NCBI RefSeq assembly: GCF_000430005.1
Contig: NZ_AUCY01000012.1
Location: 62,001-126,000, forward strand
Direction: 5' to 3'
Origin: Desulfovibrio cuneatus DSM 11391
Lineage (GTDB): Bacteria; Desulfobacterota; Desulfovibrionia; Desulfovibrionales; Desulfovibrionaceae
DNA: 64,000 nucleotides
Shown here in pieces: positions 1 through 64,000 of this stretch. The position numbers were made by a program, and so were the translations under genes. The notes below the pieces were generated by a model. That model made no database searches. It was not told the DNA's origin and saw only the letters and a program-made list of their open reading frames with translations. The stretch's first letter is position 1; each line of letters starts with the position of its first letter.

Positions 1-1
1 T

Positions 2-514
2 GCGCCCACTGCAAGCCTGGCAGGCAGCATGGCAAGCGTAACGCCCACGGAAGATGTGTTGTATGACCCTTCCGTGGATACGGGTGTTTCCATGCCAGAA
101 TTTGTATGGGAGGAGGTGTCTTCTCTTGCTGGTGGTGGGGAAAGCTCGCGGGATATTTTAGGTTGGTCCGGGGAATATGACGATTCTCTGGAAAGTTTGT
201 TGCAGTCCCCCACCTATTTGCTGTTTGAAGACTTACAAGGGCTCCCTTTGGCGGAGGATGACAATGACCCCCCTGCGGCAGTGAGGGTGCTGCCCGCCAT
301 GGGCGATGTGCTTGGCGGCCCAGGGGAAGAAGTGCCCCTTATGGCTGTTTCCCCGGCGATGCCTTCTGCTGGGTGCGTGGAAACAGGCCCGGTTATGCTG
401 GAAGAAACCCTTGTGGCCCATGGCTTTCCTGTTATGCTGGAACAGACCTCCCCCAGTTCTGAATCTGCTGAGATGACATTGTTCCAGTTTTACTCTTCCA
501 CCACTATGAGTTAG
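2..514 (+). CDS. acidic hypothetical protein, C-terminal part
   Basis: The frame is open from the first full codon of the window, so this is probably the end of a longer protein. An internal ATG at 29 has no convincing ribosome binding site. The visible 170 residues are acidic and rich in Pro, Gly and Met, with no membrane segment, no recognisable domain and only one Cys. I do not recognise the family. The TAG stop at 512-514 touches the first base of a palindromic repeat, a pattern seen at several genuine 3' ends here, which mildly supports this being a real gene. It converges with the tctA-tctB gene. Confidence 0.5.
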   Translation, partial: APTASLAGSMASVTPTEDVLYDPSVDTGVSMPEFVWEEVSSLAGGGESSRDILGWSGEYDDSLESLLQSPTYLLFEDLQGLPLAEDDNDPPAAVRVLPAMGDVLGGPGEEVPLMAVSPAMPSAGCVETGPVMLEETLVAHGFPVMLEQTSPSSESAEMTLFQFYSSTTMS

Positions 515-675
515 GGAAACGCTGACTTTTTCCGATTGGCTTTGTCGCTACGCTTTTATTATAAAAAAATTTCCTCAAATAACATACGCATGAAGAGCAA
601 ACACTCTTCATGCGTATGTTGTTTGAGATAAATAATGCGAATAACGTAGCCAAACGGAAAAAATCAGTACTTCCC
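514..675. repeat. family-A palindromic repeat, full copy (1)
   Basis: The outer ends are inverted copies of one motif: GGGAAACGCTGACTTTTTCC on the left, and on the right its reverse complement with a few changes, ending in CTTCCC. The centre is a long hairpin with arms 574-597 and 604-627, 24 bp with one G-T mismatch. The element fills exactly the space between two convergent stop codons (512-514 on plus, 676-678 on minus), so it probably terminates transcription from both sides. Confidence 0.75.
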
Positions 676-2676
676 TTAAAAGAGAATGCCTTCCGGCGTG
701 GGCACCAACAACAACAAGGTGAATACAATCCACACGGCAAGGCACACCCCTGCCCCCACAGCAACGCCCAGGCCCAGCCGTTTTGCCAGGGTTGTGCTGG
801 GGTCGCCCAGGTAGGTTGCTGCCACGGCCATGAAGGCAAAAGACATGACGAAAAAGCCCACAACATTAATAAGGGCAAGGTATGCACCAGTAAGGGCCAG
901 CAGCCCCAGCACCCTTGGCAGGCTTGTTAGGAATTCCTTGTCTTTGTAAGTAAACCCTTTTTTCCAGGCCAGGGCAAACAGCAGAAGGGCACCCACAGCA
1001 AGAAATGCTTGCAGGCCTATGGGAAAAACGCGGCCTGCGCCTTCAAGGTCGTGGTTGGCTGTGTAAAACAGGGCCGCCGTGCCCAAAAAGCACAGCCCGC
1101 TGAGCAAATCTGCCTTGCCACTTGTTTGGGGAAGAACTTCCTGTTCTGAAGGCAAGGGGTTGCCTTGTTCATCTGCTTCGCAGACAGTTTTTGCCTTGCG
1201 CCGTGCCAGAAATAACGGGGTAACGCAGGAAAGGGCTGTAAGCCCCATAAGAACAATAACCGTTTTACTGCTGAAGAACACCGTGCCAAGGTTTCCCATG
1301 GCTCTTGAAAGGTCCATGGATTTGCCCAGGTTTTCTTCAATCATGGGGCCAAGAATAATGCCAAGGGCCAGTGCCCCGGTATCCAGCCCAATGCGCCCGC
1401 CAAAAAAGCCTATCAACCCGAAGGCCAGCACCACCCATACATCCAAAAGGCTGTTGCGTATGGCATAAGAACCAATAACAGAAAGCACAACAATGGTAAT
1501 GGCCACATAGTTCAGCTTTACGTTAAGCAGCCGGGCAATGATTTTAGCCAAAAAATAGCCCACAGGAATAAGGAGCAGGTTCCCCACTACTTGTGAAAGC
1601 ATGAAGGTGTAGGCAAGGTCTGCTGTTTCTGTGAAAATTTTAAAGCCAGGCTGAATACCTTTGGCCAGCAAGGCTCCCAGAATAATGGCTGCCACTGCGC
1701 TCCCCGGAATTCCCAGGGTGAGCATGGGAATAAGCGAACCACCAATAACCGCGTTGTTGGAACTTTCACTGGCAGCTACACCTTCCACCACGCCTGTGCC
1801 AAAGCGTTCTGGCTTGGCGTCCCAGCGTTTGGCTTCATTGTAGGCAATGATGGAGGCGATTTCTCCCCCGGCCCCGGGCAGCATGCCTACCACTGTGCCA
1901 ATGCCGGAAGAAAGCAGCAGCACTCGCTTGCAGTCTGTAAATAGTTTTTTGGCCACAGCGGTGAACACCCCTTTTTGGGGGTTGAAGGCCGCAATGTAGT
2001 CGCGCTTGCTGGCCACCAGCACAAGTACCTGGGAAAAGGAGAACAGGCCAATCATGGCGGGAATCACTTCAATGCCCTGCACCAATGGGTAAAACCCAAA
2101 GGTGAACCGGGTGGTGCCTTCCAGTGGGTCTATGCCAATGGTGGAAACAAGCAGCCCCAAAGCGCCGGAAAGCAGCCCTTTAAGCATGTTGCCTGTGCTC
2201 ATCACGGCAATGGTGGAAAGGCCAAAAATACACAGCCAGAAACTTTCCGGCCCTTGAAAATTTAACGCAAACATGGCTAGGGGTCTGGCTGCAAGCAGCA
2301 AAAACAAAGCCCCCACCAACCCGCCAAAGGCAGAAGAAAGGAGGGAAGCATACAGGGCGGTGTCTGCCTTGCCTGCCTTGGAAAGGGGCCAACCGTCCCA
2401 GGTAGTGGCAACAGAAGAAGGCGTGCCAGGGGTGCAAATAAGGCAGGCTGAATTGGACCCACCGTAAATGGCTCCAATGTAAATGGCCCCAAGCATAATC
2501 AGGCCGCTGGTGGCGTTCATGGAAAAGGTCATGGGTACCATAAGGGCAACTCCCATGGTGGCGGTAAGCCCTGGCAGGGCCCCCACAATAATTCCCCCTG
2601 CCAGCCCACATAACATCAGGAAAATATTGAGCGGTTCTACCAAGTGCCCCAATGCCGGCAAGAGATTCTCATACAT
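676..2676 (-). CDS. tctA: tripartite tricarboxylate transporter, TctA-TctB fusion
   Basis: Membrane component of a TTT-family transporter that imports carboxylates using a periplasmic TctC protein. Residues 1 to about 500 are the TctA permease with many membrane helices. They show the family glycine/proline motifs GALPGLTATMG near residue 32 and GMLPGAGGE near 265. A charged linker (about 505-535) leads to a C-terminal 130-residue hydrophobic domain that looks like TctB, normally a separate small protein, so the two membrane subunits appear fused (666 aa against about 500 for TctA alone). The ATG at 2676 has a GGAG box. It lies downstream of tctC on the same strand and shares its promoter or is reached by read-through of a hairpin. 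The substrate cannot be told from sequence. Confidence 0.93.
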   Translation of the reverse strand: MYENLLPALGHLVEPLNIFLMLCGLAGGIIVGALPGLTATMGVALMVPMTFSMNATSGLIMLGAIYIGAIYGGSNSACLICTPGTPSSVATTWDGWPLSKAGKADTALYASLLSSAFGGLVGALFLLLAARPLAMFALNFQGPESFWLCIFGLSTIAVMSTGNMLKGLLSGALGLLVSTIGIDPLEGTTRFTFGFYPLVQGIEVIPAMIGLFSFSQVLVLVASKRDYIAAFNPQKGVFTAVAKKLFTDCKRVLLLSSGIGTVVGMLPGAGGEIASIIAYNEAKRWDAKPERFGTGVVEGVAASESSNNAVIGGSLIPMLTLGIPGSAVAAIILGALLAKGIQPGFKIFTETADLAYTFMLSQVVGNLLLIPVGYFLAKIIARLLNVKLNYVAITIVVLSVIGSYAIRNSLLDVWVVLAFGLIGFFGGRIGLDTGALALGIILGPMIEENLGKSMDLSRAMGNLGTVFFSSKTVIVLMGLTALSCVTPLFLARRKAKTVCEADEQGNPLPSEQEVLPQTSGKADLLSGLCFLGTAALFYTANHDLEGAGRVFPIGLQAFLAVGALLLFALAWKKGFTYKDKEFLTSLPRVLGLLALTGAYLALINVVGFFVMSFAFMAVAATYLGDPSTTLAKRLGLGVAVGAGVCLAVWIVFTLLLLVPTPEGILF

Positions 2677-3015
2677 AGGTACTCCAGTTAGTCTGAAAAA
2701 TTGTGTCCATTACCCAATTGGGGCACATTCCCGCACCACCAAGGTAAAATAATGAATATTTACTGGCTATCTGATGGAAATATACAGGGCGTTTTTTTGG
2801 CAGAAAAACGCCCTGTATAGTATGTTGTAACCGTAATACGTCTGTGAGTGTTCCATTCCCTCGGGAAATTTTTGAGAACAATGGAAGCTTGAGAATGCTC
2901 AACCGTTCTGAGCGTTTGTTCTGTACGGATTTTTTGCAAAAATCCTTGCCACGAAATAGGCGTAGGCGAGCTTTTCCCGCCGTTAAGCGACTATTTCAAG
3001 TGGTACATGCTTTCA
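2677..3015 (-). other. structured tctC-tctA intergenic region
   Basis: No gene is seen. Besides the strong hairpin at 2781-2819 it holds a GGATTTTT/AAAAATCC hairpin (about 2925-2945) and an imperfect foldback at about 2950-3005 with CCAC...AAATAG facing CTATTT...GTGG. Such spacers between a binding-protein gene and its permease genes often give unequal expression; that role is inferred here. Confidence 0.5.
2781..2819 (-). terminator. hairpin between tctC and tctA, possible attenuator
   Basis: Perfect 16-bp inverted repeat (arms 2781-2796 and 2804-2819, 7-base loop) on the minus-strand transcript between tctC and tctA. There is no clean T run after it, so it may act as a partial terminator or as an mRNA 3'-end stabiliser for tctC. 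Confidence 0.6.
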
Positions 3016-3978
3016 TTACTTATTTTTCAGTAACCCGGCTTTTTCCAGTGTGGCTTTGGCAATGTCGTTTTGCTGGCGCACATAGGCTTCAAATGCTTCG
3101 CCGTCCATATATTCTGCGGGTTGCCCTATGGTTTTCATTTCTTTGAGGTAGTCGGGGTTGTGGGCAATTTCAGAAAAAATGCGGCGTAGCTCTGCCAAGT
3201 GTTCCTTGGGAATGCCCCGCGGGGTCACAAACGCCCGGCGAATATCGGAAACAATGTTATAGCCCTCTTCTTTCAGGGTGGGCACATCTGGCAAAAAGTC
3301 TGTAAAGCGTTTTTCTGCAGCAATGCCCAGCACGCGCATGTGCTCCAGGCTGCGCATTACGTCGTTGAGGTTACCAAGCATTACATCAATTTCTTTACCC
3401 AGCAGGGCTGCATTCTGGTCTGCTGCGCCCTTGTACACAACGTCTGTTATGGGGAAGGGGTACTTGGACTGCATGTCAAGCAGCATCAGGTGGTGGCCGG
3501 AAAAACGCCCCACAATGCCCAGCTTGAGCTTGCCGGGGTTTTTTGCGGCATAGTCCATTACTTCTTTGACACTTTTGAAGTGGCTGTCTTTATGCACCAC
3601 AATGCACTGGGGGTCGTTTACCACCTGGGCAATGTAGTCGAAGGAGTCGATGGAAAATTGGGCATTTTGCCCCAGGGGTTGCAGCACAATGTGGGGCACG
3701 TTTACGCCCCCAATGGTGTAGCCGTCGGGCTTGGCCTTGGCAATTTCCCCAAAACCAATGGCACCGCCTGCCCCGGTTTTGTATAGGAATACCCAACTTG
3801 GCAGTTTCATTTTGTCCCAATACTGCTGCATAACGCGGGCTTGCACGTCGCTTGAGCCGCCAGCCGTAAAGGCCATGATCATGGTGACGTTTTTTTCGGG
3901 AAATTTGGCGGAAGCGATGCCAGCCATAAGGCCAAGGCTGAGGAATACGGTGGCTGCTGCGGTAAATACCTTTCGCAT
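3016..3978 (-). CDS. tctC: tripartite tricarboxylate transporter substrate-binding protein (TctC/Bug)
   Basis: Periplasmic binding protein, 320 aa, the usual length for the family. Residues 1-24 form a clear signal peptide ending in IASA. The mature part carries Bug-family features: VTMIMAFTAGGSSDVQAR near the start, then GAGGAIGFGEIAKAKPDGYT, which lines the carboxylate pocket in known members. The ATG at 3978 follows a good AGGAG box. It is the first gene of a two-gene transporter unit with the TctA-TctB fusion. A sigma-54-like promoter lies about 80 bp upstream. The ligand is unknown; family members bind citrate, tartrate, glutarate, aromatic acids and others. Confidence 0.93.
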   Translation of the reverse strand: MRKVFTAAATVFLSLGLMAGIASAKFPEKNVTMIMAFTAGGSSDVQARVMQQYWDKMKLPSWVFLYKTGAGGAIGFGEIAKAKPDGYTIGGVNVPHIVLQPLGQNAQFSIDSFDYIAQVVNDPQCIVVHKDSHFKSVKEVMDYAAKNPGKLKLGIVGRFSGHHLMLLDMQSKYPFPITDVVYKGAADQNAALLGKEIDVMLGNLNDVMRSLEHMRVLGIAAEKRFTDFLPDVPTLKEEGYNIVSDIRRAFVTPRGIPKEHLAELRRIFSEIAHNPDYLKEMKTIGQPAEYMDGEAFEAYVRQQNDIAKATLEKAGLLKNK

Positions 3979-4059
3979 ACTGTCTCCTTACACAAGGGGT
4001 GATTACACGGCATGGGCTACACAATAACAGGCGTGATTGTGCTTTTTGGTACAAACGCA

Positions 4060-4075
4060 TGCAAGATATGCGCCA
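4060..4075 (-). promoter_or_regulatory. putative sigma-54 promoter of tctC
   Basis: Read on the minus strand, TGGCGC-N5-TTGCA matches the -24/-12 consensus TGGCAC-N5-TTGCW with one change. It lies about 80 bp upstream of the tctC start. No activator gene is adjacent. Confidence 0.5.
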
Positions 4076-4126
4076 AGCTGTACTTGTCTGATATCATATA
4101 AAATATTGTGTTGCATAACATACAGA

Positions 4127-4167
4127 AAATGCCCATATGTAGACATTCTGTCTAGATATGGGCATTT
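4127..4167. promoter_or_regulatory. 12-bp inverted repeat upstream of the tctC promoter
   Basis: Arms AAATGCCCATAT (4127-4138) and ATATGGGCATTT (4156-4167) are perfect, with further GACA/TGTC pairing inside. Position is about 50-90 bp upstream of the putative -24 element, where sigma-54 activators usually bind. A hairpin terminator is the alternative, but there is no T tail. Confidence 0.4.
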
Positions 4168-4189
4168 GGAGCGGAGTGTGTTGAGTTTC

Positions 4190-4233
4190 TAAAACAAAAA
4201 CCCCTGGCACGGGAGGGATTATCGTGCCAGGGG
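4190..4233 (-). terminator. rho-independent terminator, minus strand
   Basis: Stem CCCCTGGCACG (4201-4211) pairs with CGTGCCAGGGG (4223-4233). Read on the minus strand it is followed by TTTTTGTTTT. It sits downstream of the small exported-protein gene and would end that transcript, and possibly the flagellar transcript, before tctC. Confidence 0.8.
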
Positions 4234-4287
4234 TGAGGGGGGGGATTTGTTCCGGAAGGCCTGAGGGGGGGGCCTCCGGAAATTCCT

Positions 4288-4492
4288 GGGAAACGCTCAG
4301 TTATTCCGTTTGGCTGCGTTACTTCACTTTTTTTGAAACAGTCGAGGACGGAAGAGTTGACTCGGCCCGTCCTGGGCCTCGGCCTTCGGCTCCCGCCCTG
4401 CGGACGGTTTCCAATTCCGCTTTCCTGCGGAATTGTCACTCCTGCTTCAAAAAAAATTCGTGCCTTGCCAAACGAAAAACTGAGCGTTTCCC
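4288..4492. repeat. family-A palindromic repeat, full copy (2)
   Basis: Left end GGGAAACGCTCAGTTATTCC, right end ACTGAGCGTTTCCC, about 205 bp in all. Inside are a second inverted pair (TTTTTTGAAACAG against CTGCTTCAAAAAA) and shorter GC-rich hairpins. It has the shape of a non-autonomous foldback element; no coding capacity is seen. Confidence 0.7.
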
Positions 4493-4516
4493 AAAGGCCA
4501 TTATAAACGTGTTTCC

Positions 4517-4936
4517 CTAAGGAAAGAATACTATTGGGCTGTGTAAAATAATCTTGTCACTCTCTTCAAGGCGCATAAAGAATCTGCCATGCCGGACGAA
4601 TTCTGCATAAGGAGGGGTGTGGAATTGGCTCCCTCCGAGCACAATTCGCCTGTCTTGGCAGAGTATACCGCCCTGAATCATCTGTAATTCCATTCCAACA
4701 GCACTTTGCTGCTGTGGACAAGGCAATACCTGCGGGGGGATGACGGCGCAACCTGTGAACATATAATTGCTCTGGTGGTTACCCTGCCACTTCCCTGTGG
4801 CTGCCCCTGTGGCTTCCTTGCGGTAGCCGTGGGGGCCGTCTTTCCGTTTGTAGCCGTGGGGGTTGCTTCCCTGCGTACCCCAAGGCCTGCCCGTGCAGGT
4901 GGTTGCTGCCAACAGTGTGGCAGCAACAGCCCACAT
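4517..4936 (-). CDS. small putative exported protein
   Basis: A 139-residue reading frame starting at an ATG with GGTGG seven bases upstream. The N-terminus MWAVAATLLAATTCTG is short, hydrophobic and signal-like. The middle is rich in Gly, Thr and His, and the C-terminal half (IQGGILCQDRRIVLGGSQF onward) reads like a folded domain with alternating hydrophobics. I do not recognise it. Support for reality: its TAG stop is followed at once by a GGGAAAC repeat end, as at other true 3' ends here, a rho-independent terminator lies downstream, and it follows flgE on the same strand. The evidence is modest, and an overlapping frame could mislead. Confidence 0.45.
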   Translation of the reverse strand: MWAVAATLLAATTCTGRPWGTQGSNPHGYKRKDGPHGYRKEATGAATGKWQGNHQSNYMFTGCAVIPPQVLPCPQQQSAVGMELQMIQGGILCQDRRIVLGGSQFHTPPYAEFVRHGRFFMRLEESDKIILHSPIVFFP

Positions 4937-4972
4937 TTTTCCACCAGTAATAAAACTGGTGTAAATATCCCT

Positions 4973-5101
4973 AGGAAATGCTGAGTTTTTCGTTTGACGA
5001 GGCGCGAATCCTTTTGGGAAGCGGGGGCTGGACTTCTTTTGTCCTGCCCCGCTTCAAAAAAGGCGAGCAACGAAGTTCAAACGGAATAACTCAGCTTTTC
5101 C
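4973..5101. repeat. family-A palindromic repeat, full copy (3)
   Basis: Ends AGGAAATGCTGAGTTTTTCG and ATAACTCAGCTTTTCC are inverted copies; the centre folds as GCGGGGG...CCCCGC around GAC/GTC. Its right end touches the flgE stop codon (5102-5104). Confidence 0.7.
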
Positions 5102-7396
5102 TTATCTCTTCATCTGAATCACGGTGTCTAACATGGTATCAACCGTGGTGATGGTCTTGGAGTTTGCCTGGAATCCTTTCTGGGTTGTGATCATGTTCAC
5201 AAATTCCCTGGAAAGGTCAACGTTGGATTGCTCCAGCGAGTTGGAGTTGGTGGTGCCAAAGGTGCCTGTGTTGGCAGCCCCGGTTATGGGCATGCCAGAT
5301 TCACGCGTTTCCGTGAACAGGTTGCCGCCTTCCTGGCGCATGTTCTGCTTGCTGTGGAAGTCTGCCAGGGTAATTTGATACAGTTCCAGGGTTACCCCGT
5401 TGGAGTAACTGGCGGAAAGTACCCCGTCCTGGTTTACACTCACGTTACGCAGTTCACCAAACGTATACCCATCCTGCGAGGCAAAACGCTCAAAGAAGTT
5501 GTTGCCCGTGTTGTTGGTAAAGCTGGTGCTGGCCGGGTTCTGCAACTGGGCGTTTTGGCCCATGCCGGGGTTCAGTGACGTTTGGGTTGCCTGAATGGGG
5601 TTCCCGGCGCTGTCCAAAAGGAACTTGGGGTTTACGCCAACTGCCGGAGTTGTTGTTGCCACAGGGGCAGCATAGTTGGGAACTCCCTTAAGGTCGGCAA
5701 TTTGGGCAGCAGTGAAGTTCTGCGGTGAAGCTTGGTTTGTGAGCGTCCAAGCTGCTGGGTTTGGGTTCCCCCCAGTAGTGATTTCATAAAAATTATTCGG
5801 GGCTGCATTATCACGGATGAATATTTGCCCGGTTGAATTGGCAAATACTTCACCTTGAATGTTTGGGGCACCTGGAATGATTTGTTCCCCCAGGGCGCTA
5901 TATACCCAATCCTGACTATTTGCGAGTAGAGAGTTCAGCCCCGCAGCTTCCCCAGTGCGTACTCCCTGCGAGGTGTTGCGTTGGACAAATATCAGGCCTG
6001 CAACGTCTACTTCACCCACAGGTAAGGCTGCTTCTGGTGTCCATGTAATGGCTGGGGGCCCGACAAATGGCTGTGGGGGAAATCCGGTAGGAGGCGTTGC
6101 AATGCTCGATTTTTGGAAAAATAGCGGGTTACCTGCGCTGTCTCGCTGCACTTTATAAAAGTCGATGGCATTAGTAGAGTTTACCAGGCTGGACCAAGCA
6201 CCTATGGTAGGCGGCATGGCAGGGTCCCAGGTAGGGCTGTTGCTGCGCAGGCCCAGGTTCAGTTCAATAATGCGGCCATCAGCCTTTCTGTTCACAGTAG
6301 GCGGGTTCACGGTGGTGTCCCACACGTTGCTGCTTTCCGGGCGGCCCGTAAAGTTGGGGTTGAACATGGGGAAGCCGTTAGCGGAAATGGGCGACTGCAC
6401 CCAGTTGTCCAGGTTGCCCATGTCGTTGTCGCCGGGCACATAGGCGGTTTGGTCGCGCATTTGGCCGGAGCTGTCAAAGGTCAGGGTGCCTGCCATAAGC
6501 AGCCCCTTGTACTTGGGGTCAATGGGGGTGGCGGTGTTGTCTGTAAAGTTGCGCTGGTCTTTGGCAGGGTCCATGGTGACAATATATTCCCACACCACCT
6601 GGTTGTTGGTCATGTCGTCAATATTAGTTTGGTTGGTCTGGGTAACCCGGTCAAAGTAAATGGTCAGCTTTTGGGCTTGCCCGCTTTCATCAAACACTTC
6701 CATGGTGCTGGAAAATGCATAGGAAGCGCTGCCCAGCGGGGTAATGTTGCCCAGGCTGTTGGGGGTGGCATCCCATTTTTTCAGCAGGGAGAAGAACGGG
6801 TCGTCCGGGTCGCTGCTTTTGTCGTTGCCCTGGGCAGAATCCAGGTTCAGGGCCAAGGTCATGTTGGTGGTGTGGCGTGGGTCCACGCTGAACTTGTCCA
6901 GCTTGATGTCTACAGGGGTGCCTGTGCCGATAATGCGCGAACCCGTGCTGGAAACAGCCCCGGTGGAAGCCAGCAGGGAGCTGGATTCGTTATCTACCTT
7001 CCAGCCTTGCAGGGCATAGCCGTGCGGGTCTACCAGGTAGCCTTCTTTGTTAAAGCGGAAGTTCCCGGCGCGGGTGTAGTAGGTGGTGTTGTCGTTAATG
7101 GGCTTTACCTGGAAAAAACCGTTACCGCCAATGGCAATGTCTGTGGTGGTGGTGGTGGTTTGGAAGGCGGCCTGGGAAAAGTCTTTCATGACAATGCCAA
7201 CGCTTGTGCCGCGCCCTACCTGCCCAATGCCGGCAGCGGTGCCTATTTCCTGGTACACGAAATCTTGAAAATCCATGCGTGAACCTTTGAAGCCCACGGT
7301 GTTGATGTTGGAAATGTTGTTACCAACCACGTTCATGGCTTCGCCGTGTACGAGCAGACCAGAAACGCTGGTCCACATGCTTGCTGTAAGGCTCAT
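5102..7396 (-). CDS. flgE: flagellar hook protein FlgE
   Basis: Structural protein of the flagellar hook. At 764 aa it is almost twice the enterobacterial length, as is common in Desulfovibrio. The N-terminus MSLTASMWTSVSGLLVHGEA with NVVGNNISNINTVGFKGSR is the conserved axial-protein motif. The C-terminus, LEQSNVDLSREFVNMITTQK with GFQANSKTITTVDTMLDTVI, is the matching coiled coil. The enlarged middle forms the exposed hook surface domains. I chose the ATG at 7396 because GGAGGG lies eight bases upstream and the hook motif begins there; 21 in-frame codons upstream lack both. It is the last of fliK-flgD-flgE. Confidence 0.97.
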   Translation of the reverse strand: MSLTASMWTSVSGLLVHGEAMNVVGNNISNINTVGFKGSRMDFQDFVYQEIGTAAGIGQVGRGTSVGIVMKDFSQAAFQTTTTTTDIAIGGNGFFQVKPINDNTTYYTRAGNFRFNKEGYLVDPHGYALQGWKVDNESSSLLASTGAVSSTGSRIIGTGTPVDIKLDKFSVDPRHTTNMTLALNLDSAQGNDKSSDPDDPFFSLLKKWDATPNSLGNITPLGSASYAFSSTMEVFDESGQAQKLTIYFDRVTQTNQTNIDDMTNNQVVWEYIVTMDPAKDQRNFTDNTATPIDPKYKGLLMAGTLTFDSSGQMRDQTAYVPGDNDMGNLDNWVQSPISANGFPMFNPNFTGRPESSNVWDTTVNPPTVNRKADGRIIELNLGLRSNSPTWDPAMPPTIGAWSSLVNSTNAIDFYKVQRDSAGNPLFFQKSSIATPPTGFPPQPFVGPPAITWTPEAALPVGEVDVAGLIFVQRNTSQGVRTGEAAGLNSLLANSQDWVYSALGEQIIPGAPNIQGEVFANSTGQIFIRDNAAPNNFYEITTGGNPNPAAWTLTNQASPQNFTAAQIADLKGVPNYAAPVATTTPAVGVNPKFLLDSAGNPIQATQTSLNPGMGQNAQLQNPASTSFTNNTGNNFFERFASQDGYTFGELRNVSVNQDGVLSASYSNGVTLELYQITLADFHSKQNMRQEGGNLFTETRESGMPITGAANTGTFGTTNSNSLEQSNVDLSREFVNMITTQKGFQANSKTITTVDTMLDTVIQMKR

Positions 7397-7771
7397 GGTA
7401 TCCCTCCAAAGAGTATTACAAGGTATTGAAGCTGGCGTGAAAGTACGCCTTTGCGCCAAAGGGCGCGGTTATTTACTGTAAGAATCGGCAGGGGCGTGGC
7501 AGGCCTTGTGGGCGTGTGCCTTGCCAAACGAAAAACTGAGCGTTTCAAACTCTGCTTAATGCAGAGCTTCACCAAAATTTTTGCCTTTGTGCTGCCCCGT
7601 GTGCCAGGGCAGTGTGCTGCCATTGTAAAGAGGCAGGGCGCAAGGCAAGACCCCGCACATTTTTCCCGGTGCCCTGGTGGGGCTGCCCGGCAATGCGGCA
7701 TTTTTTTCCGCTTGCCAGCCCGCCATAATGGGGGCTGGCAGCGTATTCTTCAGGGGGTGTAACCCTAAGGC
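7397..7771. other. flgD-flgE spacer with half repeat and hairpin
   Basis: No gene is seen in 375 bp. It contains a family-A half copy (7518-7546, GCCTTGCCAAACG...GAGCGTTTC) and a TGCCAGCCC/GGGCTGGCA hairpin (7713-7721 and 7732-7740). The spacing suggests flgE may have its own promoter; I could not find a clear one. Confidence 0.5.
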
Positions 7772-8800
7772 TTATTCAGCCTTGGTTACCTGTGTTTGCA
7801 TGGTGGCGGCTGAGCCATCTTCCTTAGTGCCGGAAAGCACCACTATGTAGTTGCCGTCTGCCTGGCTCACACCATTGCTGTCTTTGCCGTCCCACGTGTA
7901 GGTGAAGTCGCCCTTCACCTTGGCACCAAGGTCTTTGGTGTATACTAGGTTGCCAGCGGTGTAGTCTGCATAGGATTTGTAAACGGCTACGCTTACGTTG
8001 GGCAGGCCTTCTTCCAACGTGGCCTTTACCTCTTCTATGGAAGCACCGGACTTTTTCACCACTTCCGTGCCAGTACCGCTGGGCTTTTGCAGCTCTTTTG
8101 GGGAGGTTTGGGTGATGAGGTTCACATCGTTAAAGCGCACTGTTCTGCCGTCGTTAAGGAACAGTTCGTGGTTGCCGTCTTTGGAAGAGCGTACCCCAAT
8201 AACCGTGCCTTCGGATTCCGTTTCAATAAGCACACTGCTACCGTCTGCCCGCTTGCCGGAAAGGACGATGGAGTATGTGCCGTTGGGCGCTTCCACACCA
8301 GAGTTGGTTTTGCCGTCCCACACCACTGGCTGGGAGTCGTTGGCGGGCAAAGCGCCTGCCTGTTCGCTGCGGATAAGGGTACCCAGGCTGCCGTCCGGGT
8401 TGGTGGCGTACACGTTAATGGTGCAGCTTGCCAGCTTTTCCGGAATTTTAGCGTACAGCGTGGTGCTGTAGCCGTCTCTTTTTGTTACATAATCGCCTTT
8501 GGCCACCACGTGGTTGCCAAGCAGGCTGGCTGTGTTGGTAAGCTGCTGCTGGGCCTGGCTTTCAGTGAGTTTTTCAATGCCAGCATTAATGTTTTGCAGT
8601 TCTTCCACAGAGGTGAACTGGGCAAGCTGAGCAATGAATTCTTTGTCTTCCGCCGGGTTCATGGGGTCTTGGTGCGTAAGCTGGGCAATAAGCAGCTTTA
8701 GGAAGGTGCTTTTGTCCGTTGCAATGCGGTCGTTCCCGCCTGTTGCGGCGTTTACGCCTTTTTCATATTCACCAAGAATGCTATCAGCAGCAGGTGCCAT
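7772..8800 (-). CDS. flgD: flagellar hook assembly (capping) protein FlgD
   Basis: Scaffold that caps the growing hook. Residues about 25-75 hold the FlgD signature: STFLKLLIAQLTHQDPMNPA followed by FIAQLAQFTSVEELQNIN. The C-terminal part contains two successive FlgD Ig-like modules, each ending in a WDGK...G...NGTYSIVLSG or WDGKDSNG...DGNYIVVLSG motif. Most FlgD proteins have one such module, which explains the 342-aa length (E. coli about 230). The ATG at 8800 has a GGAG box. It sits between fliK and flgE, the usual hook-gene order. Confidence 0.95.
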   Translation of the reverse strand: MAPAADSILGEYEKGVNAATGGNDRIATDKSTFLKLLIAQLTHQDPMNPAEDKEFIAQLAQFTSVEELQNINAGIEKLTESQAQQQLTNTASLLGNHVVAKGDYVTKRDGYSTTLYAKIPEKLASCTINVYATNPDGSLGTLIRSEQAGALPANDSQPVVWDGKTNSGVEAPNGTYSIVLSGKRADGSSVLIETESEGTVIGVRSSKDGNHELFLNDGRTVRFNDVNLITQTSPKELQKPSGTGTEVVKKSGASIEEVKATLEEGLPNVSVAVYKSYADYTAGNLVYTKDLGAKVKGDFTYTWDGKDSNGVSQADGNYIVVLSGTKEDGSAATMQTQVTKAE

Positions 8801-8934
8801 AATAAACTCCTAGAACATTTGAACTTTGAAAAGTTGCATTCATTTTCTGCAGCACACATGGGCAACTTCAAGCAGCCTATGGTGATGTTTGAATAAACGT
8901 ACCCGCTTCGCGGGTGTCCGCTGTGCGTTCACAA

Positions 8935-8956
8935 AGCATTTCAAAGTGGAAATGCT
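8935..8956. repeat. family-B short palindrome after fliK
   Basis: AGCATTTC...GAAATGCT, 8-bp arms, loop of six. It begins directly after the fliK stop codon (8957-8959 on the minus strand). Other copies are at 14286, 26398 and 59116, with a degenerate one at 16155. Confidence 0.6.
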
Positions 8957-10585
8957 CTATGCGACTATGTGCAGCCCTTGTTCCCTGCCAGCAGGGGTGG
9001 TGGTTGCAGTACTCGCTTGCACGCTTTCCCCTGCTTCACGGCGAAGCTGGGCAAGGCGGGCAAACCGCTGTTGTTCACGGGCTTCCTGCATGAAGTTATG
9101 TTCATGCTGGCCCTGCTGCCATGTGTGGGAGGAAGAATCTTCCCGCACGTTGGTTTGCACATCTATTTCTGCAACTTTGATGCCGTTTTCTTCAAGTTGG
9201 GCCTTGAGCTCTGTAATTTGTTCTGTAAGAGCGGCGGCACTCTCTTTATTTTCCGCCTTGAACACAGCTTTCAGTTCCCCTTCCTGCATGCTCAGCACCA
9301 GGCTCACTTTGCCAAGGTCACCACTGGAAAGCTGCATGGTCAGTTGCTGGCCCCCGTTCTGGGTGCTTTGCAAAATACCCTGTTCCACCTGGGCAAAAAC
9401 TTCTTGCTTCAAGTGGGTGGTGGGCATGGGCTGGGCAGGGGTTTTTGCTTCCTGCGCCATGGGGCGGTCAAGCTGCACATCAAATGCGTTGAGCATTTCA
9501 CGCACGGGGTCTGCTACCGGGGCGGCCTTTGGGGCTTCCTTCTGGGCAGCCTGCTGGACCTGTTCCGCATTGGGAGTAAATTGCTGTTTGCCTTTGGTTG
9601 CTTCCTTCTGCCCTTCCTTGCGCAGGTTTTCCTGGTGTTCGTGCAGGTCTTGGGAAACTTCCATATGCTCTTCATGGCTTTTGGCGTCGCTTTGCAAGCC
9701 TTCGCCTTCTGCCTGTTCAAACGCGGCGCTGCGCATGCGTAATTCACTGGCAATGTTACGGCTGCCTGCCCGCATGTCTGCGGAAGGGCCACCAAGCTCT
9801 TCCAGCTTGGCTGCTTTCAGGGCTTCATCAATGGCTGGGCGCAAAGAGCGCAGCATGGTTTGCTGGGCCAGCTCTTTTTCCCCCAGTTCTTTGTCTACCT
9901 GGGCAAGCAGAGTTTTCAGTTCGCCCTTGTTCATGGCGTCTAACTGGTGCTCAATTGTTGCCTTATTAATATTTTCGCGGGCGGCACTACTCACGTCCAG
10001 GCTACGCAGCAGGGCAGCAATTTCAGCCGGGTGGACTGAAAGGGTGCTTTCGTCCATGTCTTCAATTTTCTGGGAAATGCGCTTCCAGGCAGCAATGCCT
10101 TTGCCTTCTTCCCCCATCTGAATCAGCTCTTGCGATTCGTCGGTGGTAAAGCCAAGTTTTTTCAGCAACTTTTCGCAGTCTGCCCGTTCCAGGTCGTCAA
10201 GCCCGGCAGAAGCGCGGGAAGAGCCGGAAAGGGCACCAAAAATACGCCCCACAGTCATGCTTTTGCCTGAATCTATCAGGTCGTCCAGGGTGTTCATGCT
10301 GCTTTTGGGGGCATTGCCTTCCTGCAGCAGACCGCGCAAGGCATCGGTTTTGGTGCGCCCAAGCACGGAGCCGGGGGTGTCCAAAGCGGAAAACCCTTTG
10401 GGCACGCCAGTATAGTCAGTACGCCCAGGTTCGATGAACGAGCTGTATACATCGGAAAAGGAGGAACCTTCCTTTTTGCGTGCGTCTTCTTCTGCCTTCT
10501 TGGCATCTTCTTCTGCTCGTGTGGCAAGTTCTTCCGGGGAATATGTATTGGAGTACAGGGATGTGTCTGTGGGAAAAAATTGCAT
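8957..10585 (-). CDS. fliK: flagellar hook-length control protein FliK
   Basis: Secreted ruler and export-specificity switch for the hook. The 542-aa protein is charged, low in complexity and rich in Glu, Lys and Gln through residues about 15-400. A conserved C-terminal Flg_hook domain (about 405-490) shows LTMQLSSGDLGKVSLVLSM and a helix KAENKESAAALTEQITELKA. The ATG at 10585 follows an AAGGAG box. The first gene of fliK-flgD-flgE on the minus strand, it is preceded by a sigma-54-like promoter, in keeping with class-2 flagellar control in many bacteria. Confidence 0.9.
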   Translation of the reverse strand: MQFFPTDTSLYSNTYSPEELATRAEEDAKKAEEDARKKEGSSFSDVYSSFIEPGRTDYTGVPKGFSALDTPGSVLGRTKTDALRGLLQEGNAPKSSMNTLDDLIDSGKSMTVGRIFGALSGSSRASAGLDDLERADCEKLLKKLGFTTDESQELIQMGEEGKGIAAWKRISQKIEDMDESTLSVHPAEIAALLRSLDVSSAARENINKATIEHQLDAMNKGELKTLLAQVDKELGEKELAQQTMLRSLRPAIDEALKAAKLEELGGPSADMRAGSRNIASELRMRSAAFEQAEGEGLQSDAKSHEEHMEVSQDLHEHQENLRKEGQKEATKGKQQFTPNAEQVQQAAQKEAPKAAPVADPVREMLNAFDVQLDRPMAQEAKTPAQPMPTTHLKQEVFAQVEQGILQSTQNGGQQLTMQLSSGDLGKVSLVLSMQEGELKAVFKAENKESAAALTEQITELKAQLEENGIKVAEIDVQTNVREDSSSHTWQQGQHEHNFMQEAREQQRFARLAQLRREAGESVQASTATTTPAGREQGLHIVA

Positions 10586-10610
10586 GATGACTCTCCTTGC
10601 AGTTCCTAGT

Positions 10611-10626
10611 TACAAACTCTGTGCCA
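10611..10626 (-). promoter_or_regulatory. putative sigma-54 promoter of fliK-flgD-flgE
   Basis: On the minus strand, TGGCAC-N5-TTGTA fits the -24 box exactly and the -12 box with one change. The predicted start point leaves a short leader with the AAGGAG box of fliK very close to the 5' end, which is tight. Confidence 0.42.
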
Positions 10627-10768
10627 AGTGGGCCACAAACAGGTGGTGTTTCATTTTATTCAATAAAAATAAGGAATAAACCGTTTGTCGCCGGGGGCAC
10701 GTTTTGCCCCATATTGCTGAATAAGCATTTTCTGTGCCAGGTAGAGGGTAAAATCTTTCCTGCTACTA

Positions 10769-10795
10769 TTAAGAATGTACCCGTTGTGCCGATAT
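10769..10795 (+). promoter_or_regulatory. putative sigma-28 (FliA) promoter of the RTX-like gene
   Basis: TTAAGAAT-N11-GCCGATAT compares with the flagellar consensus TAAAGTTT-N11-GCCGATAA: the -10 matches 7 of 8 and the spacing is exact. It lies about 70 bp upstream of the ATG. Confidence 0.5.
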
Positions 10796-10863
10796 AGAAA
10801 AAGACGTCATCAAAGAACTTGTGTCGGCAATCAATCAGCGTTTCCTTAAATAAGGAGAAGGCC

Positions 10864-12633
10864 ATGTATATTTCAGGAATGATGTCTGCTTCTTTCACGC
10901 AAGCTTCCCGGCGGGCCAAAAAGCCCATGCGCATTGGCACGGAGTTAATGCCTCTTACGTCTTCCATGGGGTCAGCCAAAAATGACGCACGTAAGGTGGT
11001 TGCTCATGACAAGCTGGACTTAAGCGGCATTGACGCCAAAAGCCTGCAAGCCCTTGCAGCCATGCAGGGGCAAGAGCGCACATTTACTGTGAACAACATG
11101 ACCATGACCCTGAAGGAAGATTCAGATGGTTCCCGTACCTTGCTGGTGAAGCAAAAGGGGCAGGAAGACCAAACTTTTACCTTCACAGGGGATGCCCGCC
11201 TTGTGCAGGGAAAAAATGGCCAGATGGAACTTGTTTCCGGCAAGGAAGCTCTTTCCGGCGGGGTACTGCGGGCACAAAGCGAAGGGGAAGTGTTACTGCG
11301 CCAAGACGCAAAAGTGGTGGACACCGGGAAATTTTCTGCTTCCGTGGTGAGCCTTGGCAGCGGCCCTGCCACCTATACCAGCTCCGGCGGAAAAACCGTG
11401 TATACCGGGGTGTTCAATGAAAGCACCATTACAGATACCGGGGGCGAAGCCTCATTTTTCGGCTTGTTCAACAAATCCACCGTTAGCGTCACGGGCATGG
11501 GCAACTTTGATGGGGCCTTCAAGGACAGTTTTGTGCAGGGGGGCAAGGGGGGCAACACGTTCCATGGCAGCTATGCCTCTTCGGAAGTGCGCGGGGATGC
11601 TGGCAAGGATATTTTTTCCGGCAACTTTATCCACCAAAGCAAGCTGTTCGGGATGGATGGCAACGATATATTCAATGGTGTGTTTTCCCACTCCGAACTG
11701 GATGCGGGCAAGGGCAACGACTCCATTGGGCGCGAAGGGATGCTGGTATACAATGAAGTAGACAAGCTCTATGACCTTGCTGCCACCATTATGGATTCCA
11801 CCATTGTAGGCGGCGAAGGGGACGACACCTTAAATGGCGTTATGGCACGCACGCAAAGCGACCTGGGCGAAGGGGACAATACGGCTTTCGGGCTGTATGT
11901 AGACTCCACCCTGACCACAGGCGGGGGGAAAGATACGGTAAACGCCCTGTATGGCAAAAACTCAAAATTTGTCACTGGCGACGGGGATGATTCCCTAAGC
12001 ATAGCCACCGCTGTTGGTACTGAAGTGGATGCGGGCAAGGGCAAAAATTCCGTGCTGTTTGGGGTGCCTGAAGGGGAATTCATGACTATGAATACCAGCA
12101 CAGGCAGCACTGTGACCATGAATGACCTGCTATTTTCGGGTTCCTTGGTTGGCCCTAAGGCTGATGCCTTTGGCAAGGTGGAGCAGAACCACGTTTCTGC
12201 CATGGACCCCAAAGGAGAAACCACGGTTACAGCGTGGGTTGACGGCATTTCGCACCTGCTTACCTCATTTGCCGAGTCTCCTGAAGACGAGGAAACCAAA
12301 GCCCAAAAGGAAATGGAAGAGAGTTACGAAAAGCAGGAAACTGAACAGGCAAGCGGTGCCACCAGCAGCCACAACGCGCAAGCAACGGAAGAAGCCCTTC
12401 CTGAAATGACAGAGAAAGAAAAGGCTATTGCCGCCAAGGCAGAAGAAGAAGCAGAGTGGATGCGGAGTCATGCTTCAAATTATTATGCCGTACGTTTCGC
12501 CCAGCACAACGGGGCCATGCAGGACATTAACGGTGAAAAAGACTATTATAAACCCAAAGAATTTCCCGTTAAAGACGATATTGTTGTGAACAAAAAGCGC
12601 AAGGCCTTGCTTGCCTATGGAGTGTGGACATAA
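10864..12633 (+). CDS. RTX-like repeat protein linked to flagellar genes
   Basis: A 589-aa protein with three parts. Residues 1-165 have no known domain. Residues about 170-400 hold about eleven tandem repeats of 18 residues with the pattern S-x-v-x-G-g-x-G-n-D-t-f-x-G-x-f, for example GGEGDDTLNG and GDGDDSLSI, which resemble paired RTX nonapeptides that form a calcium-binding parallel beta-roll. A C-terminal tail from about 440 is very acidic and Glu-rich and ends in a basic stretch. There is no signal peptide, so export by a type I or the flagellar route is possible. I chose the ATG at 10864 because AAGGAG precedes it. It is divergent from fliK and behind a FliA-like promoter, which suggests a late flagellar or surface role. 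Function is unknown. Confidence 0.8.
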   Translation: MYISGMMSASFTQASRRAKKPMRIGTELMPLTSSMGSAKNDARKVVAHDKLDLSGIDAKSLQALAAMQGQERTFTVNNMTMTLKEDSDGSRTLLVKQKGQEDQTFTFTGDARLVQGKNGQMELVSGKEALSGGVLRAQSEGEVLLRQDAKVVDTGKFSASVVSLGSGPATYTSSGGKTVYTGVFNESTITDTGGEASFFGLFNKSTVSVTGMGNFDGAFKDSFVQGGKGGNTFHGSYASSEVRGDAGKDIFSGNFIHQSKLFGMDGNDIFNGVFSHSELDAGKGNDSIGREGMLVYNEVDKLYDLAATIMDSTIVGGEGDDTLNGVMARTQSDLGEGDNTAFGLYVDSTLTTGGGKDTVNALYGKNSKFVTGDGDDSLSIATAVGTEVDAGKGKNSVLFGVPEGEFMTMNTSTGSTVTMNDLLFSGSLVGPKADAFGKVEQNHVSAMDPKGETTVTAWVDGISHLLTSFAESPEDEETKAQKEMEESYEKQETEQASGATSSHNAQATEEALPEMTEKEKAIAAKAEEEAEWMRSHASNYYAVRFAQHNGAMQDINGEKDYYKPKEFPVKDDIVVNKKRKALLAYGVWT

Positions 12634-12654
12634 GCCCACATGACACCTGTTTGC

Positions 12655-12915
12655 CTACTGCACAAAATAATAGCTTTCCAGTAAGTACGATTGCCCAATG
12701 CGCTCCATGCATTGGTATAGAAAGCGTTTCATGCGTGGGGCGGCCTCGGCATTTTGCACCAGTGCTTCTTGCAGGGTGGTGAACTTGTTGCGCCGCCGGG
12801 GCACAATGCAGGGGCCCACTATGCGTGTTTGTAGCGGGCATTTGCGTATAGGGCAAGGCATGAAATTGCCTTTGGTTACGGCTTGGGGTATAGGAGAACT
12901 GCATGTATTCTCCAT
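12655..12915 (-). CDS. small cysteine-containing hypothetical protein
   Basis: An 86-residue frame that fills the gap between the RTX-like gene and the hydrolase. It shows the motif MPCPIRKCPLQTRIVGPC, then a basic stretch and an amphipathic C-terminus. The Cys spacing could bind metal. The start (ATG at 12915) is only 12 bp from the divergent hydrolase start and has a weak ribosome binding site, so a later Met is possible. I do not recognise the family. Confidence 0.45.
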   Translation of the reverse strand: MENTCSSPIPQAVTKGNFMPCPIRKCPLQTRIVGPCIVPRRRNKFTTLQEALVQNAEAAPRMKRFLYQCMERIGQSYLLESYYFVQ

Positions 12916-12927
12916 CCTAGGAATCAT

Positions 12928-13773
12928 ATGAAGCTCCTCTTTACCTTGCTTGGTGTGGCCCTTGGGCTGTATGCTGTGTTTGCCCTTGGGTCTAACCTGC
13001 TTTATTGGCGCTGTGTGCGCCGTTTTCCGTGTGCGGCGTTGCCTGCCCCGGCATTTTCCGGCAGGGCATTTGCCGCCATGCTGTGGCGCACGGTTGTTTC
13101 CCAATTGTGGGAAATGTTGTGCGTGCCCAAAAGCATTTACTTGCGCAAGCGTTTTGAGCATGCCACAACACGCCATGCCCCGGTATTGTTGGTGCATGGC
13201 ATTTATCAGAATCAGGCTTCCTGGTTTGGTATGCAAAAGGCGCTGTATGGTGCGGGTTATGCCTCTACCTGTTATGTGTACCGCAGTTTTTATACTTCCC
13301 TCGAAGGATTGGCTGACGGCCTTGAAGAAGCGGTGGACCGGCTGGAACGACGGTTCCCCGGTAAAAAGCCTGTGGTGCTTGGGCACAGCCTGGGGGGACT
13401 TATTGTGCGGCTGTGGCTGATGCGCCCTGGCAATGGGCAGCGGCTTGGCGGAGTTATCACGTTTGGCACCCCCCATGAAGGTAGCCAGCTTGCCCACTTT
13501 GCCCCTGGCCAGCTTGCTAAAAGCCTGTGCCCTGGCTCCCTCTTTTTGCGCCAACTGGCAGCAGCCCACACGGCCCCTTCTTTCCCAGCCCATGCGTTTT
13601 GTTCCCCTACAGATGAATCGGTGCAGCCTGCCGCTTCCCTGTTGCCCCCTGCGGGGTGGCAGCTGCATGGCACAGAGCCGTGCAGCCATTTGGGGCTTCT
13701 TTTTAACAACAATGTCATTGCCCGGTGCATTAGCTTGCTGGGCCAAATAGCTGTAAGTGAGAGTCCCATATGA
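12928..13773 (+). CDS. membrane-anchored alpha/beta hydrolase, lipase-like
   Basis: Serine hydrolase of 281 aa. Residues 1-25 form one membrane anchor or uncleaved signal. The fold begins at PVLLVHGIYQNQ (oxyanion HG at 90-91). The nucleophile elbow GHSLGG places Ser at about 154. Likely triad partners are Asp in SPTDESVQP and His in CSHLGLL near the C-terminus. The motif GTPHEGS is typical of triacylglycerol lipases and PGAP1-like esterases. The ATG at 12928 has AGGA seven bases upstream; an earlier in-frame Met has none. The stop overlaps the next start as ATGA, so it is translationally coupled to the PilZ-like gene. The substrate is unknown. Confidence 0.8.
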   Translation: MKLLFTLLGVALGLYAVFALGSNLLYWRCVRRFPCAALPAPAFSGRAFAAMLWRTVVSQLWEMLCVPKSIYLRKRFEHATTRHAPVLLVHGIYQNQASWFGMQKALYGAGYASTCYVYRSFYTSLEGLADGLEEAVDRLERRFPGKKPVVLGHSLGGLIVRLWLMRPGNGQRLGGVITFGTPHEGSQLAHFAPGQLAKSLCPGSLFLRQLAAAHTAPSFPAHAFCSPTDESVQPAASLLPPAGWQLHGTEPCSHLGLLFNNNVIARCISLLGQIAVSESPI

Positions 13774-14285
13774 ACCGTTCCCCACTCCAAGTTGTTACCT
13801 CTGTTAAAACGCTGTTTCGGCTTATGGAAGATTTGTCTGAAGCGTCCCTGTATTCTGCCTCAATAGCAAGCGGGGGCAGTGCTGTGCGTGAAGCGTTTTG
13901 TGAAACGGCCCGCCTGCCGGAGGCAGTAACGCGCTTTCTGGTGGAAATGGATAAAAAACTGGATATTCTGGTGGGGCGGTTCCAGCAAGAGTCTCTTTCC
14001 ACGCACTTTCCTTCCCAGGGGCGCTTTGTGGCCTTAAGTGCCACCGGAGCAACGTTGCAGTGCCGTGAACCCTTGGCCCCCGGCGACTGCCTTGAGCTGA
14101 TACTTGTGCTGCAAGAGTTTCCCTTTGTTTCGGTGGTGTGCCGGGCCATGGTTGTTTCCTCCCTGGCAGACAGCGTGTATGCCGTGGCCTTTCAAAGTGT
14201 GGAAGAAGATGACAAGGAACGGCTTATTCAGTTTATTTTTCAGGAAGAACGCCGCCATATTCGCAGTGCCAAGGTTATGAACTAA
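13770..14285 (+). CDS. PilZ-like domain protein
   Basis: A 171-aa protein. The first 75 residues are helical. Residues about 85-165 resemble a PilZ beta-barrel: SQGRFVALSATGATLQC looks like the (D/N)xSxxG strand, followed by GDCLELILVLQEFPF and a C-terminal helix LIQFIFQEERRHIR typical of PilZ proteins. The arginine pair RxxxR that contacts cyclic di-GMP is not evident, so binding is uncertain. It is coupled by a 4-bp ATGA overlap to the upstream hydrolase, so the two probably act together. Confidence 0.6.
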   Translation: MNRSPLQVVTSVKTLFRLMEDLSEASLYSASIASGGSAVREAFCETARLPEAVTRFLVEMDKKLDILVGRFQQESLSTHFPSQGRFVALSATGATLQCREPLAPGDCLELILVLQEFPFVSVVCRAMVVSSLADSVYAVAFQSVEEDDKERLIQFIFQEERRHIRSAKVMN

Positions 14286-14309
14286 AGCATTTCAATTTTG
14301 CAATGCTCT
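14286..14309. repeat. family-B short palindrome after the PilZ-like gene
   Basis: AGCATTTC-AATTT-TGCAATGCT, nearly symmetric, starting directly after the TAA stop at 14283-14285. Confidence 0.55.
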
Positions 14310-14660
14310 GATTTTGGTCTTTGCGGCGTAATGCATTGCCTTGGAACAAAATTATTGTGGACTAACTACTGTAATACATTAAAAAGAATAGCTTTTATTG
14401 CGCTTTTATGCTATTTTGCTTTAGTTGCAAAAGAATATATGTTGGTACTGCTACCTGTTGTGGTGGCAGCGGTGCAACTTCGTGTTCCTGGGCAGTTCTG
14501 CTCTAGGTTCCCGTGTAGGAAGGATGCCGTGGGAAATGGCCACGCCACCATTCACTTGAAAAGATAACCTGCCTCTGTGCAGCGGTTGAATATATAAGGG
14601 AGTCTGCAGTACTATGCAGGCAATGGATGTTATTCACAGTTATTGACCAAGGAGATACAT
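14310..14660 (+). other. intergenic region upstream of cstA
   Basis: No gene is seen in about 350 bp. The AT-rich part (14370-14450) and the GGAG box before 14661 suggest that the cstA promoter lies here; no single promoter stands out. Confidence 0.35.
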
Positions 14661-16109
14661 ATGAGTGGATCTGTCTTTTTCCTGCTGAGCATTGTGTTGC
14701 TTGTGGCAGGGTACTTTGTGTATGGGGCCGTTGTTGAAAAAATTTTTGGCCCGCAGGAACACCGTTCAACCCCAGCTGTACGCCTGGCTGATGGTGTGGA
14801 TTTTGTGGAAATGCCCACCTGGAAGGTGTACCTTATTCAACTGCTGAACATTGCAGGCCTTGGCCCGGTGTTTGGGCCCATTCTTGGTGCCCTGTATGGC
14901 CCGGTGGCCCTGCTTTGGGTTATATTCGGGTGCATTTTTGCAGGGGCCGTACACGACTACTTTTCCGGTATGCTTTCCGTGCGTTCCAATGGTGCTTCTG
15001 TGCCAACGCTTGTAACGGAAAACATGGGCAAGTTTGCCGGCCAGTTTATGGTCTATTTTTCCGTACTGGTGCTGCTGCTGGTGGGTGTGGTGTTTGTTAC
15101 CGGCCCCGCAGGGTTGCTCAGTAAAATGACGGGCATTAACACACTTACGTGGGTTATTATCATTTTTGTCTATTACTTCCTGGCTACCTGCCTGCCCATT
15201 GACATGATTATTGGCCGCATTTACCCGGTATTTGCCGCCATTTTGCTGTTTATGGCTGTAGCCCTGCCCATTGCCATGTTCTACCAGGGCTACACCGTGT
15301 TGCCCAACCTTGATTTTTCCACCAATACCCACCAAAGCCTGCCTGTGTGGCCCATGGTGTTTATTACCATTGCTTGCGGTGCCATTAGCGGCTTCCACGC
15401 CACGCAGTCGCCCATGATGGCACGCTGCCTGCAAAATGAAAAATTGGGGCGTAAGGTTTTTTATGGCGCCATGATTGGTGAAGGCCTTATTGCCCTTGTG
15501 TGGGTTACCCTTGGCCTTTCTTTCTATGAATCCGCTGAAGGGCTGCGCAATGCCCTTGGCCCCAAGGGCAACGCCGCCCTGGTGGTTAGCGAAATTTCCA
15601 ACACACTGCTTGGTACCGGCCTTGGTGGTACCCTGGCTGTGCTGGGTGTTGTTATTCTGCCCATTACCTCGGGCGATACCGCATTCCGTAGTGCCCGCCT
15701 GACCATTGCCGACCTGCTGAAAATGCCCCAGCAAAGCATACCCAAGCGGTTGATTATTGCTGTGCCGCTGTTTGTTATTGGGGCAGTCCTTTCGCAAATG
15801 GATTTTTCCATTATCTGGCGCTACTTTGGCTGGGCCAACCAGACCCTTGCCATGTTTATGCTGTGGACCGGGGCCATTTGGCTTGCACGCCGCAGCAAGT
15901 TCCACTGGATTTGTTCTGTGCCAGCCACCTTCATGACGGCCGTGTGTGTTACCTACCTGTGCTTTGACAAAATTGGGTTTGCACTTTCTTACAACTCGGC
16001 CAACATTGCGGGGGTAGTGGTTGCTATTCTTGCCCTGGTGCTGTTCATGGTAAAGGGTACCCAGCCAAACCAGGCCCTGATTGATGAAGACGCCAAGTGG
16101 CAAAAATAA
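14661..16109 (+). CDS. cstA: CstA-family carbon starvation / pyruvate transporter
   Basis: Integral membrane protein of 482 aa with about 14 hydrophobic segments. The early sequence WKVYLIQLLNIAGLGPVFGP and GCIFAGAVHDYFSGMLSVR are the signature of CstA/BtsT transporters, which import pyruvate or small peptides. The length is that of the short CstA class (E. coli CstA is about 700 aa). The ATG at 14661 has GGAG upstream; an in-frame codon 18 bases earlier does not. No BtsS-like sensor is adjacent. The gene stands alone, followed by a strong hairpin. Confidence 0.92.
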   Translation: MSGSVFFLLSIVLLVAGYFVYGAVVEKIFGPQEHRSTPAVRLADGVDFVEMPTWKVYLIQLLNIAGLGPVFGPILGALYGPVALLWVIFGCIFAGAVHDYFSGMLSVRSNGASVPTLVTENMGKFAGQFMVYFSVLVLLLVGVVFVTGPAGLLSKMTGINTLTWVIIIFVYYFLATCLPIDMIIGRIYPVFAAILLFMAVALPIAMFYQGYTVLPNLDFSTNTHQSLPVWPMVFITIACGAISGFHATQSPMMARCLQNEKLGRKVFYGAMIGEGLIALVWVTLGLSFYESAEGLRNALGPKGNAALVVSEISNTLLGTGLGGTLAVLGVVILPITSGDTAFRSARLTIADLLKMPQQSIPKRLIIAVPLFVIGAVLSQMDFSIIWRYFGWANQTLAMFMLWTGAIWLARRSKFHWICSVPATFMTAVCVTYLCFDKIGFALSYNSANIAGVVVAILALVLFMVKGTQPNQALIDEDAKWQK

Positions 16110-16115
16110 GTGGGC

Positions 16116-16149
16116 ATGTGCTGCCGGGTGGGAATGCCCGGCAGCACAT
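16116..16149 (+). terminator. hairpin at the 3' end of cstA
   Basis: ATGTGCTGCCGGG (16116-16128) pairs perfectly with CCCGGCAGCACAT (16137-16149). There is no T tail, so it may be a stabiliser or a factor-dependent terminator. Confidence 0.6.
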
Positions 16150-16301
16150 ACTCTAAAGCATTGTCACTTGAAAGCTCTGGGGTACATGCGTGGGCATGAA
16201 CCCGTTGCGTAGGCATAAGCGCTATGTAGCCAAAAAACAGTTGGCTGCAAGCCCGTATTTCAGCCCGGTATCTGCTTTGGTAGTGCCGGGTTGCGTTTAA
16301 G

Positions 16302-16352
16302 GAACAGGCCGGGAAATGCATACTTTTTCCGGCCTGTTCTCTCTTTTTTTTC
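16302..16352 (+). terminator. strong rho-independent terminator without an upstream gene
   Basis: GAACAGGCCGG (16302-16312) pairs with CCGGCCTGTTC (16329-16339), then TCTCTTTTTTTTC. It lies about 190 bp beyond the cstA stop and a first hairpin, so it may end a long cstA 3' trailer or an independent small RNA. Confidence 0.75.
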
Positions 16353-16768
16353 ACCCTGCCGGTACAATGCGTGGCACAAGGGAAAACGTTGATTGGATGC
16401 GACAAAAGTAACCAAATGTGTATTTTGTGAACAAAAATGCATGGAAATAGTTGCATGGCAGGCGTGGCTGACGTATGTAATACAGACATCAATGCACCTT
16501 CCGTTATGCTTAATGGTTTGCATGGCTTTTAGAGATGAGGATTTGAGTTCACGCACCCTCGTGTAACTTGTTTTAGTCCTGCGGGGCAGTTCTTTTCTCT
16601 TGTTCATGCAAGCATGTGCCAAATTTGTTTTGGTGGCGTTTACCCAGCGTTTCTGAAAACCTGGACAGCGCGGCCCGCATGGCATAAGCCGGGAGACTTT
16701 TACATATAAGTGCCTGCTATAATTCTTGAAAATACGTTTATGGCAAAGGCATTACCTTGGAGTGAACC
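16353..16768 (+). other. intergenic region upstream of the HD-GYP gene
   Basis: No credible gene. A TATAAT hexamer at 16718-16723 is a possible -10 for the downstream gene; the -35 is poor. Confidence 0.35.
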
Positions 16769-18787
16769 ATGGAAGTAATACTGCGGGGGGTGCGTGGCAG
16801 CATAGCCAACCCTTCATCAGAAACATTGTTTTACGGGGGCCACACAACCTGCATAGAAGTGCGAACCAACGAAGGGGCGCTCATTCTTTTTGATGCAGGT
16901 ACTGGCCTTTTTCAAATGAACAATTATTTGCCTGTTCATAAAGAGTGCCATATCTTTTTTACGCACGCCCATGCCGACCATATTCAGGGGCTATGCTTTT
17001 TCAAGCCTATGCATGACCCGGAATGGACAGTGCACTTATATGCCAGCAAAGCAGTGCAGGAAACTCTCCTTGGTTATCTTGCCGGGCAACTGTTTCCTGT
17101 GCCTTTCCAGAGCTTCAGGGGCAATATTGTTTGGCATGTTGTTGAAGCCGGAAAAATGGTTCAGGTAACCAGTGTGCATGGTACCCCGCAGCAAGGCGTG
17201 CAGGTGGAACCGCTTGCCGCCCACCACCCGGGAGGTGGCTTTGCTTATAAAGTACATGGCGATGAAGGCGTGTTTTTTTACAGCGGAGACCATGAAATTT
17301 CCCCAACTCCTGCTGCCCGTGAGTCTGCCCAGGCCCTTTTACGCGGGGTAGACCTTGCCGTGGTGGACGCCATGTTTGGCAAGGAAGATTACCAGCCGGA
17401 CTGGGGCCATTCCATGTGGGAAGAATGGGTTGCCAGCGCGGAAGTTGCTGGCGTGGGTTGCCTTGTGCTTTCACACCATGAACCCACGCGCAGCGACCGT
17501 GTTCTGGATCAGTTGCAGCACAAGTTGCAACGCATGGAAAAGCCCGGCGGGCCCAAGCTGCTGGTTGCTAAAGAAGGGGACCGCTTTTTCCCCCCCCAGG
17601 TGCCAACCTTTGTGGCCCAGCCAAGTGACTGGCTTCCCCTGTTTTTAGACAGTCTTTCCCGCTACCGGGAAGAAAGCAGCATTCTTGACCGTATTTTGGC
17701 CAAAAGCCGGGAAGTTACCGGGGCAGATGCAGGCACAGTGTTTGTGGCAGAGGGCAATGAACTTGTTTTCGCTTACACCCACAACGACAGCCTGTTTTCA
17801 GTAGACACAGCTTACAAGCATGCCTATTCAACCCTGCGCATTCCCCTTTCCATGGAATCTATTGCGGGCTACACCGCCATTACAGGCACGGTGCTGAACC
17901 TGCCAGACGTGCGTCAATTGCCAAAAAACGTGCCCTACGCCTTTAACAACACGTTTGATAACAGCACAGGCTACCGCACCCAGTCTGTGTTATGCGTGCC
18001 ATTTTACCACATGGGCGGGGAAATTGCCGGGGTGTTGCAGCTTATTAACAGTCACGATTCCCACACAGGCAAGGTTTGCCCGTTTTCCCCCGGTTCAGAA
18101 CAGTATGTGAAGTTGCTTGCCAGGGAAGCCCGCAACATTCTGGAACGCGGTTCGCTGTTGCGTAAGCATATTTACCGCATGCTGCACATGGCCGCTTCCC
18201 ATGACCCTGCGGAAACAGGGCCCCATGCAGAACGTGTGGGTGCCATTGCGGCAGAGCTTTATCAGGTGTGGGGCAACAGGCAGGGCATAAGCCTTGATAA
18301 AATACGCTATGAAAAAAGCTGCATTCGCCTTGCCGCCATGCTGCACGACGTGGGCAAAGTAGGGGTAAGCGACCTTATTCTGAAAAAACCGGCAAGCCTT
18401 ACAGATGATGAATTTACGGTAATGCGCAGGCACACCACCATGGGGGCTGCCATTTTGTACCCTTCCGGGGAAGACATTGCCGACATGGCCTATGAAATTG
18501 CCTTGCACCACCACCAAAAATGGGACGGCACAGGGTATGCGGGGGGAGAAGGCCATGGCAAACTGGTAGGGGAAGCAATTCCTTTGCCAGCCCGCATAAC
18601 GGCCCTTTCCGATGTGTTTGACGCCCTTGTTTCCCCCAGGTGCTATAAAAAAGCCTGGCCGTTTGATAACGCCATGAACCTTATTCGTGATGAGTCCGGA
18701 AAGCACTTTGACCCGGCACTGGTGGATTGCATGGAAGAGGTATATGCGTTGTTGCCTATGATATATACTCGTTTCCCCGACAGCTAA
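16769..18787 (+). CDS. metallo-beta-lactamase-fold / GAF / HD-GYP fusion protein
   Basis: Predicted cytoplasmic signalling enzyme of 672 aa with three domains. Residues 1 to about 280 form a metallo-beta-lactamase fold with the metal motif HAHADH at 66-71, later His at HHPGGG, Asp in SGDHE and His in SHHEP. This is the RNase Z/PhnP/phosphodiesterase-like class. Residues about 305-455 form a GAF sensor domain. Residues about 470-665 are an HD-GYP domain with HD at 526-527 (HDVGKVG), HHH at 580-582 and GTGYA at 587-591, where GYP is usual. HD-GYP domains hydrolyse cyclic di-GMP. The ATG at 16769 has GGAG upstream. Two different phosphodiesterase-type folds in one chain is unusual. The substrate of the N-terminal domain is unknown. 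Confidence 0.88.
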   Translation: MEVILRGVRGSIANPSSETLFYGGHTTCIEVRTNEGALILFDAGTGLFQMNNYLPVHKECHIFFTHAHADHIQGLCFFKPMHDPEWTVHLYASKAVQETLLGYLAGQLFPVPFQSFRGNIVWHVVEAGKMVQVTSVHGTPQQGVQVEPLAAHHPGGGFAYKVHGDEGVFFYSGDHEISPTPAARESAQALLRGVDLAVVDAMFGKEDYQPDWGHSMWEEWVASAEVAGVGCLVLSHHEPTRSDRVLDQLQHKLQRMEKPGGPKLLVAKEGDRFFPPQVPTFVAQPSDWLPLFLDSLSRYREESSILDRILAKSREVTGADAGTVFVAEGNELVFAYTHNDSLFSVDTAYKHAYSTLRIPLSMESIAGYTAITGTVLNLPDVRQLPKNVPYAFNNTFDNSTGYRTQSVLCVPFYHMGGEIAGVLQLINSHDSHTGKVCPFSPGSEQYVKLLAREARNILERGSLLRKHIYRMLHMAASHDPAETGPHAERVGAIAAELYQVWGNRQGISLDKIRYEKSCIRLAAMLHDVGKVGVSDLILKKPASLTDDEFTVMRRHTTMGAAILYPSGEDIADMAYEIALHHHQKWDGTGYAGGEGHGKLVGEAIPLPARITALSDVFDALVSPRCYKKAWPFDNAMNLIRDESGKHFDPALVDCMEEVYALLPMIYTRFPDS

Positions 18788-18915
18788 AGGAAACGCTGAT
18801 TTATTCCGTTTGGCGACGTTACTTCGCCTTTTTTGAAGCAGTCGAGGACGGAAGAGTCCACTCCTGCTTCAAAAAAAGCTCGTGCCTTGCCAAATGAAAT
18901 AACTACGCGTTTCCC
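18788..18915. repeat. family-A palindromic repeat, full copy (4)
   Basis: AGGAAACGCTGATTTATTCC at the left and ACTACGCGTTTCCC at the right, with an inner pair TTTTTTGAAGCAG/CTGCTTCAAAAAA. It starts one base after the TAA stop of the HD-GYP gene. A half copy lies nearby at 18998-19028. Confidence 0.75.
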
Positions 18916-19061
18916 TTGCGCTATGTAGAGATATGAGCGTGAAAGCACAGTCCCTATTTTTCAGTAAGTTGTAGCTTCCCCGTAAAAAATGTTTACGCCT
19001 AGCCAAACGAAAAAACTGACCACTTCCCATTTATACCCCCTCAACACAGGTGTGCGCACGT

Positions 19062-19802
19062 ATGGAAACAGATGTTTTGCTTTGGTTTGCCGCAGGGTGG
19101 GTATTTGGCGGTTTTGTGAACGGCGTTACCGGGTTTGGGGCAGCCATGGCTGCCATGCCACTGGTTTCACTGGGTATGGGCATGAACATTGCCGTTCCTG
19201 CCAATTCACTTATGGTGCTGGTGGTAAGCCTGTACCAGGGCTGGCGCTACCGCCGCAGTGCTGATTGGGGCCGGGTTATGCCTGTGTTGGTAGGGGCTGT
19301 TCCCGGTGCTTTGTTGGGGAGTTTTGCCTGGCGTGTGTTGCCTGTACAGTATATGCGCCCTGCCTTGGGCCTTTTCTTAATAGCGTATACGTGTTGGGGG
19401 TTTAGCCAAAAGAATGCCCTGGGCACGGTGGTGCGCCGGGGTTGGGGCTATGTGGCAGGTTTTTTTGCCACCACCTTTGGCGCGGCTTTTAGTTTTAATG
19501 GCCCCCCATTGGCTATTTACACCTCCCTTTCCGGCTGGGGAAAAGACGCCAGCAGGGCAGGGCTGGGTGTGTTTTCCGCCACCACCAGCCTGATGATGGT
19601 GCTTGGCCAGGGGCTTGCGGGCATGCACGGGGTGCATACTTTGCTTGCCATGCTGGTGGGTATTCCCGGTGGCCTTGTGGGGGTGTATGCAGGGGTGCGC
19701 GTTTCCCGCAACATGAACAATGCCGTGTACCAACGCCTCTTGTTTTGTTTTATTGGCCTGAGTGGTGCCGTTATTTTTGTGCAGGGCATGCGGGCTTTGT
19801 AA
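19062..19802 (+). CDS. TSUP (TauE/SafE) family permease
   Basis: Membrane protein of 246 aa with about eight hydrophobic segments arranged as two similar halves. The first opens with GGFVNGVTGFGAAMAAMPLV, the second holds AGFFATTFGAAFSFNGPPLA; both are TSUP signature loops. The family exports sulfite, sulfoacetate or related organosulfur anions, which would suit a sulfur-metabolising host, but the substrate here is not shown. The start is uncertain: the ATG at 19062 and an in-frame codon 12 bases earlier both lack a strong ribosome binding site. It stands alone, converging with the glycosyltransferase-like gene. Confidence 0.85.
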   Translation: METDVLLWFAAGWVFGGFVNGVTGFGAAMAAMPLVSLGMGMNIAVPANSLMVLVVSLYQGWRYRRSADWGRVMPVLVGAVPGALLGSFAWRVLPVQYMRPALGLFLIAYTCWGFSQKNALGTVVRRGWGYVAGFFATTFGAAFSFNGPPLAIYTSLSGWGKDASRAGLGVFSATTSLMMVLGQGLAGMHGVHTLLAMLVGIPGGLVGVYAGVRVSRNMNNAVYQRLLFCFIGLSGAVIFVQGMRAL

Positions 19803-19831
19803 GGGGGCTTTTCCGGCAGCATTTCAAATGT

Positions 19832-19866
19832 AAGGCCATTGCAAAATGAAGTTTTGCAATGGCCTT
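19832..19866. terminator. bidirectional hairpin between convergent genes
   Basis: Perfect 15-bp arms AAGGCCATTGCAAAA and TTTTGCAATGGCCTT around a 5-base loop, between the stop codons of the TSUP and glycosyltransferase-like genes. Confidence 0.75.
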
Positions 19867-19874
19867 GCTTTGTA

Positions 19875-21746
19875 TTACTGCCTAGGCCGGAGTGCTTTGC
19901 CACCTGTGCCTAGGAGCTGTGCCATAAGCCCGCCTGGGTCGTGCCGTACCAGGGTACGCAGGAAATCATCTTCTTTCCCTACGGCGCGCGCACTTGCCAG
20001 TGCTTGTTGTGCCAGGCATATGCCCTGGCCCACAAGGAAAAGTTGCAGGCACGTAACGGACTGCTCCAGCAAGTGCCGCCATGTGGGGTGTAGTGGCGGG
20101 ATTTGCTGTTCTGCCTGCGCTGCATGTGCTAACTGCCCAGGCTGACTATGCGCTTTATCCAGCAGCAGAATATGGTAGCCAGGGCACATGTTCACAAAGG
20201 ATGTCAGATGGCGCTGTACCGCAACCGAATGTGGGGCATGTTGGCGGGCCAATAGTAGCCATTCCAGGGCTGTGGTTGCAAGCATGTCCTTTTCAGGCTG
20301 AAAGGAAAAGCCTGCATGCGCAAGGTGCCCGTGTGCCCGTAGCAAGGAAGCCAGGTGAATGCACATTTCTTCGCGTTGGGGAGCGCCTGCACCCCGTTTT
20401 GCCCCCAGGCACAACTGGTAGCGCGTAATTGCATCCACCTGATTTTCCCGCAGGGCCAGGCACATAGCCACGGAAAGTACTGGTAATGAGCTGCCGGGAT
20501 GTTGTGGGGCATCTGTTGCCGCATTGCCCCCCCACTGAAGGGAACGCTCCTGGGCTTGTGCGGTTATCATGGCAGCAAGGGCCAATGCCTCTTGGGTGGT
20601 GTTGCTTTGCTGCACCTGCTGGTGCTTTGCAGCGGTACCAGGGTGTTCTGCCACAGGGGAACTGCCCTTAGGCGCATCATTGCAAGCTGCCGGGGTATCT
20701 TCTGCCAGCAAGCAAATACTCATGGCCATGGCGTTGCCCGCAAGCGTTGCAGCAAGCGGGGAACGTTGCCACACCCCCGCAGCAAGGGCCGCGCCTTGGC
20801 GGGCTGTGTCGGTAGCTGGCAGGTTCACCCTGCCGTTACGCACATGCCAGGCAAGGGCAAGCCAGAGAAGCAGTTTGGCTTCTGGCCCGGTGGCCCTGTT
20901 TTGGGTAAGCCCTGCACCATACTGCAACAGGGAGTGTGCCCGGTGTGCTGGCAAATGCTCTGCCTGCACCCGCAGCCATGCCTTGTGGCCCATGGCTTCT
21001 GCCTGGTTTGGGTGTTGCATGCCCCAGTGAATATGTTCCAGCAGTTCCAAAGCGCTTGTATAGGGCAAATATTCTTTACCGGGGCAAAGCAGGGCGTTTT
21101 GGTCTTCCCCCACCTGGGGGCTCAGCACAAGGCATCCTGCTGCGGCTACTTCCAGCAGCCGGAAGTTCACTTCCCCTGCAATGGTCTCATTGGGTACCAT
21201 GCGGGTGTTGGCATACAGGGCCATCATATCTTGCAGGGTGCCTTCCTGGCTGTGCACAAGGCCACATTGCTGTTGCAGCAATGCTACAAGCCAGGCGCGG
21301 GCGGGGCGTTCTTGGGTAAGGCGTGCCCACAGGGCCAGGGGGTTGCGGCGGTTGGCATGGGGTTGCCAGGGCATGGCCTGTGCCGGGGTGGCAAAGCGCA
21401 GTATTTTTTGGGGTGCCAGGGGGTGGGGCGCCTTGGCAAACAGGGAAATATGCGGGGTAAGCAGGCCATCAAAGAGCAAGGCATAATACTGTTGCCAGTA
21501 ATGGTTCAGGTGGGTGTCTATTGCCCAGAACAGGGTGGGGCAGGCAAGGCCTTCCAGTCCTTGGAGCAAGGTGCGCCTACCCAGGTGTTCTACCTGAATG
21601 AACAGCTCTGGCTCTACCTTGTTGGCTGCAAGAAATTTGGGCAAATGCAACACACCCCCCGGTGAAGCAAGGGGGGCAACCTTGTGCCCGGCGCTTTGCA
21701 GGGCATCCGTGAGGGCTGCTGGTGCATCAAGAAGGCAAATACGCAT
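19875..21746 (-). CDS. glycosyltransferase-like protein, long C-terminal extension
   Basis: A 623-aa cytoplasmic protein. Residues 1 to about 330 resemble GT-B glycosyltransferases of the CgeB/DUF3880 type. The N-terminal Rossmann strand is MRICLLDAPAAL, CPTLFWAIDTHLNHYW matches the known W-x-x-D-x-H region, and the C-terminal motif is NFRLLEVAAAGCLVLSPQVG (family: N-x-R-x-F-E-x-x-A-x-G). Residues about 340-620 are helical and Ala/Gln-rich, like a TPR-type extension. The ATG at 21746 has AGGA upstream; codons 5' of it look non-family. No sugar-nucleotide genes are adjacent. A role in flagellin or surface glycosylation is a guess from the flagellar content of the region. Confidence 0.72.
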   Translation of the reverse strand: MRICLLDAPAALTDALQSAGHKVAPLASPGGVLHLPKFLAANKVEPELFIQVEHLGRRTLLQGLEGLACPTLFWAIDTHLNHYWQQYYALLFDGLLTPHISLFAKAPHPLAPQKILRFATPAQAMPWQPHANRRNPLALWARLTQERPARAWLVALLQQQCGLVHSQEGTLQDMMALYANTRMVPNETIAGEVNFRLLEVAAAGCLVLSPQVGEDQNALLCPGKEYLPYTSALELLEHIHWGMQHPNQAEAMGHKAWLRVQAEHLPAHRAHSLLQYGAGLTQNRATGPEAKLLLWLALAWHVRNGRVNLPATDTARQGAALAAGVWQRSPLAATLAGNAMAMSICLLAEDTPAACNDAPKGSSPVAEHPGTAAKHQQVQQSNTTQEALALAAMITAQAQERSLQWGGNAATDAPQHPGSSLPVLSVAMCLALRENQVDAITRYQLCLGAKRGAGAPQREEMCIHLASLLRAHGHLAHAGFSFQPEKDMLATTALEWLLLARQHAPHSVAVQRHLTSFVNMCPGYHILLLDKAHSQPGQLAHAAQAEQQIPPLHPTWRHLLEQSVTCLQLFLVGQGICLAQQALASARAVGKEDDFLRTLVRHDPGGLMAQLLGTGGKALRPRQ

Positions 21747-21989
21747 GAGTGTTCCTGCTATAACTACCAATAATTGCTGTTTATGGCTGTTGTAAGCCTA
21801 TCGGAATATGGTGGTATTGCAATAGGCGAGGGGTGTGGAATTTTACTCCATATGATTATTGACAATTGTTCCTATAAAACGCATTATTTGAGGGAACATT
21901 GTGTGGGGCATACTGGCTGTGGGTTGTTATTTCAGCCCTGTTGTGTTGCCATGCAGCTATTCTCAATTTTATTCCAAGGAGTAATTCAT

Positions 21990-22160
21990 ATGAAAGACCA
22001 AGTACTTGCCGCCATGGTGAAAGCGGGTAAGCCCGTGCGCCCCGGTGATATTGCCAAAGAACTGGCTGTGGATTCCAAAGACGTGAGCAAAGCCATTGAC
22101 GCCCTGAAAAAAGAAGGGAAAATCCATTCCCCCAAGCGCTGTTTTTACGCCCCTGTGTAA
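21990..22160 (+). CDS. tiny winged-helix DNA-binding protein
   Basis: A 56-aa protein made of almost one domain. The sequence VRPGDIAKELAVDSKDVSKA followed by IDALKKEGKIHSPKRCFY is a winged helix-turn-helix with the recognition helix at about 27-38 and a short wing. The ATG at 21990 has AAGGAG upstream and a strong terminator follows, so it is an independent transcription unit. The family is seen as a stand-alone small regulator; its target is unknown. It could also be a DprA- or MarR-like wing fragment, but the clean start and stop argue for a full gene. Confidence 0.8.
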   Translation: MKDQVLAAMVKAGKPVRPGDIAKELAVDSKDVSKAIDALKKEGKIHSPKRCFYAPV

Positions 22161-22210
22161 AGGAGGCAAGCGATTTTCCGCTTAACAGCGGTATGCTTGT
22201 GTAATGGTTT

Positions 22211-22250
22211 GGCTGGTTATTTTGCTCATGGCAGAATAACCAGCCTTTTT
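22211..22250 (+). terminator. rho-independent terminator of the winged-helix gene
   Basis: GGCTGGTTATT (22211-22221) pairs with AATAACCAGCC (22235-22245), followed by TTTTT. Confidence 0.9.
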
Positions 22251-22455
22251 GTTGGCGCACATGGCTTTTTCAGGAAACAAAGGAATGGAGAGTGTGTTTC
22301 CCTCTTGATGATTCAGGTCATGAGGCGTACTATGGGCGCACGCTTGGGGAAGAGTTGCTTTGCCGTTGCAAAGTTCATGGGTTGCACCGCCGGTTCCCCA
22401 CCGGGTGCGCCGCAACGTGGCCCAATTTTGTTCTGGGCCAGTAAATGAGTCGTTC

Positions 22456-24285
22456 ATGCTTCAGTGGGATATGCTTATTGCCCTGCTTACCCTGGCAGGA
22501 GCCGTAGGGTTATTGGTAAGCAACCGCTTACGCAATGACGTAGTGGCTGTTCTTGTTATTCTTACCCTGATGATTTCCGGCGTGCTGGACACAAGCGAGG
22601 CTCTTTCCGGCTTTTCCAGCAGCGCTGTTATTATTATTGCCTGTATGTTTATTGTGGGCAAGGCCATTACCCACACGGGCATTGCCCAGCGCGTGGGTGA
22701 AGGCATTATTCGTTACGGCGGCACCAATGAAAAGCGGTTGCTTGCCATGATTATGGGGGCAGCCGCCACTGTGGGGGCCTTTATGAGCTCCACAGCCACC
22801 GCCGCTATTTTTACCCCCATTACCCTGAATGTGGCGGAAAAAGCCAACCTGAACCACAAGCGCCTGCTGTTGCCCCTGGCGGCGGCGGCCCTTATTAGTG
22901 GTATGATGACTCTGGTGGCCACCACCGCCAACGTTGTTACCAACGGGGCCTTGCGGGAGCAGGGGGTTGAATCGCTTTCGTTTTTCAGCTTTACCCCGTT
23001 TGGGGTGGTTACGCTGCTGCTGGCCATTGGCTTTATGGTGCTGTTTGGGCAGAACATGCTGGCCCCCAAGGGCAGCAAGGTGGAACGCAAAAAAGAACCG
23101 TGCATAGACGACCTGTTGCAATACCACCAGCTTGATCAGTTTGAATACTTGCTGCGGGTGCCTGCCCATTCCGACCTGGTGGACAGAACCCTGGCCCGTG
23201 TACAGTTGAATGCCCGCTACCACATTATTTTGCTGGCCGTACAAAGCGGGGAACACAACAGAAGAGCCCCCATTACCTCGGCCCGGCCAGAGCGGGTGTT
23301 TCTTTCCGGTGATTTGCTTATGGTTATTGGCAAGCCGGAAAATGTAATGGCCTTTGCGGAGCGCTTTTCCCTGCACACCGTTTCCGCCAGTGCTGGCTTG
23401 CGCCGCTCGTTTTTTCAGGTGGTGGGCATTGCGGAAGTGATGCTGAACCCGGATTCGTCACTTATCGGTAAGTCATTGAAAGAAACCCAGTTCCAAACCT
23501 TGTTCCAGAGCATGGTGCTGGGGGTGCGGCGCAAGGGCCAAACCATTACCGAAAACATTACGGACCTGCCCTTGAAGTTTGGCGACGTGCTGCTGGTGTG
23601 TGGGGCCTGGAAGAATATTCTGCGCCTGGAACAAAACCGCGACCAGTACCTGCTGCTTACCTTGCCCCAGGACCATAAGGAAGTGGTGCCCTTCCGGCAT
23701 AAGGAAAAAACGGCACTCATCATTCTTGCCATTATGATAAGCCTGATGGTGTTCAACGTGCTGCCCCCGGTCACCGCCATTCTTACGGGCACAGCGGCCT
23801 TGCTGCTTTCGCGCTGCGTGCCCCTGAACTCCATTTATAATGTAGTAGACTGGCAAACCATTGTGATGATTGGCGGCATCTTGCCCCTGGCTGTGGCCTT
23901 GCAAAAAACCGGGGTTATTCCCGTGGTAACAACATGGTTTGTTGCTACCTTTGCCACAGTGAACCCGCTGGTGGTGCTCACCTGCCTGTTCCTGTTCACC
24001 GTACTCATGGGCAGCTTTATTTCCAACTCCGCTGTGGCGGTACTGCTTGCCCCCATGGCGGTGGATGCCGGCATGAAGCTGGACATTAGCCCCCAGGCCT
24101 GCGCCATGGTTGTGGCTATTGCCTGCTCCGCCTCCTTCATTTCTCCCTTCGGCTCCCCTGTGAACATGGTGGTGCGTGAACCCGGCGGCTATGCCGTGAA
24201 AGACTACGTGAAGGTGGGGGTGCCCCTGCTGGGGCTTTCCCTGGTGGCAACGCTGTTTTTGTGCTGGTTGATGTATTTGAAGTAG
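22456..24285 (+). CDS. SLC13/DASS-type permease with two RCK-C domains
   Basis: Anion:sodium symporter of 609 aa. Hydrophobic segments fill residues 1-190 and 420-609. Between them lie two soluble TrkA_C (RCK_C) domains at about 210-290 and 305-390, recognisable by the repeated pattern of L-x-G-D-x-L-L-V-x-G (for example LPLKFGDVLLVCGAW). This architecture is typical of bacterial sulfate or dicarboxylate carriers. The motif SNSAVAVLLAPMA and the SPFGSPVN loop match the SLC13 SNT/P signatures. The start at 22456 is chosen because the hydrophobic N-terminus begins there; no strong ribosome binding site is visible. A structured leader precedes it (TGGCCCA/TGGGCCA hairpin at 22418-22440). Confidence 0.88.
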   Translation: MLQWDMLIALLTLAGAVGLLVSNRLRNDVVAVLVILTLMISGVLDTSEALSGFSSSAVIIIACMFIVGKAITHTGIAQRVGEGIIRYGGTNEKRLLAMIMGAAATVGAFMSSTATAAIFTPITLNVAEKANLNHKRLLLPLAAAALISGMMTLVATTANVVTNGALREQGVESLSFFSFTPFGVVTLLLAIGFMVLFGQNMLAPKGSKVERKKEPCIDDLLQYHQLDQFEYLLRVPAHSDLVDRTLARVQLNARYHIILLAVQSGEHNRRAPITSARPERVFLSGDLLMVIGKPENVMAFAERFSLHTVSASAGLRRSFFQVVGIAEVMLNPDSSLIGKSLKETQFQTLFQSMVLGVRRKGQTITENITDLPLKFGDVLLVCGAWKNILRLEQNRDQYLLLTLPQDHKEVVPFRHKEKTALIILAIMISLMVFNVLPPVTAILTGTAALLLSRCVPLNSIYNVVDWQTIVMIGGILPLAVALQKTGVIPVVTTWFVATFATVNPLVVLTCLFLFTVLMGSFISNSAVAVLLAPMAVDAGMKLDISPQACAMVVAIACSASFISPFGSPVNMVVREPGGYAVKDYVKVGVPLLGLSLVATLFLCWLMYLK

Positions 24286-24306
24286 CAAGAGTCTTTGCTG
24301 AAACAA

Positions 24307-24346
24307 AAGGCCTGCCCCAGTATTCCTGGAGCAGGCCTTATTTTTT
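24307..24346 (+). terminator. rho-independent terminator, SLC13 permease gene
   Basis: AAGGCCTGC pairs with GCAGGCCTT, with CAG/CTG continuing inside, followed by ATTTTTT. It lies between convergent genes and may serve both. Confidence 0.88.
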
Positions 24347-24371
24347 GCCGAAGGTATGGTCAAAATCTTGT

Positions 24372-25538
24372 CTAGCCTAGAATAATGTGCGGCACAAAGC
24401 GGGAAAGATTGCCTGTAATGGGGGTAGCGTCTTCACGTATGCCAATGCCGCAGGCGGTATTGTTCACCACCCAGCTACCAACAACGGGGCCAAAGCCATC
24501 CATGTGCGGGGGCGGGCACAGCAGTTGCCCAATGGCCCCTTCCTTGCCGTAGTCGCCCCCGGTGCGCATGGCTTCTTCATGGTTGCGGTACAGCACAATG
24601 TTGGCGCCCTCGCGGGAGAACAGCGGCTTCACGGCATAGTCCGGGTAAGGGGCTTTGGTGCGCTCTGAATGGAACCAGGCAGGCAGCAGGTTGGGGTGGT
24701 TGGGGTAGCGTTCCCACAGCAAGGGCAGAATACCCTTGTTGGAGAGCACCATTTTCCAGGCAGGTTCCAGGAACATGGTGTCGCAGGTGAGCAGGTGGGG
24801 GGCGTACCCTTCATTCACCATAAATTCCCAGGGGTACAGCTTGAACAGCCAGTGAATGGGCACGTCTTCCGCGTCCACAAAGTTGCCGTTGCCGTCCACG
24901 CCAATATCTTCCACAAACACATGCCGGGTGCGAAAGCCCGCCTGTTCGGCACAGTCGCGCACATAGGTGGCGGTGGCCAGGTCTTCTGCCGTGTCTTTTA
25001 CGCAGGTGGCATGCAACAGCCCTGTGGGGCACAGGGGCAGCATACCTTCAAAGGCCGCAATGAGCGTTTCCTGAATGGAGTTGAACTGGTCGGCGTCGGC
25101 TGGCACAATGCCTGTGCGGCGCGCTTCTTCCAGCCATTGCCACTGGAAGTAGGCGGCCTCAAACAGGGCTGTGGGGGTGTCTGCGTTATATTCATAAAGC
25201 TTGGCAGGGCCGGTGCCGTCGTAGGCAAAGTCAAAGCGCCCGTAAAGGGTGGGCTCTTTGTTCTGCCAGCTTTCCCGCACCATGGGCTGCACCTTGGGGG
25301 GAATGGCCAGCATGTCCATAAGGGCACTGCTTTGCACCACTTCATCTACCAGGGCAAGGCACATGTCTGCCAGTTCCTGGGTGGGGTCTTCCAGGTCGTT
25401 TTCTATTTGCTCCAGGGTAAACTGGTAGCAAACCGACTCATCCCAGTACAGTTTGCCGTCCACATGGTGGAAAATGAAGCCGTCGGCCTCTGCCTTGGCT
25501 TCCCACCCTTCCCGCGGGGGTATTGTTGTGCGAATCAT
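24372..25538 (-). CDS. ygiC: glutathionylspermidine synthase-like ATP-grasp protein (YgiC/YjfC)
   Basis: 388 aa, equal to E. coli YgiC. It carries the family pattern YWDESVCYQFTLEQIENDLE near residue 30, GRFDFAYDGTGPAKLYEYNAD near 100 (ATP-grasp substrate loop), and KPLFSREGANIVLYRNHE near 315, which forms the ATP site. Relatives of the synthetase half of Gss ligate a peptide to an amine; for YgiC the substrate is not known and it lacks the amidase half. It overlaps the ygiB-like gene by ATGA at 25535-25538, the same pairing as in E. coli, so the two products probably work together at the envelope. Confidence 0.93.
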   Translation of the reverse strand: MIRTTIPPREGWEAKAEADGFIFHHVDGKLYWDESVCYQFTLEQIENDLEDPTQELADMCLALVDEVVQSSALMDMLAIPPKVQPMVRESWQNKEPTLYGRFDFAYDGTGPAKLYEYNADTPTALFEAAYFQWQWLEEARRTGIVPADADQFNSIQETLIAAFEGMLPLCPTGLLHATCVKDTAEDLATATYVRDCAEQAGFRTRHVFVEDIGVDGNGNFVDAEDVPIHWLFKLYPWEFMVNEGYAPHLLTCDTMFLEPAWKMVLSNKGILPLLWERYPNHPNLLPAWFHSERTKAPYPDYAVKPLFSREGANIVLYRNHEEAMRTGGDYGKEGAIGQLLCPPPHMDGFGPVVGSWVVNNTACGIGIREDATPITGNLSRFVPHIILG

Positions 25539-26269
25539 GAGCCGCTGCTTGTACCGTAGCTGGAGCTGCTGCCAAACCCACTGCGCGAAGAGGTGGTGCC
25601 CCGTGCCACAACGGGCTTTGCCGTGCTTTGAAAGCCTTTGCGAATGCCCGTGCCGGGGTTGCCTACGCGGCCTGCGGCGTCTGGCTTTACCACGTCGCCC
25701 GTGGCAGTACGAAAGGAGGTGCCGCCAGCAGCAGCGGTGCCACCGGCCTGGGGCTTGTCACGGAACAGGGGCTGGGAGCCCTGGAACATGCCACCACCGC
25801 TAAGCATGCGGCCCATCATGAAGCCTGCCATAAGGGGCATCCAGCTGCCTCCGCTTTGGTAGGCACTGTTTTGGGTAAGCTGTTGGGGGGCTGTGCCGTT
25901 TTGGCTGGCACCTGCTGGCGCAGTTCCGGCTAGGCCCACTGCTTCTGCCGCATTGTTCACTGTTTGGTCCACGGCTTGTGCCGCGCTGGTTACAGCCTGC
26001 CCCAGGGGGTTGTCGCCGCAATTGCCAGCACCAAAGTTTTGTTCACAGTCGGCCAGGCTGGTAAACTTGGGGGTTTGGGCAAGGGCCAGCTTAAATTCTT
26101 CTTCGCACTGGGCGTCGGTAAAGGCGCCACTGCGTATGCATTCGCCCACAGTGGAAAATGTGCGAAATTCTTCTTTTTGTTCTGCTTCGGGTTCATTGGA
26201 ACACCCCAGGCCGCCAAGGGCAAGGGATGTCATGAGTACAAGCGAAAGAGATTTAGGGCATTTTTTCAT
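25535..26269 (-). CDS. ygiB: YgiB/DUF1190 family lipoprotein
   Basis: 244-aa exported protein. The signal peptide ends in a lipobox-like ALGGLGC. The mature N-terminus has the DUF1190 pattern of paired Cys: VGECIRSGAFTDAQCEEEF, then LADCEQNFGAGNCG. The rest is Gly, Ser, Ala and Gln-rich and looks disordered. The ATG at 26269 has GAGG upstream, unlike an earlier in-frame Met. It is coupled to ygiC. Its role is not known; a cell-envelope function is inferred. Confidence 0.85.
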   Translation of the reverse strand: MKKCPKSLSLVLMTSLALGGLGCSNEPEAEQKEEFRTFSTVGECIRSGAFTDAQCEEEFKLALAQTPKFTSLADCEQNFGAGNCGDNPLGQAVTSAAQAVDQTVNNAAEAVGLAGTAPAGASQNGTAPQQLTQNSAYQSGGSWMPLMAGFMMGRMLSGGGMFQGSQPLFRDKPQAGGTAAAGGTSFRTATGDVVKPDAAGRVGNPGTGIRKGFQSTAKPVVARGTTSSRSGFGSSSSYGTSSGS

Positions 26270-26594
26270 AGGGTACCTCATTTGGGGAGTATAGCCTGCC
26301 TTGCCAGAATGGGCAATGGTGGTGATTGTCTTGTGTCTTTATGTAATTTTTCAAATTTTTCTGTGGCTTGTAGAGCATAGTGCATTTGTTCCAGCTAGAG
26401 CAATTTCACTTTGAAATTGCTCGGTGGCCGCAATGCGGATACCTGCGAAGGGGGCTGTGTTCGTATAGTATAACGAGGTGTTATAAGGAACATGCCATGC
26501 GCTTTATGGCAAATGGATGCAAATTTTCAAAGGTACACTGCTCTAGAATGGCAAGCTGGATTCGCCCCAGAGAAAACGTTGAAAAGGTGTGCCC
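26270..26594. other. intergenic region with a family-B palindrome
   Basis: No gene is seen in 325 bp. It carries a perfect GAGCAATTTC/GAAATTGCTC palindrome (26398-26422) and probably the ygiB promoter (minus strand). Confidence 0.45.
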
Positions 26595-28379
26595 TTATTG
26601 TTTTGTTTCCATAGCATAGTCTTTCACTTTTCGGTACAGGGTGGCAATGCCAATGCCCAGGGCGTTGGCAGCCTGTTGTTTGCCTTTGGCGCTCATGCCA
26701 TAGCGCTGCAAGGCTTGAGTAATGGCATTTTTTTCCAGTTCCGCCAGGGGCAGCACCGGGGCAAGTTGGGTGCCAAGGGTCGAGCTGGCCGGGCTGGCAG
26801 GGGCCATGGGCGCATGGGGGGCAGCTTCCCGAATTTTGGCAGGCAGCATGCCCACCGTGGCGGAGCCGCCTTCGGGAATGATATTCACCAAATATTCCAT
26901 GATGTTTTCAAATTCGCGCACGTTGCCGGGCCAGGCATAATAACTTAAAGCGTCCAGCAGCCTGGGGGTGGGGCGAATGAGCTTTTTTGAAAACAGGCGG
27001 CAGTATTTTTCCAGAAAAAAACTGGCCAGGGCAGGAATGTCGGCCGTGCGTTCACGCAGGGGTGGAATGCGCAGGGGAATAACGTTGAGGCGGTAATACA
27101 GGTCGTCGCGGAACATGCGTTGTTCAATGAGTTTTGGCAAAAAATCGTTGGTGGCGGCAATAATGCGCACGTCTACATCAATGGTGCGGTTGGAACCCAA
27201 GCGCGTTATGCGCATGTCTTGCAGTACGCGCAATAGTTTTACTTGCAAATACAAGGGCATGGCGCCAATTTCGTCTAAAAAAAGCACGCCCTTGTGGGCA
27301 AATTCAAACTTGCCAATATAGCCGGAAGGGCTGGCCCCGGTAAACGCCCCCCCCACATAACCAAACAGCTCGCTTTCCAGCAATGCGTCGGGAATGGCCC
27401 CGCAGTTTATGGGAATGAAGGGTTCGTTGCGTCGGTCGCTGGAAGCATGAATGGCCCGTGCAAACATTTCCTTGCCTGTACCGCTTTCCCCGGTAATGAG
27501 CACGGTGGAAGAAGTGTGGGCAATTTGCAGCACTTTCTGCTTGAGTTCCAGCAGTGACTGGCTTTCTCCCACAATGGCCTTCAGGCCGGAACTTTCCGTG
27601 CTGTGGGTGAACTGGGAAAGCATTTTTGTATAGTGGGGGAGGGAGTCGAACACAAGCGCCTGGTGGAATGTGGGGTCTTCCGACTGGAGTTCGGAAATTT
27701 TTCCCATTAGCAGGGTGGTGTTCCCGCCAACCCGTACTTCATACTCCTCCATGTCGGAAATAATGGAACCCGTGCTGCGCAGGCTAATGCTGTGCAGGTC
27801 TGTACTTTCCGTCACTTCCAGTGTTTCGCGGGCCTTGTCATTCAAATAGCTGATGGCACCTTGGGTTGTCAGGGTCATTACCCCGCGGTGGTCAAGGTCG
27901 GTTATTTGCAAAAAGGTATCCAGCATGTGCTGGGTCTGTTTGCCTTTTTGGTGTTCTGCCGCCACCATGGTCAGGGTTTGGGCCATTTGCTCTACAAAGT
28001 CTTTATACACGTCAAGGTTTGCCACCATGCGCTCGCGTTCTTCTTCCGTAAAGCATATCATGCCAATAATGCCAAGGGGGCGGCCATTATGCACAATGGG
28101 GGTGCAAATGGAAAAGGTCTCCCGGCAGTTGGGCAGGTTGGCACATTTGTGGCACAAGGCGTTTTTACGCGGGTTCTTCATAATGAAGGTAACGGAGGCT
28201 TGCAACACGTGGCGGTACATTTCCCCGGCATGGCGTATGCTGGCCCCGGTGCCTTCGGCATACATGCCTGTTCCGGCAATGCGGATAAGGTTTGTGTCTG
28301 CCACTTCCACGTTAATGCCGGTTACTGTGGCAATAACCCGGCAATAGCGGGCAACATAGGGGGCAATGGATGAGAGCAT
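26595..28379 (-). CDS. sigma-54-dependent transcriptional activator, YgeV-like
   Basis: 594-aa enhancer-binding protein. Residues 1 to about 150 form a sensor with four Cys at 76, 79, 85 and 92 (ALCHKCANLPNC...C), suitable for metal, Fe-S or ligand sensing. A PAS-like segment follows at about 165-280. The AAA+ core has GESGTGKE (Walker A, about 310), GAFTGA (sigma-54 contact) and LFLDEIG (Walker B). A Fis-type helix-turn-helix ends the protein (NALGIGIATLYRKVKDY). The ATG at 28379 has AGGA upstream. It is divergent from the diaminopropionate lyase operon, as ygeV lies near ygeXY in E. coli, and a sigma-54 promoter faces that operon, so it is its likely regulator. Confidence 0.93.
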   Translation of the reverse strand: MLSSIAPYVARYCRVIATVTGINVEVADTNLIRIAGTGMYAEGTGASIRHAGEMYRHVLQASVTFIMKNPRKNALCHKCANLPNCRETFSICTPIVHNGRPLGIIGMICFTEEERERMVANLDVYKDFVEQMAQTLTMVAAEHQKGKQTQHMLDTFLQITDLDHRGVMTLTTQGAISYLNDKARETLEVTESTDLHSISLRSTGSIISDMEEYEVRVGGNTTLLMGKISELQSEDPTFHQALVFDSLPHYTKMLSQFTHSTESSGLKAIVGESQSLLELKQKVLQIAHTSSTVLITGESGTGKEMFARAIHASSDRRNEPFIPINCGAIPDALLESELFGYVGGAFTGASPSGYIGKFEFAHKGVLFLDEIGAMPLYLQVKLLRVLQDMRITRLGSNRTIDVDVRIIAATNDFLPKLIEQRMFRDDLYYRLNVIPLRIPPLRERTADIPALASFFLEKYCRLFSKKLIRPTPRLLDALSYYAWPGNVREFENIMEYLVNIIPEGGSATVGMLPAKIREAAPHAPMAPASPASSTLGTQLAPVLPLAELEKNAITQALQRYGMSAKGKQQAANALGIGIATLYRKVKDYAMETKQ

Positions 28380-28597
28380 GGAACGTTCCTTAAGGTACAA
28401 AAGAGGTGCTGTGTTGTTACCTGTATCATTATGATAAAAATAAATCAAGAATGATTTCTAAAAGCGTTGGGAGCATAACAATAGAGTGTTTTCATACAGT
28501 AAAGTGGTTATGTATCGAATTGATAAATTCTCAAAATGATATTCAAAAAATCATGGGATTTCTGCGTTAATATGCTGATATTATTGTTTATAAGCAA

Positions 28598-28613
28598 TGG
28601 CCCAAAAATTGCT
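28598..28613 (+). promoter_or_regulatory. putative sigma-54 promoter of the dpaL operon
   Basis: TGGCCC-N5-TTGCT, against consensus TGGCAC-N5-TTGCW. It lies about 50 bp upstream of the dpaL start, next to a divergent sigma-54 activator gene; the upstream AT-rich region has short dyads that could be activator sites. Confidence 0.68.
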
Positions 28614-28664
28614 ACTATGAAGTAAAGTCCACTGGTGGATTTTAAACAGTTTCAGGAGGATACC

Positions 28665-29879
28665 GTGAACTCAGTTTTGTTGCATATGAATAAAGCGCAA
28701 AAGCGCCCAGGCCAAGGTGCCGGGCTTGCAGACTTCAATAAAGAAGAAGCGACCCGTGTACGCAATTTTCATAAAAGCTTCAGCGAATACGCTGTAACGC
28801 CTCTTGCCGCCCTGCCACAACTGGCAAAAGACCTTGGCGTAGGCAGTGTGCATGTGAAGGATGAATCCAAGCGCTTTGGCCTGAATGCCTTTAAAGTGCT
28901 TGGCGGTTCTTACGCCATTGGTCGCCTGCTGGCTGAACGCCTGGGCCGACCCATTGAAGACCTGGGCCGTGATGAGCTGTGTTCAGACGCCGTGCGCGCC
29001 AAGCTTGGCCCCATTACCTTTGCTACCGCAACCGACGGTAACCATGGCCGTGGTGTTGCCTGGACAGCCCAGCAACTGCAACAGCATGCCGCTGTGTACA
29101 TGCCCAAAGGTTCTGACCCCATCCGCCAGAAGAATATTCTTGCCACTGGTGCAGAATGCACCATTACCGACCTGAACTATGACGACGCCGTGCGCCTTGC
29201 CAACAAAAATGCTGATGAACACGGCTGGCTGATGGTGCAAGACACTGCCTGGGAAGGGTATGAAGACATTCCCCGCTGGATTATGCAGGGCTACATGACC
29301 CTGACCATTGAAGCGGTTGAGCAACTGAAAGAGCAAGGTATTGACCGCCCCACCCACGTGTTCCTGCAAGCGGGTGTTGGTTCATTTGCTGGCGCTGCCC
29401 TTGGGTTTATTGCCTCAGTATTTGGCGACGACCTGCCCATTACCACCATTGTGGAGCCACACCAGGCAAACTGCATTTACAAGTCCATGGTGGCAGGCGA
29501 CGGTGCCCCGCACAACGTAACGGGCGACCTTTCCACCCTTATGGCAGGCCTTGCCTGCGGCGAACCCAGCACCATTAGCTGGGGCGTGCTGCGCGACTAC
29601 GCCGCTGCCTCCATTTCCTGCCCAGACTGGATTGCTGCCAACGGTATGCGCATTCTTTCTTCCCCGCTTGGGGGCGACCAGCGCGTTATTTCCGGTGAAT
29701 CCGGTGCAGTAACCACTGGCCTTCTCGACTACATCATGCGCCGCCCTGAAGCGGCTGACATTCGCAAAGCCCTGAAGCTGGACGCTTCTTCCCGCATACT
29801 GCTTGTGAGCACTGAAGGGGACACCTCCCCTGAAACGTTCCGTGAAGTGGTGTGGTACGGCTCCCACGCAGGCAAATAG
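28665..29879 (+). CDS. dpaL: diaminopropionate ammonia-lyase
   Basis: PLP enzyme (YgeX) that splits 2,3-diaminopropionate into pyruvate and two ammonia; known forms act on both D and L isomers. 404 aa, E. coli 398. The PLP lysine is in KDESKRFGLNAFKVLGG, about residue 77. The motif TATDGNHGRGVAW (phosphate loop), the segment LMVQDTAWEGY and the C-terminal STEGDTSPETFREVVW are nearly identical in wording to the E. coli protein. The start is a GTG at 28665 with AGGAGG five bases upstream; an earlier in-frame GTG lacks one. It is first in an operon with ygeY, a sodium symporter and a D-aminoacylase. Confidence 0.97.
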   Translation: MNSVLLHMNKAQKRPGQGAGLADFNKEEATRVRNFHKSFSEYAVTPLAALPQLAKDLGVGSVHVKDESKRFGLNAFKVLGGSYAIGRLLAERLGRPIEDLGRDELCSDAVRAKLGPITFATATDGNHGRGVAWTAQQLQQHAAVYMPKGSDPIRQKNILATGAECTITDLNYDDAVRLANKNADEHGWLMVQDTAWEGYEDIPRWIMQGYMTLTIEAVEQLKEQGIDRPTHVFLQAGVGSFAGAALGFIASVFGDDLPITTIVEPHQANCIYKSMVAGDGAPHNVTGDLSTLMAGLACGEPSTISWGVLRDYAAASISCPDWIAANGMRILSSPLGGDQRVISGESGAVTTGLLDYIMRRPEAADIRKALKLDASSRILLVSTEGDTSPETFREVVWYGSHAGK

Positions 29880-29882
29880 CAA

Positions 29883-29925
29883 GAAACGCTCATGCCTTGC
29901 CAAACGAAATAACTGCGCGTTTCCC
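29883..29925. repeat. family-A palindromic repeat, minimal copy (5)
   Basis: GAAACGCT at the left and ACTGCGCGTTTCCC at the right in only 43 bp, with CCTTGCCAAACG inside. It starts three bases after the dpaL stop, between dpaL and ygeY. Confidence 0.6.
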
Positions 29926-30016
29926 ATGTGCCATGTAATCAATGTTTCCATAAATGTATAAGCCGGGTAGTCCGGCCCATAATCAAATGCCTTAATGCAG
30001 GTTTTTCGGAGGATTT

Positions 30017-31198
30017 ATGCTTTCCCATGAAGAAAAAATGGAAGTGAACGCCCTGTGCGAACGCATGTTGCAAAGCCCCAGCAACTCTGGCCATGAAGAC
30101 GGTGTTGTGGCGGTAATGCGCGAGTACATGGAAAAAAACGGGTTCGATGAAATTGTTGTTGATAAATACGGCAGCATTATTGGGTGCATCAAGGGGAACC
30201 GCCCTGGCCTGAAAATTCTGTTTGACGGCCACATTGACACCGTACCTGTGCCAAACCCCGATGCCTGGAAGCAGAACCCTTATGGTGGCGAACTGATAAA
30301 CGGCCGTATTTATGGCCGTGGCGCTTCCGACATGAAAGGCGCTGTGGCTGCCATGTGCGTTGGTGCTGCCAAGTTTGCCCGCGAAACAAAGCGCGACTTT
30401 GCTGGCAGCATTTACATTGCTGGCGTTGTGCACGAAGAATGCTTTGAAGGCATTGCCGCCCGCGAAATTAGCGCCCTGGTGCAGCCTGATGTAGTTATTA
30501 TTGGTGAAGCTTCCGAACTGAACCTGAAAATTGGTCAGCGTGGCCGTGCAGAAGTGGTGGTAGAAACCTTTGGTGTGCCTGCCCACTCTGCCAACCCCCA
30601 CAAAGGGGTGAACGCCGTGCATGCCATGATGAAGCTGGCTGGCGAAATTAACACCTTTGTACCTGCCCAGCACCCCGTGCTTGGCCCTGGCGTTTCCGTG
30701 CTTACCGACATTATTTCCACCCCGTACCCTGGTGCTTCCGTTGTGCCCAGCCACTGCCGCTCAACCTACGACCGCCGCCTGCTGGTAGGTGAAACCCCTG
30801 CCACCGTTATTGCGCCGTTCCAGGAAGCTGTTGACAAACTGAGCGCAGCCGACCCCACCTTCAAGGCAAAGGTTTCTTTTGCTAAAGGCCGTGAAAACTG
30901 CCACACCGGGAACATTATTGAAGGCGAGCGCTTTTTCCCCGGCTGGCTGTTTGAAGAAACCGAAGATTTTATTCAGCGCCCCCTCAAAGCCCTGCAAGCT
31001 GCTGGCTTTCATCCCACCATTACCCACTACTCCTTCTGCACCAACGGCAGCCACTATGCCGGGGAAAAGGGCATTCGCACCTTCGGCTTTGGCCCTTCGG
31101 TGGAAACCCTTGCCCACACCATTGATGAGTACATTGAAGAATCCCAACTGCATGGTGCCACCGACGGCTATGCAGTTATTTGTAAGTCCCTTCTCTAA
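30017..31198 (+). CDS. ygeY: YgeY-family M20 metallohydrolase
   Basis: Zinc amidohydrolase of the ArgE/DapE/M20 family, 393 aa. Metal and catalytic residues are visible: His72 and Asp74 in FDGHIDTVP, the second metal Asp in GRGASDMKG, the general base Glu-Glu in GVVHEECFEG, Glu in IGEASELN, and a late His. YgeY proteins are found with dpaL and, in several genomes, with selenium-dependent purine or amino acid catabolism genes; the exact substrate is not proven. A GGAGG box precedes the ATG. The position in this operon suggests it frees an acylated amino acid or peptide. Confidence 0.93.
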   Translation: MLSHEEKMEVNALCERMLQSPSNSGHEDGVVAVMREYMEKNGFDEIVVDKYGSIIGCIKGNRPGLKILFDGHIDTVPVPNPDAWKQNPYGGELINGRIYGRGASDMKGAVAAMCVGAAKFARETKRDFAGSIYIAGVVHEECFEGIAAREISALVQPDVVIIGEASELNLKIGQRGRAEVVVETFGVPAHSANPHKGVNAVHAMMKLAGEINTFVPAQHPVLGPGVSVLTDIISTPYPGASVVPSHCRSTYDRRLLVGETPATVIAPFQEAVDKLSAADPTFKAKVSFAKGRENCHTGNIIEGERFFPGWLFEETEDFIQRPLKALQAAGFHPTITHYSFCTNGSHYAGEKGIRTFGFGPSVETLAHTIDEYIEESQLHGATDGYAVICKSLL

Positions 31199-31213
31199 AA
31201 GGTAGGATACCTG

Positions 31214-32659
31214 ATGAACTCTACGTTTTACATTGTTATCGCCTACATGGCGACCATGATCGTCATTTCTTTGTACGTATCCTTCAAAAAGGTAAAAAGC
31301 TCGGAAGATTACCACCTGGCTGGCCGCTCCCTTGGCCCGCTCATGATGGCAGGCACCCTTGCCGCCGCTGAAATTGGCGGGGGCAGCACCATTGGTGTGG
31401 CTTCCAAGGCCTATGGCGAATGGGGCCTTTCCGCTGGCTGGTACGTGGTGTGTGCGGGTATTGGTATCTTCCTGGTATCCTTCATCGCTCCCTTCCTGCG
31501 CCGCTCCATGGCTACTACCGTGCCGGAAATTCTGGCCCGCCGCTACGGCACACCTTCCCACATGATCAGCACCTTCCTTTCCCTGTGTACCCTGTTCGTT
31601 GCAACAGCTGCCCAGGTGAAGGCCACAAGCTCTATTATTGAAACCATTTCCGGCGGCGACTTTGTGACCGTTACCGTTATGGTGGCTATTGTAGTAACCC
31701 TGTATACCATGATGGGCGGCCTTGTTTCCGTGGCCTTTACCGACATTGTGCACATTTGCTTTATTACCGTTGGTATGGCCATTGCCATGCCCATTATTGT
31801 ACACGGTGCAGGCGGTTGGGAACACGTGGTAAGCCTGGCAGAAGCCAGAAACCCCACCCAGCTTGAACTGACAAAAGTAGGCTGGAAGACCATTGGCGGC
31901 CTTATTTTGATGTACTTCATGACCTTCTCCACAGGCCAGGAAGCCGTGCAGCGTTACTTTGCGGCACGCGACATTAAAACTGCTCGCCTGGGTTCCTTCC
32001 TGTGTTCCCTGCTTATGGCCCTGTACGGCTTTATTCCAGCCATTATCGGTATTGTGGCCTTTGCCCACTTCCCGGACATCAAGGCTAACCAGGCCATGCC
32101 CATGGCTGCCATGAAGTTTGCCCCCATGCTTATTGCCGGGCTTGTTATGGCTTCCGTTGTGGCGGCTACCATGTCTTCCGCTTCTGGTAACCTCATTGCT
32201 TCCTGCACACTGTTCACCAAAGACGTGTACCAGAAGTATATTAACCCCAATGCCAGCGACCGCACCATTCTGCTGTTGAGCAAGGCCGTTGTAGGCGTTA
32301 TGGGTATTGCCAGCCTGTACATTGCGCTGAACCCTGCCATTGGCATTATTGACCTGTTGGTATTCGGCTTTACCATGCGTTCAGCAGGCCCATTCGCTGC
32401 CTTCCTGTTTGGCTTCATCTACAAGAACGCCACCAAGAACGGCGGTTTGGCTGCCATCATCTGCGGCTCTGTTGTTGCAGGCATCTGGCAGTACCTGGGT
32501 GAGCCTTACGGCCTCATGTCCCTGGTTGTTGGTTCCGCTGCCTCCACCGTGGCCTTCTTCGCCGTTTCCATGATTGAACGCAGCATGGGCGTGCCCGCTG
32601 CACCCCCTGCCATTAGCGCTGAAAACGTGGAACAGAACCGCCTTTCTGAACTGAGGTAA
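31214..32659 (+). CDS. sodium:solute symporter (SSS family)
   Basis: 481-aa membrane protein with about 13 hydrophobic segments. It has the SSS motifs in helix 1-2 (DYHLAGRSLGPLMMAGTLAA then EIGGGSTIGVASKAYGEWGL) and the family feature GQEAVQRYFAARD in the middle. It starts 15 bp after ygeY and ends 5 bp before the D-aminoacylase gene, so it is clearly part of the operon. It probably imports the substrate of the enclosed enzymes, such as an N-acyl- or D-amino acid, using sodium; the solute itself cannot be read from sequence. Confidence 0.92.
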   Translation: MNSTFYIVIAYMATMIVISLYVSFKKVKSSEDYHLAGRSLGPLMMAGTLAAAEIGGGSTIGVASKAYGEWGLSAGWYVVCAGIGIFLVSFIAPFLRRSMATTVPEILARRYGTPSHMISTFLSLCTLFVATAAQVKATSSIIETISGGDFVTVTVMVAIVVTLYTMMGGLVSVAFTDIVHICFITVGMAIAMPIIVHGAGGWEHVVSLAEARNPTQLELTKVGWKTIGGLILMYFMTFSTGQEAVQRYFAARDIKTARLGSFLCSLLMALYGFIPAIIGIVAFAHFPDIKANQAMPMAAMKFAPMLIAGLVMASVVAATMSSASGNLIASCTLFTKDVYQKYINPNASDRTILLLSKAVVGVMGIASLYIALNPAIGIIDLLVFGFTMRSAGPFAAFLFGFIYKNATKNGGLAAIICGSVVAGIWQYLGEPYGLMSLVVGSAASTVAFFAVSMIERSMGVPAAPPAISAENVEQNRLSELR

Positions 32660-32664
32660 TAAGT

Positions 32665-34251
32665 ATGAAACGCCTGATTAAAAACGGCGTTCTCATCGAC
32701 GGATCGGGCACCCCTGGGGTGCCCGGCTCCCTCGCCATTGAGAACGGACGCATTCTTGCCCTGGGCAATATTGACGAATCTGGCTTTGACGATGTGCTGG
32801 ACGCCAAAGGGTGCGTTATTGCCCCTGGCTTTATTGACACCCACAGCCACTCCGACCTTGAAGTATTCAAAGAACCCCACCTTACCCCCAAGCTTATGCA
32901 AGGGGTAACCACCGAAGTGTTGGGCCAGGACGGCATTTCCATTGCCCCCCTGCCGCCCCAATTCATCAGCCCCTGGCGTAAAAACCTGGCCGGGCTGGAC
33001 GGCGACAAAGACGACTTTGACTGGAACTTCCACACCACGGCAAACTACTTGAAGCTGCTGGAAAAGAACGGTTCCGGCACTAACCTGTGCTACCTTGTGC
33101 CCCACGGTAACGTGCGCATGGAAGCCAAGGGCCTGGAAAGTGGCATTGCCACCGCAGCGGAGCTGCAAGGCATGCGCGACGTGTTGCAGCGCGACCTGGA
33201 CGCTGGTGGCGTTGGCTTTTCCACAGGGCTTATTTACATGCCCTGCGCCTATGCCGACACCAACGAAGTGACCGAACTGTGCAAAGTTTCCGCAAAAAAC
33301 AACGTGCCCTTTGTTATTCACCAGCGCAGCGAAGCAGACACCATTCTGGATTCCATGCGTGAAGTGATTAACGTGGGCCGCGATTCCGGCGTGTGGGTAC
33401 ACTTCTCCCACTTCAAGCTGTGCGGCAAAAACAACGCCCACCTGTTTGATCAGGTGCTGGGCCTGCTGGATGAAGCAAAGCGCGAAGGTATTCGCGTTTC
33501 CTTCGACCAGTACCCCTATGTGGCAGGCAGCACCATGCTGGGCGTTATTCTGCCCCCCTGGGTGCATGATGGCGGCACAGACAAGCTGCTGGAGCGCCTT
33601 GCTTCCCCTGAAGCCCGCAAGCGGATGGTGAAAGATATCCACACCGGCATTCAAGGCTGGGATAACTTTGTGGCCTTTGCTGGCCTGGACGGTATTTTTG
33701 TCACCTCTGTGAAAACAGATGCCAACAAAGACGCCCTGGGCAAAAGCCTTGTAGAACTGGGTGCCATGCGCGGCAAAGACCCGCTGGATGCCACTTTCGA
33801 CCTGCTGTACCAGGAATCAAACGCTGTGGGCATGGTAGACTTTTACGGGCTGGAAGAGCACGTGAAAGCCCTTATTGCCCGCCCGGAAATGAACGTGTGC
33901 ACAGACGGCCTGCTTGGCGGCAAGCCCCACCCCCGCGTGTACGGCGCATTTGCCCGCGTGCTTGGCAAGTATGTGCGTGAGGAAAAAGTTATTCCCCTGC
34001 ACGAGGCCATTCGCAAAATGACCTCCAAGCCCGCTTCGGTGTTCAGCCTGAAAGACCGCGGCCTGCTTAAGCCCGGCTATGCCGCTGACGTCACGGTGTT
34101 CAACCCCGATACCATCATCGACAAAGGCACTTACCAGGACCCACGCCAGTTCCCCGAAGGGATTCTGCACGTGCTGGTGAACGGCGAACCCGCTGTGCGC
34201 GACGGCAAGCCGCTTGAGAAGGTGCTCAAAGGGCAGGTATTAAGAAAATAA
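32665..34251 (+). CDS. N-acyl-D-amino-acid deacylase
   Basis: Amidohydrolase-superfamily enzyme of 528 aa, typical for D-aminoacylase. The metal-binding strand motif GFIDTHSHSD places His at 60 and 62. Later elements are GFSTGLIYMPCAYA, HQRSEADTI, HFSHFKLCGK (metal His) and the catalytic Asp in CTDGLLGGKPHPR. The C-terminal beta-domain KPASVFSLKDRGLLKPGYAA is also characteristic. It cleaves N-acyl-D-amino acids to a free D-amino acid and a carboxylate. Last gene of the operon; its free D-amino acid product may feed DpaL when the side chain is an amine. Confidence 0.95.
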   Translation: MKRLIKNGVLIDGSGTPGVPGSLAIENGRILALGNIDESGFDDVLDAKGCVIAPGFIDTHSHSDLEVFKEPHLTPKLMQGVTTEVLGQDGISIAPLPPQFISPWRKNLAGLDGDKDDFDWNFHTTANYLKLLEKNGSGTNLCYLVPHGNVRMEAKGLESGIATAAELQGMRDVLQRDLDAGGVGFSTGLIYMPCAYADTNEVTELCKVSAKNNVPFVIHQRSEADTILDSMREVINVGRDSGVWVHFSHFKLCGKNNAHLFDQVLGLLDEAKREGIRVSFDQYPYVAGSTMLGVILPPWVHDGGTDKLLERLASPEARKRMVKDIHTGIQGWDNFVAFAGLDGIFVTSVKTDANKDALGKSLVELGAMRGKDPLDATFDLLYQESNAVGMVDFYGLEEHVKALIARPEMNVCTDGLLGGKPHPRVYGAFARVLGKYVREEKVIPLHEAIRKMTSKPASVFSLKDRGLLKPGYAADVTVFNPDTIIDKGTYQDPRQFPEGILHVLVNGEPAVRDGKPLEKVLKGQVLRK

Positions 34252-34253
34252 AA

Positions 34254-34345
34254 GTGGAGTGGAAGGGGGGAGGACACCCCAAGGGCTTGAAGCCCTTGAG
34301 TTTTCCTCCCCCCTGGCCCCCCTCCTTCCTGAACCCCATTTCGCG
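34254..34345. repeat. family-C GC-rich 3'-end element (1)
   Basis: GGGGGGAGGA (34265-34274) pairs with TCCTCCCCCC (34304-34313), enclosing AAGGGCTTGAAGCCCTT (34281-34297). The flank CTCCTTCCTGAACCCC matches, inverted, the flanks of copies at 37565 and 40566. It starts 3 bp after the deacylase stop, so it may act as terminator. Confidence 0.65.
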
Positions 34346-35052
34346 GCTTGGTCTTTTTGCTTGTACCTTCGTTGGGCTGCAACTGCTTTTTCCGTCATGG
34401 ACAGAAAAGTCCACTCCTTCAAAGCAGGTTTGCCCGCCTGGGTGCAAGCAAAAACTCCTGCGCCGCGTGCGGCTGGTTCTTTTGACGGCTGCCTACGTTA
34501 GGCTTCCAAAAAGCGCCGCATAAGAATTGCATTATTGGTTTCTCCTGCGTTGGCAACGCTGCTGCACCAAGGGCAACAGGGAAAACTCTGTTCCCCTTTG
34601 TGTAGCAAACTGCGCACCTTGATATTTCGGGGTGGAGAATGACGCAAAATTTACGGTGGCATTGCCCGGCAATGCCCCTTCCTCCGTAAATGAACGGAGA
34701 ACAAACTTCCTCCATAGCGGTGCATTGCCTTGGGTGAAGGAAAACTCCCTGCTTTTTATTAGAGCAGGGAATGTATGAAACCACGGTGAGTACTGGCTGT
34801 AACGGGTCTTCCGTAACGCCATATGATTCGCACTCCTCCCCGTGGCTGGTTTACATACAGGGCACATGCGTGGCGCGTTAAGGAGTGTTTTCCTTGCTCC
34901 CTCGCTTGTGTGCTGGTGGTTCAGGCCTGCTTCGCAGTACATATGCCGATTGTGCTGTCATTGGAGGCAATGTAGACCTGGAACACAATGGCGGGCTCAT
35001 GCCGCCAAGCCTTTGAAACGGGAAAGTAAACCCCTTGCCCGTACAACACATC
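34346..35052. other. long non-coding stretch
   Basis: About 700 bp without a convincing gene on either strand; the open frames there are unlike proteins. It contains a TCCCTGCT/AGCAGGGA hairpin (about 34747-34771) followed on the minus strand by GTTTTC. It may be degraded sequence or hold an unrecognised RNA. Confidence 0.35.
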
Positions 35053-35081
35053 GGGGCAAAGCACAGCTTGTGCTTTGCCCC
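35053..35081 (-). terminator. hairpin 3' of the AT-rich membrane protein gene
   Basis: GGGGCAAAGCACA pairs with TGTGCTTTGCCCC around a 3-base loop, 22 bp beyond the gene's end on the minus strand. No T run. Confidence 0.65.
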
Positions 35082-35102
35082 GGTTGGTGGTTTAGGGGGG
35101 TA

Positions 35103-36953
35103 TTATTTAACGTAGGCTTGTTCCCTAAATTCTCTTATCTTCATGAGGTTGTTCAGAGGATTTCCATTAAAACTGTTATTCATAATACCTTGCAAAAGGT
35201 CAAAATAAACAAGTTCTGCGTTGCTGAAAGGTTTCCAAAGGGGGGGCTGAGCAAGAAACTCTGCATAGTGATCCTTTATATTTAATTTTGCCATCCCGAT
35301 TTTTCGAGCTAGCAGGTTGAGCGAATTCAGTAGAGTGTACTTACCTACCGGAGTGTGGGATAGGTATTCATCTTTGAGTGCATCTCCAGTAAGGTAGCTA
35401 TACCACAGACATTTAGAAGTAATTCGGTCTATGCTCTTTCGGCTAAATGACGAGGGAGTCTTAAATATTTGAGGAGCAACTTGATTGCATATGGCAACCG
35501 TAGATTCCATTGGGAGTGTGGTAATAAATATACTCAGCGCAGGCATTTTTTCTTCCGTGAATCCTCCATTTGTTCTTAGGGCTTCCTCTAAGAAGAGAAG
35601 TGCATCGTCGCGTTCTCCAAGTGTATTGGACAATTCCCCAAGAAGCGTTAAGTGTTCTATCTCTTTGTTTTCTGGTATAATTTTCTCCCGGTAGGCTTTA
35701 GCAGCAAATGCACGTGTTGCCCTTATGGATTTCTTAAATGCAATAGATGATAGTAAATATTCTTCGTATTTATGAATTGGTTTCTCATATGCTGCGATAA
35801 TTTTTTCTACTTCGGGAAAATCTGCAAGATATGTGCTGCAGTATTTAAAGTCCGATGGCAAAATTAAAGCTTGCTCTTCAAGCATTTTTAACGTCTGTAT
35901 TTGTTCGCTACTCTTCGCTTTGTTATTGATATTGTGTTTTTCGTTAAGAGCCCGAATGTCGTTAATATATTTTTCATCAAGTTGCTTTAGTTTAATACGC
36001 TCAGTTAACAGGATATTGTAAAGATTGATCCTTTGTCCGTTTGGCATGATGGGCAAAATGTCAAACCAGTTTTGTTTCTCGTTTGCCGTTATACTTTCAG
36101 TTCCATGAATCAATAATACAAGTTCCATAGTTAGATTTTTGAGGAGTTGATTTGGCTGTTGCAGGATAAGTTCATATGGCACTTTATAAACTGTCCCCTC
36201 TGTAAATTTTTCCTGTAATTTCTCTTGGATGCATATATTTTGTGTTTCGGTATTTTCTAGTATATCCGTAAAGGTACAGTTGAAAGAAAGTGAGCCAAGT
36301 AACGCTTTAAGAGAATTAATATTATTTAATTCTGTCTGTTCCAAGAGATTAAGAGAAGATATTTTTTTCTTAGTATCTGAAGGTGAGTTTTGAATACTTG
36401 CGGTTTGCTTTGTATTTGAAGTGGTTTGGTTGTTACTGTGTGGAAACAATATTTTGTCAAATAGAACAATATCTATTAAGCGATCAGTGGCTTTAAGGAT
36501 ATTTTCATTACTAAGAAGTTTTAATGTACTATTCTTACCCTCCATTGATTTTGCTTGTAGGTTACCGCGCAAGGCAAGTGGAACCCATAGGGCTTCGGGC
36601 AAGAGGTCCAATGCATCAAGATCATTTGGTAGATGAAGTGATTCAAACTGTTTTTGAGGTAAGTCCTCCCATTTGGTAGGAGAGGGGAGATCTTTACAGT
36701 ATTTTAGGGACAAATTAGTTGGGTACAGGTTGAATTTAGTAATATCTTCGCATGTAGGAAAGCCCAAGATGTTATAAGCTGTAATTTTTTTTTGAATAGA
36801 GTGTCTTGTCCAATAGTCGTGAAATATTCCATACCCTAGTGAAAGAGAGGATACGATGAGCGTTAAAATTGTTAATACCAAGCCAATGTAACTTGCTTTA
36901 TCCGGCAATGTCCAATTTTGGAATTGATTACGGCTAGGAATGATCTTTCCCAT
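35103..36953 (-). CDS. AT-rich membrane-anchored protein of unknown function
   Basis: A 616-residue protein with one N-terminal membrane helix (about residues 20-45, IGLVLTILTLIVSSLSLGYG) and a long, mostly helical, Asn/Lys/Leu-rich soluble region. Residues about 430-460 (LGELSNTLGERDDALLFLEE) look like a TPR unit, with more helical pairs to the end. I do not recognise the family. Base composition is much more AT-rich than neighbours and codon use differs, so recent acquisition is likely. The ATG at 36953 has GGAG upstream. It could belong to a toxin or defence islet with the antitoxin just upstream, but there is no motif evidence. Confidence 0.75.
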   Translation of the reverse strand: MGKIIPSRNQFQNWTLPDKASYIGLVLTILTLIVSSLSLGYGIFHDYWTRHSIQKKITAYNILGFPTCEDITKFNLYPTNLSLKYCKDLPSPTKWEDLPQKQFESLHLPNDLDALDLLPEALWVPLALRGNLQAKSMEGKNSTLKLLSNENILKATDRLIDIVLFDKILFPHSNNQTTSNTKQTASIQNSPSDTKKKISSLNLLEQTELNNINSLKALLGSLSFNCTFTDILENTETQNICIQEKLQEKFTEGTVYKVPYELILQQPNQLLKNLTMELVLLIHGTESITANEKQNWFDILPIMPNGQRINLYNILLTERIKLKQLDEKYINDIRALNEKHNINNKAKSSEQIQTLKMLEEQALILPSDFKYCSTYLADFPEVEKIIAAYEKPIHKYEEYLLSSIAFKKSIRATRAFAAKAYREKIIPENKEIEHLTLLGELSNTLGERDDALLFLEEALRTNGGFTEEKMPALSIFITTLPMESTVAICNQVAPQIFKTPSSFSRKSIDRITSKCLWYSYLTGDALKDEYLSHTPVGKYTLLNSLNLLARKIGMAKLNIKDHYAEFLAQPPLWKPFSNAELVYFDLLQGIMNNSFNGNPLNNLMKIREFREQAYVK

Positions 36954-37099
36954 GATTTTCTCCAATACGTATAAGCTAAATTAATGTAAAAAAATGTTGT
37001 ACTCTATTTTATAGGCTGAAGTTTTTCTGCATGTTCTCTCGATTGATAAATAATGATATATTCAATAATAGATGTCAATGCAAATAAAGGAAATATTAA

Positions 37100-37393
37100 T
37101 TAAATTTGGCACTTGGGTGGCTCTACGTCATTCCCTGCTGCCAGTTCTGCTAGCCATGCTTTGGCCTCATGGTTGGTCACGTGCAGCCCTGTGTGCTGGT
37201 ATTCTTCCCAGGCGGCTATGCCTTCCTGCCGAAAGGCTTCGCGCTTTTCTTCCTGGCTTACGTAATTTTCCAGCGCTTGCAGCATAATGGCATGGGGCGT
37301 GCGTTTGCGTGCTTCGGCCAGTTGTTGAATCCGCTCTCGTAATTCACCGGGTATTTTAATGCTTGTGGCTGTTGGGGGTGTTTGTGGTTGCAT
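37100..37393 (-). CDS. ribbon-helix-helix antitoxin-like protein (orphan)
   Basis: 97 aa. The strand-helix-helix TSIKIPGELRERIQQLAEAR plus KRTPHAIMLQALENYVSQEE is a CopG/Arc-type DNA-binding domain, followed by an acidic helical tail (REGIAAWEEYQ...) like RelB/ParD antitoxins that wrap a toxin. No RelE/ParE toxin frame follows: the next gene downstream is the 616-aa membrane protein, 146 bp away. It is therefore an orphan antitoxin or a regulator of that gene. The ATG at 37393 has GGGAG nearby; an earlier in-frame ATG at 37408 lacks a binding site. Confidence 0.75.
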   Translation of the reverse strand: MQPQTPPTATSIKIPGELRERIQQLAEARKRTPHAIMLQALENYVSQEEKREAFRQEGIAAWEEYQHTGLHVTNHEAKAWLAELAAGNDVEPPKCQI

Positions 37394-37513
37394 CGTGTTT
37401 TCTCCCATTTGTAGTCAAACTAAATACCTTTTGGTTTTACGTCAAGTAACGCCAACAAGCTTGTTGGCAACAAATCTGTTGTAGCATCTACTTGCATCCT
37501 TCTTTTAAACAAC

Positions 37514-37554
37514 AAAAGCCTGCAACTTCCTTGCACAGGAAGCCGCAGGCTTTT
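37514..37554. terminator. bidirectional hairpin terminator
   Basis: AAAAGCCTGC (37514-37523) pairs with GCAGGCTTTT (37545-37554), with CTTCCT/AGGAAG inside. It lies between leuB and the antitoxin-like gene. Confidence 0.75.
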
Positions 37555-37564
37555 CTCATAACTT

Positions 37565-37650
37565 AATACGGGGTTCAGGAGGGAGGGGGTGTGGGGGAGG
37601 GAACATTAAGGGCTTCAATCCCTTGGGGTTCCCTCCCCCATATTTTCTTC
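37565..37650. repeat. family-C GC-rich 3'-end element (2)
   Basis: TGGGGGAGGGAAC (37592-37604) pairs with GTTCCCTCCCCCA (37628-37640), enclosing AGGGCTTCAATCCCT; flank AATACGGGGTTCAGGAGGG. It lies directly 3' of leuB. Confidence 0.7.
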
Positions 37651-37651
37651 C

Positions 37652-38743
37652 CTATTTCAACAGCGCTTCAACTACCAAATCACCCGCTTTGGTGCAGCCA
37701 ATAAGGGTGCCGCCGTCTTTCATGATGTCGCCTGTGCGGTAGCCAGCTTTCAGCACGTTGCGCACGGCAGTTTCTACTGCGGTGGCGGCATCGTTCAGGC
37801 CAAAGCTCATGCGCAGCATAAGGGCAGCGGAAAGGATGGTGGCCAGGGGGTTGGCTTTGTCTTGCCCGGCAATGTCCGGGGCAGAGCCGTGCACGGGCTC
37901 GTACAGGCCAATGCCGCCATCCGCAGCGGTGCCGGAAAGGGAAGCTGAGGGCAGCATGCCCAAAGAGCCAGCCACGGCAGCGGCTTCGTCGGAAAGAATG
38001 TCGCCAAAGATGTTGCCGGTGACGATAACGTCGAACTGGGCGGGGTTAAGGATAAGCTGCATGGCGCAGTTATCCACATACATGTGGGAGAGTTCCACTT
38101 GGGGGAATTCTTTGTGCACTTCTTCCACAATGCTGCGCCACAGGCGGCCTACCACAAGGACGTTGCATTTATCAACGGAGCACAGGCGCTTGCCGCGGGC
38201 CATGGCAGCAGCAAAGCCCACGCGGGCAATGCGGCGTACTTCGTCTTCATAATAAATCATGTTGTTGAAGGCGCAGCGCTTGCCGTCGCGTACTTCTTCG
38301 CCTGCGGGCTGACCGAAGTAGACGTCGCCAGTGAGTTCGCGCACAACAAGAATATCAATGCCGTTTTGCACAAGGTCGGGGCGCAGGCAGGAAAGGGAAG
38401 CCAGTTCCGGGAACACGGTGGCGGGGCGCAGGTTGGCATACAGGTTCAGCTCTTTGCGAATGCCAAGCAGGCCAGCTTCGGGGCGCTTTGCGTTGGGCAG
38501 GTTGTCCCATTTGGGGCCGCCTACGGCACCAAGCAGCACGGCGTCGGCCTTTTTGCAGGCGGCAACGGTGGCTTCTGGCAGGGGGGAACCTGTGGCGTCA
38601 ATGGCGGCGCCGCCCATGAGGGCTTCTTCAAAGGTAAAGGAAACGCCGAACTTGGTTTCCACGGCGCGCAGAACCTTCAGGGTTTGGGCCACTACTTCTG
38701 GGCCAATGCCGTCGCCCGGCAGAACCACGATATGCTTTTTCAT
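37652..38743 (-). CDS. leuB: 3-isopropylmalate dehydrogenase
   Basis: NAD-dependent oxidative decarboxylation of 3-isopropylmalate, third step of leucine synthesis. 363 aa, normal length. Motifs: [12 protein letters not shown] at the start, [12 protein letters not shown], the arginine segment [15 protein letters not shown], the catalytic [12 protein letters not shown], then DNCAMQL and [20 protein letters not shown]. It belongs with leuA-leuC-leuD on the same strand but is separated from leuD by two genes on the opposite strand and by a 140-bp foldback, so it probably has its own promoter here. Confidence 0.97.
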
Positions 38744-39260
38744 GCGAGTCCTCTAGAGTGTGATGGTTGGTGGTGGGGGAGGGTTCGTGCTTCTGCACGG
38801 CATGGGGAAAACTGGACTTTTTGACGCTGGCGTCGTTGCGGAGTGTTTTTCCTTCGGGGCAGACCTTGAGGTCAGCCCCCTTGTAAAAACACCCCGCGCC
38901 TGGCCAGCGTCAAAAATACCATCATTTCCCCCCTGCCATGCAGAGAGTACCACCCCGCATGGCTGCGCTGTGCTTGCCCTGCGGGTTTCAAGGTGGCTAC
39001 GCTCAATTCGCACAGAGCGCTGCCGGAACAGTGTGGCAAATGGGTGCCGGAGTCTTTTGTACTAGGCAGCGGCGGCAATGGCAAGCCGTTATGAGCTGGA
39101 AGTGGGAAAAATGTGGGGATGGAGGAGTTACTTATGCACAGCATGTGGAATGCCGGGATTTTGAGTACAGGAGGCGTCCTATGGATATGAGATTTCTTGC
39201 AGGCCCTAGATGAAGAGAGTTACTGCTTTACAGTAGACCATAAGTTCGTGTAAATTTATT
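38744..39260. other. leuB upstream region with a large foldback
   Basis: No gene is seen. Besides the foldback at 38801-38940, the rest (38941-39260) shows no clear signal. The leuB promoter should lie here. Confidence 0.45.
38801..38940. repeat. 140-bp foldback (long imperfect hairpin) upstream of leuB
   Basis: Nested inverted segments converge on one centre: CATGG/CCATG at the ends, TTTTTGACGCTGGC against GCCAGCGTCAAAAA, GTGTTTTT against AAAAACAC, GGGGC against GCCCC, and GACC-TTGA-GGTC in the middle. It could be a foldback transposon remnant, an attenuator or a structured leader. Confidence 0.7.
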
Positions 39261-39326
39261 GCACATCAAGTACATCTTGATTTTTCCTTGATTGTGCTTA
39301 TTCCTGATAAATGCAATCAACTTGAT
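39261..39326 (+). promoter_or_regulatory. operator-like cluster of CTTGAT/ATCAAG half-sites
   Basis: ATCAAG-N5-CTTGAT (39265-39281), CCTTGATTGTGC (39286-39297, inverted to GCACATCAAG at 39261-39270) and ATCAACTTGAT (39316-39326) lie within 70 bp upstream of the two-gene toxin unit. Such dyads usually bind an autoregulating antitoxin. Confidence 0.55.
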
Positions 39327-39354
39327 TATTCTTTTGAACCGCTAGGATACGATC

Positions 39355-40002
39355 ATGGCACCTATACCAGCAAGCGCATTGAACCCAGTAATAGATAATC
39401 TATGGGAAATTTTTTGCAAAAAGCAAACACTTACTGCTTTTGAGTGCAAGCGGTATGAGCGTGAAGCACAAAAGGCCATTAAGATAGAGCCTGAAATCTC
39501 GCATTTTATTCATATTCTACTGGCTGCTATTACAGGTAACTCAATTGAAGCAATACGGTTGATTGAGCAATCTCGTATTATAGGTATGTCTTCAGTTCTG
39601 TCTGCGAACATTGTGTCTACATGTGTTTTTTTAGGAAAAATGCGTTTAGCGTACGACATTGCCTGTGAAGCTTTTGAGCGTTTTCCTGACTCTAGGGCTA
39701 TTTCTGAGTTGGCTGCAGATCTTGCTGAGGCTTTTGATGATTCTGCAATGCTGGAAACTATTTTCGTGCAGTGGAGTATATTATTTCCTGATTCAGTCCA
39801 TCCTTTGCTCGAGGAGGCTGCGCAGCTCAGGGCAATTGAGAGTTTGCAAGAAGAAATGGAGAAGTATCCTGAAAACTCTGAGGAATACTGCAAGGCTGAA
39901 GAACGTTTTCTTGATGCACTTACCCAAGGAATGAGCGTACTTGAGCCTTCATTTGCTACGCAACGAATTGAAGCCTTGTTGCAGGAGCATGACAATATAT
40001 GA
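39355..40002 (+). CDS. helical partner protein upstream of YhaV (putative antitoxin)
   Basis: 215-aa, strongly helical, acidic protein with TPR-like helix pairs (for example MRLAYDIACEAFERFPDSRA). I recognise no family, and no AbrB/SpoVT fold as in PrlF, the usual YhaV partner (about 110 aa). Position argues for an antitoxin role: it is first in a two-gene unit, its stop overlaps the toxin start as ATGA (39999-40002), and half-site repeats sit in its promoter. The ATG at 39355 has AGGA upstream. It is AT-rich and on the opposite strand to the surrounding leu genes, which suggests acquisition. A chaperone-like or adaptor role is an alternative. Confidence 0.75.
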   Translation: MAPIPASALNPVIDNLWEIFCKKQTLTAFECKRYEREAQKAIKIEPEISHFIHILLAAITGNSIEAIRLIEQSRIIGMSSVLSANIVSTCVFLGKMRLAYDIACEAFERFPDSRAISELAADLAEAFDDSAMLETIFVQWSILFPDSVHPLLEEAAQLRAIESLQEEMEKYPENSEEYCKAEERFLDALTQGMSVLEPSFATQRIEALLQEHDNI

Positions 40003-40472
40003 TTAAGGCAAGTTGCTTTGATGGGGTGCCACGTTATGCAGAGTGGCATCATCCTTTATTCAACGTTATTTATAGTCGATATGTATTATATGCCCTTCGG
40101 ATGAAAGAAGAAAATCCCACTGGTTATAAGGAATTACCCAAAGTTCGTTTTTTTGATGGCATACGAAAAGCCATGAACAATGCGTTGGCTGACCCTACCC
40201 ATAAGAGATACCTTTTGGGTAATACTTTGGGGGAAGCCTATAGACGCTGGCGACGTATTAAGAATGATGGATTGCCTGATAGGTATCGACTCTTTTTTCA
40301 ATTCTCCACAGAGGAGTTGAAAGTTATTTTTTGTTGGTTAAATGACCAGAGTACTATGCGCAAAAAAGGCAGCAAAACAGATGTATACGTTATCTTTAAG
40401 AAATTACTGGAAAATGGAAAAATCCCTTCCCAGTTTAGTGCGTTGCTCAATGATGCAAATCAATGCATGTAA
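39999..40472 (+). CDS. yhaV: YhaV-type toxin (RNase)
   Basis: 157 aa against 154 in E. coli. The second half matches YhaV closely: YRRWRRIKNDGLPDRYRLFF, then KVIFCWLNDQSTMRKKGSKT and DVYVIFKKLLENGKIP (E. coli: WSRVKFGAGRYRLFFRYS, VIILGWMNDENTLRTYGKKT, DAYTVFSKMLKRGHPP). YhaV is a RelE-superfamily ribonuclease that stops translation. The N-terminal half, with WHHPLFNVIYSRYVLYAL, also fits. The start overlaps the preceding gene by 4 bp, so the two are translationally coupled. It lies between leuD and leuB, against their direction. Confidence 0.9.
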   Translation: MIKASCFDGVPRYAEWHHPLFNVIYSRYVLYALRMKEENPTGYKELPKVRFFDGIRKAMNNALADPTHKRYLLGNTLGEAYRRWRRIKNDGLPDRYRLFFQFSTEELKVIFCWLNDQSTMRKKGSKTDVYVIFKKLLENGKIPSQFSALLNDANQCM

Positions 40473-40565
40473 TTTTGGCTAGTATAGTTATGTGTAGGCC
40501 AACTTTTTGAGAGTAAAACCCAAAAAACGTTTCAGATTTTTTTCTTAACACCCTCCCTTCCCTCA

Positions 40566-40650
40566 ATACGGAGTAAAGGAGGGAGGGGTACGGGGAGGGA
40601 ACCAACAGGGCTTCAAACCCTGTTGGTTCCCTCCCCGCATATTCTTCCCC
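40566..40650. repeat. family-C GC-rich 3'-end element (3)
   Basis: CGGGGAGGGAACCAACAGGG (40591-40610) is perfectly inverted at 40618-40637 around the loop CTTCAAA; flank AATACGGAGTAAAGGAGGGA. It lies between the convergent yhaV and leuD genes and can end both. Confidence 0.75.
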
Positions 40651-40661
40651 TATTATTGCAA

Positions 40662-41159
40662 CTAGGCGTTCAGTTGCTTTTTCACATACTCAGCAAGGCC
40701 ACCAGCGTTAAGGATGGCTGCCATGGCTTCCGGCAGGGGCGGGAAGGTAATGACCTTGCCGGATGTTTTGTTAGCAATGGTACCTGCTGTCATATCAATT
40801 TCCAGCTCGTCGCCGGGCTTGATGTTTTCTACTTCGTCGCCAATTTCCAGGGGAATAAGCCCCATGTTAAAGGCGTTGCGGTAGAAGATGCGGGCATAGC
40901 TGTGGGCAATAACCACAGGAATGCCAGCGCCCACAATGGCAACCGGGGCGTGCTCGCGTGAGGAACCGCACCCGAAGTTGCGGCCTGCCACCAAAAAGGT
41001 GGCGTTTGGCTTTACTTGCTTGATCCATTCCGGGTCAAGGCCTTCCATGCAGTGGCTGCCAAGTTCCACCGGGTCGGTGGTGACCAGGAAGCGGGCAGGA
41101 ATGATGGCGTCTGTATCAATATGGTCCCCAACGCAAAGGGTTTTCCCGTTATATTTCAT
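40662..41159 (-). CDS. leuD: 3-isopropylmalate dehydratase small subunit
   Basis: 165 aa, the short bacterial and archaeal LeuD type. Family motifs: [20 protein letters not shown], then [18 protein letters not shown], which closes over the LeuC Fe-S active site, and [20 protein letters not shown]. With LeuC it isomerises 2-isopropylmalate to 3-isopropylmalate. The ATG at 41159 has AGGAG upstream; nine in-frame codons further upstream lack one. It is separated from leuC by 204 bp of hairpin-rich DNA. Confidence 0.96.
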
Positions 41160-41363
41160 GGTTGCTTGCTCCTTATATAAGACCATTGCAAAACTACGTT
41201 TTGCGTGCTTTTTCCATCATGTTTCGCTCTGCTTTCGCAGGTTGAAACATGGCCGAAGTCACAAAAAGTACTCATTTTACAGGGAAAGTAAATTTCCCTT
41301 ATTCGTACTTTTTGGGGCATCTTCCCTGCGGGAAGTCGCCTAAAGACTATGTTGCAATAGTCT
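41160..41363. other. hairpin-rich leuC-leuD spacer
   Basis: No gene. Near the ends AAGACCATTGCAAAACTA faces inverted AAGACTATTGCAACATAG. Inside are GCAAAAC/GTTTTGC, CATGTTTC/GAAACATG, AAAAAGTAC/GTACTTTTT and CTTCCC/GGGAAG hairpins. The first right-hand hairpin follows the leuC stop codon directly. Confidence 0.6.
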
Positions 41364-42635
41364 TTATAGGGCGGCAGGGTGGCTAATGGTGCCAGCCACA
41401 GCGGTGGCGGCTGCTATTGCCGGGTTAGCCAGGTACACTTCCGCATCCAGGCTGCCCATACGGCCCCTGAAGTTACGGTTGGTGGTGGCAAGGGCGCGTT
41501 CGCCCCCGGCAAGAATGCCAAGGTGCCCGCCAAGGCATGGCCCGCAGGAGGCAGGCCCCATAATGCAGCCAGCGTCCAGCATAATTTCCACAAGCCCTTC
41601 CTTCAGGGCTTGCTTCCAAATGCGGGGGGTGGCAGGCAGCACAATGCAGCGCACGTTGTTGTTTACCTGGCGGCCCTTGAGCACGGCAGCGGCAACGCGC
41701 AAATCTTCAATGCGGCCGTTGGTGCATGAGCCAATAATCACCTGGTTTACGGTAATGCCTTTGACCTGGGAAACGGGCTTGACGTTTTCCGGCAGGTGCG
41801 GGCAGGCCACCAGGGGTTCCATGTTGGTCACATCCAGGGTCAGGGTGCGTTCGTAGGTGGCACCGGGGTCGGCTGCCAGGGCCACGTCGCCTTTGCGGCC
41901 TGCGGCCTGGGCATAAGCCAGGGTTTTTGCGTCCACAGCGAACAGGCCGGCTTTGCCGCCCGCTTCAATGGCCATGTTGGCAATGGTCAGGCGGCCTTCA
42001 ACGGAAAGGGCCTCAATGGCTTCGCCGTCAAATTCCAGCGCCTTGTAGCGTGCGCCGTCTACACCAAGCTGCCCAATGGTCCACAGAATAATGTCTTTGC
42101 CACCCACGTATTCCGGCAGTTTGCCTGTAACGGTCACGCGAATGGTTTCTGGCACTTTGAACCAGCTTTGGCCAAGGGCCATGCCAGCGGCTACGTCGGT
42201 GGAACCCATGCCCGTGGCAAAAGCACCAATGCCGCCGTAAGTGCAGGTGTGGCTGTCTGCCCCAATTACGAGGTCGCCGGGGCCCACAAGGCCCAGTTCC
42301 GGCAACAGGGCGTGTTCCACCCCGGCGTTGCCGCCCTCATAATAGTGAACAATGTTCTGTTCTTTGGCAAATTCGCGCACGCCTTTTACCTGTTCGGCGC
42401 TGGCAATGTCTTTTTGCGGGGTAAAGTGGTCCATAACCAGGGCAATTTTCGTGTTGTCAAACACTTTTTTGGCACCCATGGTACGGAGCGATTTAATGGA
42501 AAGCGGTGCGGTAATATCGTTGGCAAGCACCATGTCTACCCGGCAGTTTACAATGGCCCCTGGTTGCAGGGCTTCATCGGTAACGGGCGTGGTAGTGTGC
42601 GCCTTGAGTATTTTTTGAGCAAGGGTCAGCGCCAT
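41364..42635 (-). CDS. leuC: 3-isopropylmalate dehydratase large subunit
   Basis: 423 aa, the shorter archaeal-type LeuC found in many anaerobes. The [4Fe-4S] cysteines are in the aconitase positions: GSCTNGRIEDL (Cys near 305) and GPASCGPCLGGH (Cys pair near 365). The substrate region GADSHTCTYGGIGAFATGMG is also conserved. It forms the hydro-lyase with LeuD. It starts 14 bp after the leuA stop, so leuA and leuC are cotranscribed. Confidence 0.97.
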   Translation of the reverse strand: MALTLAQKILKAHTTTPVTDEALQPGAIVNCRVDMVLANDITAPLSIKSLRTMGAKKVFDNTKIALVMDHFTPQKDIASAEQVKGVREFAKEQNIVHYYEGGNAGVEHALLPELGLVGPGDLVIGADSHTCTYGGIGAFATGMGSTDVAAGMALGQSWFKVPETIRVTVTGKLPEYVGGKDIILWTIGQLGVDGARYKALEFDGEAIEALSVEGRLTIANMAIEAGGKAGLFAVDAKTLAYAQAAGRKGDVALAADPGATYERTLTLDVTNMEPLVACPHLPENVKPVSQVKGITVNQVIIGSCTNGRIEDLRVAAAVLKGRQVNNNVRCIVLPATPRIWKQALKEGLVEIMLDAGCIMGPASCGPCLGGHLGILAGGERALATTNRNFRGRMGSLDAEVYLANPAIAAATAVAGTISHPAAL

Positions 42636-42649
42636 GAGGTGGCTTCCTC

Positions 42650-44170
42650 CTAATTTTTTGCCAGGCGGTTCAAGGCGTTAATAAAGGCCTTGGCACTGGC
42701 GTTAATTACGTCCGGGTCTGAAGCCCGGCCAATTGCGACACGCCCGTTTTGAGCCAGGCGTACAAATACTTCACCCTGGGCGTCGGAGCCGCCAGAAATG
42801 GAGTTGACGGAATATTCTTCAATGGTGGGCTTTGCTTCACACACATGGCAAATGGTTTTGAACACGGCATCCACCGAGCCCACACCAAACCCTGAGTGAC
42901 GGCATTCCTTGCCATCTTTTTCCATAACCAGCATACAGGTGGGGGGCACGCCAATGTCGCTGCTCAGAATGCTTAAGTGCACAAGGCGGAACTTGTCTGG
43001 CACCCGGTGCACTTTTTCCACCACCAAGGCTTCAATATCTTCGTCAAAAATCTGCTTCTTTTTGTCCGCCAGCACTTTAATGGCCAGCATCATCTTGTCA
43101 ATCTGGGCATCTTCCAACTGATACCCCATGCTGTCAAGCTTTGATTTTAGCGCACTGCGGCCTGAATGCTTGCCAATAACAATGGCGTTGTTGTCTGTCA
43201 GGCCAATGGAAGCCGGGGTCATTATTTCATAGGTTTCCGGGTTGCTCAGCACCCCTGCCTGGTGAATGCCTGATTCATGGGCAAAGGCGTTGGCCCCCAG
43301 AATGGGCTTGTTGCGGGCATATGTTTGCCCGATAATGCGTGAAAGCAACCGTGCTGTTGGGTAAATGAGCGGTGTTTTAATGTTGGTAGTAAGGCCATAA
43401 TAGGGCTTGCGCACCGTAAGGGCCATAACCAGCTCTTCCAGCGAGGCATTGCCTGCCCGCTCCCCAATGCCGCCCACGGTTACTTCCGCCTGGCGTGCCC
43501 CGGCCTTCAGGGCAGCAAGGCTGCTGGCCACGGCAACGCCAAGGTCGTTGTGGCAGTGCACGCTGAATATAATGTTTTCGCTGCCTTTCACATGTTCTTT
43601 TAGGTGGGCAATAAGCTTGCCGTATTCTTCCGGCTGGGCATAGCCCACGGTGTCGGGAATGTTCAGGGTTTTGGCCCCGGCAGCAATGGCTGCCTCGCAT
43701 GCTTCCACCAGAAAGATTTTGTCGGAACGTGACGCGTCTTCGCAGGAAAATTCTACATCTGCCGTGCAAGAAGCTGCAAAGCGCACGGCCTTTTCAATCA
43801 TCTTCAATACTTCAGCGGGGCTTTTGCGCAGCTTGTATTCCATGTGCAGGGGGGAAGTGGCCAAAAAGGTATGAATACGCTTGTTTTTGGCAGGTTCAAT
43901 GGCTTTTGCCGCGGCTTCAATGTCTTGTTCCAGGGCGCGGGCAAGGCTTGTGACCACAATGGAATTGACTTCCTTGGCAATGGTGTTCACCGCTTCAAAG
44001 TCGCCTGGGCTGGCAGCGGCAAAGCCTGCTTCCATAACATCAACCCCAAGGCCTTCCAGGGCGTGGGCAAGCAGTATCTTTTCAGAAAGGCTCATGGTGC
44101 AGCCGGGTGACTGCTCACCGTCGCGCAGTGTGGTGTCGAATATAATGACACGGTCGGAAGAAGCACTCAT
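42650..44170 (-). CDS. leuA: 2-isopropylmalate synthase
   Basis: 506 aa. First committed step of leucine synthesis: condensation of acetyl-CoA with 2-oxoisovalerate. The HMGL-like TIM barrel (1 to about 280) opens with IIFDTTLRDGEQSPGCTMS and holds the metal-binding VHCHNDLGVAVASSLAAL. The C-terminal regulatory LeuA dimer domain (about 370-500), with SISGGSDAQGEVFVRL, binds leucine for feedback control. First gene of the leu operon on the minus strand; the leader (44171-44876) shows hairpins but no obvious leucine-rich leader peptide. Confidence 0.97.
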   Translation of the reverse strand: MSASSDRVIIFDTTLRDGEQSPGCTMSLSEKILLAHALEGLGVDVMEAGFAAASPGDFEAVNTIAKEVNSIVVTSLARALEQDIEAAAKAIEPAKNKRIHTFLATSPLHMEYKLRKSPAEVLKMIEKAVRFAASCTADVEFSCEDASRSDKIFLVEACEAAIAAGAKTLNIPDTVGYAQPEEYGKLIAHLKEHVKGSENIIFSVHCHNDLGVAVASSLAALKAGARQAEVTVGGIGERAGNASLEELVMALTVRKPYYGLTTNIKTPLIYPTARLLSRIIGQTYARNKPILGANAFAHESGIHQAGVLSNPETYEIMTPASIGLTDNNAIVIGKHSGRSALKSKLDSMGYQLEDAQIDKMMLAIKVLADKKKQIFDEDIEALVVEKVHRVPDKFRLVHLSILSSDIGVPPTCMLVMEKDGKECRHSGFGVGSVDAVFKTICHVCEAKPTIEEYSVNSISGGSDAQGEVFVRLAQNGRVAIGRASDPDVINASAKAFINALNRLAKN

Positions 44171-44310
44171 CTGGTTCTCCTGGTAGTTCAGGTTCTTGGG
44201 CGCATGCCCTGTGCTGTAAACGTATAAAGCCGCTTGCCTAGTTGCTGTGTACGGGCAGAAATGACCACTGGAGGGTATTGGCTAGTTGAAATTGTTGCAC
44301 TTAATTTGTG

Positions 44311-44463
44311 GAGGCTCTGCCTCCCCAATCCCCTCCGCCAAGGGCATGATGCCCTTGGATCCCGCATCAGCGTTCACTTTTTCGCTTTGCGAAAAAGTGA
44401 ACGCAAATGGGGGGGGCAAGGGGAATTATTCCCCTTGCAGGGGGCTGGGGGACAGCGTCCCCC
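44311..44463. repeat. tandem array of five perfect hairpins
   Basis: In order: GAGGCTCTGCCTC (44311-44323), CCAAGGGC/GCCCTTGG (44338-44358), GCGTTCACTTTTTCG inverted (44370-44404), GCAAGGGGAA/TTCCCCTTGC (44416-44438) and GGGGGAC/GTCCCCC (44447-44463). The first motif recurs within an AATTGGGGAGG palindrome at 50485-50512. Confidence 0.65.
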
Positions 44464-44536
44464 AATAAAAGTCAATAAAATCAAGTAAGAAATGCTCTCC
44501 ACTAGGGGGGTATGTTCCGGCGAATGCCTTGGAAAC

Positions 44537-44559
44537 AAAAAAACCACCCCTAGGGGTGG
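44537..44559 (-). terminator. rho-independent terminator, minus strand
   Basis: The palindrome CCACCCCTAGGGGTGG (44544-44559) is followed on the minus strand by TTTTTTTG. It lies 320 bp beyond the Bug gene and probably ends the ribF operon. Confidence 0.8.
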
Positions 44560-44876
44560 CGCATACGACCGGACAGGTGAAAATACAATAAAAAACCTGG
44601 CCTATGCGCCGCCCATGGGGCTGCGTAGAATAAGAGCCAGGCATAGAAGGGGAATAGAGGAAGCGCAACGCATGGAACCACAAGCAAATGCTGTGGTAGT
44701 GGCGGTGGTGCCGCAATGGAATTGGGCTATGTGCTTCACAAAAGTTCCTTGGTGTATTTTCTGCAAAAAAAGCATAGGCCAGGAAATTACAAAAAGCAAG
44801 GGTTGTTGGCTAAAAAATGCTTTGGCCTGTCCTGAGAGAGCAGGAGCGCATGGGTTTTTGTCTGGCAGGAGCGGGT

Positions 44877-45938
44877 TTATTGTTCCGAGAAGTTGCTGAT
44901 AAATTCCCGTGCGTCGTTGCTTTGGTCGTCCAGCAGGGCGTCGCGCTGTTCCGGGGTAAGGCGCAAAGGGGCAAAGCCCACCCGGAGCAGAGCATTTTGG
45001 AAGGCAGGTTGGCCTAAAATCTCGTTGAGAAAGGTGAGAAGTTCTGTTTGGCGTACATCGGTTGTGTTGGCGTTCACCGCTATGCCAAGGTACACATATT
45101 GGGTAACGGGGCAGTCTGCTTCAAGCAGGGTGGGGGTTTCCGGCAACAGCGGCACCCGCTCTTTTGAAGCCACAGCCAACGGGCGCATACCAGGGAGCAG
45201 GGCGGGGGCCAGGGCGGGGGCCCACAAGGCCTTGGCTTTGCCTTCCGTCACTGCCTCAAGGGCTTTTTCTGTTGAGGCCAGGGGCATAAAGCCCGTTTGC
45301 GCACCAGCTTCACGGTTCAGGTTGGCGTTGGCCATGCGGCTGGCTGTGTCCATGCCCGTTCCGGCAATGAAAAAAGTACCTAGCTGGCTTTGGCGCAGGG
45401 TGTCCCACAGGTCGGCAAAGTTTTGGTATGGGGAATTTTCCGGCACCCACAACGCCAGGGGAGCCCCTGCGTAAATAAGCAGCGGGGTTATTTCCATTTC
45501 CTGGTACAGGGGCTGCTCGGTAAAGCGGTGCAAGTAAAAATCGGGCAGGCGTATTAAGGCGGCTGTGTAGCCATCGGCATCTTTTTGCAACAGGGTGTTT
45601 ACCGCCAGCGCGCCGCTGCTTCCTGGGCGGGTGACCACGGCCAGACGTTCTTTATCGTTGCTGGTGGTACCAGCAATGGCCTGGGGAATAAGCCCGGTGT
45701 CGTGGGCTTCCAGTTCCCCGGTAAGTACCAGGGTCACGGTACGTTCAGGGAAAAAACCCTGGCTTAGCGGCGGGAGGCGAAACCCCTCTTCGGCAAAGGC
45801 ATGGCCCTGGAAAAACAGGAAAAACAGGACAAGTACCCACGCAAGGCTGTGGGCAGGTACCCCATGGCGCTGCTGTGGCAGGCATACTGAATGCGAAGCT
45901 ACACATGTGCTACAGGAAGTGTGCTGAGGATATGCCAT
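44877..45938 (-). CDS. orphan Bug/TctC-like periplasmic binding protein
   Basis: 353 aa. A long n-region precedes the signal core WVLVLFFLFFQGHAFA, giving cleavage near residue 48. The mature part resembles TctC: RPGSSGALAVNTLLQKDADG followed by YTAALIRLPDFY, a central hinge and a C-terminal helix. The usual first strand motif is altered (VTLVLTGELEAHDTG in place of a GG-rich loop), so ligand contacts may differ. The start ATG has GGAG upstream. It is last in ribF-DUF2939-Bug, with no TctA or TctB gene next to it, so it must share a permease or serve as a sensor. Confidence 0.78.
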   Translation of the reverse strand: MAYPQHTSCSTCVASHSVCLPQQRHGVPAHSLAWVLVLFFLFFQGHAFAEEGFRLPPLSQGFFPERTVTLVLTGELEAHDTGLIPQAIAGTTSNDKERLAVVTRPGSSGALAVNTLLQKDADGYTAALIRLPDFYLHRFTEQPLYQEMEITPLLIYAGAPLALWVPENSPYQNFADLWDTLRQSQLGTFFIAGTGMDTASRMANANLNREAGAQTGFMPLASTEKALEAVTEGKAKALWAPALAPALLPGMRPLAVASKERVPLLPETPTLLEADCPVTQYVYLGIAVNANTTDVRQTELLTFLNEILGQPAFQNALLRVGFAPLRLTPEQRDALLDDQSNDAREFISNFSEQ

Positions 45939-46000
45939 GCTTTGCTCCTGCGTGATGCGTTAAGGGCCTAACGCTGCCAAGGGTGGTAAGGGAGTGCGGC

Positions 46001-46774
46001 TTATAGCCCGGCGCGGGCCGCAGCCGTTTCCAGCATGGGCCGCAGGTTGTGTATGCCGGTAATCCGCCAGGTTTCATTGGTGCGGGTCATGTTCAATTCC
46101 AGGGGAAAACGGCCAGCGTCGCCGTCTTCCAGCACGGCGCTTACAAGAGCTGTATCGCCCTTTTCCTGTAACACTTTACCCGGCACAAGGCGTTTTGCTT
46201 TGGTGGAAAGCCCGGTGAACAATGCCCCGGCCCCGGCAGTTTTCGTTTTGCCATTGGGTTTGCCTGCAAAGTGCCCGCCGGAAATGCCGGAAGCCACAAA
46301 GCTGCGCACTTCCGAGCTGAGCATTTGGGTGAGCATGTTCATTTGGTTTGCATCTTCCACATTCACCCCTGAAAGCATAAGAGCCATCACAGGGGTGGCC
46401 CCGCTCAGTTCCCCTTTCTGCATTTTTTCCTGCAAAAAGGTAAGGGCTTCCCTTGCGGTGCCGCGCACAATGCTGTCTGTATCTACCATGCGGGAAAACA
46501 GGGTGTAGTCGGACCCTTCAATGCCTTTTTGGGCAAGGCTGACCGCTTCCAGCGGGCTATTTGCCTGGCTGGTTGCTTTGGTAGTTGTTTGGGCGGCCTG
46601 GGCCTGCAATGCGCCTGAAATCGCCAGGGCAATGCACAAGGCCAGGGCCAGCAACAGGGCTGCACCCTTTGTTGCCCCAGGCTGCATGGCACGGGGCATA
46701 AGGGCAAGTGCTGCTACGTGTGTATGAATGGGTGTGCGTAAACGCGAATATGTGGTGTGCGGCTGGTAGCTCAT
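46001..46774 (-). CDS. DUF2939-like membrane-anchored or exported protein
   Basis: 257 aa. One hydrophobic segment (about 35-60, GAALLLALALCIALAISGAL) serves as anchor or signal, preceded by a basic N-terminus. The rest resembles DUF2939: PLEAVSLAQKGIEGSDYTLF with the pattern of paired helices, then VSAVLEDGDAGRFPLELNMT and a C-terminal NETWRITGIHNL strand. Function unknown; I recall such proteins in Desulfovibrio relatives, but the identification is by eye. The ATG at 46774 overlaps the ribF stop as ATGA and has an AGGA box, so it is translationally coupled to ribF. Confidence 0.7.
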   Translation of the reverse strand: MSYQPHTTYSRLRTPIHTHVAALALMPRAMQPGATKGAALLLALALCIALAISGALQAQAAQTTTKATSQANSPLEAVSLAQKGIEGSDYTLFSRMVDTDSIVRGTAREALTFLQEKMQKGELSGATPVMALMLSGVNVEDANQMNMLTQMLSSEVRSFVASGISGGHFAGKPNGKTKTAGAGALFTGLSTKAKRLVPGKVLQEKGDTALVSAVLEDGDAGRFPLELNMTRTNETWRITGIHNLRPMLETAAARAGL

Positions 46775-47769
46775 ACATGTTCCTTGGGTTGGCCCGGCAG
46801 GCCATTGGGCAGTGTTTTGGTTTCTAAACAACGGCGGGCATCACGCACGTCCTGGTGAATCATGTTTACCAGCTCTTCAATGCCAGAGCAGGTTTTTTGG
46901 TCGCGTAAAAAGGCTGCAAAGGCAACTTCCAGGGTTTTGCCATACAGGTCCTGGTCAAAGTCCAGCAGGTGAATTTCTGCCCGAAGGGAGCCATCTTGAA
47001 AGGTGGGGTTTGTGCCCACACTGGCAAGTGCCCGGTGCCACGGGCCAGGGGCAGTGCCTGCGGCGGTGCGAATTCTGGTAAACACGGCATACACCCCTTC
47101 TGCTGGCAGCAGGGTGTCTTCACGCGGGGCAAGGTTTGCCGTGGGAAACCCCAGTTGGCTTCCCCCCCGGCCCTTGCCATGAATTACTTCCCCCCGAATA
47201 AGGTGGGGGTGGCCCAGCAGGGCTTCGGCTATATCCACCCGGCCCAGGCACAAAGCTTCGCGTATGGCGGTGGAGCTGACAATGGTGCCGTTTACCGGCA
47301 CAGCGGCAATCTGTTCCACCGTAAAGCCATGCTGCTGGCCAAGGCTGGCAAGCACAGCGGCCGTGCCCCGGCGGTTTTTGCCAAAGGCATAGTCATAGCC
47401 CACAGCCAAAAAGCGCAGGTGTAACTGGTTTACCAGCACCTGCTGCACAAATTCTTCAGGTGTTTGCTTTGCCAGGGCATGTGTAAAGGGGAGCACAAGA
47501 GTAATGTCTACCCCCAGCTCTTCCAGCTTTTGCAGCTTTATGTCCAGGGCCATCAGGGTAGGCGGGGCGTTCTCTTTAAGGAGTACCTGCAAGGGGTGCG
47601 GTGTAAAGGTAATGACAATAGCCGGCACCCCCAGGGCGCGGGCCTTTGCCACTGCCGCTGCGATAAGGGCCTGGTGCCCTTTGTGGACACCATCAAAATT
47701 GCCAATGGTGGCAGTGCTGCCCCCGGTAACATAGGGGGCGAGTTGGGAAGGGTCGGTATATATTTCCAT
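46771..47769 (-). CDS. ribF: bifunctional riboflavin kinase / FAD synthetase
   Basis: 332 aa, typical RibF. The N-terminal nucleotidyltransferase domain (1 to about 185) has ATIGNFDGVHKGHQALI, the HxGH-type FMN adenylyltransferase loop, and YDYAFGKNRRGT. The C-terminal kinase domain (about 190-315) has GEVIHGKGRGGSQLGFPTAN with the conserved GxxxPTAN, and SVGTNPTF. It makes FMN and FAD in the cytoplasm. First gene of a three-gene unit with DUF2939-like and Bug-like products; no functional link to them is obvious. Confidence 0.96.
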   Translation of the reverse strand: MEIYTDPSQLAPYVTGGSTATIGNFDGVHKGHQALIAAAVAKARALGVPAIVITFTPHPLQVLLKENAPPTLMALDIKLQKLEELGVDITLVLPFTHALAKQTPEEFVQQVLVNQLHLRFLAVGYDYAFGKNRRGTAAVLASLGQQHGFTVEQIAAVPVNGTIVSSTAIREALCLGRVDIAEALLGHPHLIRGEVIHGKGRGGSQLGFPTANLAPREDTLLPAEGVYAVFTRIRTAAGTAPGPWHRALASVGTNPTFQDGSLRAEIHLLDFDQDLYGKTLEVAFAAFLRDQKTCSGIEELVNMIHQDVRDARRCLETKTLPNGLPGQPKEHV

Positions 47770-48357
47770 AAAACACGTGTTTTTTAAGGGTACGCTGGTG
47801 CAGCGGTGCTGTAAGCATTGTCACGGGCCTGTTGCCAGGCACTCCCTGTGGTACATGAAAGGAACACACCGGGCAAGTGGAATGGTGGGGAAAGAATAGG
47901 GATGTTCGGAAGGGATGACAAGGGGCGGAGTGTGGCGTGCCGCTGCCCCAGCACTAGCAATACCTGCATTGCAGGCATTGTCTTCACTGTTACCATTCTT
48001 CTGTGCCTTGGCACCGCCAAAAATACCTGGGCTGACTTGACATGTGGCCGCATAATATTCCTGCCTTTGCAGGGATGGCACGCTGGCGGCAGGAGTGACA
48101 ACGGTGTTGGTAGGCAGAAGCGATATTCAGAAATGTCGACATATCGCTTTCTATACTCTGGAAGTCTTTGTTGCGTGTAGCGTTGTGTATTGTTACTGGA
48201 AAAAGTTTCTGTTGCTGCATAATGTATACAGTTTGTCTATAAACTCCACCCCTTTATGGTGGTTGTTGTTGTGTCGCTTAACCTTTAATTATTTCGAGAA
48301 ATCTGTTTCTTCTATTCACCGTAAACCCCCTCTAACTGTTCTCTTATGGAAAGATAC
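47770..48357. other. divergent intergenic region, no gene
   Basis: About 590 bp between ribF and the diguanylate cyclase. Open frames there look non-coding. A GCGATAT/ATATCGC dyad (about 48119-48146) and AT-rich DNA near 48200-48330 may hold the promoters. Confidence 0.4.
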
Positions 48358-49383
48358 ATGCCGACTGCTTTCAATTCAGGTGGAGAGAAGCTTCATCACA
48401 AGGGTATTACTCTGTTGGTGATTTGTTATGTGGTGATGTTTTGTAGTGTGTTTTGGGTTTGGGGGAGGGAAGCTCCGTTTTCGTTTTTACATTTTCATAA
48501 AGTGGGCCTGCTTGTGGGGTATGCTGTGTGCATTGCCCTTTTCCTTTTAGTGCGGCCCAGAAATTGCCCGCCGCAATGGCTTGGTCTTGCCGTGGCTTTT
48601 TTTGCTGTAGCAGTAACCTTAATAGTGCCCCTGGAAGGTTTTTTTACGTATATGTGGTGGGTAGCACTGCCACCTGTATTTATTATGTGCTCCGGCATTA
48701 TGTTTGGGGGGGCCTTAAGTGTTGTGTTTTTGCTGGCAGGGGGGTGGCTTTTGTTGGCCGCGGGCGTTGCCTCCGCTAAAGAGCTGCTTCCGCTTGGTAC
48801 CGTTTATGTAAGCATAACTGCTATTTACCTAGTTATGCAAGAATTCTATGCCCGGCAATGCCACAACTATGCGTGCCTTGCAAAAAGCTTAGAAACAAAT
48901 GCCCTTACAGATGCTCTGACGGGCCTTGGTAACCGCCGTGATTTTCTTACCTATTTTACTGTTTCAGTCGCAAGGGCCCAGCGCGCAAAGCAACCGTTAA
49001 GTATTGCCCTTGTTGATATTGATGATTTCAAAAAAGTGAATGATACCTACGGTCATTTATTGGGCGATGCTGTGCTGTGCCATGTGGCTACCATTCTCGC
49101 CCAAACGCTACGGGCTTCAGACAGGGTGTTCCGCTGGGGTGGAGAAGAGTTTGTGGTGCTTATGGCAGACACATGCCCTTTGAATGCCCGGCACGCTGCG
49201 GAAAAAGTACGTAAGGCAGTGCAAGAATCCCCGTTTGTTACTGAAGATAAATCTATTATCGTGACTATAAGCATTGGGCTGCACACAAGCAATGTGCAGG
49301 TGGGGCTTGAAGCGGTGCTGGAAGAAGCGGACAGGAACTTATACCTGGCAAAGCAGGGGGGCAAGAACCAGGTTGTGATGTGA
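48358..49383 (+). CDS. membrane diguanylate cyclase (GGDEF)
   Basis: 341 aa. Residues 1 to about 160 contain five or six membrane helices with no known sensor signature. A short coiled linker leads to a GGDEF domain (about 178-340) that looks active: metal Asp in VDIDDFKKVNDTYGH, the signature RWGGEEF, and an RxxD inhibitory site (RASD) five residues upstream of GGEEF for product feedback. It makes cyclic di-GMP. The ATG at 48358 follows GGAAAG; an in-frame ATG 12 bases earlier does not have a site. Next to a LapG-like protease on the same strand. Confidence 0.9.
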   Translation: MPTAFNSGGEKLHHKGITLLVICYVVMFCSVFWVWGREAPFSFLHFHKVGLLVGYAVCIALFLLVRPRNCPPQWLGLAVAFFAVAVTLIVPLEGFFTYMWWVALPPVFIMCSGIMFGGALSVVFLLAGGWLLLAAGVASAKELLPLGTVYVSITAIYLVMQEFYARQCHNYACLAKSLETNALTDALTGLGNRRDFLTYFTVSVARAQRAKQPLSIALVDIDDFKKVNDTYGHLLGDAVLCHVATILAQTLRASDRVFRWGGEEFVVLMADTCPLNARHAAEKVRKAVQESPFVTEDKSIIVTISIGLHTSNVQVGLEAVLEEADRNLYLAKQGGKNQVVM

Positions 49384-49603
49384 CGCAGCTTTATCCGCTA
49401 TAAAGTACATGAGCATGCACCTGCTGGAAACCATGCGGGTGGGGTTGCTATAAGAGCAATCATTCCACCTTATTACAAGCAGGCAAAAGAGTATGAACAT
49501 GGTTATGTGTTGCAACAGTATGCCTACGTCACTTGTTTTATTGCCCAGGCTAGCCGCAGGGGTAACAAATTTGCCAGCACATCCTCCCCGTAGGCGTGTG
49601 TTC

Positions 49604-50326
49604 ATGGCATTACCCGGTTACCTTTTGCTACTTGGTTGTTGCTGCATGGTGTGCGCAGGCGCAGCTTTTGCCAGGCCAACGGGTGAAACGCAAGAAGAAG
49701 CCCTTGCAGCCAAACAGAAAAATGAAAATTTTGCCATTTCTGGGTATAATTCGTTTAAAATGGCAACAGGCTTGAAAAGTCAAAAACACTTTGTGGCTGC
49801 TTTGTTGCAGGAAGTTACAGAGCGGCATGAAGCAGCAGGAGGGATGGAAAAATTCGTTACTGCATTGCCACAGCCGGAAAAAGTACGCTGGCATAATATA
49901 GAAAAAAAAACTTCCAGTATGCCTGCTGTAGAGCAACTTATGTCGGTAAACGGTTTTTTTAATGAACGCCCGTGGCGCAGGGATACTGCCACCTATGGCG
50001 TGCAGGAATTTTGGGCAACCCCGCAAGAGTTTTATGCCAATGGTGGCGATTGTGAAGACTTCGCCATTGCAAAATACCTTACCTTGCTGTACCTGGGCTG
50101 GCCGGAAGAGTCCTTGTGGCTAGTGATTGGCGAAACAACCAACAAAAGTAAAAATGAACTGCATGTTGTTGTTGCGGCACGCCTTGGGGGAAAAGTGATG
50201 TACCTTGATAATACGGTACGGCCAGGGGCAATGCTGCTTACGGAAGAAATGCTCTTTCAGCGTTTTGCTCCAATCTGGGCACTTAAAAAGCAGCACCTGC
50301 TGGCGTTTTTCAAAGTAAGCGAATAG
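49604..50326 (+). CDS. LapG-like transglutaminase-fold cysteine protease (BTLCP)
   Basis: 240 aa from this start. The signal peptide MALPGYLLLLGCCCMVCAGA followed by AFA leads to a periplasmic domain. The catalytic Cys sits in YANGGDCEDFAIAKYLTLLY, with His in NELHVVVAARL and Asp in VMYLDN, the triad of the PF06035 family. LapG cleaves the N-terminus of large RTX adhesins when cyclic di-GMP is low and LapD releases it. The frame extends to an ATG at 49493, but that would put 37 residues before the signal peptide, so 49604 is preferred. Its neighbour is a diguanylate cyclase; no LapD- or LapA-type gene is seen in the window. Confidence 0.83.
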   Translation: MALPGYLLLLGCCCMVCAGAAFARPTGETQEEALAAKQKNENFAISGYNSFKMATGLKSQKHFVAALLQEVTERHEAAGGMEKFVTALPQPEKVRWHNIEKKTSSMPAVEQLMSVNGFFNERPWRRDTATYGVQEFWATPQEFYANGGDCEDFAIAKYLTLLYLGWPEESLWLVIGETTNKSKNELHVVVAARLGGKVMYLDNTVRPGAMLLTEEMLFQRFAPIWALKKQHLLAFFKVSE

Positions 50327-50390
50327 GCAGCGAGGCTCATTGAAGGCCATACAAACCAACGATGACTTGCGTATCGTATTGAGTGCAAGA

Positions 50391-50436
50391 AAATACCACC
50401 ATTCACTATTTTTCAATAGTTCATGGTGGTATTTTT
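50391..50436 (+). terminator. rho-independent terminator of the LapG-like gene
   Basis: AAATACCACCAT (50391-50402) pairs with ATGGTGGTATTT (50423-50434), followed by TT; ACTATT/AATAGT extends the stem inside. Confidence 0.8.
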
Positions 50437-50484
50437 GCAGTGCAAGGGCAACATGCCCTTAAATCCTGAGTGGAGAAAGGAAGG

Positions 50485-50512
50485 AATTGGGGAGGCTCTG
50501 CCTCCCCAAATT
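50485..50512. repeat. GC palindrome 3' of pnp
   Basis: AATTGGGGAGG...CCTCCCCAAATT, the motif also found at the start of the hairpin array at 44311. It lies between the convergent LapG-like and pnp genes. Confidence 0.6.
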
Positions 50513-50529
50513 ACAAACTCTCGTGTCCT

Positions 50530-52779
50530 CTAGCGGCGCGGGCCACGGGGGGCACCACGGTCACCGCCACGGTCGCCACCGCGGAAGCCGCCACGGTCGC
50601 CGCCGCGGTCATTGCGGTCACGCGGGGGGCGAGCAGGGCGGGCTGTTTCTTCCGGGTTCCAGGCAATGCCCTGTTCTTCCTGCAATACAACCTTGCGGGA
50701 AGCGCGTACACGGTCGCCGTTCACTTCAATAACTTTCACGGTCATGGTGTCGCCAAGCTTCACAAAGTCTGCCACGTTTTCTACGCGGCTGGTGTCAAGC
50801 TGGGAAACGTGCACAAGGGCTTCCAGGTTGGGGGCAAGCTCTACGATGCAGCCAATTTCCAGCACTTTCACTACTTTGCAATTCTCGTAGTTTTTGCCAA
50901 GGTCTGCACGCTGGTCAAAAGCAAGCACAGCGGCCTTGGCGCGCTCCAATGCTTCCATGGTGGGGGCAAAAATGGCTACAATGCCAGAATCGTCAATGTC
51001 AATGGAAGCGCCAGTGTCTGCGGTAATGGCCTTGATGTTCTTGCCACCGGGGCCAATAATCAGGCGAATGGCGTCTGGGTTCACGTCTACAGAGCAATGC
51101 TGCGGGGCATACTTGGAAAGCTCGGGGCGCGGGGCAGCCAGGGCTTTTGCCATTTCACCCAGAATGTGCAGGCGGGCTTCACGGGCCTGGTTCAGCGCTT
51201 TGGTCATAATTTCCATGGAAAGGCCGGAAATTTTGATGTCCATTTGCACTGCGGTAAGGCCTTCAGCAGTACCGGCAATTTTAAAGTCCATATCGCCAAG
51301 GGCGTCTTCATCACCCAGAATGTCGGTAAGTACAATGTACTCGTCGCCTTCCTTAATAAGGCCCATGGCAATACCCGCTACAGGGGCCTTTACCGGAACC
51401 CCGGCATCCATAAGGGAAAGGCAGCCACCGCACACCGCAGCCATGCTGGAAGAACCGTTGGATTCCAGTGTTTCAGAAACCACACGCAAGGTGAAAGGAA
51501 AGCTGGTGCCTGCAGGCAGAATGGGGCGCAGGGCTTTTTCTGCCAGGGCACCGTGGCCCACTTCCCGGCGGGAAACACGCACAGGCTTCACTTCGCCCAC
51601 GCTGAACGGCGCAAAGTTGTAGTGCAGCATGAATTTCTTGGTCACGTCGCCCATAAGGGAGTCCATGCGCTGTTCATCGGTAGAGCTACCAAGGGTGCTT
51701 ACCACCAAAGACTTGGTTTCCCCACGGGCAAACAGCACGGAACCATGCGCACGGGGCAGAATGCCCGTTTCAATGGTAATGGGGCGCACGGTGGTGGTGT
51801 TACGGCCGTCAATACGCAGGCCTTCTTTATGAATGCGGGTACGCACGTAGGCTTTTTCCAGTTCACTCAGCACTTCACCAAAGCCGCCCAAGGCTTCCTG
51901 GTCTTCAGCAAAGGGGGAACCTTCAGCCAGCACAGCAGCCAGGGCTTTTTCTTTCACGGCTTTTTTGGCAATTTTACGAGCCATTTTTTCTGGCACTTGC
52001 AAGGCGGCTTGCAGGTCGGCCTTCACGGCTTTTTCAACAAAAGCCTTCAGTGCGGAATAGTCTTTGGGGGCTGCCACAGCCTGCTTGGCTTTGCCGCACA
52101 TGCCAATCAGCTTTTCCTGCACTTCAAGCAGGGGTTGCAGTTCTTTATGGCCCCAGGCAAGGGCTTCTGCCACAACCTGTTCGGGCACAAAAAGGGCTTC
52201 GCCTTCCACCATCACCACGGCGTCTTTGGAAGCCGCAATAACGAAGTTTAATTCGGTGCCTTCCATTTCTTTTTTGGTGGGGTTAAGCAGGAACTGCCCG
52301 TTTACGCGGGCAATGCGCCCACCAACCACCGGGCCGTTAAAGGGAATGGAAGAAAGGCCAAGGGCAAGGGAAGCGCCCGTTACAGCCAGCACGTCGGAAT
52401 CGTTTTCCTGGTCGGAAGAAATAACGCTGGCAAGTACCTGCACTTCATCGCGAAAACCCTTGGGGAACATGGGGCGCATGGGGCGGTCGATGAGGCGGCA
52501 AACCAGGGTTTCACGCTCGGAAGGGCGGCCAATTTCCCGGCGGAAAAAGCTGCCAGGAATACGCCCGGCAGCGTACATTCTTTCGGAATATTCAACGGTG
52601 AGGGGGAAAAAGCCGAGGTCGCGCTCCATGACCTGGGAACAGGCTGTGACCAGCACCACAGTGCCGCCGCACTGGATCCATACGGAACCGTCGGCCTGGT
52701 TGGCCATGCGGCCTGTTTCAACAATAATGTCTTTCCCGCCAACTGTTGCGGTAAGACGGGTGCAAGGGAAAATACTCAT
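50530..52779 (-). CDS. pnp: polyribonucleotide nucleotidyltransferase
   Basis: 749-aa phosphorolytic 3'-5' exoribonuclease. Two RNase PH domains (1 to about 220 and 300-545) are joined by a helical region; the second holds the catalytic region with GDEDALGDMDFKIAGT. A KH domain follows with IIGPGGKNIKAITADTGASI, then an S1 domain (about 615-690) with GCIVELAPNLEALVHVSQLD. The C-terminus ends in an RG-rich tail of GGDRGG repeats, likely RNA binding and disordered. It lies after rpsO, as in many bacteria, but behind a terminator, so it probably also has its own promoter. Confidence 0.97.
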   Translation of the reverse strand: MSIFPCTRLTATVGGKDIIVETGRMANQADGSVWIQCGGTVVLVTACSQVMERDLGFFPLTVEYSERMYAAGRIPGSFFRREIGRPSERETLVCRLIDRPMRPMFPKGFRDEVQVLASVISSDQENDSDVLAVTGASLALGLSSIPFNGPVVGGRIARVNGQFLLNPTKKEMEGTELNFVIAASKDAVVMVEGEALFVPEQVVAEALAWGHKELQPLLEVQEKLIGMCGKAKQAVAAPKDYSALKAFVEKAVKADLQAALQVPEKMARKIAKKAVKEKALAAVLAEGSPFAEDQEALGGFGEVLSELEKAYVRTRIHKEGLRIDGRNTTTVRPITIETGILPRAHGSVLFARGETKSLVVSTLGSSTDEQRMDSLMGDVTKKFMLHYNFAPFSVGEVKPVRVSRREVGHGALAEKALRPILPAGTSFPFTLRVVSETLESNGSSSMAAVCGGCLSLMDAGVPVKAPVAGIAMGLIKEGDEYIVLTDILGDEDALGDMDFKIAGTAEGLTAVQMDIKISGLSMEIMTKALNQAREARLHILGEMAKALAAPRPELSKYAPQHCSVDVNPDAIRLIIGPGGKNIKAITADTGASIDIDDSGIVAIFAPTMEALERAKAAVLAFDQRADLGKNYENCKVVKVLEIGCIVELAPNLEALVHVSQLDTSRVENVADFVKLGDTMTVKVIEVNGDRVRASRKVVLQEEQGIAWNPEETARPARPPRDRNDRGGDRGGFRGGDRGGDRGAPRGPRR

Positions 52780-53192
52780 AATTCGACTCCTTGAAGGGGA
52801 TTCCGGTTAAAAGAGGCAACACGTAACGGCCAGAGTCATTTTTATGGAAATGCTGGTTTGTTCAGTCGTTCCATAACAATATTTGAAAGCCGCTCTTTGC
52901 GTCCTTTACCCGGACCCCCCTTCACTGCGTGCCCAACACTGGGCAGATAGTGGTTTTGCGTAAGATTTGCCAGCAGGCAAAACCTACGCACTGTGCGCTT
53001 GGTGCATGCACCGCCGCAACACAGGAAAGCATACTGGGAGCGTTAGTGGCCCTATGCCAGAACAACGCCTGCGCCAGTCAAATCAAAAGGAATATACTCA
53101 AAAGCAATTGCAATAGGCCTTGGAAAGTGCGTCTGCACCAGCCTTTGGGCGGGTGTAAAACAAAGGGGGGCCAAAGCCCCCCTTTTCCCTAT
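52780..53192 (-). other. rpsO-pnp spacer and pnp leader
   Basis: No gene. It contains the rpsO terminator (53162-53186) and a leader hairpin GCGTAAG-ATTTGCC/GGCAAAACCTACGC (52958-52989). In E. coli the pnp leader carries an RNase III-processed stem for autoregulation; the same role here is a guess. Confidence 0.5.
53162..53186 (-). terminator. rho-independent terminator of rpsO
   Basis: AAAGGGGGG pairs with CCCCCCTTT; read on the minus strand it is followed by GTTTTAC. It lies 7 bp past the rpsO stop. Confidence 0.75.
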
Positions 53193-53462
53193 TTACTTAC
53201 GCAGGCCGAGCTTTTCAATAATGGCACGGTAGCGCTGCACTTCAGTATTTTGCAGGTACTTCAAAAGGTGACGGCGACGACCAACCAGGGTAAGCAGGCC
53301 CTGGCGGGAGTGGAAGTCTTTTTTGTGCACTTTAAAGTGCTCTGTCAGTTCAATAATACGGGCTGTAAGAAGAGCAATTTGCACTTCAGGGGAACCGGTG
53401 TCCCCTTCAGTTTTACCGTATTGCTTGATGATTGCCAGTTTTTGCTCAGTTTGCATTACCAC
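53193..53462 (-). CDS. rpsO: 30S ribosomal protein S15
   Basis: 89 aa, exactly the family length when the GTG at 53462 is used, which has AAGGAG six bases upstream; the later ATG at 53456 is too far from it. The family core is clear: [40 protein letters not shown] and [12 protein letters not shown]. It binds 16S rRNA helix 22 early in assembly. Between truB and pnp, the standard truB-rpsO-pnp order. Confidence 0.97.
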
Positions 53463-53528
53463 AGCGTACTCCTTTATGCGGTGCATGGCACCGGGTGTGT
53501 GTTGCCAAAGGCTTATTAGGCCCCTGGC

Positions 53529-54506
53529 TTAGAGTGTCCAAAGCCCCCGCACCACGGCCCATGCCTCGTTGTTTTGCAGCATGGCTGCTTCCACAAGGGC
53601 AAGGGGGGTTTCTCCATTCATAAGCAGGGCCTGCCTGCCGGGCTGAAATGGCCCGGAAACAGCGGCGTTGTAAGCAAGGGGCATACCGTTTTTTACACGG
53701 GCTGCTTCTTCCCCTGCCACACACACCTTGTGCCTGCCGGGCAATGCTTCGGCAATGCCCAAAATGGAGGCGGTGAATGCTTCGGCATTGCCCAGCAGCG
53801 CTTCTAAATGATGCGCTTTGTCAAGGCCGAAGGGGTGGCTGTACTCCCGCGTGAGTTCTTCAAGCATGGCGCCGCACCCTAAGCGCTTCCCCAAGCTGTG
53901 GGCCAGGGAGCGTATGTAGGTGCCAGAACTGCACGTTGCGCGGAAGCGGACAAGCGACGGGCCAACCAATTCAGCCTCGCCGCGAAAAACAGTAATTTCT
54001 TTCTTTTTTATGGGAGTTTCCAACCCTTTGCGCGCCAGTTCATACAGGGGTTTGCCCTGGTGTTTGGCAGCGGAATACGCCGGAACTTCCTGTGCATAGG
54101 TGCCCACAAGTTCTTGCATGGCTTCCTGCACTGTTTCCTGGGTAACGCCCACCACGGGGTGTTCTTCCACCACCGCGCCTTCAGCGTCCCAGGTATCGGT
54201 CACTACGCCAAGGCGAATAAGACCGGAATAGGTCTTTTCCCCCTGCTCCATAAGGTGCCCGGAAATTTTAGTGGCTTGCCCCAAAAGTACAAGCAATACC
54301 CCTGTGGCCATGGGGTCCAGGGTGCCGGCATGCCCTATTTTTTTCTGCCCGAAGGCCCACTTTACTTTTCCAATACAGGCCGCAGAAGTAATTCCCTTGG
54401 GCTTGCACAGTACAAGTACACCGTCCTGTTGGGGCACAGGGCAGCGGTTTGCTTGGGGCAGAACGGGCTGTGCCGTTCCTGAGGGAGGTAATTTTTCTGC
54501 ATTCAT
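53529..54506 (-). CDS. truB: tRNA pseudouridine(55) synthase
   Basis: 325 aa. The catalytic Asp lies in KIGHAGTLDPMATGVLLVLL; other TruB motifs are GVLVLCKPKGITS, KTYSGLIRLGVVTDT, PAYSAAKHQGKPLYELAR and CSSGTYIRSLAHSLGKRLGC. It modifies U55 in the T-loop of tRNAs. The first 25 residues are an extra Pro/Gln-rich extension. It ends 66 bp before the rpsO start on the same strand. Confidence 0.96.
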   Translation of the reverse strand: MNAEKLPPSGTAQPVLPQANRCPVPQQDGVLVLCKPKGITSAACIGKVKWAFGQKKIGHAGTLDPMATGVLLVLLGQATKISGHLMEQGEKTYSGLIRLGVVTDTWDAEGAVVEEHPVVGVTQETVQEAMQELVGTYAQEVPAYSAAKHQGKPLYELARKGLETPIKKKEITVFRGEAELVGPSLVRFRATCSSGTYIRSLAHSLGKRLGCGAMLEELTREYSHPFGLDKAHHLEALLGNAEAFTASILGIAEALPGRHKVCVAGEEAARVKNGMPLAYNAAVSGPFQPGRQALLMNGETPLALVEAAMLQNNEAWAVVRGLWTL

Positions 54507-54581
54507 GGGAAACTTAAAATAAATACGCCAAAATAAGGCAAGAGTCCAGCAGAAAACAGCCGTTAACGTGTGCTGAATAAA

Positions 54582-55220
54582 TCAGCGTTTTCCTGCTAGC
54601 CATGCCTGCCAGAAGCCGGGCCACAATTCCAATAGATTGTGCACAGCCCGCGCCCGGTGGCTTATGGCATTCTTCGCTTCCCGGCTCAGTTCTGCAGCGG
54701 TTTTGCCAGACTCCAGGTCAATGATGAATATGGGGTCATAGCCAAAGCCGTTTTCCCCCACCGGGGCTTCACCCAGGCGGCCTGCCCAGGTGCCACGGGC
54801 CACCATGGTTGCCCCCTGCGGCGTGGCGGCTGCCATGCAGCACTGAAAGCGCCCCCCGCGTTTTTCCGCAGGAACCCCGGCAAGTTTTTGCAACACAAGC
54901 TGTACGTTGCCAGCATCCGTTGCCTTGTGTTCGGGCGTGGCGCTGTAACGGGCAGAATACACCCCTGGCTCGTTGTTGAGGTAGTCCACCTCAAGGCCAG
55001 AATCGTCGGCAAGGGCCACAAGGCCTGTGGCACGGCTTACTTCTGTGGCTTTCAGCAGGGCATTCTCTTCAAAGGTGATGCCTGTTTCATCCACTTCCGG
55101 CACATGGGGGAAGGCGTCCATGCTCAGCACTTCCAGCCCGAAGGGACGCAACAATTCCGTAAATTCGCGCACTTTACCCTGGTTGTGGGTGGCAAGCACT
55201 ATGGTGGTGGTGGGGTTCAT
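54582..55220 (-). CDS. rdgB: non-canonical purine NTP pyrophosphatase (RdgB/HAM1)
   Basis: 212-aa house-cleaning enzyme for XTP, dITP and ITP. The substrate loop is ATHNQGKVREFTELL near the start. The metal and catalytic segments are TFEENALLKA, LADDSGLEVDYLN and GFGYDPIFII, then SHRARAV near the end. The ATG at 55220 has AGGAG upstream; 27 codons of open frame further up lack a site. Its last codons, GGAAAACGCTGA, coincide with the family-A repeat motif, which supplies the stop codon. Confidence 0.95.
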   Translation of the reverse strand: MNPTTTIVLATHNQGKVREFTELLRPFGLEVLSMDAFPHVPEVDETGITFEENALLKATEVSRATGLVALADDSGLEVDYLNNEPGVYSARYSATPEHKATDAGNVQLVLQKLAGVPAEKRGGRFQCCMAAATPQGATMVARGTWAGRLGEAPVGENGFGYDPIFIIDLESGKTAAELSREAKNAISHRARAVHNLLELWPGFWQAWLAGKR

Positions 55221-55300
55221 GGTTAGCTCCTTTCTTTCCGCTCCTACGGCGGGGAATATGCTTCGGCGGCTTCGCTGCCCATACATCTTCCCGACGCACA

Positions 55301-55346
55301 AGCGAAAAAAGGTAACGCAGCCAAACGGAAATAAATCAACGTTTCC
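55301..55346. repeat. family-A half copy
   Basis: GTAACGCAGCCAAACGG...AATCAACGTTTCCC, ending on the stop codon of the aminopeptidase gene (55347-55349, minus strand). Its reverse complement matches the left halves of the copies at 4288 and 18788. Confidence 0.6.
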
Positions 55347-56414
55347 CTATAACACTCGGTGCCCGTCGTCGGTCACCAGCACCATATACTCCCAGCGCAA
55401 GCCGCCCTGGCCGCCCAGGTACAGGCCGGGCTCCACGGTAATGACCATGCCGGGGTGCAGCACTGTTTCGCTGCGCGGGTTCAGGCTGGGGGCTTCATGG
55501 GTTTGCAGGCCCACGCCGTGCCCAAGCCCGTGGGTGAACAAGTGCCCAAGGCCGCTATTGTCCAGGTAGCTGCGAGCCGCGCCATACACACTGGCTGCCG
55601 TTACGCCGGGGCGAATGGTGGCAATGGCCCTCTGCTGGGCTTCTTGCACCAGCTCGCGGTATTGCAGGAACCAGGGAGCTGGCTTTTCCCCCACCCAGAA
55701 GGTACGGGTCTGGTCGGAACAATAGTCGTCCATACGGCAGCCCACGTCCACCAGTACGGCGCAGTTATCGGTAATTTGCCGATCCCTTGGCACCGCATGG
55801 GGCAGGGCAGCGTTATCATCCACTGCCACAATGCCGGCAAAGGCATTTTCCTGTGCCCCATTGTTGCGGAAAAACTGGGTGATGTCCCAATCCACCTGGG
55901 CTTCGGTGCGGCCCGGCACCAGCACGGAAGGCACCCATTGCATCAGGGCATGGTTCAGGGCGCAGGAGCGCTGCATGCGGGCAATTTCCTCTTTATCCTT
56001 AATAACCCGCAAGGCTTCCACAAGGCCGTCTGCCGGTTGGCAGGTCAGGCCCTCGCTTAAGGAACGGAAAAACCCTACGGTGAGCACTTCTGCCTCAAAG
56101 CCTACCTTGCCGGGGGCAAAGCTGCGCAGCAGGGCGTTTATGTCGTTTGCGGCAGAACGGTAAATAAGGATATGTTCTTCATTCCACAAACGCTTGGCAG
56201 CGTCCATGAACCGTGCATCTGTACACAGCCAGTCTTCACCGTTGGCCCGAATAACAAGCCGCCCGGAACTTTCGTTCATTTGCGGGTCGTGTAATTCAAA
56301 TCCGCTCAAATAATAGCGGTTCGCATCCAGTGACACCACCAGCGCATCAAACCCTTTGCGGTGCATTTCACGGCGCAAGGATTCACGGCGGTTGCTGTAT
56401 ACATTCAGGTTCAT
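55347..56414 (-). CDS. M24 family Xaa-Pro aminopeptidase
   Basis: 355-aa metallopeptidase that removes the residue before proline. The N-terminal creatinase-like domain is residues 1 to about 130. The pita-bread domain follows, with the five metal ligands visible in order: VDVGCRMDDYCSDQTRTFWV (two Asp), THGLGHGVGLQTHE (His), ITVEPGLYLGG (Glu) and a last Glu in LRWEYMVLVT. The ATG at 56414 has GGAGG upstream. It starts 4 bp after the DksA-like gene ends, so the two are coupled. It could act on peptides or as a prolidase; the fine specificity is not clear. Confidence 0.92.
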   Translation of the reverse strand: MNLNVYSNRRESLRREMHRKGFDALVVSLDANRYYLSGFELHDPQMNESSGRLVIRANGEDWLCTDARFMDAAKRLWNEEHILIYRSAANDINALLRSFAPGKVGFEAEVLTVGFFRSLSEGLTCQPADGLVEALRVIKDKEEIARMQRSCALNHALMQWVPSVLVPGRTEAQVDWDITQFFRNNGAQENAFAGIVAVDDNAALPHAVPRDRQITDNCAVLVDVGCRMDDYCSDQTRTFWVGEKPAPWFLQYRELVQEAQQRAIATIRPGVTAASVYGAARSYLDNSGLGHLFTHGLGHGVGLQTHEAPSLNPRSETVLHPGMVITVEPGLYLGGQGGLRWEYMVLVTDDGHRVL

Positions 56415-56418
56415 GGGG

Positions 56419-56757
56419 TTACCTCCCGGCACAATCCACGCAGTGCGAAGCTTCCGGCATTGCCATTAAGCGCGGCATGGGAATGACTTCCCCGCATTCA
56501 AGGCAAAAACCAAATTCAGGGTCATCATCCTCTAGACGTTTCAGGGCATACCCCAACCCCGCAAGGCGTGAACGTGAAGCCGCCAGGGCGGCATCGTTCA
56601 CACTTTTATTGATCAGCGCATCCATGCGGGTAATTTCGTCCATGTCTTCGGCCTTTACGGGGCGGGTAATCTCTTCAAGGTGCGCCACATCACGGGTGAT
56701 GCGTTCAATTTCCGAGCGCACTTTTGCTTTCAGCGCAATTTTTTCCTGTTCCGTCAT
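56419..56757 (-). CDS. DksA/TraR-type C4 zinc-finger protein
   Basis: 112 aa, shorter than DksA (about 150). The N-terminal region is a coiled coil (about 1-75), helical and charged. The C4 zinc finger is CLECG...CVDC near the end. The coiled-coil tip has DMDEITRMDALIN, broadly like the DksA tip, which enters the RNA polymerase secondary channel. It may help the stringent response; the short length suggests a DksA paralogue. The ATG at 56757 has a weak ribosome binding site. Followed after 4 bp by the aminopeptidase gene. Confidence 0.85.
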   Translation of the reverse strand: MTEQEKIALKAKVRSEIERITRDVAHLEEITRPVKAEDMDEITRMDALINKSVNDAALAASRSRLAGLGYALKRLEDDDPEFGFCLECGEVIPMPRLMAMPEASHCVDCAGR

Positions 56758-57447
56758 GATTGTTTTTCTCAGCAGGGTTTTGGCCTTACACAGGCACTTA
56801 TTCCAATTCCAAGGGAACACTACGTTTTCCTTGGAGAGCCGCCTTGCTTCTCCAAAACCTTCGGTTTTGGTTGTCTGCTTGCACAGACTCTACTCTACCA
56901 ATTCTGACAGTACTCCCGCAGAATTGGTAGAACACCCCCAATGGAGCGTGTATGCCACAAACACACCCAGCAGAAGACTTCACACGAAGGCTTCACTGGG
57001 TATACCGGCATTATGCCGCCGGCAGGCCAATAAACACAGGAGGGCTGGAAGGAAAGAGAGCAGCACCGCCACAAGACGGTGCTGGGGAAAACAAAAACTG
57101 CACACAACGGCCATGCAGGCACCGGGTTCACAGTTGTAAAGAGTGTGGGCACACTACACCACGGCGCAGCAAATTCCAAGTTTTAATTTTAGCAAACGCC
57201 AATTGATTTTATTTACCAAATGCCAAGGTTTTTGTAATGGTTTGCATATCATAGTGTAAAAAAGTAACTATCCATAATTATTCACTTTAGGCAATTTTTT
57301 ATCTGCCCAAGGCCTTCCCAAGGGGTTGCCTGCATAAGGTTCAGTAGCTACTGTTCAAAAAAACGGCTGCAAAGCCATTCAAGTGAAGCACAACACGCCC
57401 GCTTCAGGGCACCCGATTATATTCTACCTACTCGTATGGAACTACCT
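56758..57447. other. divergent intergenic region, no gene
   Basis: About 690 bp. It has a 12-bp-arm hairpin TCTACCAATTCT/AGAATTGGTAGA (56894-56905 and 56920-56931) and a CCAAAAC/GTTTTGG hairpin near 56860. The part from 57190 to 57300 is AT-rich and probably holds the acyl-CoA synthetase promoter. Short open frames look non-coding. Confidence 0.4.
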
Positions 57448-59115
57448 ATGAACCAAGAGCCTTTTACCCTGCGTAAGCACACCTTGGGCCAATTGCTAGA
57501 CGCCACCATTGCCGCCCACCCCAATGCTGATGCCATTGTCTATGTTGACCGCAACGTGCGCCAAACCTGGGCCGAATTTGGCACCGCCGTAGACGACCTG
57601 GCCAAAGGGCTTATGGCCCTTGGCGTTGAACCCGGTGAAAAAATAGCCATTTGGGCTACCAACGTGCCCCACTGGGTAACCACCATGTTTGCCGCTGCCC
57701 GCATTGGGGCTGTGCTGCTTACCGTAAACACCAGCTACCGGGAACACGAACTGGAATACCTGTTGCAGCATTCCCAGTGCGAAAACCTGTTTGTGATTGA
57801 AGGCAACCGTGACCACGGCTTTGTGCAAACCCTGGGGGCTGTGGTGCCGGAGTTGACTACCAGCCAGCCAGGGAACGTGCAGAGCAAAACGTTCCCCCAC
57901 CTCAAGCGCGTTATCTTTTTGGGGGAAGACCCCCACCAGGGCATGCTGGGCCTTTCCGAGGTCATGGCAGCAGGCGCAGCCATTCCACAGGCCGACTACC
58001 TTGCCCGCCAGCAGGCCGTAAAACCTACTGATGTAGTGAACATGCAGTACACTTCCGGCACCACAGGCTTTCCCAAAGGGGTGATGCTTTCACACATCAA
58101 CATTGTGAACAACGGGTACTGGATTGGCCTTATGCAGCGCTTTTCCCCTGCAGACAGGCTGTGCATTCCTGTGCCCTTGTTCCACTGCTTTGGCTGCGTG
58201 CTGGGGGTAATGGCAGCGGTCAACCACGGCGTAACCATGGTTATTCTTGAAACATTTAACCCCGTGCAGGTGCTTACTGCTGTGGAAGCGGAGCGCTGCA
58301 CCGCCCTGTATGGCGTACCCACCATGTTTCTTTCCGTGCTGGAGCATCGCTCCTTCCCCAAATACGACGTTTCCTCCCTGCGCACGGGCATTATGGCAGG
58401 TTCGGTGTGCCCGGAACCCCTCATGCGCCGGGTGGTGGAAACCCTGAACATGCGCGAAGTGACCATTACCTACGGCCTCACTGAAGCTTCCCCCGGCATT
58501 ACCATGACCCACGCCCATGAAGAATTCCACCGCCGGGTAGGCACCGTGGGCCGCGTTCTGCCCGGCATTGAGGCCAAAGTGGTTCTTCCCGGCACCCTGG
58601 AAGAAGCCCCGCGCGGCACCCCCGGCGAAATTGTGTGCCGGGGCTATAACGTGATGCAAGGTTACCTGAACATGCCGGAAGCCACCGCCGCCGCTGTTAC
58701 CCCGGATGGGTGGCTGCATTCTGGCGACCTGGGCACCATGGATGAAGAAGGTTATGTGGTTATTACCGGGCGCATAAAAGACATGATTATTCGCGGTGGG
58801 GAAAACGTGTACCCGCGGGAAATTGAAGAATTTCTTTCTTCCATGCCCGGCGTGTTCGACGTACAGGTGGTGGGGGTGCCCAGCCGAGTGTATGGCGAAG
58901 AAGTGGGCGCGTTCATCATTCTTCAGCCCGGTGCCAGCATTGGGCCGGATGATGTGCGGAAGTTCTGCCGCGGGAAAATTGCCTGGCATAAAGTGCCACG
59001 CCACGTGGCCCTGGTGGAAGCATTCCCCATGACAGCCAGCGGTAAAATTCAAAAATATAAATTGCGGGAAATGGCCGGGGAATTGTTCCCTGATGCCATG
59101 AAAGGAAAGCGCTAG
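57448..59115 (+). CDS. AMP-dependent acyl-CoA synthetase
   Basis: 555-aa ligase of the ANL superfamily, activating a carboxylic acid through an acyl-adenylate to the CoA thioester. The P-loop is MQYTSGTTGFPKGVMLSH (near 190), the A5 motif YGLTEASPG, the hinge GRIKDMIIRGGENVYPREIE, and the catalytic Lys near the end is in TASGKIQKYKLR. It resembles medium-chain or fatty-acid CoA ligases of the FadD3/AcsM type. An in-frame ATG 12 bases earlier is possible; GGAA sits before the chosen ATG. It stands alone; substrate unknown. Confidence 0.92.
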   Translation: MNQEPFTLRKHTLGQLLDATIAAHPNADAIVYVDRNVRQTWAEFGTAVDDLAKGLMALGVEPGEKIAIWATNVPHWVTTMFAAARIGAVLLTVNTSYREHELEYLLQHSQCENLFVIEGNRDHGFVQTLGAVVPELTTSQPGNVQSKTFPHLKRVIFLGEDPHQGMLGLSEVMAAGAAIPQADYLARQQAVKPTDVVNMQYTSGTTGFPKGVMLSHINIVNNGYWIGLMQRFSPADRLCIPVPLFHCFGCVLGVMAAVNHGVTMVILETFNPVQVLTAVEAERCTALYGVPTMFLSVLEHRSFPKYDVSSLRTGIMAGSVCPEPLMRRVVETLNMREVTITYGLTEASPGITMTHAHEEFHRRVGTVGRVLPGIEAKVVLPGTLEEAPRGTPGEIVCRGYNVMQGYLNMPEATAAAVTPDGWLHSGDLGTMDEEGYVVITGRIKDMIIRGGENVYPREIEEFLSSMPGVFDVQVVGVPSRVYGEEVGAFIILQPGASIGPDDVRKFCRGKIAWHKVPRHVALVEAFPMTASGKIQKYKLREMAGELFPDAMKGKR

Positions 59116-59138
59116 AGCCTTTTCACTGTTACAATGCT
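59116..59138. repeat. family-B short palindrome after the acyl-CoA synthetase
   Basis: AGCCTTTTCACTGTTACAATGCT, an imperfect copy, starting directly after the TAG stop at 59113-59115. Confidence 0.5.
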
Positions 59139-59189
59139 CTGGCATAGGCGCAAGCATGTATCCGCTGCAAAGGCAACACACCCTGCTGC

Positions 59190-59238
59190 ATAACAAACAC
59201 CACCCCAAGGCCAATAACCTTTGGGTGGTGTTTGTTAT
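59190..59238. terminator. bidirectional terminator between convergent genes
   Basis: About 21-bp arms (ATAACAAACACCACCCCAAGG and its inverse, one mismatch) around CCAATAA, between the acyl-CoA synthetase and chemoreceptor genes. Confidence 0.8.
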
Positions 59239-59274
59239 GCGTAGAATGTGTTTTTTAGGTGATAACGGTTTTGT

Positions 59275-61689
59275 CTACTTCAGCTGCTCCATTACCGCAT
59301 CTAGTTCCTGGGCAGTGTGGGCAAGTTCCTGCACGGCCTGGCTTGACTCCAGCATGCCGTTGGTTGTTTCACCCACAATACTGCTGATTTCTTCAATAGC
59401 CCTGTTAATTTCTTCTGAAGTGGCGCTTTGTTCTTCTGCCGCAGTGGCAATTGCAGAAACAATGGACGAGCTGGAAGAAGCAATCTGGACAATTTGGCGC
59501 AGGGCGTCGCCAGAGGCATTGGTGTATTCCGTGGCACCTTGAATGGTGTTTACCACTTCGTGCACACCATCAATGCTAACCCGTGCAGACTGCTGAATGG
59601 CATGGATGCTGCCGCTGACTTCCTGGGTAGCGTTCATGGTTTTTTCCGCCAGTTTACGCACTTCATCGGCAACCACGGCAAAGCCGCGCCCGGCTTCCCC
59701 TGCCCGTGCTGCTTCAATGGCGGCGTTCAGGGCCAGCAGGTTGGTTTGGTCTGCAATATCGGAAATAACCAAAATAACGCCGTCAATGTTTGTGGCCAGG
59801 GTGCCCAGTTTTTCCATGTCCTGTTGCAGCACAGCCGCCATGTTGTTCACGGCATTGATGGAAGTAACAGCCTTTTCCACCAGTTGTTCGCCGCTCACAG
59901 CTTTTTTTTGGGTTTCTTCGCTTTGCTGGGCTGCCTCGCCTGCACTGCGGGCTACTTCCAGCACTGTGTCATTCATTTGGGCCATAGCGGTTGCTGTGGA
60001 TTCCACCCTGGAGCGCTGCAATTCTGCCCCATGGGAAATCTGCTCCACCTGGTGGGAAAGTTTGTCTGTGGCCTCGCTTACGCGGTTGGCCACTTCCGCG
60101 GCAGCCTGGGCCACAGCATGCATGGTGCGTTCCCGGCGTTTTATTTCTGTCAGGTCGGTGACCATTTCCAAAAAGCCCACAACTTCACCCTGGGTGTTGT
60201 GCAAGGGGCTTGCTGTTACGGCTATATCCTGGTCTACCCCAGGCTTGGGGTGTACAATGGTTTCGCCAGCATTGGAGGCTTTGCTTGCCAGGGTTGCCTT
60301 GCCAAAGCAGTTTTGGGTGTTGCAAGCCTCTGCCTGGAAGCAGGAACTGCACTCTTGGCCTATTTTGTTGCCTCCCAGCATTTCCTGGGCTTTCAGGTTC
60401 TGGTATTTCAATTTGAAATCAACACCGCAGGTCACAATGGGGTTTGGCAAGTTATGCAGAACTGTGGTGTACGATTGTGCCACAGCGTTTACAGAGCGGC
60501 TTAAGTCGCCAAACACCCCAGGAAAGGCCTCTGCGTTGCTTCTGTGCATGAAGGAACCCGCCATGACCTTTTCTGTCATGCCAGTGGTTTCTGCCATAAG
60601 CTTTTGTAATACTTCGGGGATTTGTTTAAGAGCCCCCACCATGGTGCCAATTTCCCCTTTTTCCCGCACGGGAATGGGGGAATTGAAGTTGCCATTGGCC
60701 ACGGCGTTGGCAAATGTGCCCACATTGTTCAAAACGCGCACCAGCCCAAGAACAATGTATAAGGCAAAGCCAATGCCCACCAAAATGGCGCTGGCGCTTA
60801 CCGCAAGCATAAGTTGCTGGGCAGAAGCATTGCTTTGTTCAAAATTCTTGGCCCCGGCAATGGCGGCTGCATCGCGCTGGGTATTGAGCTTTATCAGTTC
60901 TTCTGTAGCAGAGGTAAGAAAGGCTGTCATGGCCTGCACCGATGTGGCAACAGCAGCAAACTGCCTTTCCATGGTTTGGATGCCTTGTGTAACCTTGGCA
61001 AATTCCGCCTGGACAATGGCAAATGTATTCTTTTCTGCTTGTTGCTGCAGGGTTTTTTCCAGGGTCGCAAGTAAGTTGCCTGTACGAAGGAGCGATTCTT
61101 TTACTCTGCCACCATCTTCTACATTTCGAGATTCAGAATAAATTCCCGCAGAGCCACGAAGAATGCAAAATTCCTCCCATACATCTGAAAGATTGGCCAG
61201 GGCTGCATCATTATTGGAAGCAGCACCCTGGTTACGCAGGGCGTGCAGGTGGTTTGCCATTTCTTTCGCGTGGAGCAAAAACTGGTTTGTATAGGCACCA
61301 TGGCCAGCAAGCAGGGTTTCCCTTATGGCCGCAGGCAGGCTGCGTGCCTTGTTCAAATCTTCTTTTTCACGGGCAATGGAGGCCCTGTTGCTTTCCTGTT
61401 GAGAAAGAGAAGAGGCAAACTCCAACTGTTTGGCGATGTTGGCAAAATTTTCTTCCGCTTTGTTGATAAACTGGGGAGAACGCGAGGACAGGAACTGCAC
61501 TGTATTGCCAGAAAGGGCATTGAGTTCTGTTAACAGGTCACTGGCTACGGTGTTGAACCGGGCAAGCCTTCTGTATTCTGCAAATTCATGGGTGGCTGTG
61601 GTAATGCCCCGGTTGCCGATAAAAGCCACTGTTATGGCGATAAGAATCATGAGGCAAAAGCCAATGGCAATTTTGTACTTTGTGGTCAT
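59275..61689 (-). CDS. methyl-accepting chemotaxis protein with Cys-rich PAS
   Basis: 804-aa transmembrane chemoreceptor. Transmembrane helices at about 7-28 and 290-315 flank a periplasmic helical domain. A HAMP-like region follows, then a PAS domain (about 385-510) holding four Cys: [15 protein letters not shown]. The C-terminal MA domain (about 525-800) has the hairpin tip [20 protein letters not shown]. The PAS four-Cys motif could bind Fe-S or zinc; there is no CxxCH heme site. There is no CheR-binding pentapeptide at the end. The ATG at 61689 has AAGGA upstream. A close relative lies next to it (62330-64000). Confidence 0.94.
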
Positions 61690-62256
61690 TTTCGTTCCTT
61701 CCTACGCTATGGTTCTCTTGCCAAAAACACTCAATGTGTCATGTTTGCTGGTCAAGGAGTTATGCTTGAGCAGAATGATACAGGGGGTCACTTTGCCGTG
61801 TTCATAGGGGGTGAATATCCTGGCGGCTATTTCCAGCAATACAGTTCCTCTTGTAAAAAACTGTTGCCTGTATCACTATCCCTATCGTCCGCTAAGGACA
61901 TTTCTTTATAGGATTCCTTTGTGTAAACTGTTTCTACTACGGGTGCAATAGGTTCTGTGTATTTTTACTGGGAGTGTGGTGGTTACTTTTGCGTAAAAGG
62001 GATGGGTGTGTAGGTGGCTGCATTATTAGCTCAGATACTTGTTGTTCTACTATTACAGTGTATTGTATAAGTGTACCTTGGTTCAGGGGGCAACAGCGTT
62101 AAGGCAATTAATGAATGGGATGAGCTAATTGCTCTGCAAGGATTTTTTCTAAAAGCCCTTGCCATAAGAATGCAGCAGAACAGCGGAATTGGACGGGGGA
62201 ACAACGTGACCCCACCGCAACGTGGTGCATGTTCCAGCAAAAACAGTGCACCATAT
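61690..62256. other. intergenic region with a putative sigma-28 promoter
   Basis: No gene. On the minus strand TAAAGAAA-N11-GACGATAG (61882-61908) fits the flagellar/chemotaxis consensus TAAAGTTT-N11-GCCGATAA in the key positions and would give a leader of about 185 bases for the downstream chemoreceptor. The rest shows nothing clear. Confidence 0.45.
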
Positions 62257-62297
62257 AAAAACAGCAGGAACTGCCCGTTGGTGTTCCTGCTGTTTTT
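62257..62297 (-). terminator. rho-independent terminator of the second chemoreceptor
   Basis: AAAAACAGCAGGAAC pairs with GTTCCTGCTGTTTTT; on the minus strand it ends in a T run. Confidence 0.88.
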
Positions 62298-62329
62298 TGG
62301 TTGCCAGAAATGGCGCTGGCTGAAAAAGG

Positions 62330-64000
62330 TTATCCTTTTAAGCGTTCCATAACGGTGTCCAGCTCCTGGGCAGTGCGGGCCAGGTCTTGCACGGCCTGGC
62401 TGGACTGGAGCATACCATCACTTGTTTCCACTGCTATGCTGCTAATTTCATCAATGGCGTGGTTAATTTCTTCGGAAGTGGCGCTTTGCTGTTCTGCCGC
62501 TGTGGCAATGGAAGAAACAATGGCAGAGCTGGCGGAGGCAATGGACACAATTTCGCGCAGGGCGTCACCCGAAGCGTTGGTGTATTCTGTGGCGCTGCGA
62601 ATAGTGTTTACGACCTCTTGTACTTCCTCAATGCTAACCCTGGCCGATTGCTGAATGGCATGAATGCTGCCACTGACTTCCTGGGTTGCGTTCATTGTTT
62701 TTTCTGCCAGCTTGCGCACTTCATCGGCTACCACGGCAAACCCGCGGCCCGCTTCCCCTGCCCGTGCGGCTTCAATAGCGGCGTTCAGGGCCAGCAGGTT
62801 GGTTTGGTCGGCTATGTCGGAAATTACCAGAACAACACCGTCAATGTTTGAAGCAAGGGAGCCCAGCTTTTGCATGTCTTCTTGCAATACTTCTGCCAGC
62901 TTGTTTACGGCATTGATGGATTCTACCGCTTTTTCCACCAGGATTTCGCCGTTCACCGCTTTTTGCTGTGTCTGGTCACTTTGCTGGGCAGCCTCACCTG
63001 CGTTGCGGGCCACTTCAAGCACGGTAACATTCATTTCTGCCATGGCTGTGGCGGTGGATTCCACCCGCGAGCGTTGTAATTCCGCCCCGCGGGTAATCAG
63101 TTCCACCTGCGAGGAAAGCTCTTCCGAAGCAGCCGCCACCCGGCTTGCCACTTCACTTGCGTCCCTGGCCACAGCCAGCATGGTTTTTTGCTGGCTTTTG
63201 ATGTCTGTGAGGTCGGTAATAATTTCAAGGAAGCCGACAATTTCGCCGGAAGTGTCCTTAAGCGGTGTTGCTGTTACGGAAACGTCTGCCTGCGTGCCTT
63301 GCGGGTTAACAATGGTTTCGCCCGTGTAGCTGCCTTTTTTGGCCATGGCATTTTTGCCCAGGCATTTGTCTGAATTGCAGGCGTCTGCGTTCATGCAGGA
63401 GGCGCACTGGATGTTAATTTTGTTCCCGCCAACGGCCCCTTGGGCAGCGGTATTCAAAAATTCAATGTTCATTAATTTGTTGCAGGTCATTAGGGGGGCA
63501 GGCACGGCGTCCAGCACGGCGGTGTAGGCGTTGCTGACATCGTTTACGGTTGCCCCAAGTTCTGCAAATGTGCCGGGCAGGCCTTCAGTGGAAATGCGTT
63601 CACGGAATTGCCCTGCAAGAATTTTGTTGGAAAGTTGTTTGGCTTCAGTAATAAGTCGTTGCAGAACAACAGGAATTTGCCGCATTGCCGTAACTGTTTC
63701 TCCAATTTCCCCTTTTTCCCGCACGGAAATGGCAAAGGTAAAGTTACCGCGTGAAACGGCTTCTGCAAAGCCGTGCAGTTCACGCAGCACCCGAATAAGA
63801 CCAAAGCTGATGTACAGGGCAAATGCAATGCCCAGCAAAATGCCACAGGCGCTGACAAGAACCATGCGCTGCTGGGAGGCACTGTTGGCTTCCTGAAACG
63901 CTCGGGCACCCTTGAGGGCTGTTTCATCTGCCGTAATGTTAACTTTGTCCAGGGCGCTGGCGTTGCTGTTCAAAAAGGCGAGCAGGCGCTCTAACTGGCT
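62330..64000 (-). CDS. methyl-accepting chemotaxis protein with Cys-rich PAS, 5'-truncated by window
   Basis: C-terminal 556 residues of a chemoreceptor; the frame is open to the window end, so the N-terminus lies outside. Visible order: end of a periplasmic helix, one membrane helix (about residues 45-65 here), HAMP-like region, PAS domain with [15 protein letters not shown], and the MA signalling domain. The four Cys have the same spacing as in the neighbour at 59275. The stretch [20 protein letters not shown] around the signalling tip is identical in both proteins, so this is a tandem duplication with conserved output and a diverged sensor half. Confidence 0.94.

Follow-up and report, generated by a model that had tools for sequence, protein, structure and literature searches.

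Can a single polypeptide break down two different nucleotide messengers, with one of them governing the removal of the other? A gene in the window, by which we mean the whole 64,000-nucleotide stretch of Desulfovibrio cuneatus DSM 11391 DNA that was analyzed, raises this question because it joins a metallo-beta-lactamase (MBL) domain, a GAF domain, and an HD-GYP domain in one open reading frame (ORF). A sequence-only reading of the gene had proposed that two intact metal sites joined by a GAF domain might hydrolyze a pair of signals or couple one with the other, and that a GYA in place of the usual GYP might shift specificity. The conserved two-hydrolase architecture is real; it is a novel variant made from known parts, and its gene neighborhood ties it to a likely cAMP-making enzyme. 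A search of titles and abstracts in the openly licensed PubMed Central literature returned no paper on the MBL-GAF-HD-GYP architecture, which falls short of proving its absence from print. The features on which our argument depends are the following.

16759..16762, + strand: GGAG, six bases ahead of the ATG, a possible ribosome-binding site (sequence)
16769..18787, + strand: MBL-GAF-HD-GYP gene, 672 aa, ATG start
16769..17578, + strand: MBL domain, residues 1-270 (PF12706 at 39-237; model residues 1-275 align with RNase Z, YhfI, and the PhnP family)
16961..16981, + strand: THAHADH, residues 65-71 (HAHADH at 66-71), fitting the [T/S]HXHXDH of atypical class-II phosphodiesterases (PDEs)
17225..17227, + strand: H153 of the MBL domain, a presumed metal ligand from the fold, in 44/44 fused proteins among the matches listed
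17288..17290, + strand: D174 of the MBL domain, a presumed metal ligand from the fold, in 43/44 among the matches listed
17474..17476, + strand: H236 of the MBL domain, a presumed metal ligand from the fold, in 43/44 among the matches listed
17678..18130, + strand: GAF domain, residues 304-454 (Pfam)
18203..18226, + strand: DPAETGPH, residues 479-486, with ligands E482 and H486 (E-T-G subgroup; alignment and the consulted part of PMC4159591)
18224..18721, + strand: HD-GYP domain, residues 486-651 (Pfam; match to PmGH, 4mcw)
18344..18349, + strand: HD motif, residues 526-527 (sequence)
18506..18514, + strand: HHH, residues 580-582, of which H581 and H582 match H276 and H277 of PmGH (PmGH alignment)
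18533..18541, + strand: GYA instead of GYP, residues 589-591 (sequence)

Pfam finds all three parts in the 672-residue product above its curated cut-offs: Lactamase_B_2 at 39-237 (E 1.1e-18) and Lactamase_B at 24-177 (E 0.0001), GAF at 304-454 (E 1e-9), and HD_5 at 515-651 (E 1.3e-22) together with HD at 486-619 (E 1.6e-17). The HAHADH, HD, and HHH motifs lie at the residues that the sequence-only reading gave for them, its GYA is at 589-591, and domains, alignment, and ligand conservation bear out its picture of two intact metal sites joined by a GAF domain. The start methionine is invariant in an alignment of 33 sequences, two rows of which were trimmed to the homologous start, and the AlphaFold2 model of the protein, built on a 33-row alignment, has a mean pLDDT of 87.6 and a pTM of 0.72.

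Searches for the fused gene in 40 relatives, 297 genomes of the order, 395 of the phylum, and a named-species contig collection (11 loci) recovered at least 44 distinct fused proteins after de-duplication by their last 300 residues. This family of 44, which comes from among the matches listed plus loci that were fetched, is not a random sample; it includes the N-terminally cut L161 and leaves out contig-end fragments without the MBL part (e.g., L016, L019, L046, and L055). Because 44 distinct proteins among the matches listed carry the three parts in a single ORF, and given the AlphaFold2 model, the architecture is more than a chance juxtaposition. Among named records, the fused gene occurs in MAGs of Desulfovibrio, Desulfovibrionaceae, and Desulfomicrobiaceae and in records titled Synergistaceae, Synergistales, or Zoogloeaceae. 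The latter (L039, L040, L041, and L047) hold close relatives of the cluster, for which transfer and binning error are both candidate readings. The genome of the window itself has two fused genes, 54% identical to each other: that of the window lies on contig C7 and the second on contig C13. A phage origin was rejected, as PHROGs gave one match ("metal-dependent hydrolase", 36 bits), and so was a defense origin, for which the PADLOC matches were weak (Cas3-HD models against the HD part scored no more than 24.6 bits).

Of the 96 MBL domains placed in a tree, 43 are fused, 52 are standalone, and 1 is cut after the GAF. One branch (SH-aLRT 94 by the quick method) sets 51 of the 52 standalone domains apart from all others, and a single fusion would be the simplest reading of this topology. 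The lone standalone domain among the fused ones, that of L147 in genome G198, sits there as if a fused gene had split; it stands in a run of MBL, DACNH-DAC, GAF-HD-GYP, CHASE2 cyclase, second GAF-HD-GYP, FecR, and TPR genes. The DACNH-DAC gene of this run (L147 8037-9473, - strand), of the diadenylate cyclase type, keeps the DGA motif and lacks RHR; its DAC match scores 27.0 bits, which is at the cut-off, and the openly licensed PubMed Central literature yielded no relevant paper on DACNH. Separate MBL and GAF-HD-GYP genes also lie together elsewhere: in tandem in G316 (L205), with a CHASE2 cyclase ~1.4 kb on; with overlapping ends in G034 (L153); and convergently in G019 (L154). Since the MBL domains of L205, L153, and L154 fall with the standalone ones in the tree, the association of MBL with GAF-HD-GYP may predate the fusion or be independent of it. 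In three genomes, two standalone MBL genes of this family stand side by side in tandem (L105, L123, and L206).

The presumed active site of the MBL domain is well preserved. Of the 44 fused proteins among the matches listed, 42 retain every one of H66, H68, H71, H153, D174, and H236, the two exceptions being L161, whose N terminus is cut, and L203, whose site is wrecked; D70 is kept in 41 of the 44 among the matches listed and is S in L098. L203 (5832-7892, - strand, genome G554) is a natural variant in which most MBL ligands are lost and the HD-GYP site is complete, and it has no adjacent cyclase. Atypical class-II PDEs (Rv1339, YhfI, and CpdA) are defined by the PF12706 fold with [T/S]HXHXDH in the consulted part of PMC9293780, and the window protein has both; YhfI favors cAMP and cGMP according to the consulted part of PMC9117128. 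The N-terminal 275 to 280 residues of the model match the folds of RNase Z 2cbn (Z 27.8, rmsd 2.5, 244 aligned), YhfI (Z 27.2, rmsd 2.4, 235 aligned), a PhnP-family diphosphatase (Z 25.8, rmsd 2.4, 233 aligned), Apyc1 (Z 22.1, rmsd 3.0, 231 aligned), and yeast PDE1 (Z 21.8, rmsd 3.4, 256 aligned). We treated matches with a Z difference below 1 as tied, so RNase Z and YhfI share the first rank for this domain. Among NCBIfam models, RNase Z is the top match, at 42 bits over residues 26-76; we rejected RNase Z orthology, as TIGR02651 scores 42.3 bits against a cut-off of 292.95 and covers that segment only. NF041851, the NCBIfam equivalog for a cyclic nucleotide PDE, scores 33.3 bits over residues 1-250 against a cut-off of 400, which places the domain outside that orthologous group.

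In the HD-GYP domain, all eight metal ligands of PmGH, the GAF-HD-GYP protein of Persephonella marina (E185, H189, H221, D222, H250, H276, H277, and D305 in the consulted part of PMC4159591), are kept in 44/44 fused proteins among the matches listed, the window protein included, as are K530, D618, Y590, R624, and K627, whose roles are known in PmGH; the E-T-G that begins with E482 marks a subgroup predicted to be trinuclear (both from the same part of PMC4159591). The window protein reads HHQKWDGTGYA where the consensus is HHExxDGxGYP. Among the matches listed, the 44 fused proteins carry T (16), A (14), P (11), or another residue (3) where the consensus has the proline of GYP; HHE is replaced by HHQ in 41, with A as the third residue in 2 and E retained in 1; and N stands in for the D of xxDG in 28. 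These counts make GYA ordinary within the family and HHQ its steadier mark. Such variation, together with the PmGH P286A variant, whose activity was not substantially decreased (consulted part of PMC4159591), led us to reject GYA as the specificity switch that had been proposed, and, given the same variant, HHQ and GYA are departures from the consensus rather than proof of inactivity. Six other HD-GYP genes of the same genome all fit HHExxDGxGYP in a motif pattern search that did not catch L003 and L004. Across 26 GAF-HD-GYP ORFs without MBL, a set that includes contig-edge fragments of fused genes, the pattern returned HHE in 13, HHQ in 7, HHA in 1, and no match in 5.

By sequence, the nearest solved GAF domains come from PDE5A, a cyanobacterial adenylate cyclase, PDE2A, PDE10A, PmGH, PDE6, and Lcd1, and 15 of the 16 chain matches are cyclic nucleotide binders, judged by their names. 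The PDE5A GAF superposes on the model with Z 20.8, rmsd 2.2, and 163 aligned residues. Cyclic-nucleotide-binding GAFs carry an NKFDE signature, and this is incomplete in the fused proteins: among the matches listed, N427 and F439 are present in 44/44, K428 in 1/44, D at residue 443 in 1/44, and E at residue 444 in 25/44.

Gene neighborhoods provide a physical link between the fused gene and a likely source of cAMP. A gene with CHASE2 and a class III cyclase lies within 300 nt of 32 of the 44 fused genes among the matches listed; it is on the same strand in 31 (26 downstream and 5 upstream) and convergent in 1. Eleven fused-gene/cyclase pairs have a four-base overlap, and the nine negative gene distances partly reflect over-extended starts, because ORF starts were taken mechanically. 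Three neighbors tested beside fused genes match both PF05226 (CHASE2) and PF00211 in Pfam, and FecR and TPR/beta-barrel genes often round off the cluster. By comparison, a cyclase lies within 300 nt of 0/20 standalone MBL relatives (L110-L129, of which L124 and L127 have one farther off) and of 0/11 further standalone loci (L206-L216). No cyclase lies within 300 nt of the remaining 12 of the 44 fused genes among the matches listed, one of which is the window copy. Around six of them the available sequence extends 4.8 kb or more to either side, and the other six (L017, L043, L045, L097, L098, and L164) have less than 1.5 kb on at least one side.

The same association appears, with less force, at the scale of whole genomes. 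CHASE2-cyclase homologs (E up to 1e-25) occur in 34/36 chosen genomes with the fused gene versus 17/29 without, totals that combine a first set (26/26 versus 6/18), which missed ten fused genomes, mostly without a cyclase neighbor, and a second set that adds them (8/10 versus 11/11); G198 and G008, which have split or cut genes, are in neither count. The contrast is sharp inside the genus coded g23, with a CHASE2 cyclase in 16/16 chosen genomes with the fused gene and 0/8 without, and the co-occurrence is weak outside it. In genomes that lack the fused gene, several of the matches extend over no more than the cyclase part (G026 and G028). Two genomes, G039 and G017, have the fused gene and gave no PF00211 match and no CHASE2-cyclase homolog.

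Most of the neighboring cyclases appear to be intact. Of the 34 cyclase rows aligned, 32 have the full set of two metal aspartates, a lysine, an asparagine, and an arginine; among the 34, one gene appears twice (L050/L151) and three are not beside a fused gene (L124, L127, and L150). The lysine typifies class III cyclases that are specific for ATP, and the conserved asparagine and arginine are presumably the transition-state residues. The gene that appears twice is the C13 cyclase adjoining the second fused copy in the window's genome, and all of its catalytic residues that were examined are replaced; it could be a pseudo-enzyme receptor. A PADLOC match of this C13 neighbor to a Pycsar cyclase (33.6 bits) was read as general class III cyclase kinship. 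In the cyclase tree, neither of this genome's two cyclases was placed with starred support.

The window copy itself stands between CstA and TauE/SafE genes and has no cyclase neighbor; the C13 copy does. Elsewhere in this genome, close to the end of contig C31, there is an intact CHASE2 cyclase without a fused gene as its neighbor, and its pairing in trans with the window protein is only a suggestion. A PilZ domain gene (31 bits), encoding a possible c-di-GMP receptor, lies at 13770-14285 (+ strand), ~2.5 kb before the fused gene. Two other ORFs of the window, at 10819-12633 (+ strand, 604 aa) and 12655-13785 (- strand, 376 aa), have no Pfam match at E 0.001.

We propose, with somewhat less than even confidence, that the fused protein is a two-messenger PDE working in a module with the CHASE2 adenylate cyclase. 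A cAMP-gated c-di-GMP PDE that destroys its own activator is the best explanation of the MBL signature and fold, the nearest GAFs, the precedents of Tlr0485 and Lcd1, and the cyclase linkage. In favor of the module we counted that linkage, the 0/20 and 0/11 among standalone controls, the intact cyclase residues, the g23 contrast, the MBL signature and fold, the HD-GYP ligands, the nearest GAFs, Tlr0485, and the single case of L203, which has a wrecked MBL site and no adjacent cyclase. Against it we counted the 12/44 fused genes without a cyclase, G039 and G017, the weak co-occurrence outside g23, the degenerate C13 cyclase, the RNase Z/YhfI tie, the 33 bits of NF041851, the incomplete NKFDE, and HHQ in place of HHE.

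Several of these counterpoints belong to rival explanations. It is a rather doubtful but serious prospect that both hydrolases are active while the GAF senses another ligand or only dimerizes, so that cAMP and c-di-GMP would be lowered side by side; the gaps in NKFDE favor this, as does the diversity of GAF ligands, light-absorbing bilins and GDP among them (consulted part of PMC8846402), whereas the nearest solved GAFs belong mainly to cyclic nucleotide PDEs and a cyclase, and the gene is linked to a cyclase. We consider it unlikely that the MBL domain acts instead on an RNA end, pGpG, or a 2',3'-cyclic nucleotide, which would leave HD-GYP as the signaling enzyme and the cyclase as an upstream input only. 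RNase Z and PhnP-family folds do match as well as YhfI, and RNase Z heads the NCBIfam matches, but that match is far under its 293-bit cut-off, and the cyclase linkage also counts against this reading.

The HD-GYP domain, too, might be something other than a c-di-GMP hydrolase, either an enzyme for another cyclic dinucleotide (cGAMP or c-di-AMP) or a receptor like DvhD. We find this improbable. HHQ in 41/44 and N for D in 28/44 among the matches listed fit such a reading, as do the DACNH-DAC gene inside the split cluster of G198 and DvhD itself, which, in the consulted part of PMC13090378, is a protein of a sulfate reducer that binds c-di-GMP without hydrolysis. Yet DvhD has lost ligands that the fused family keeps (same part of PMC13090378), the eight PmGH ligands and the five further residues named above are present in 44/44 among the matches listed, and the DAC case is one genome with a score at the cut-off. 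Least plausible of all, and in our estimate very improbable, is that the window copy is a functionless remnant in decay; it has no cyclase neighbor and the cyclase beside its paralog is degenerate, but every ligand of both its sites is intact, and the same genome has the intact CHASE2 cyclase on C31.

Under the two-messenger proposal, the membrane CHASE2-class III cyclase, encoded by the adjoining gene in many relatives, would make cAMP in response to an outside signal that the cluster's FecR and TPR/beta-barrel proteins may relay. This cAMP would bind the GAF, a long helix of the PmGH type would switch the HD-GYP domain on, and c-di-GMP would be hydrolyzed; the fused MBL domain, resembling the atypical class-II PDEs, would then hydrolyze the cAMP and reset the switch. 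The window copy, having no cyclase neighbor, would have to answer to the C31 cyclase. Whereas the architecture, the intact ligands, a tree consistent with one fusion, and the physical linkage to the cyclase are observed, we infer that cAMP is both MBL substrate and GAF ligand and that c-di-GMP is the HD-GYP substrate, as well as the direction of the switch and the trans pairing. The MBL part probably breaks down cAMP, and the HD-GYP part probably breaks down c-di-GMP. A self-resetting converter between the two messengers is suggested by the adjoining of the fused gene to a likely cAMP-making cyclase gene in many genomes. The original idea that two signals might be hydrolyzed or linked is supported indirectly, by the linkage to a class III cyclase gene and by the nearest folds.

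The component parts of this scheme have known counterparts. PmGH (4mcw) is the best match by both sequence (E 1.3e-51) and fold (Z 28.4, rmsd 7.8, 350 aligned, over the C-terminal part) and shares the GAF, the long helix, the HD-GYP domain, and its eight metal ligands; it differs in having no MBL domain, in HHE and GYP where the window protein has HHQ and GYA, in a shorter GYP loop, and in lacking a one-residue insertion between D and E. Tlr0485 of Thermosynechococcus, a cAMP-activated c-di-GMP PDE, shares the GAF joined to HD-GYP and the proposed logic, a likeness by description alone; the consulted part of PMC8846402 describes it without an MBL domain. Control of c-di-GMP turnover by cAMP in one chain is likewise found in Bd1971, a cAMP-sensing EAL c-di-GMP PDE (PMC6717892), and Lcd1, a cAMP-activated GAF-GGDEF protein (PMC8846402). 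These have EAL and GGDEF instead of HD-GYP, and the consulted parts of both papers mention no cAMP-removing domain. Rv1339, YhfI, and CpdA, and also Apyc1, share the PF12706-type MBL with [T/S]HXHXDH; they are described as separate enzymes in the consulted text, whereas the window MBL is fused to GAF-HD-GYP and lies far below the NCBIfam equivalog cut-off. Finally, S. meliloti has CHASE2 cyclases that make cAMP on input from NsrA, a beta-barrel of the outer membrane; the consulted part of PMC13001267, which describes them, mentions no HD-GYP or MBL partner. The fused-gene cluster likewise holds a TPR/beta-barrel gene, and the NsrA input makes its product a candidate sensor.

Cross-talk between cAMP and c-di-GMP is already known through the receptors Bd1971, Lcd1, and Tlr0485. 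The fused family brings together, in one chain often tied to a likely signal source, a sensor, a c-di-GMP-type hydrolase, and a possible activator-removing hydrolase. That a single chain uses two unrelated metal folds to hydrolyze two messengers and is itself controlled by one of the two, which would give it a built-in timer, is a proposal that we hold a shade more tentatively than the module itself. It offers a candidate substrate for one branch of the broad MBL family PF12706, and with the intact, split, unlinked, and site-dead versions that occur in nature it becomes a defined circuit that could be tested with a handful of purified proteins. If it is true, a pulse of cAMP would be turned into a pulse of c-di-GMP removal.
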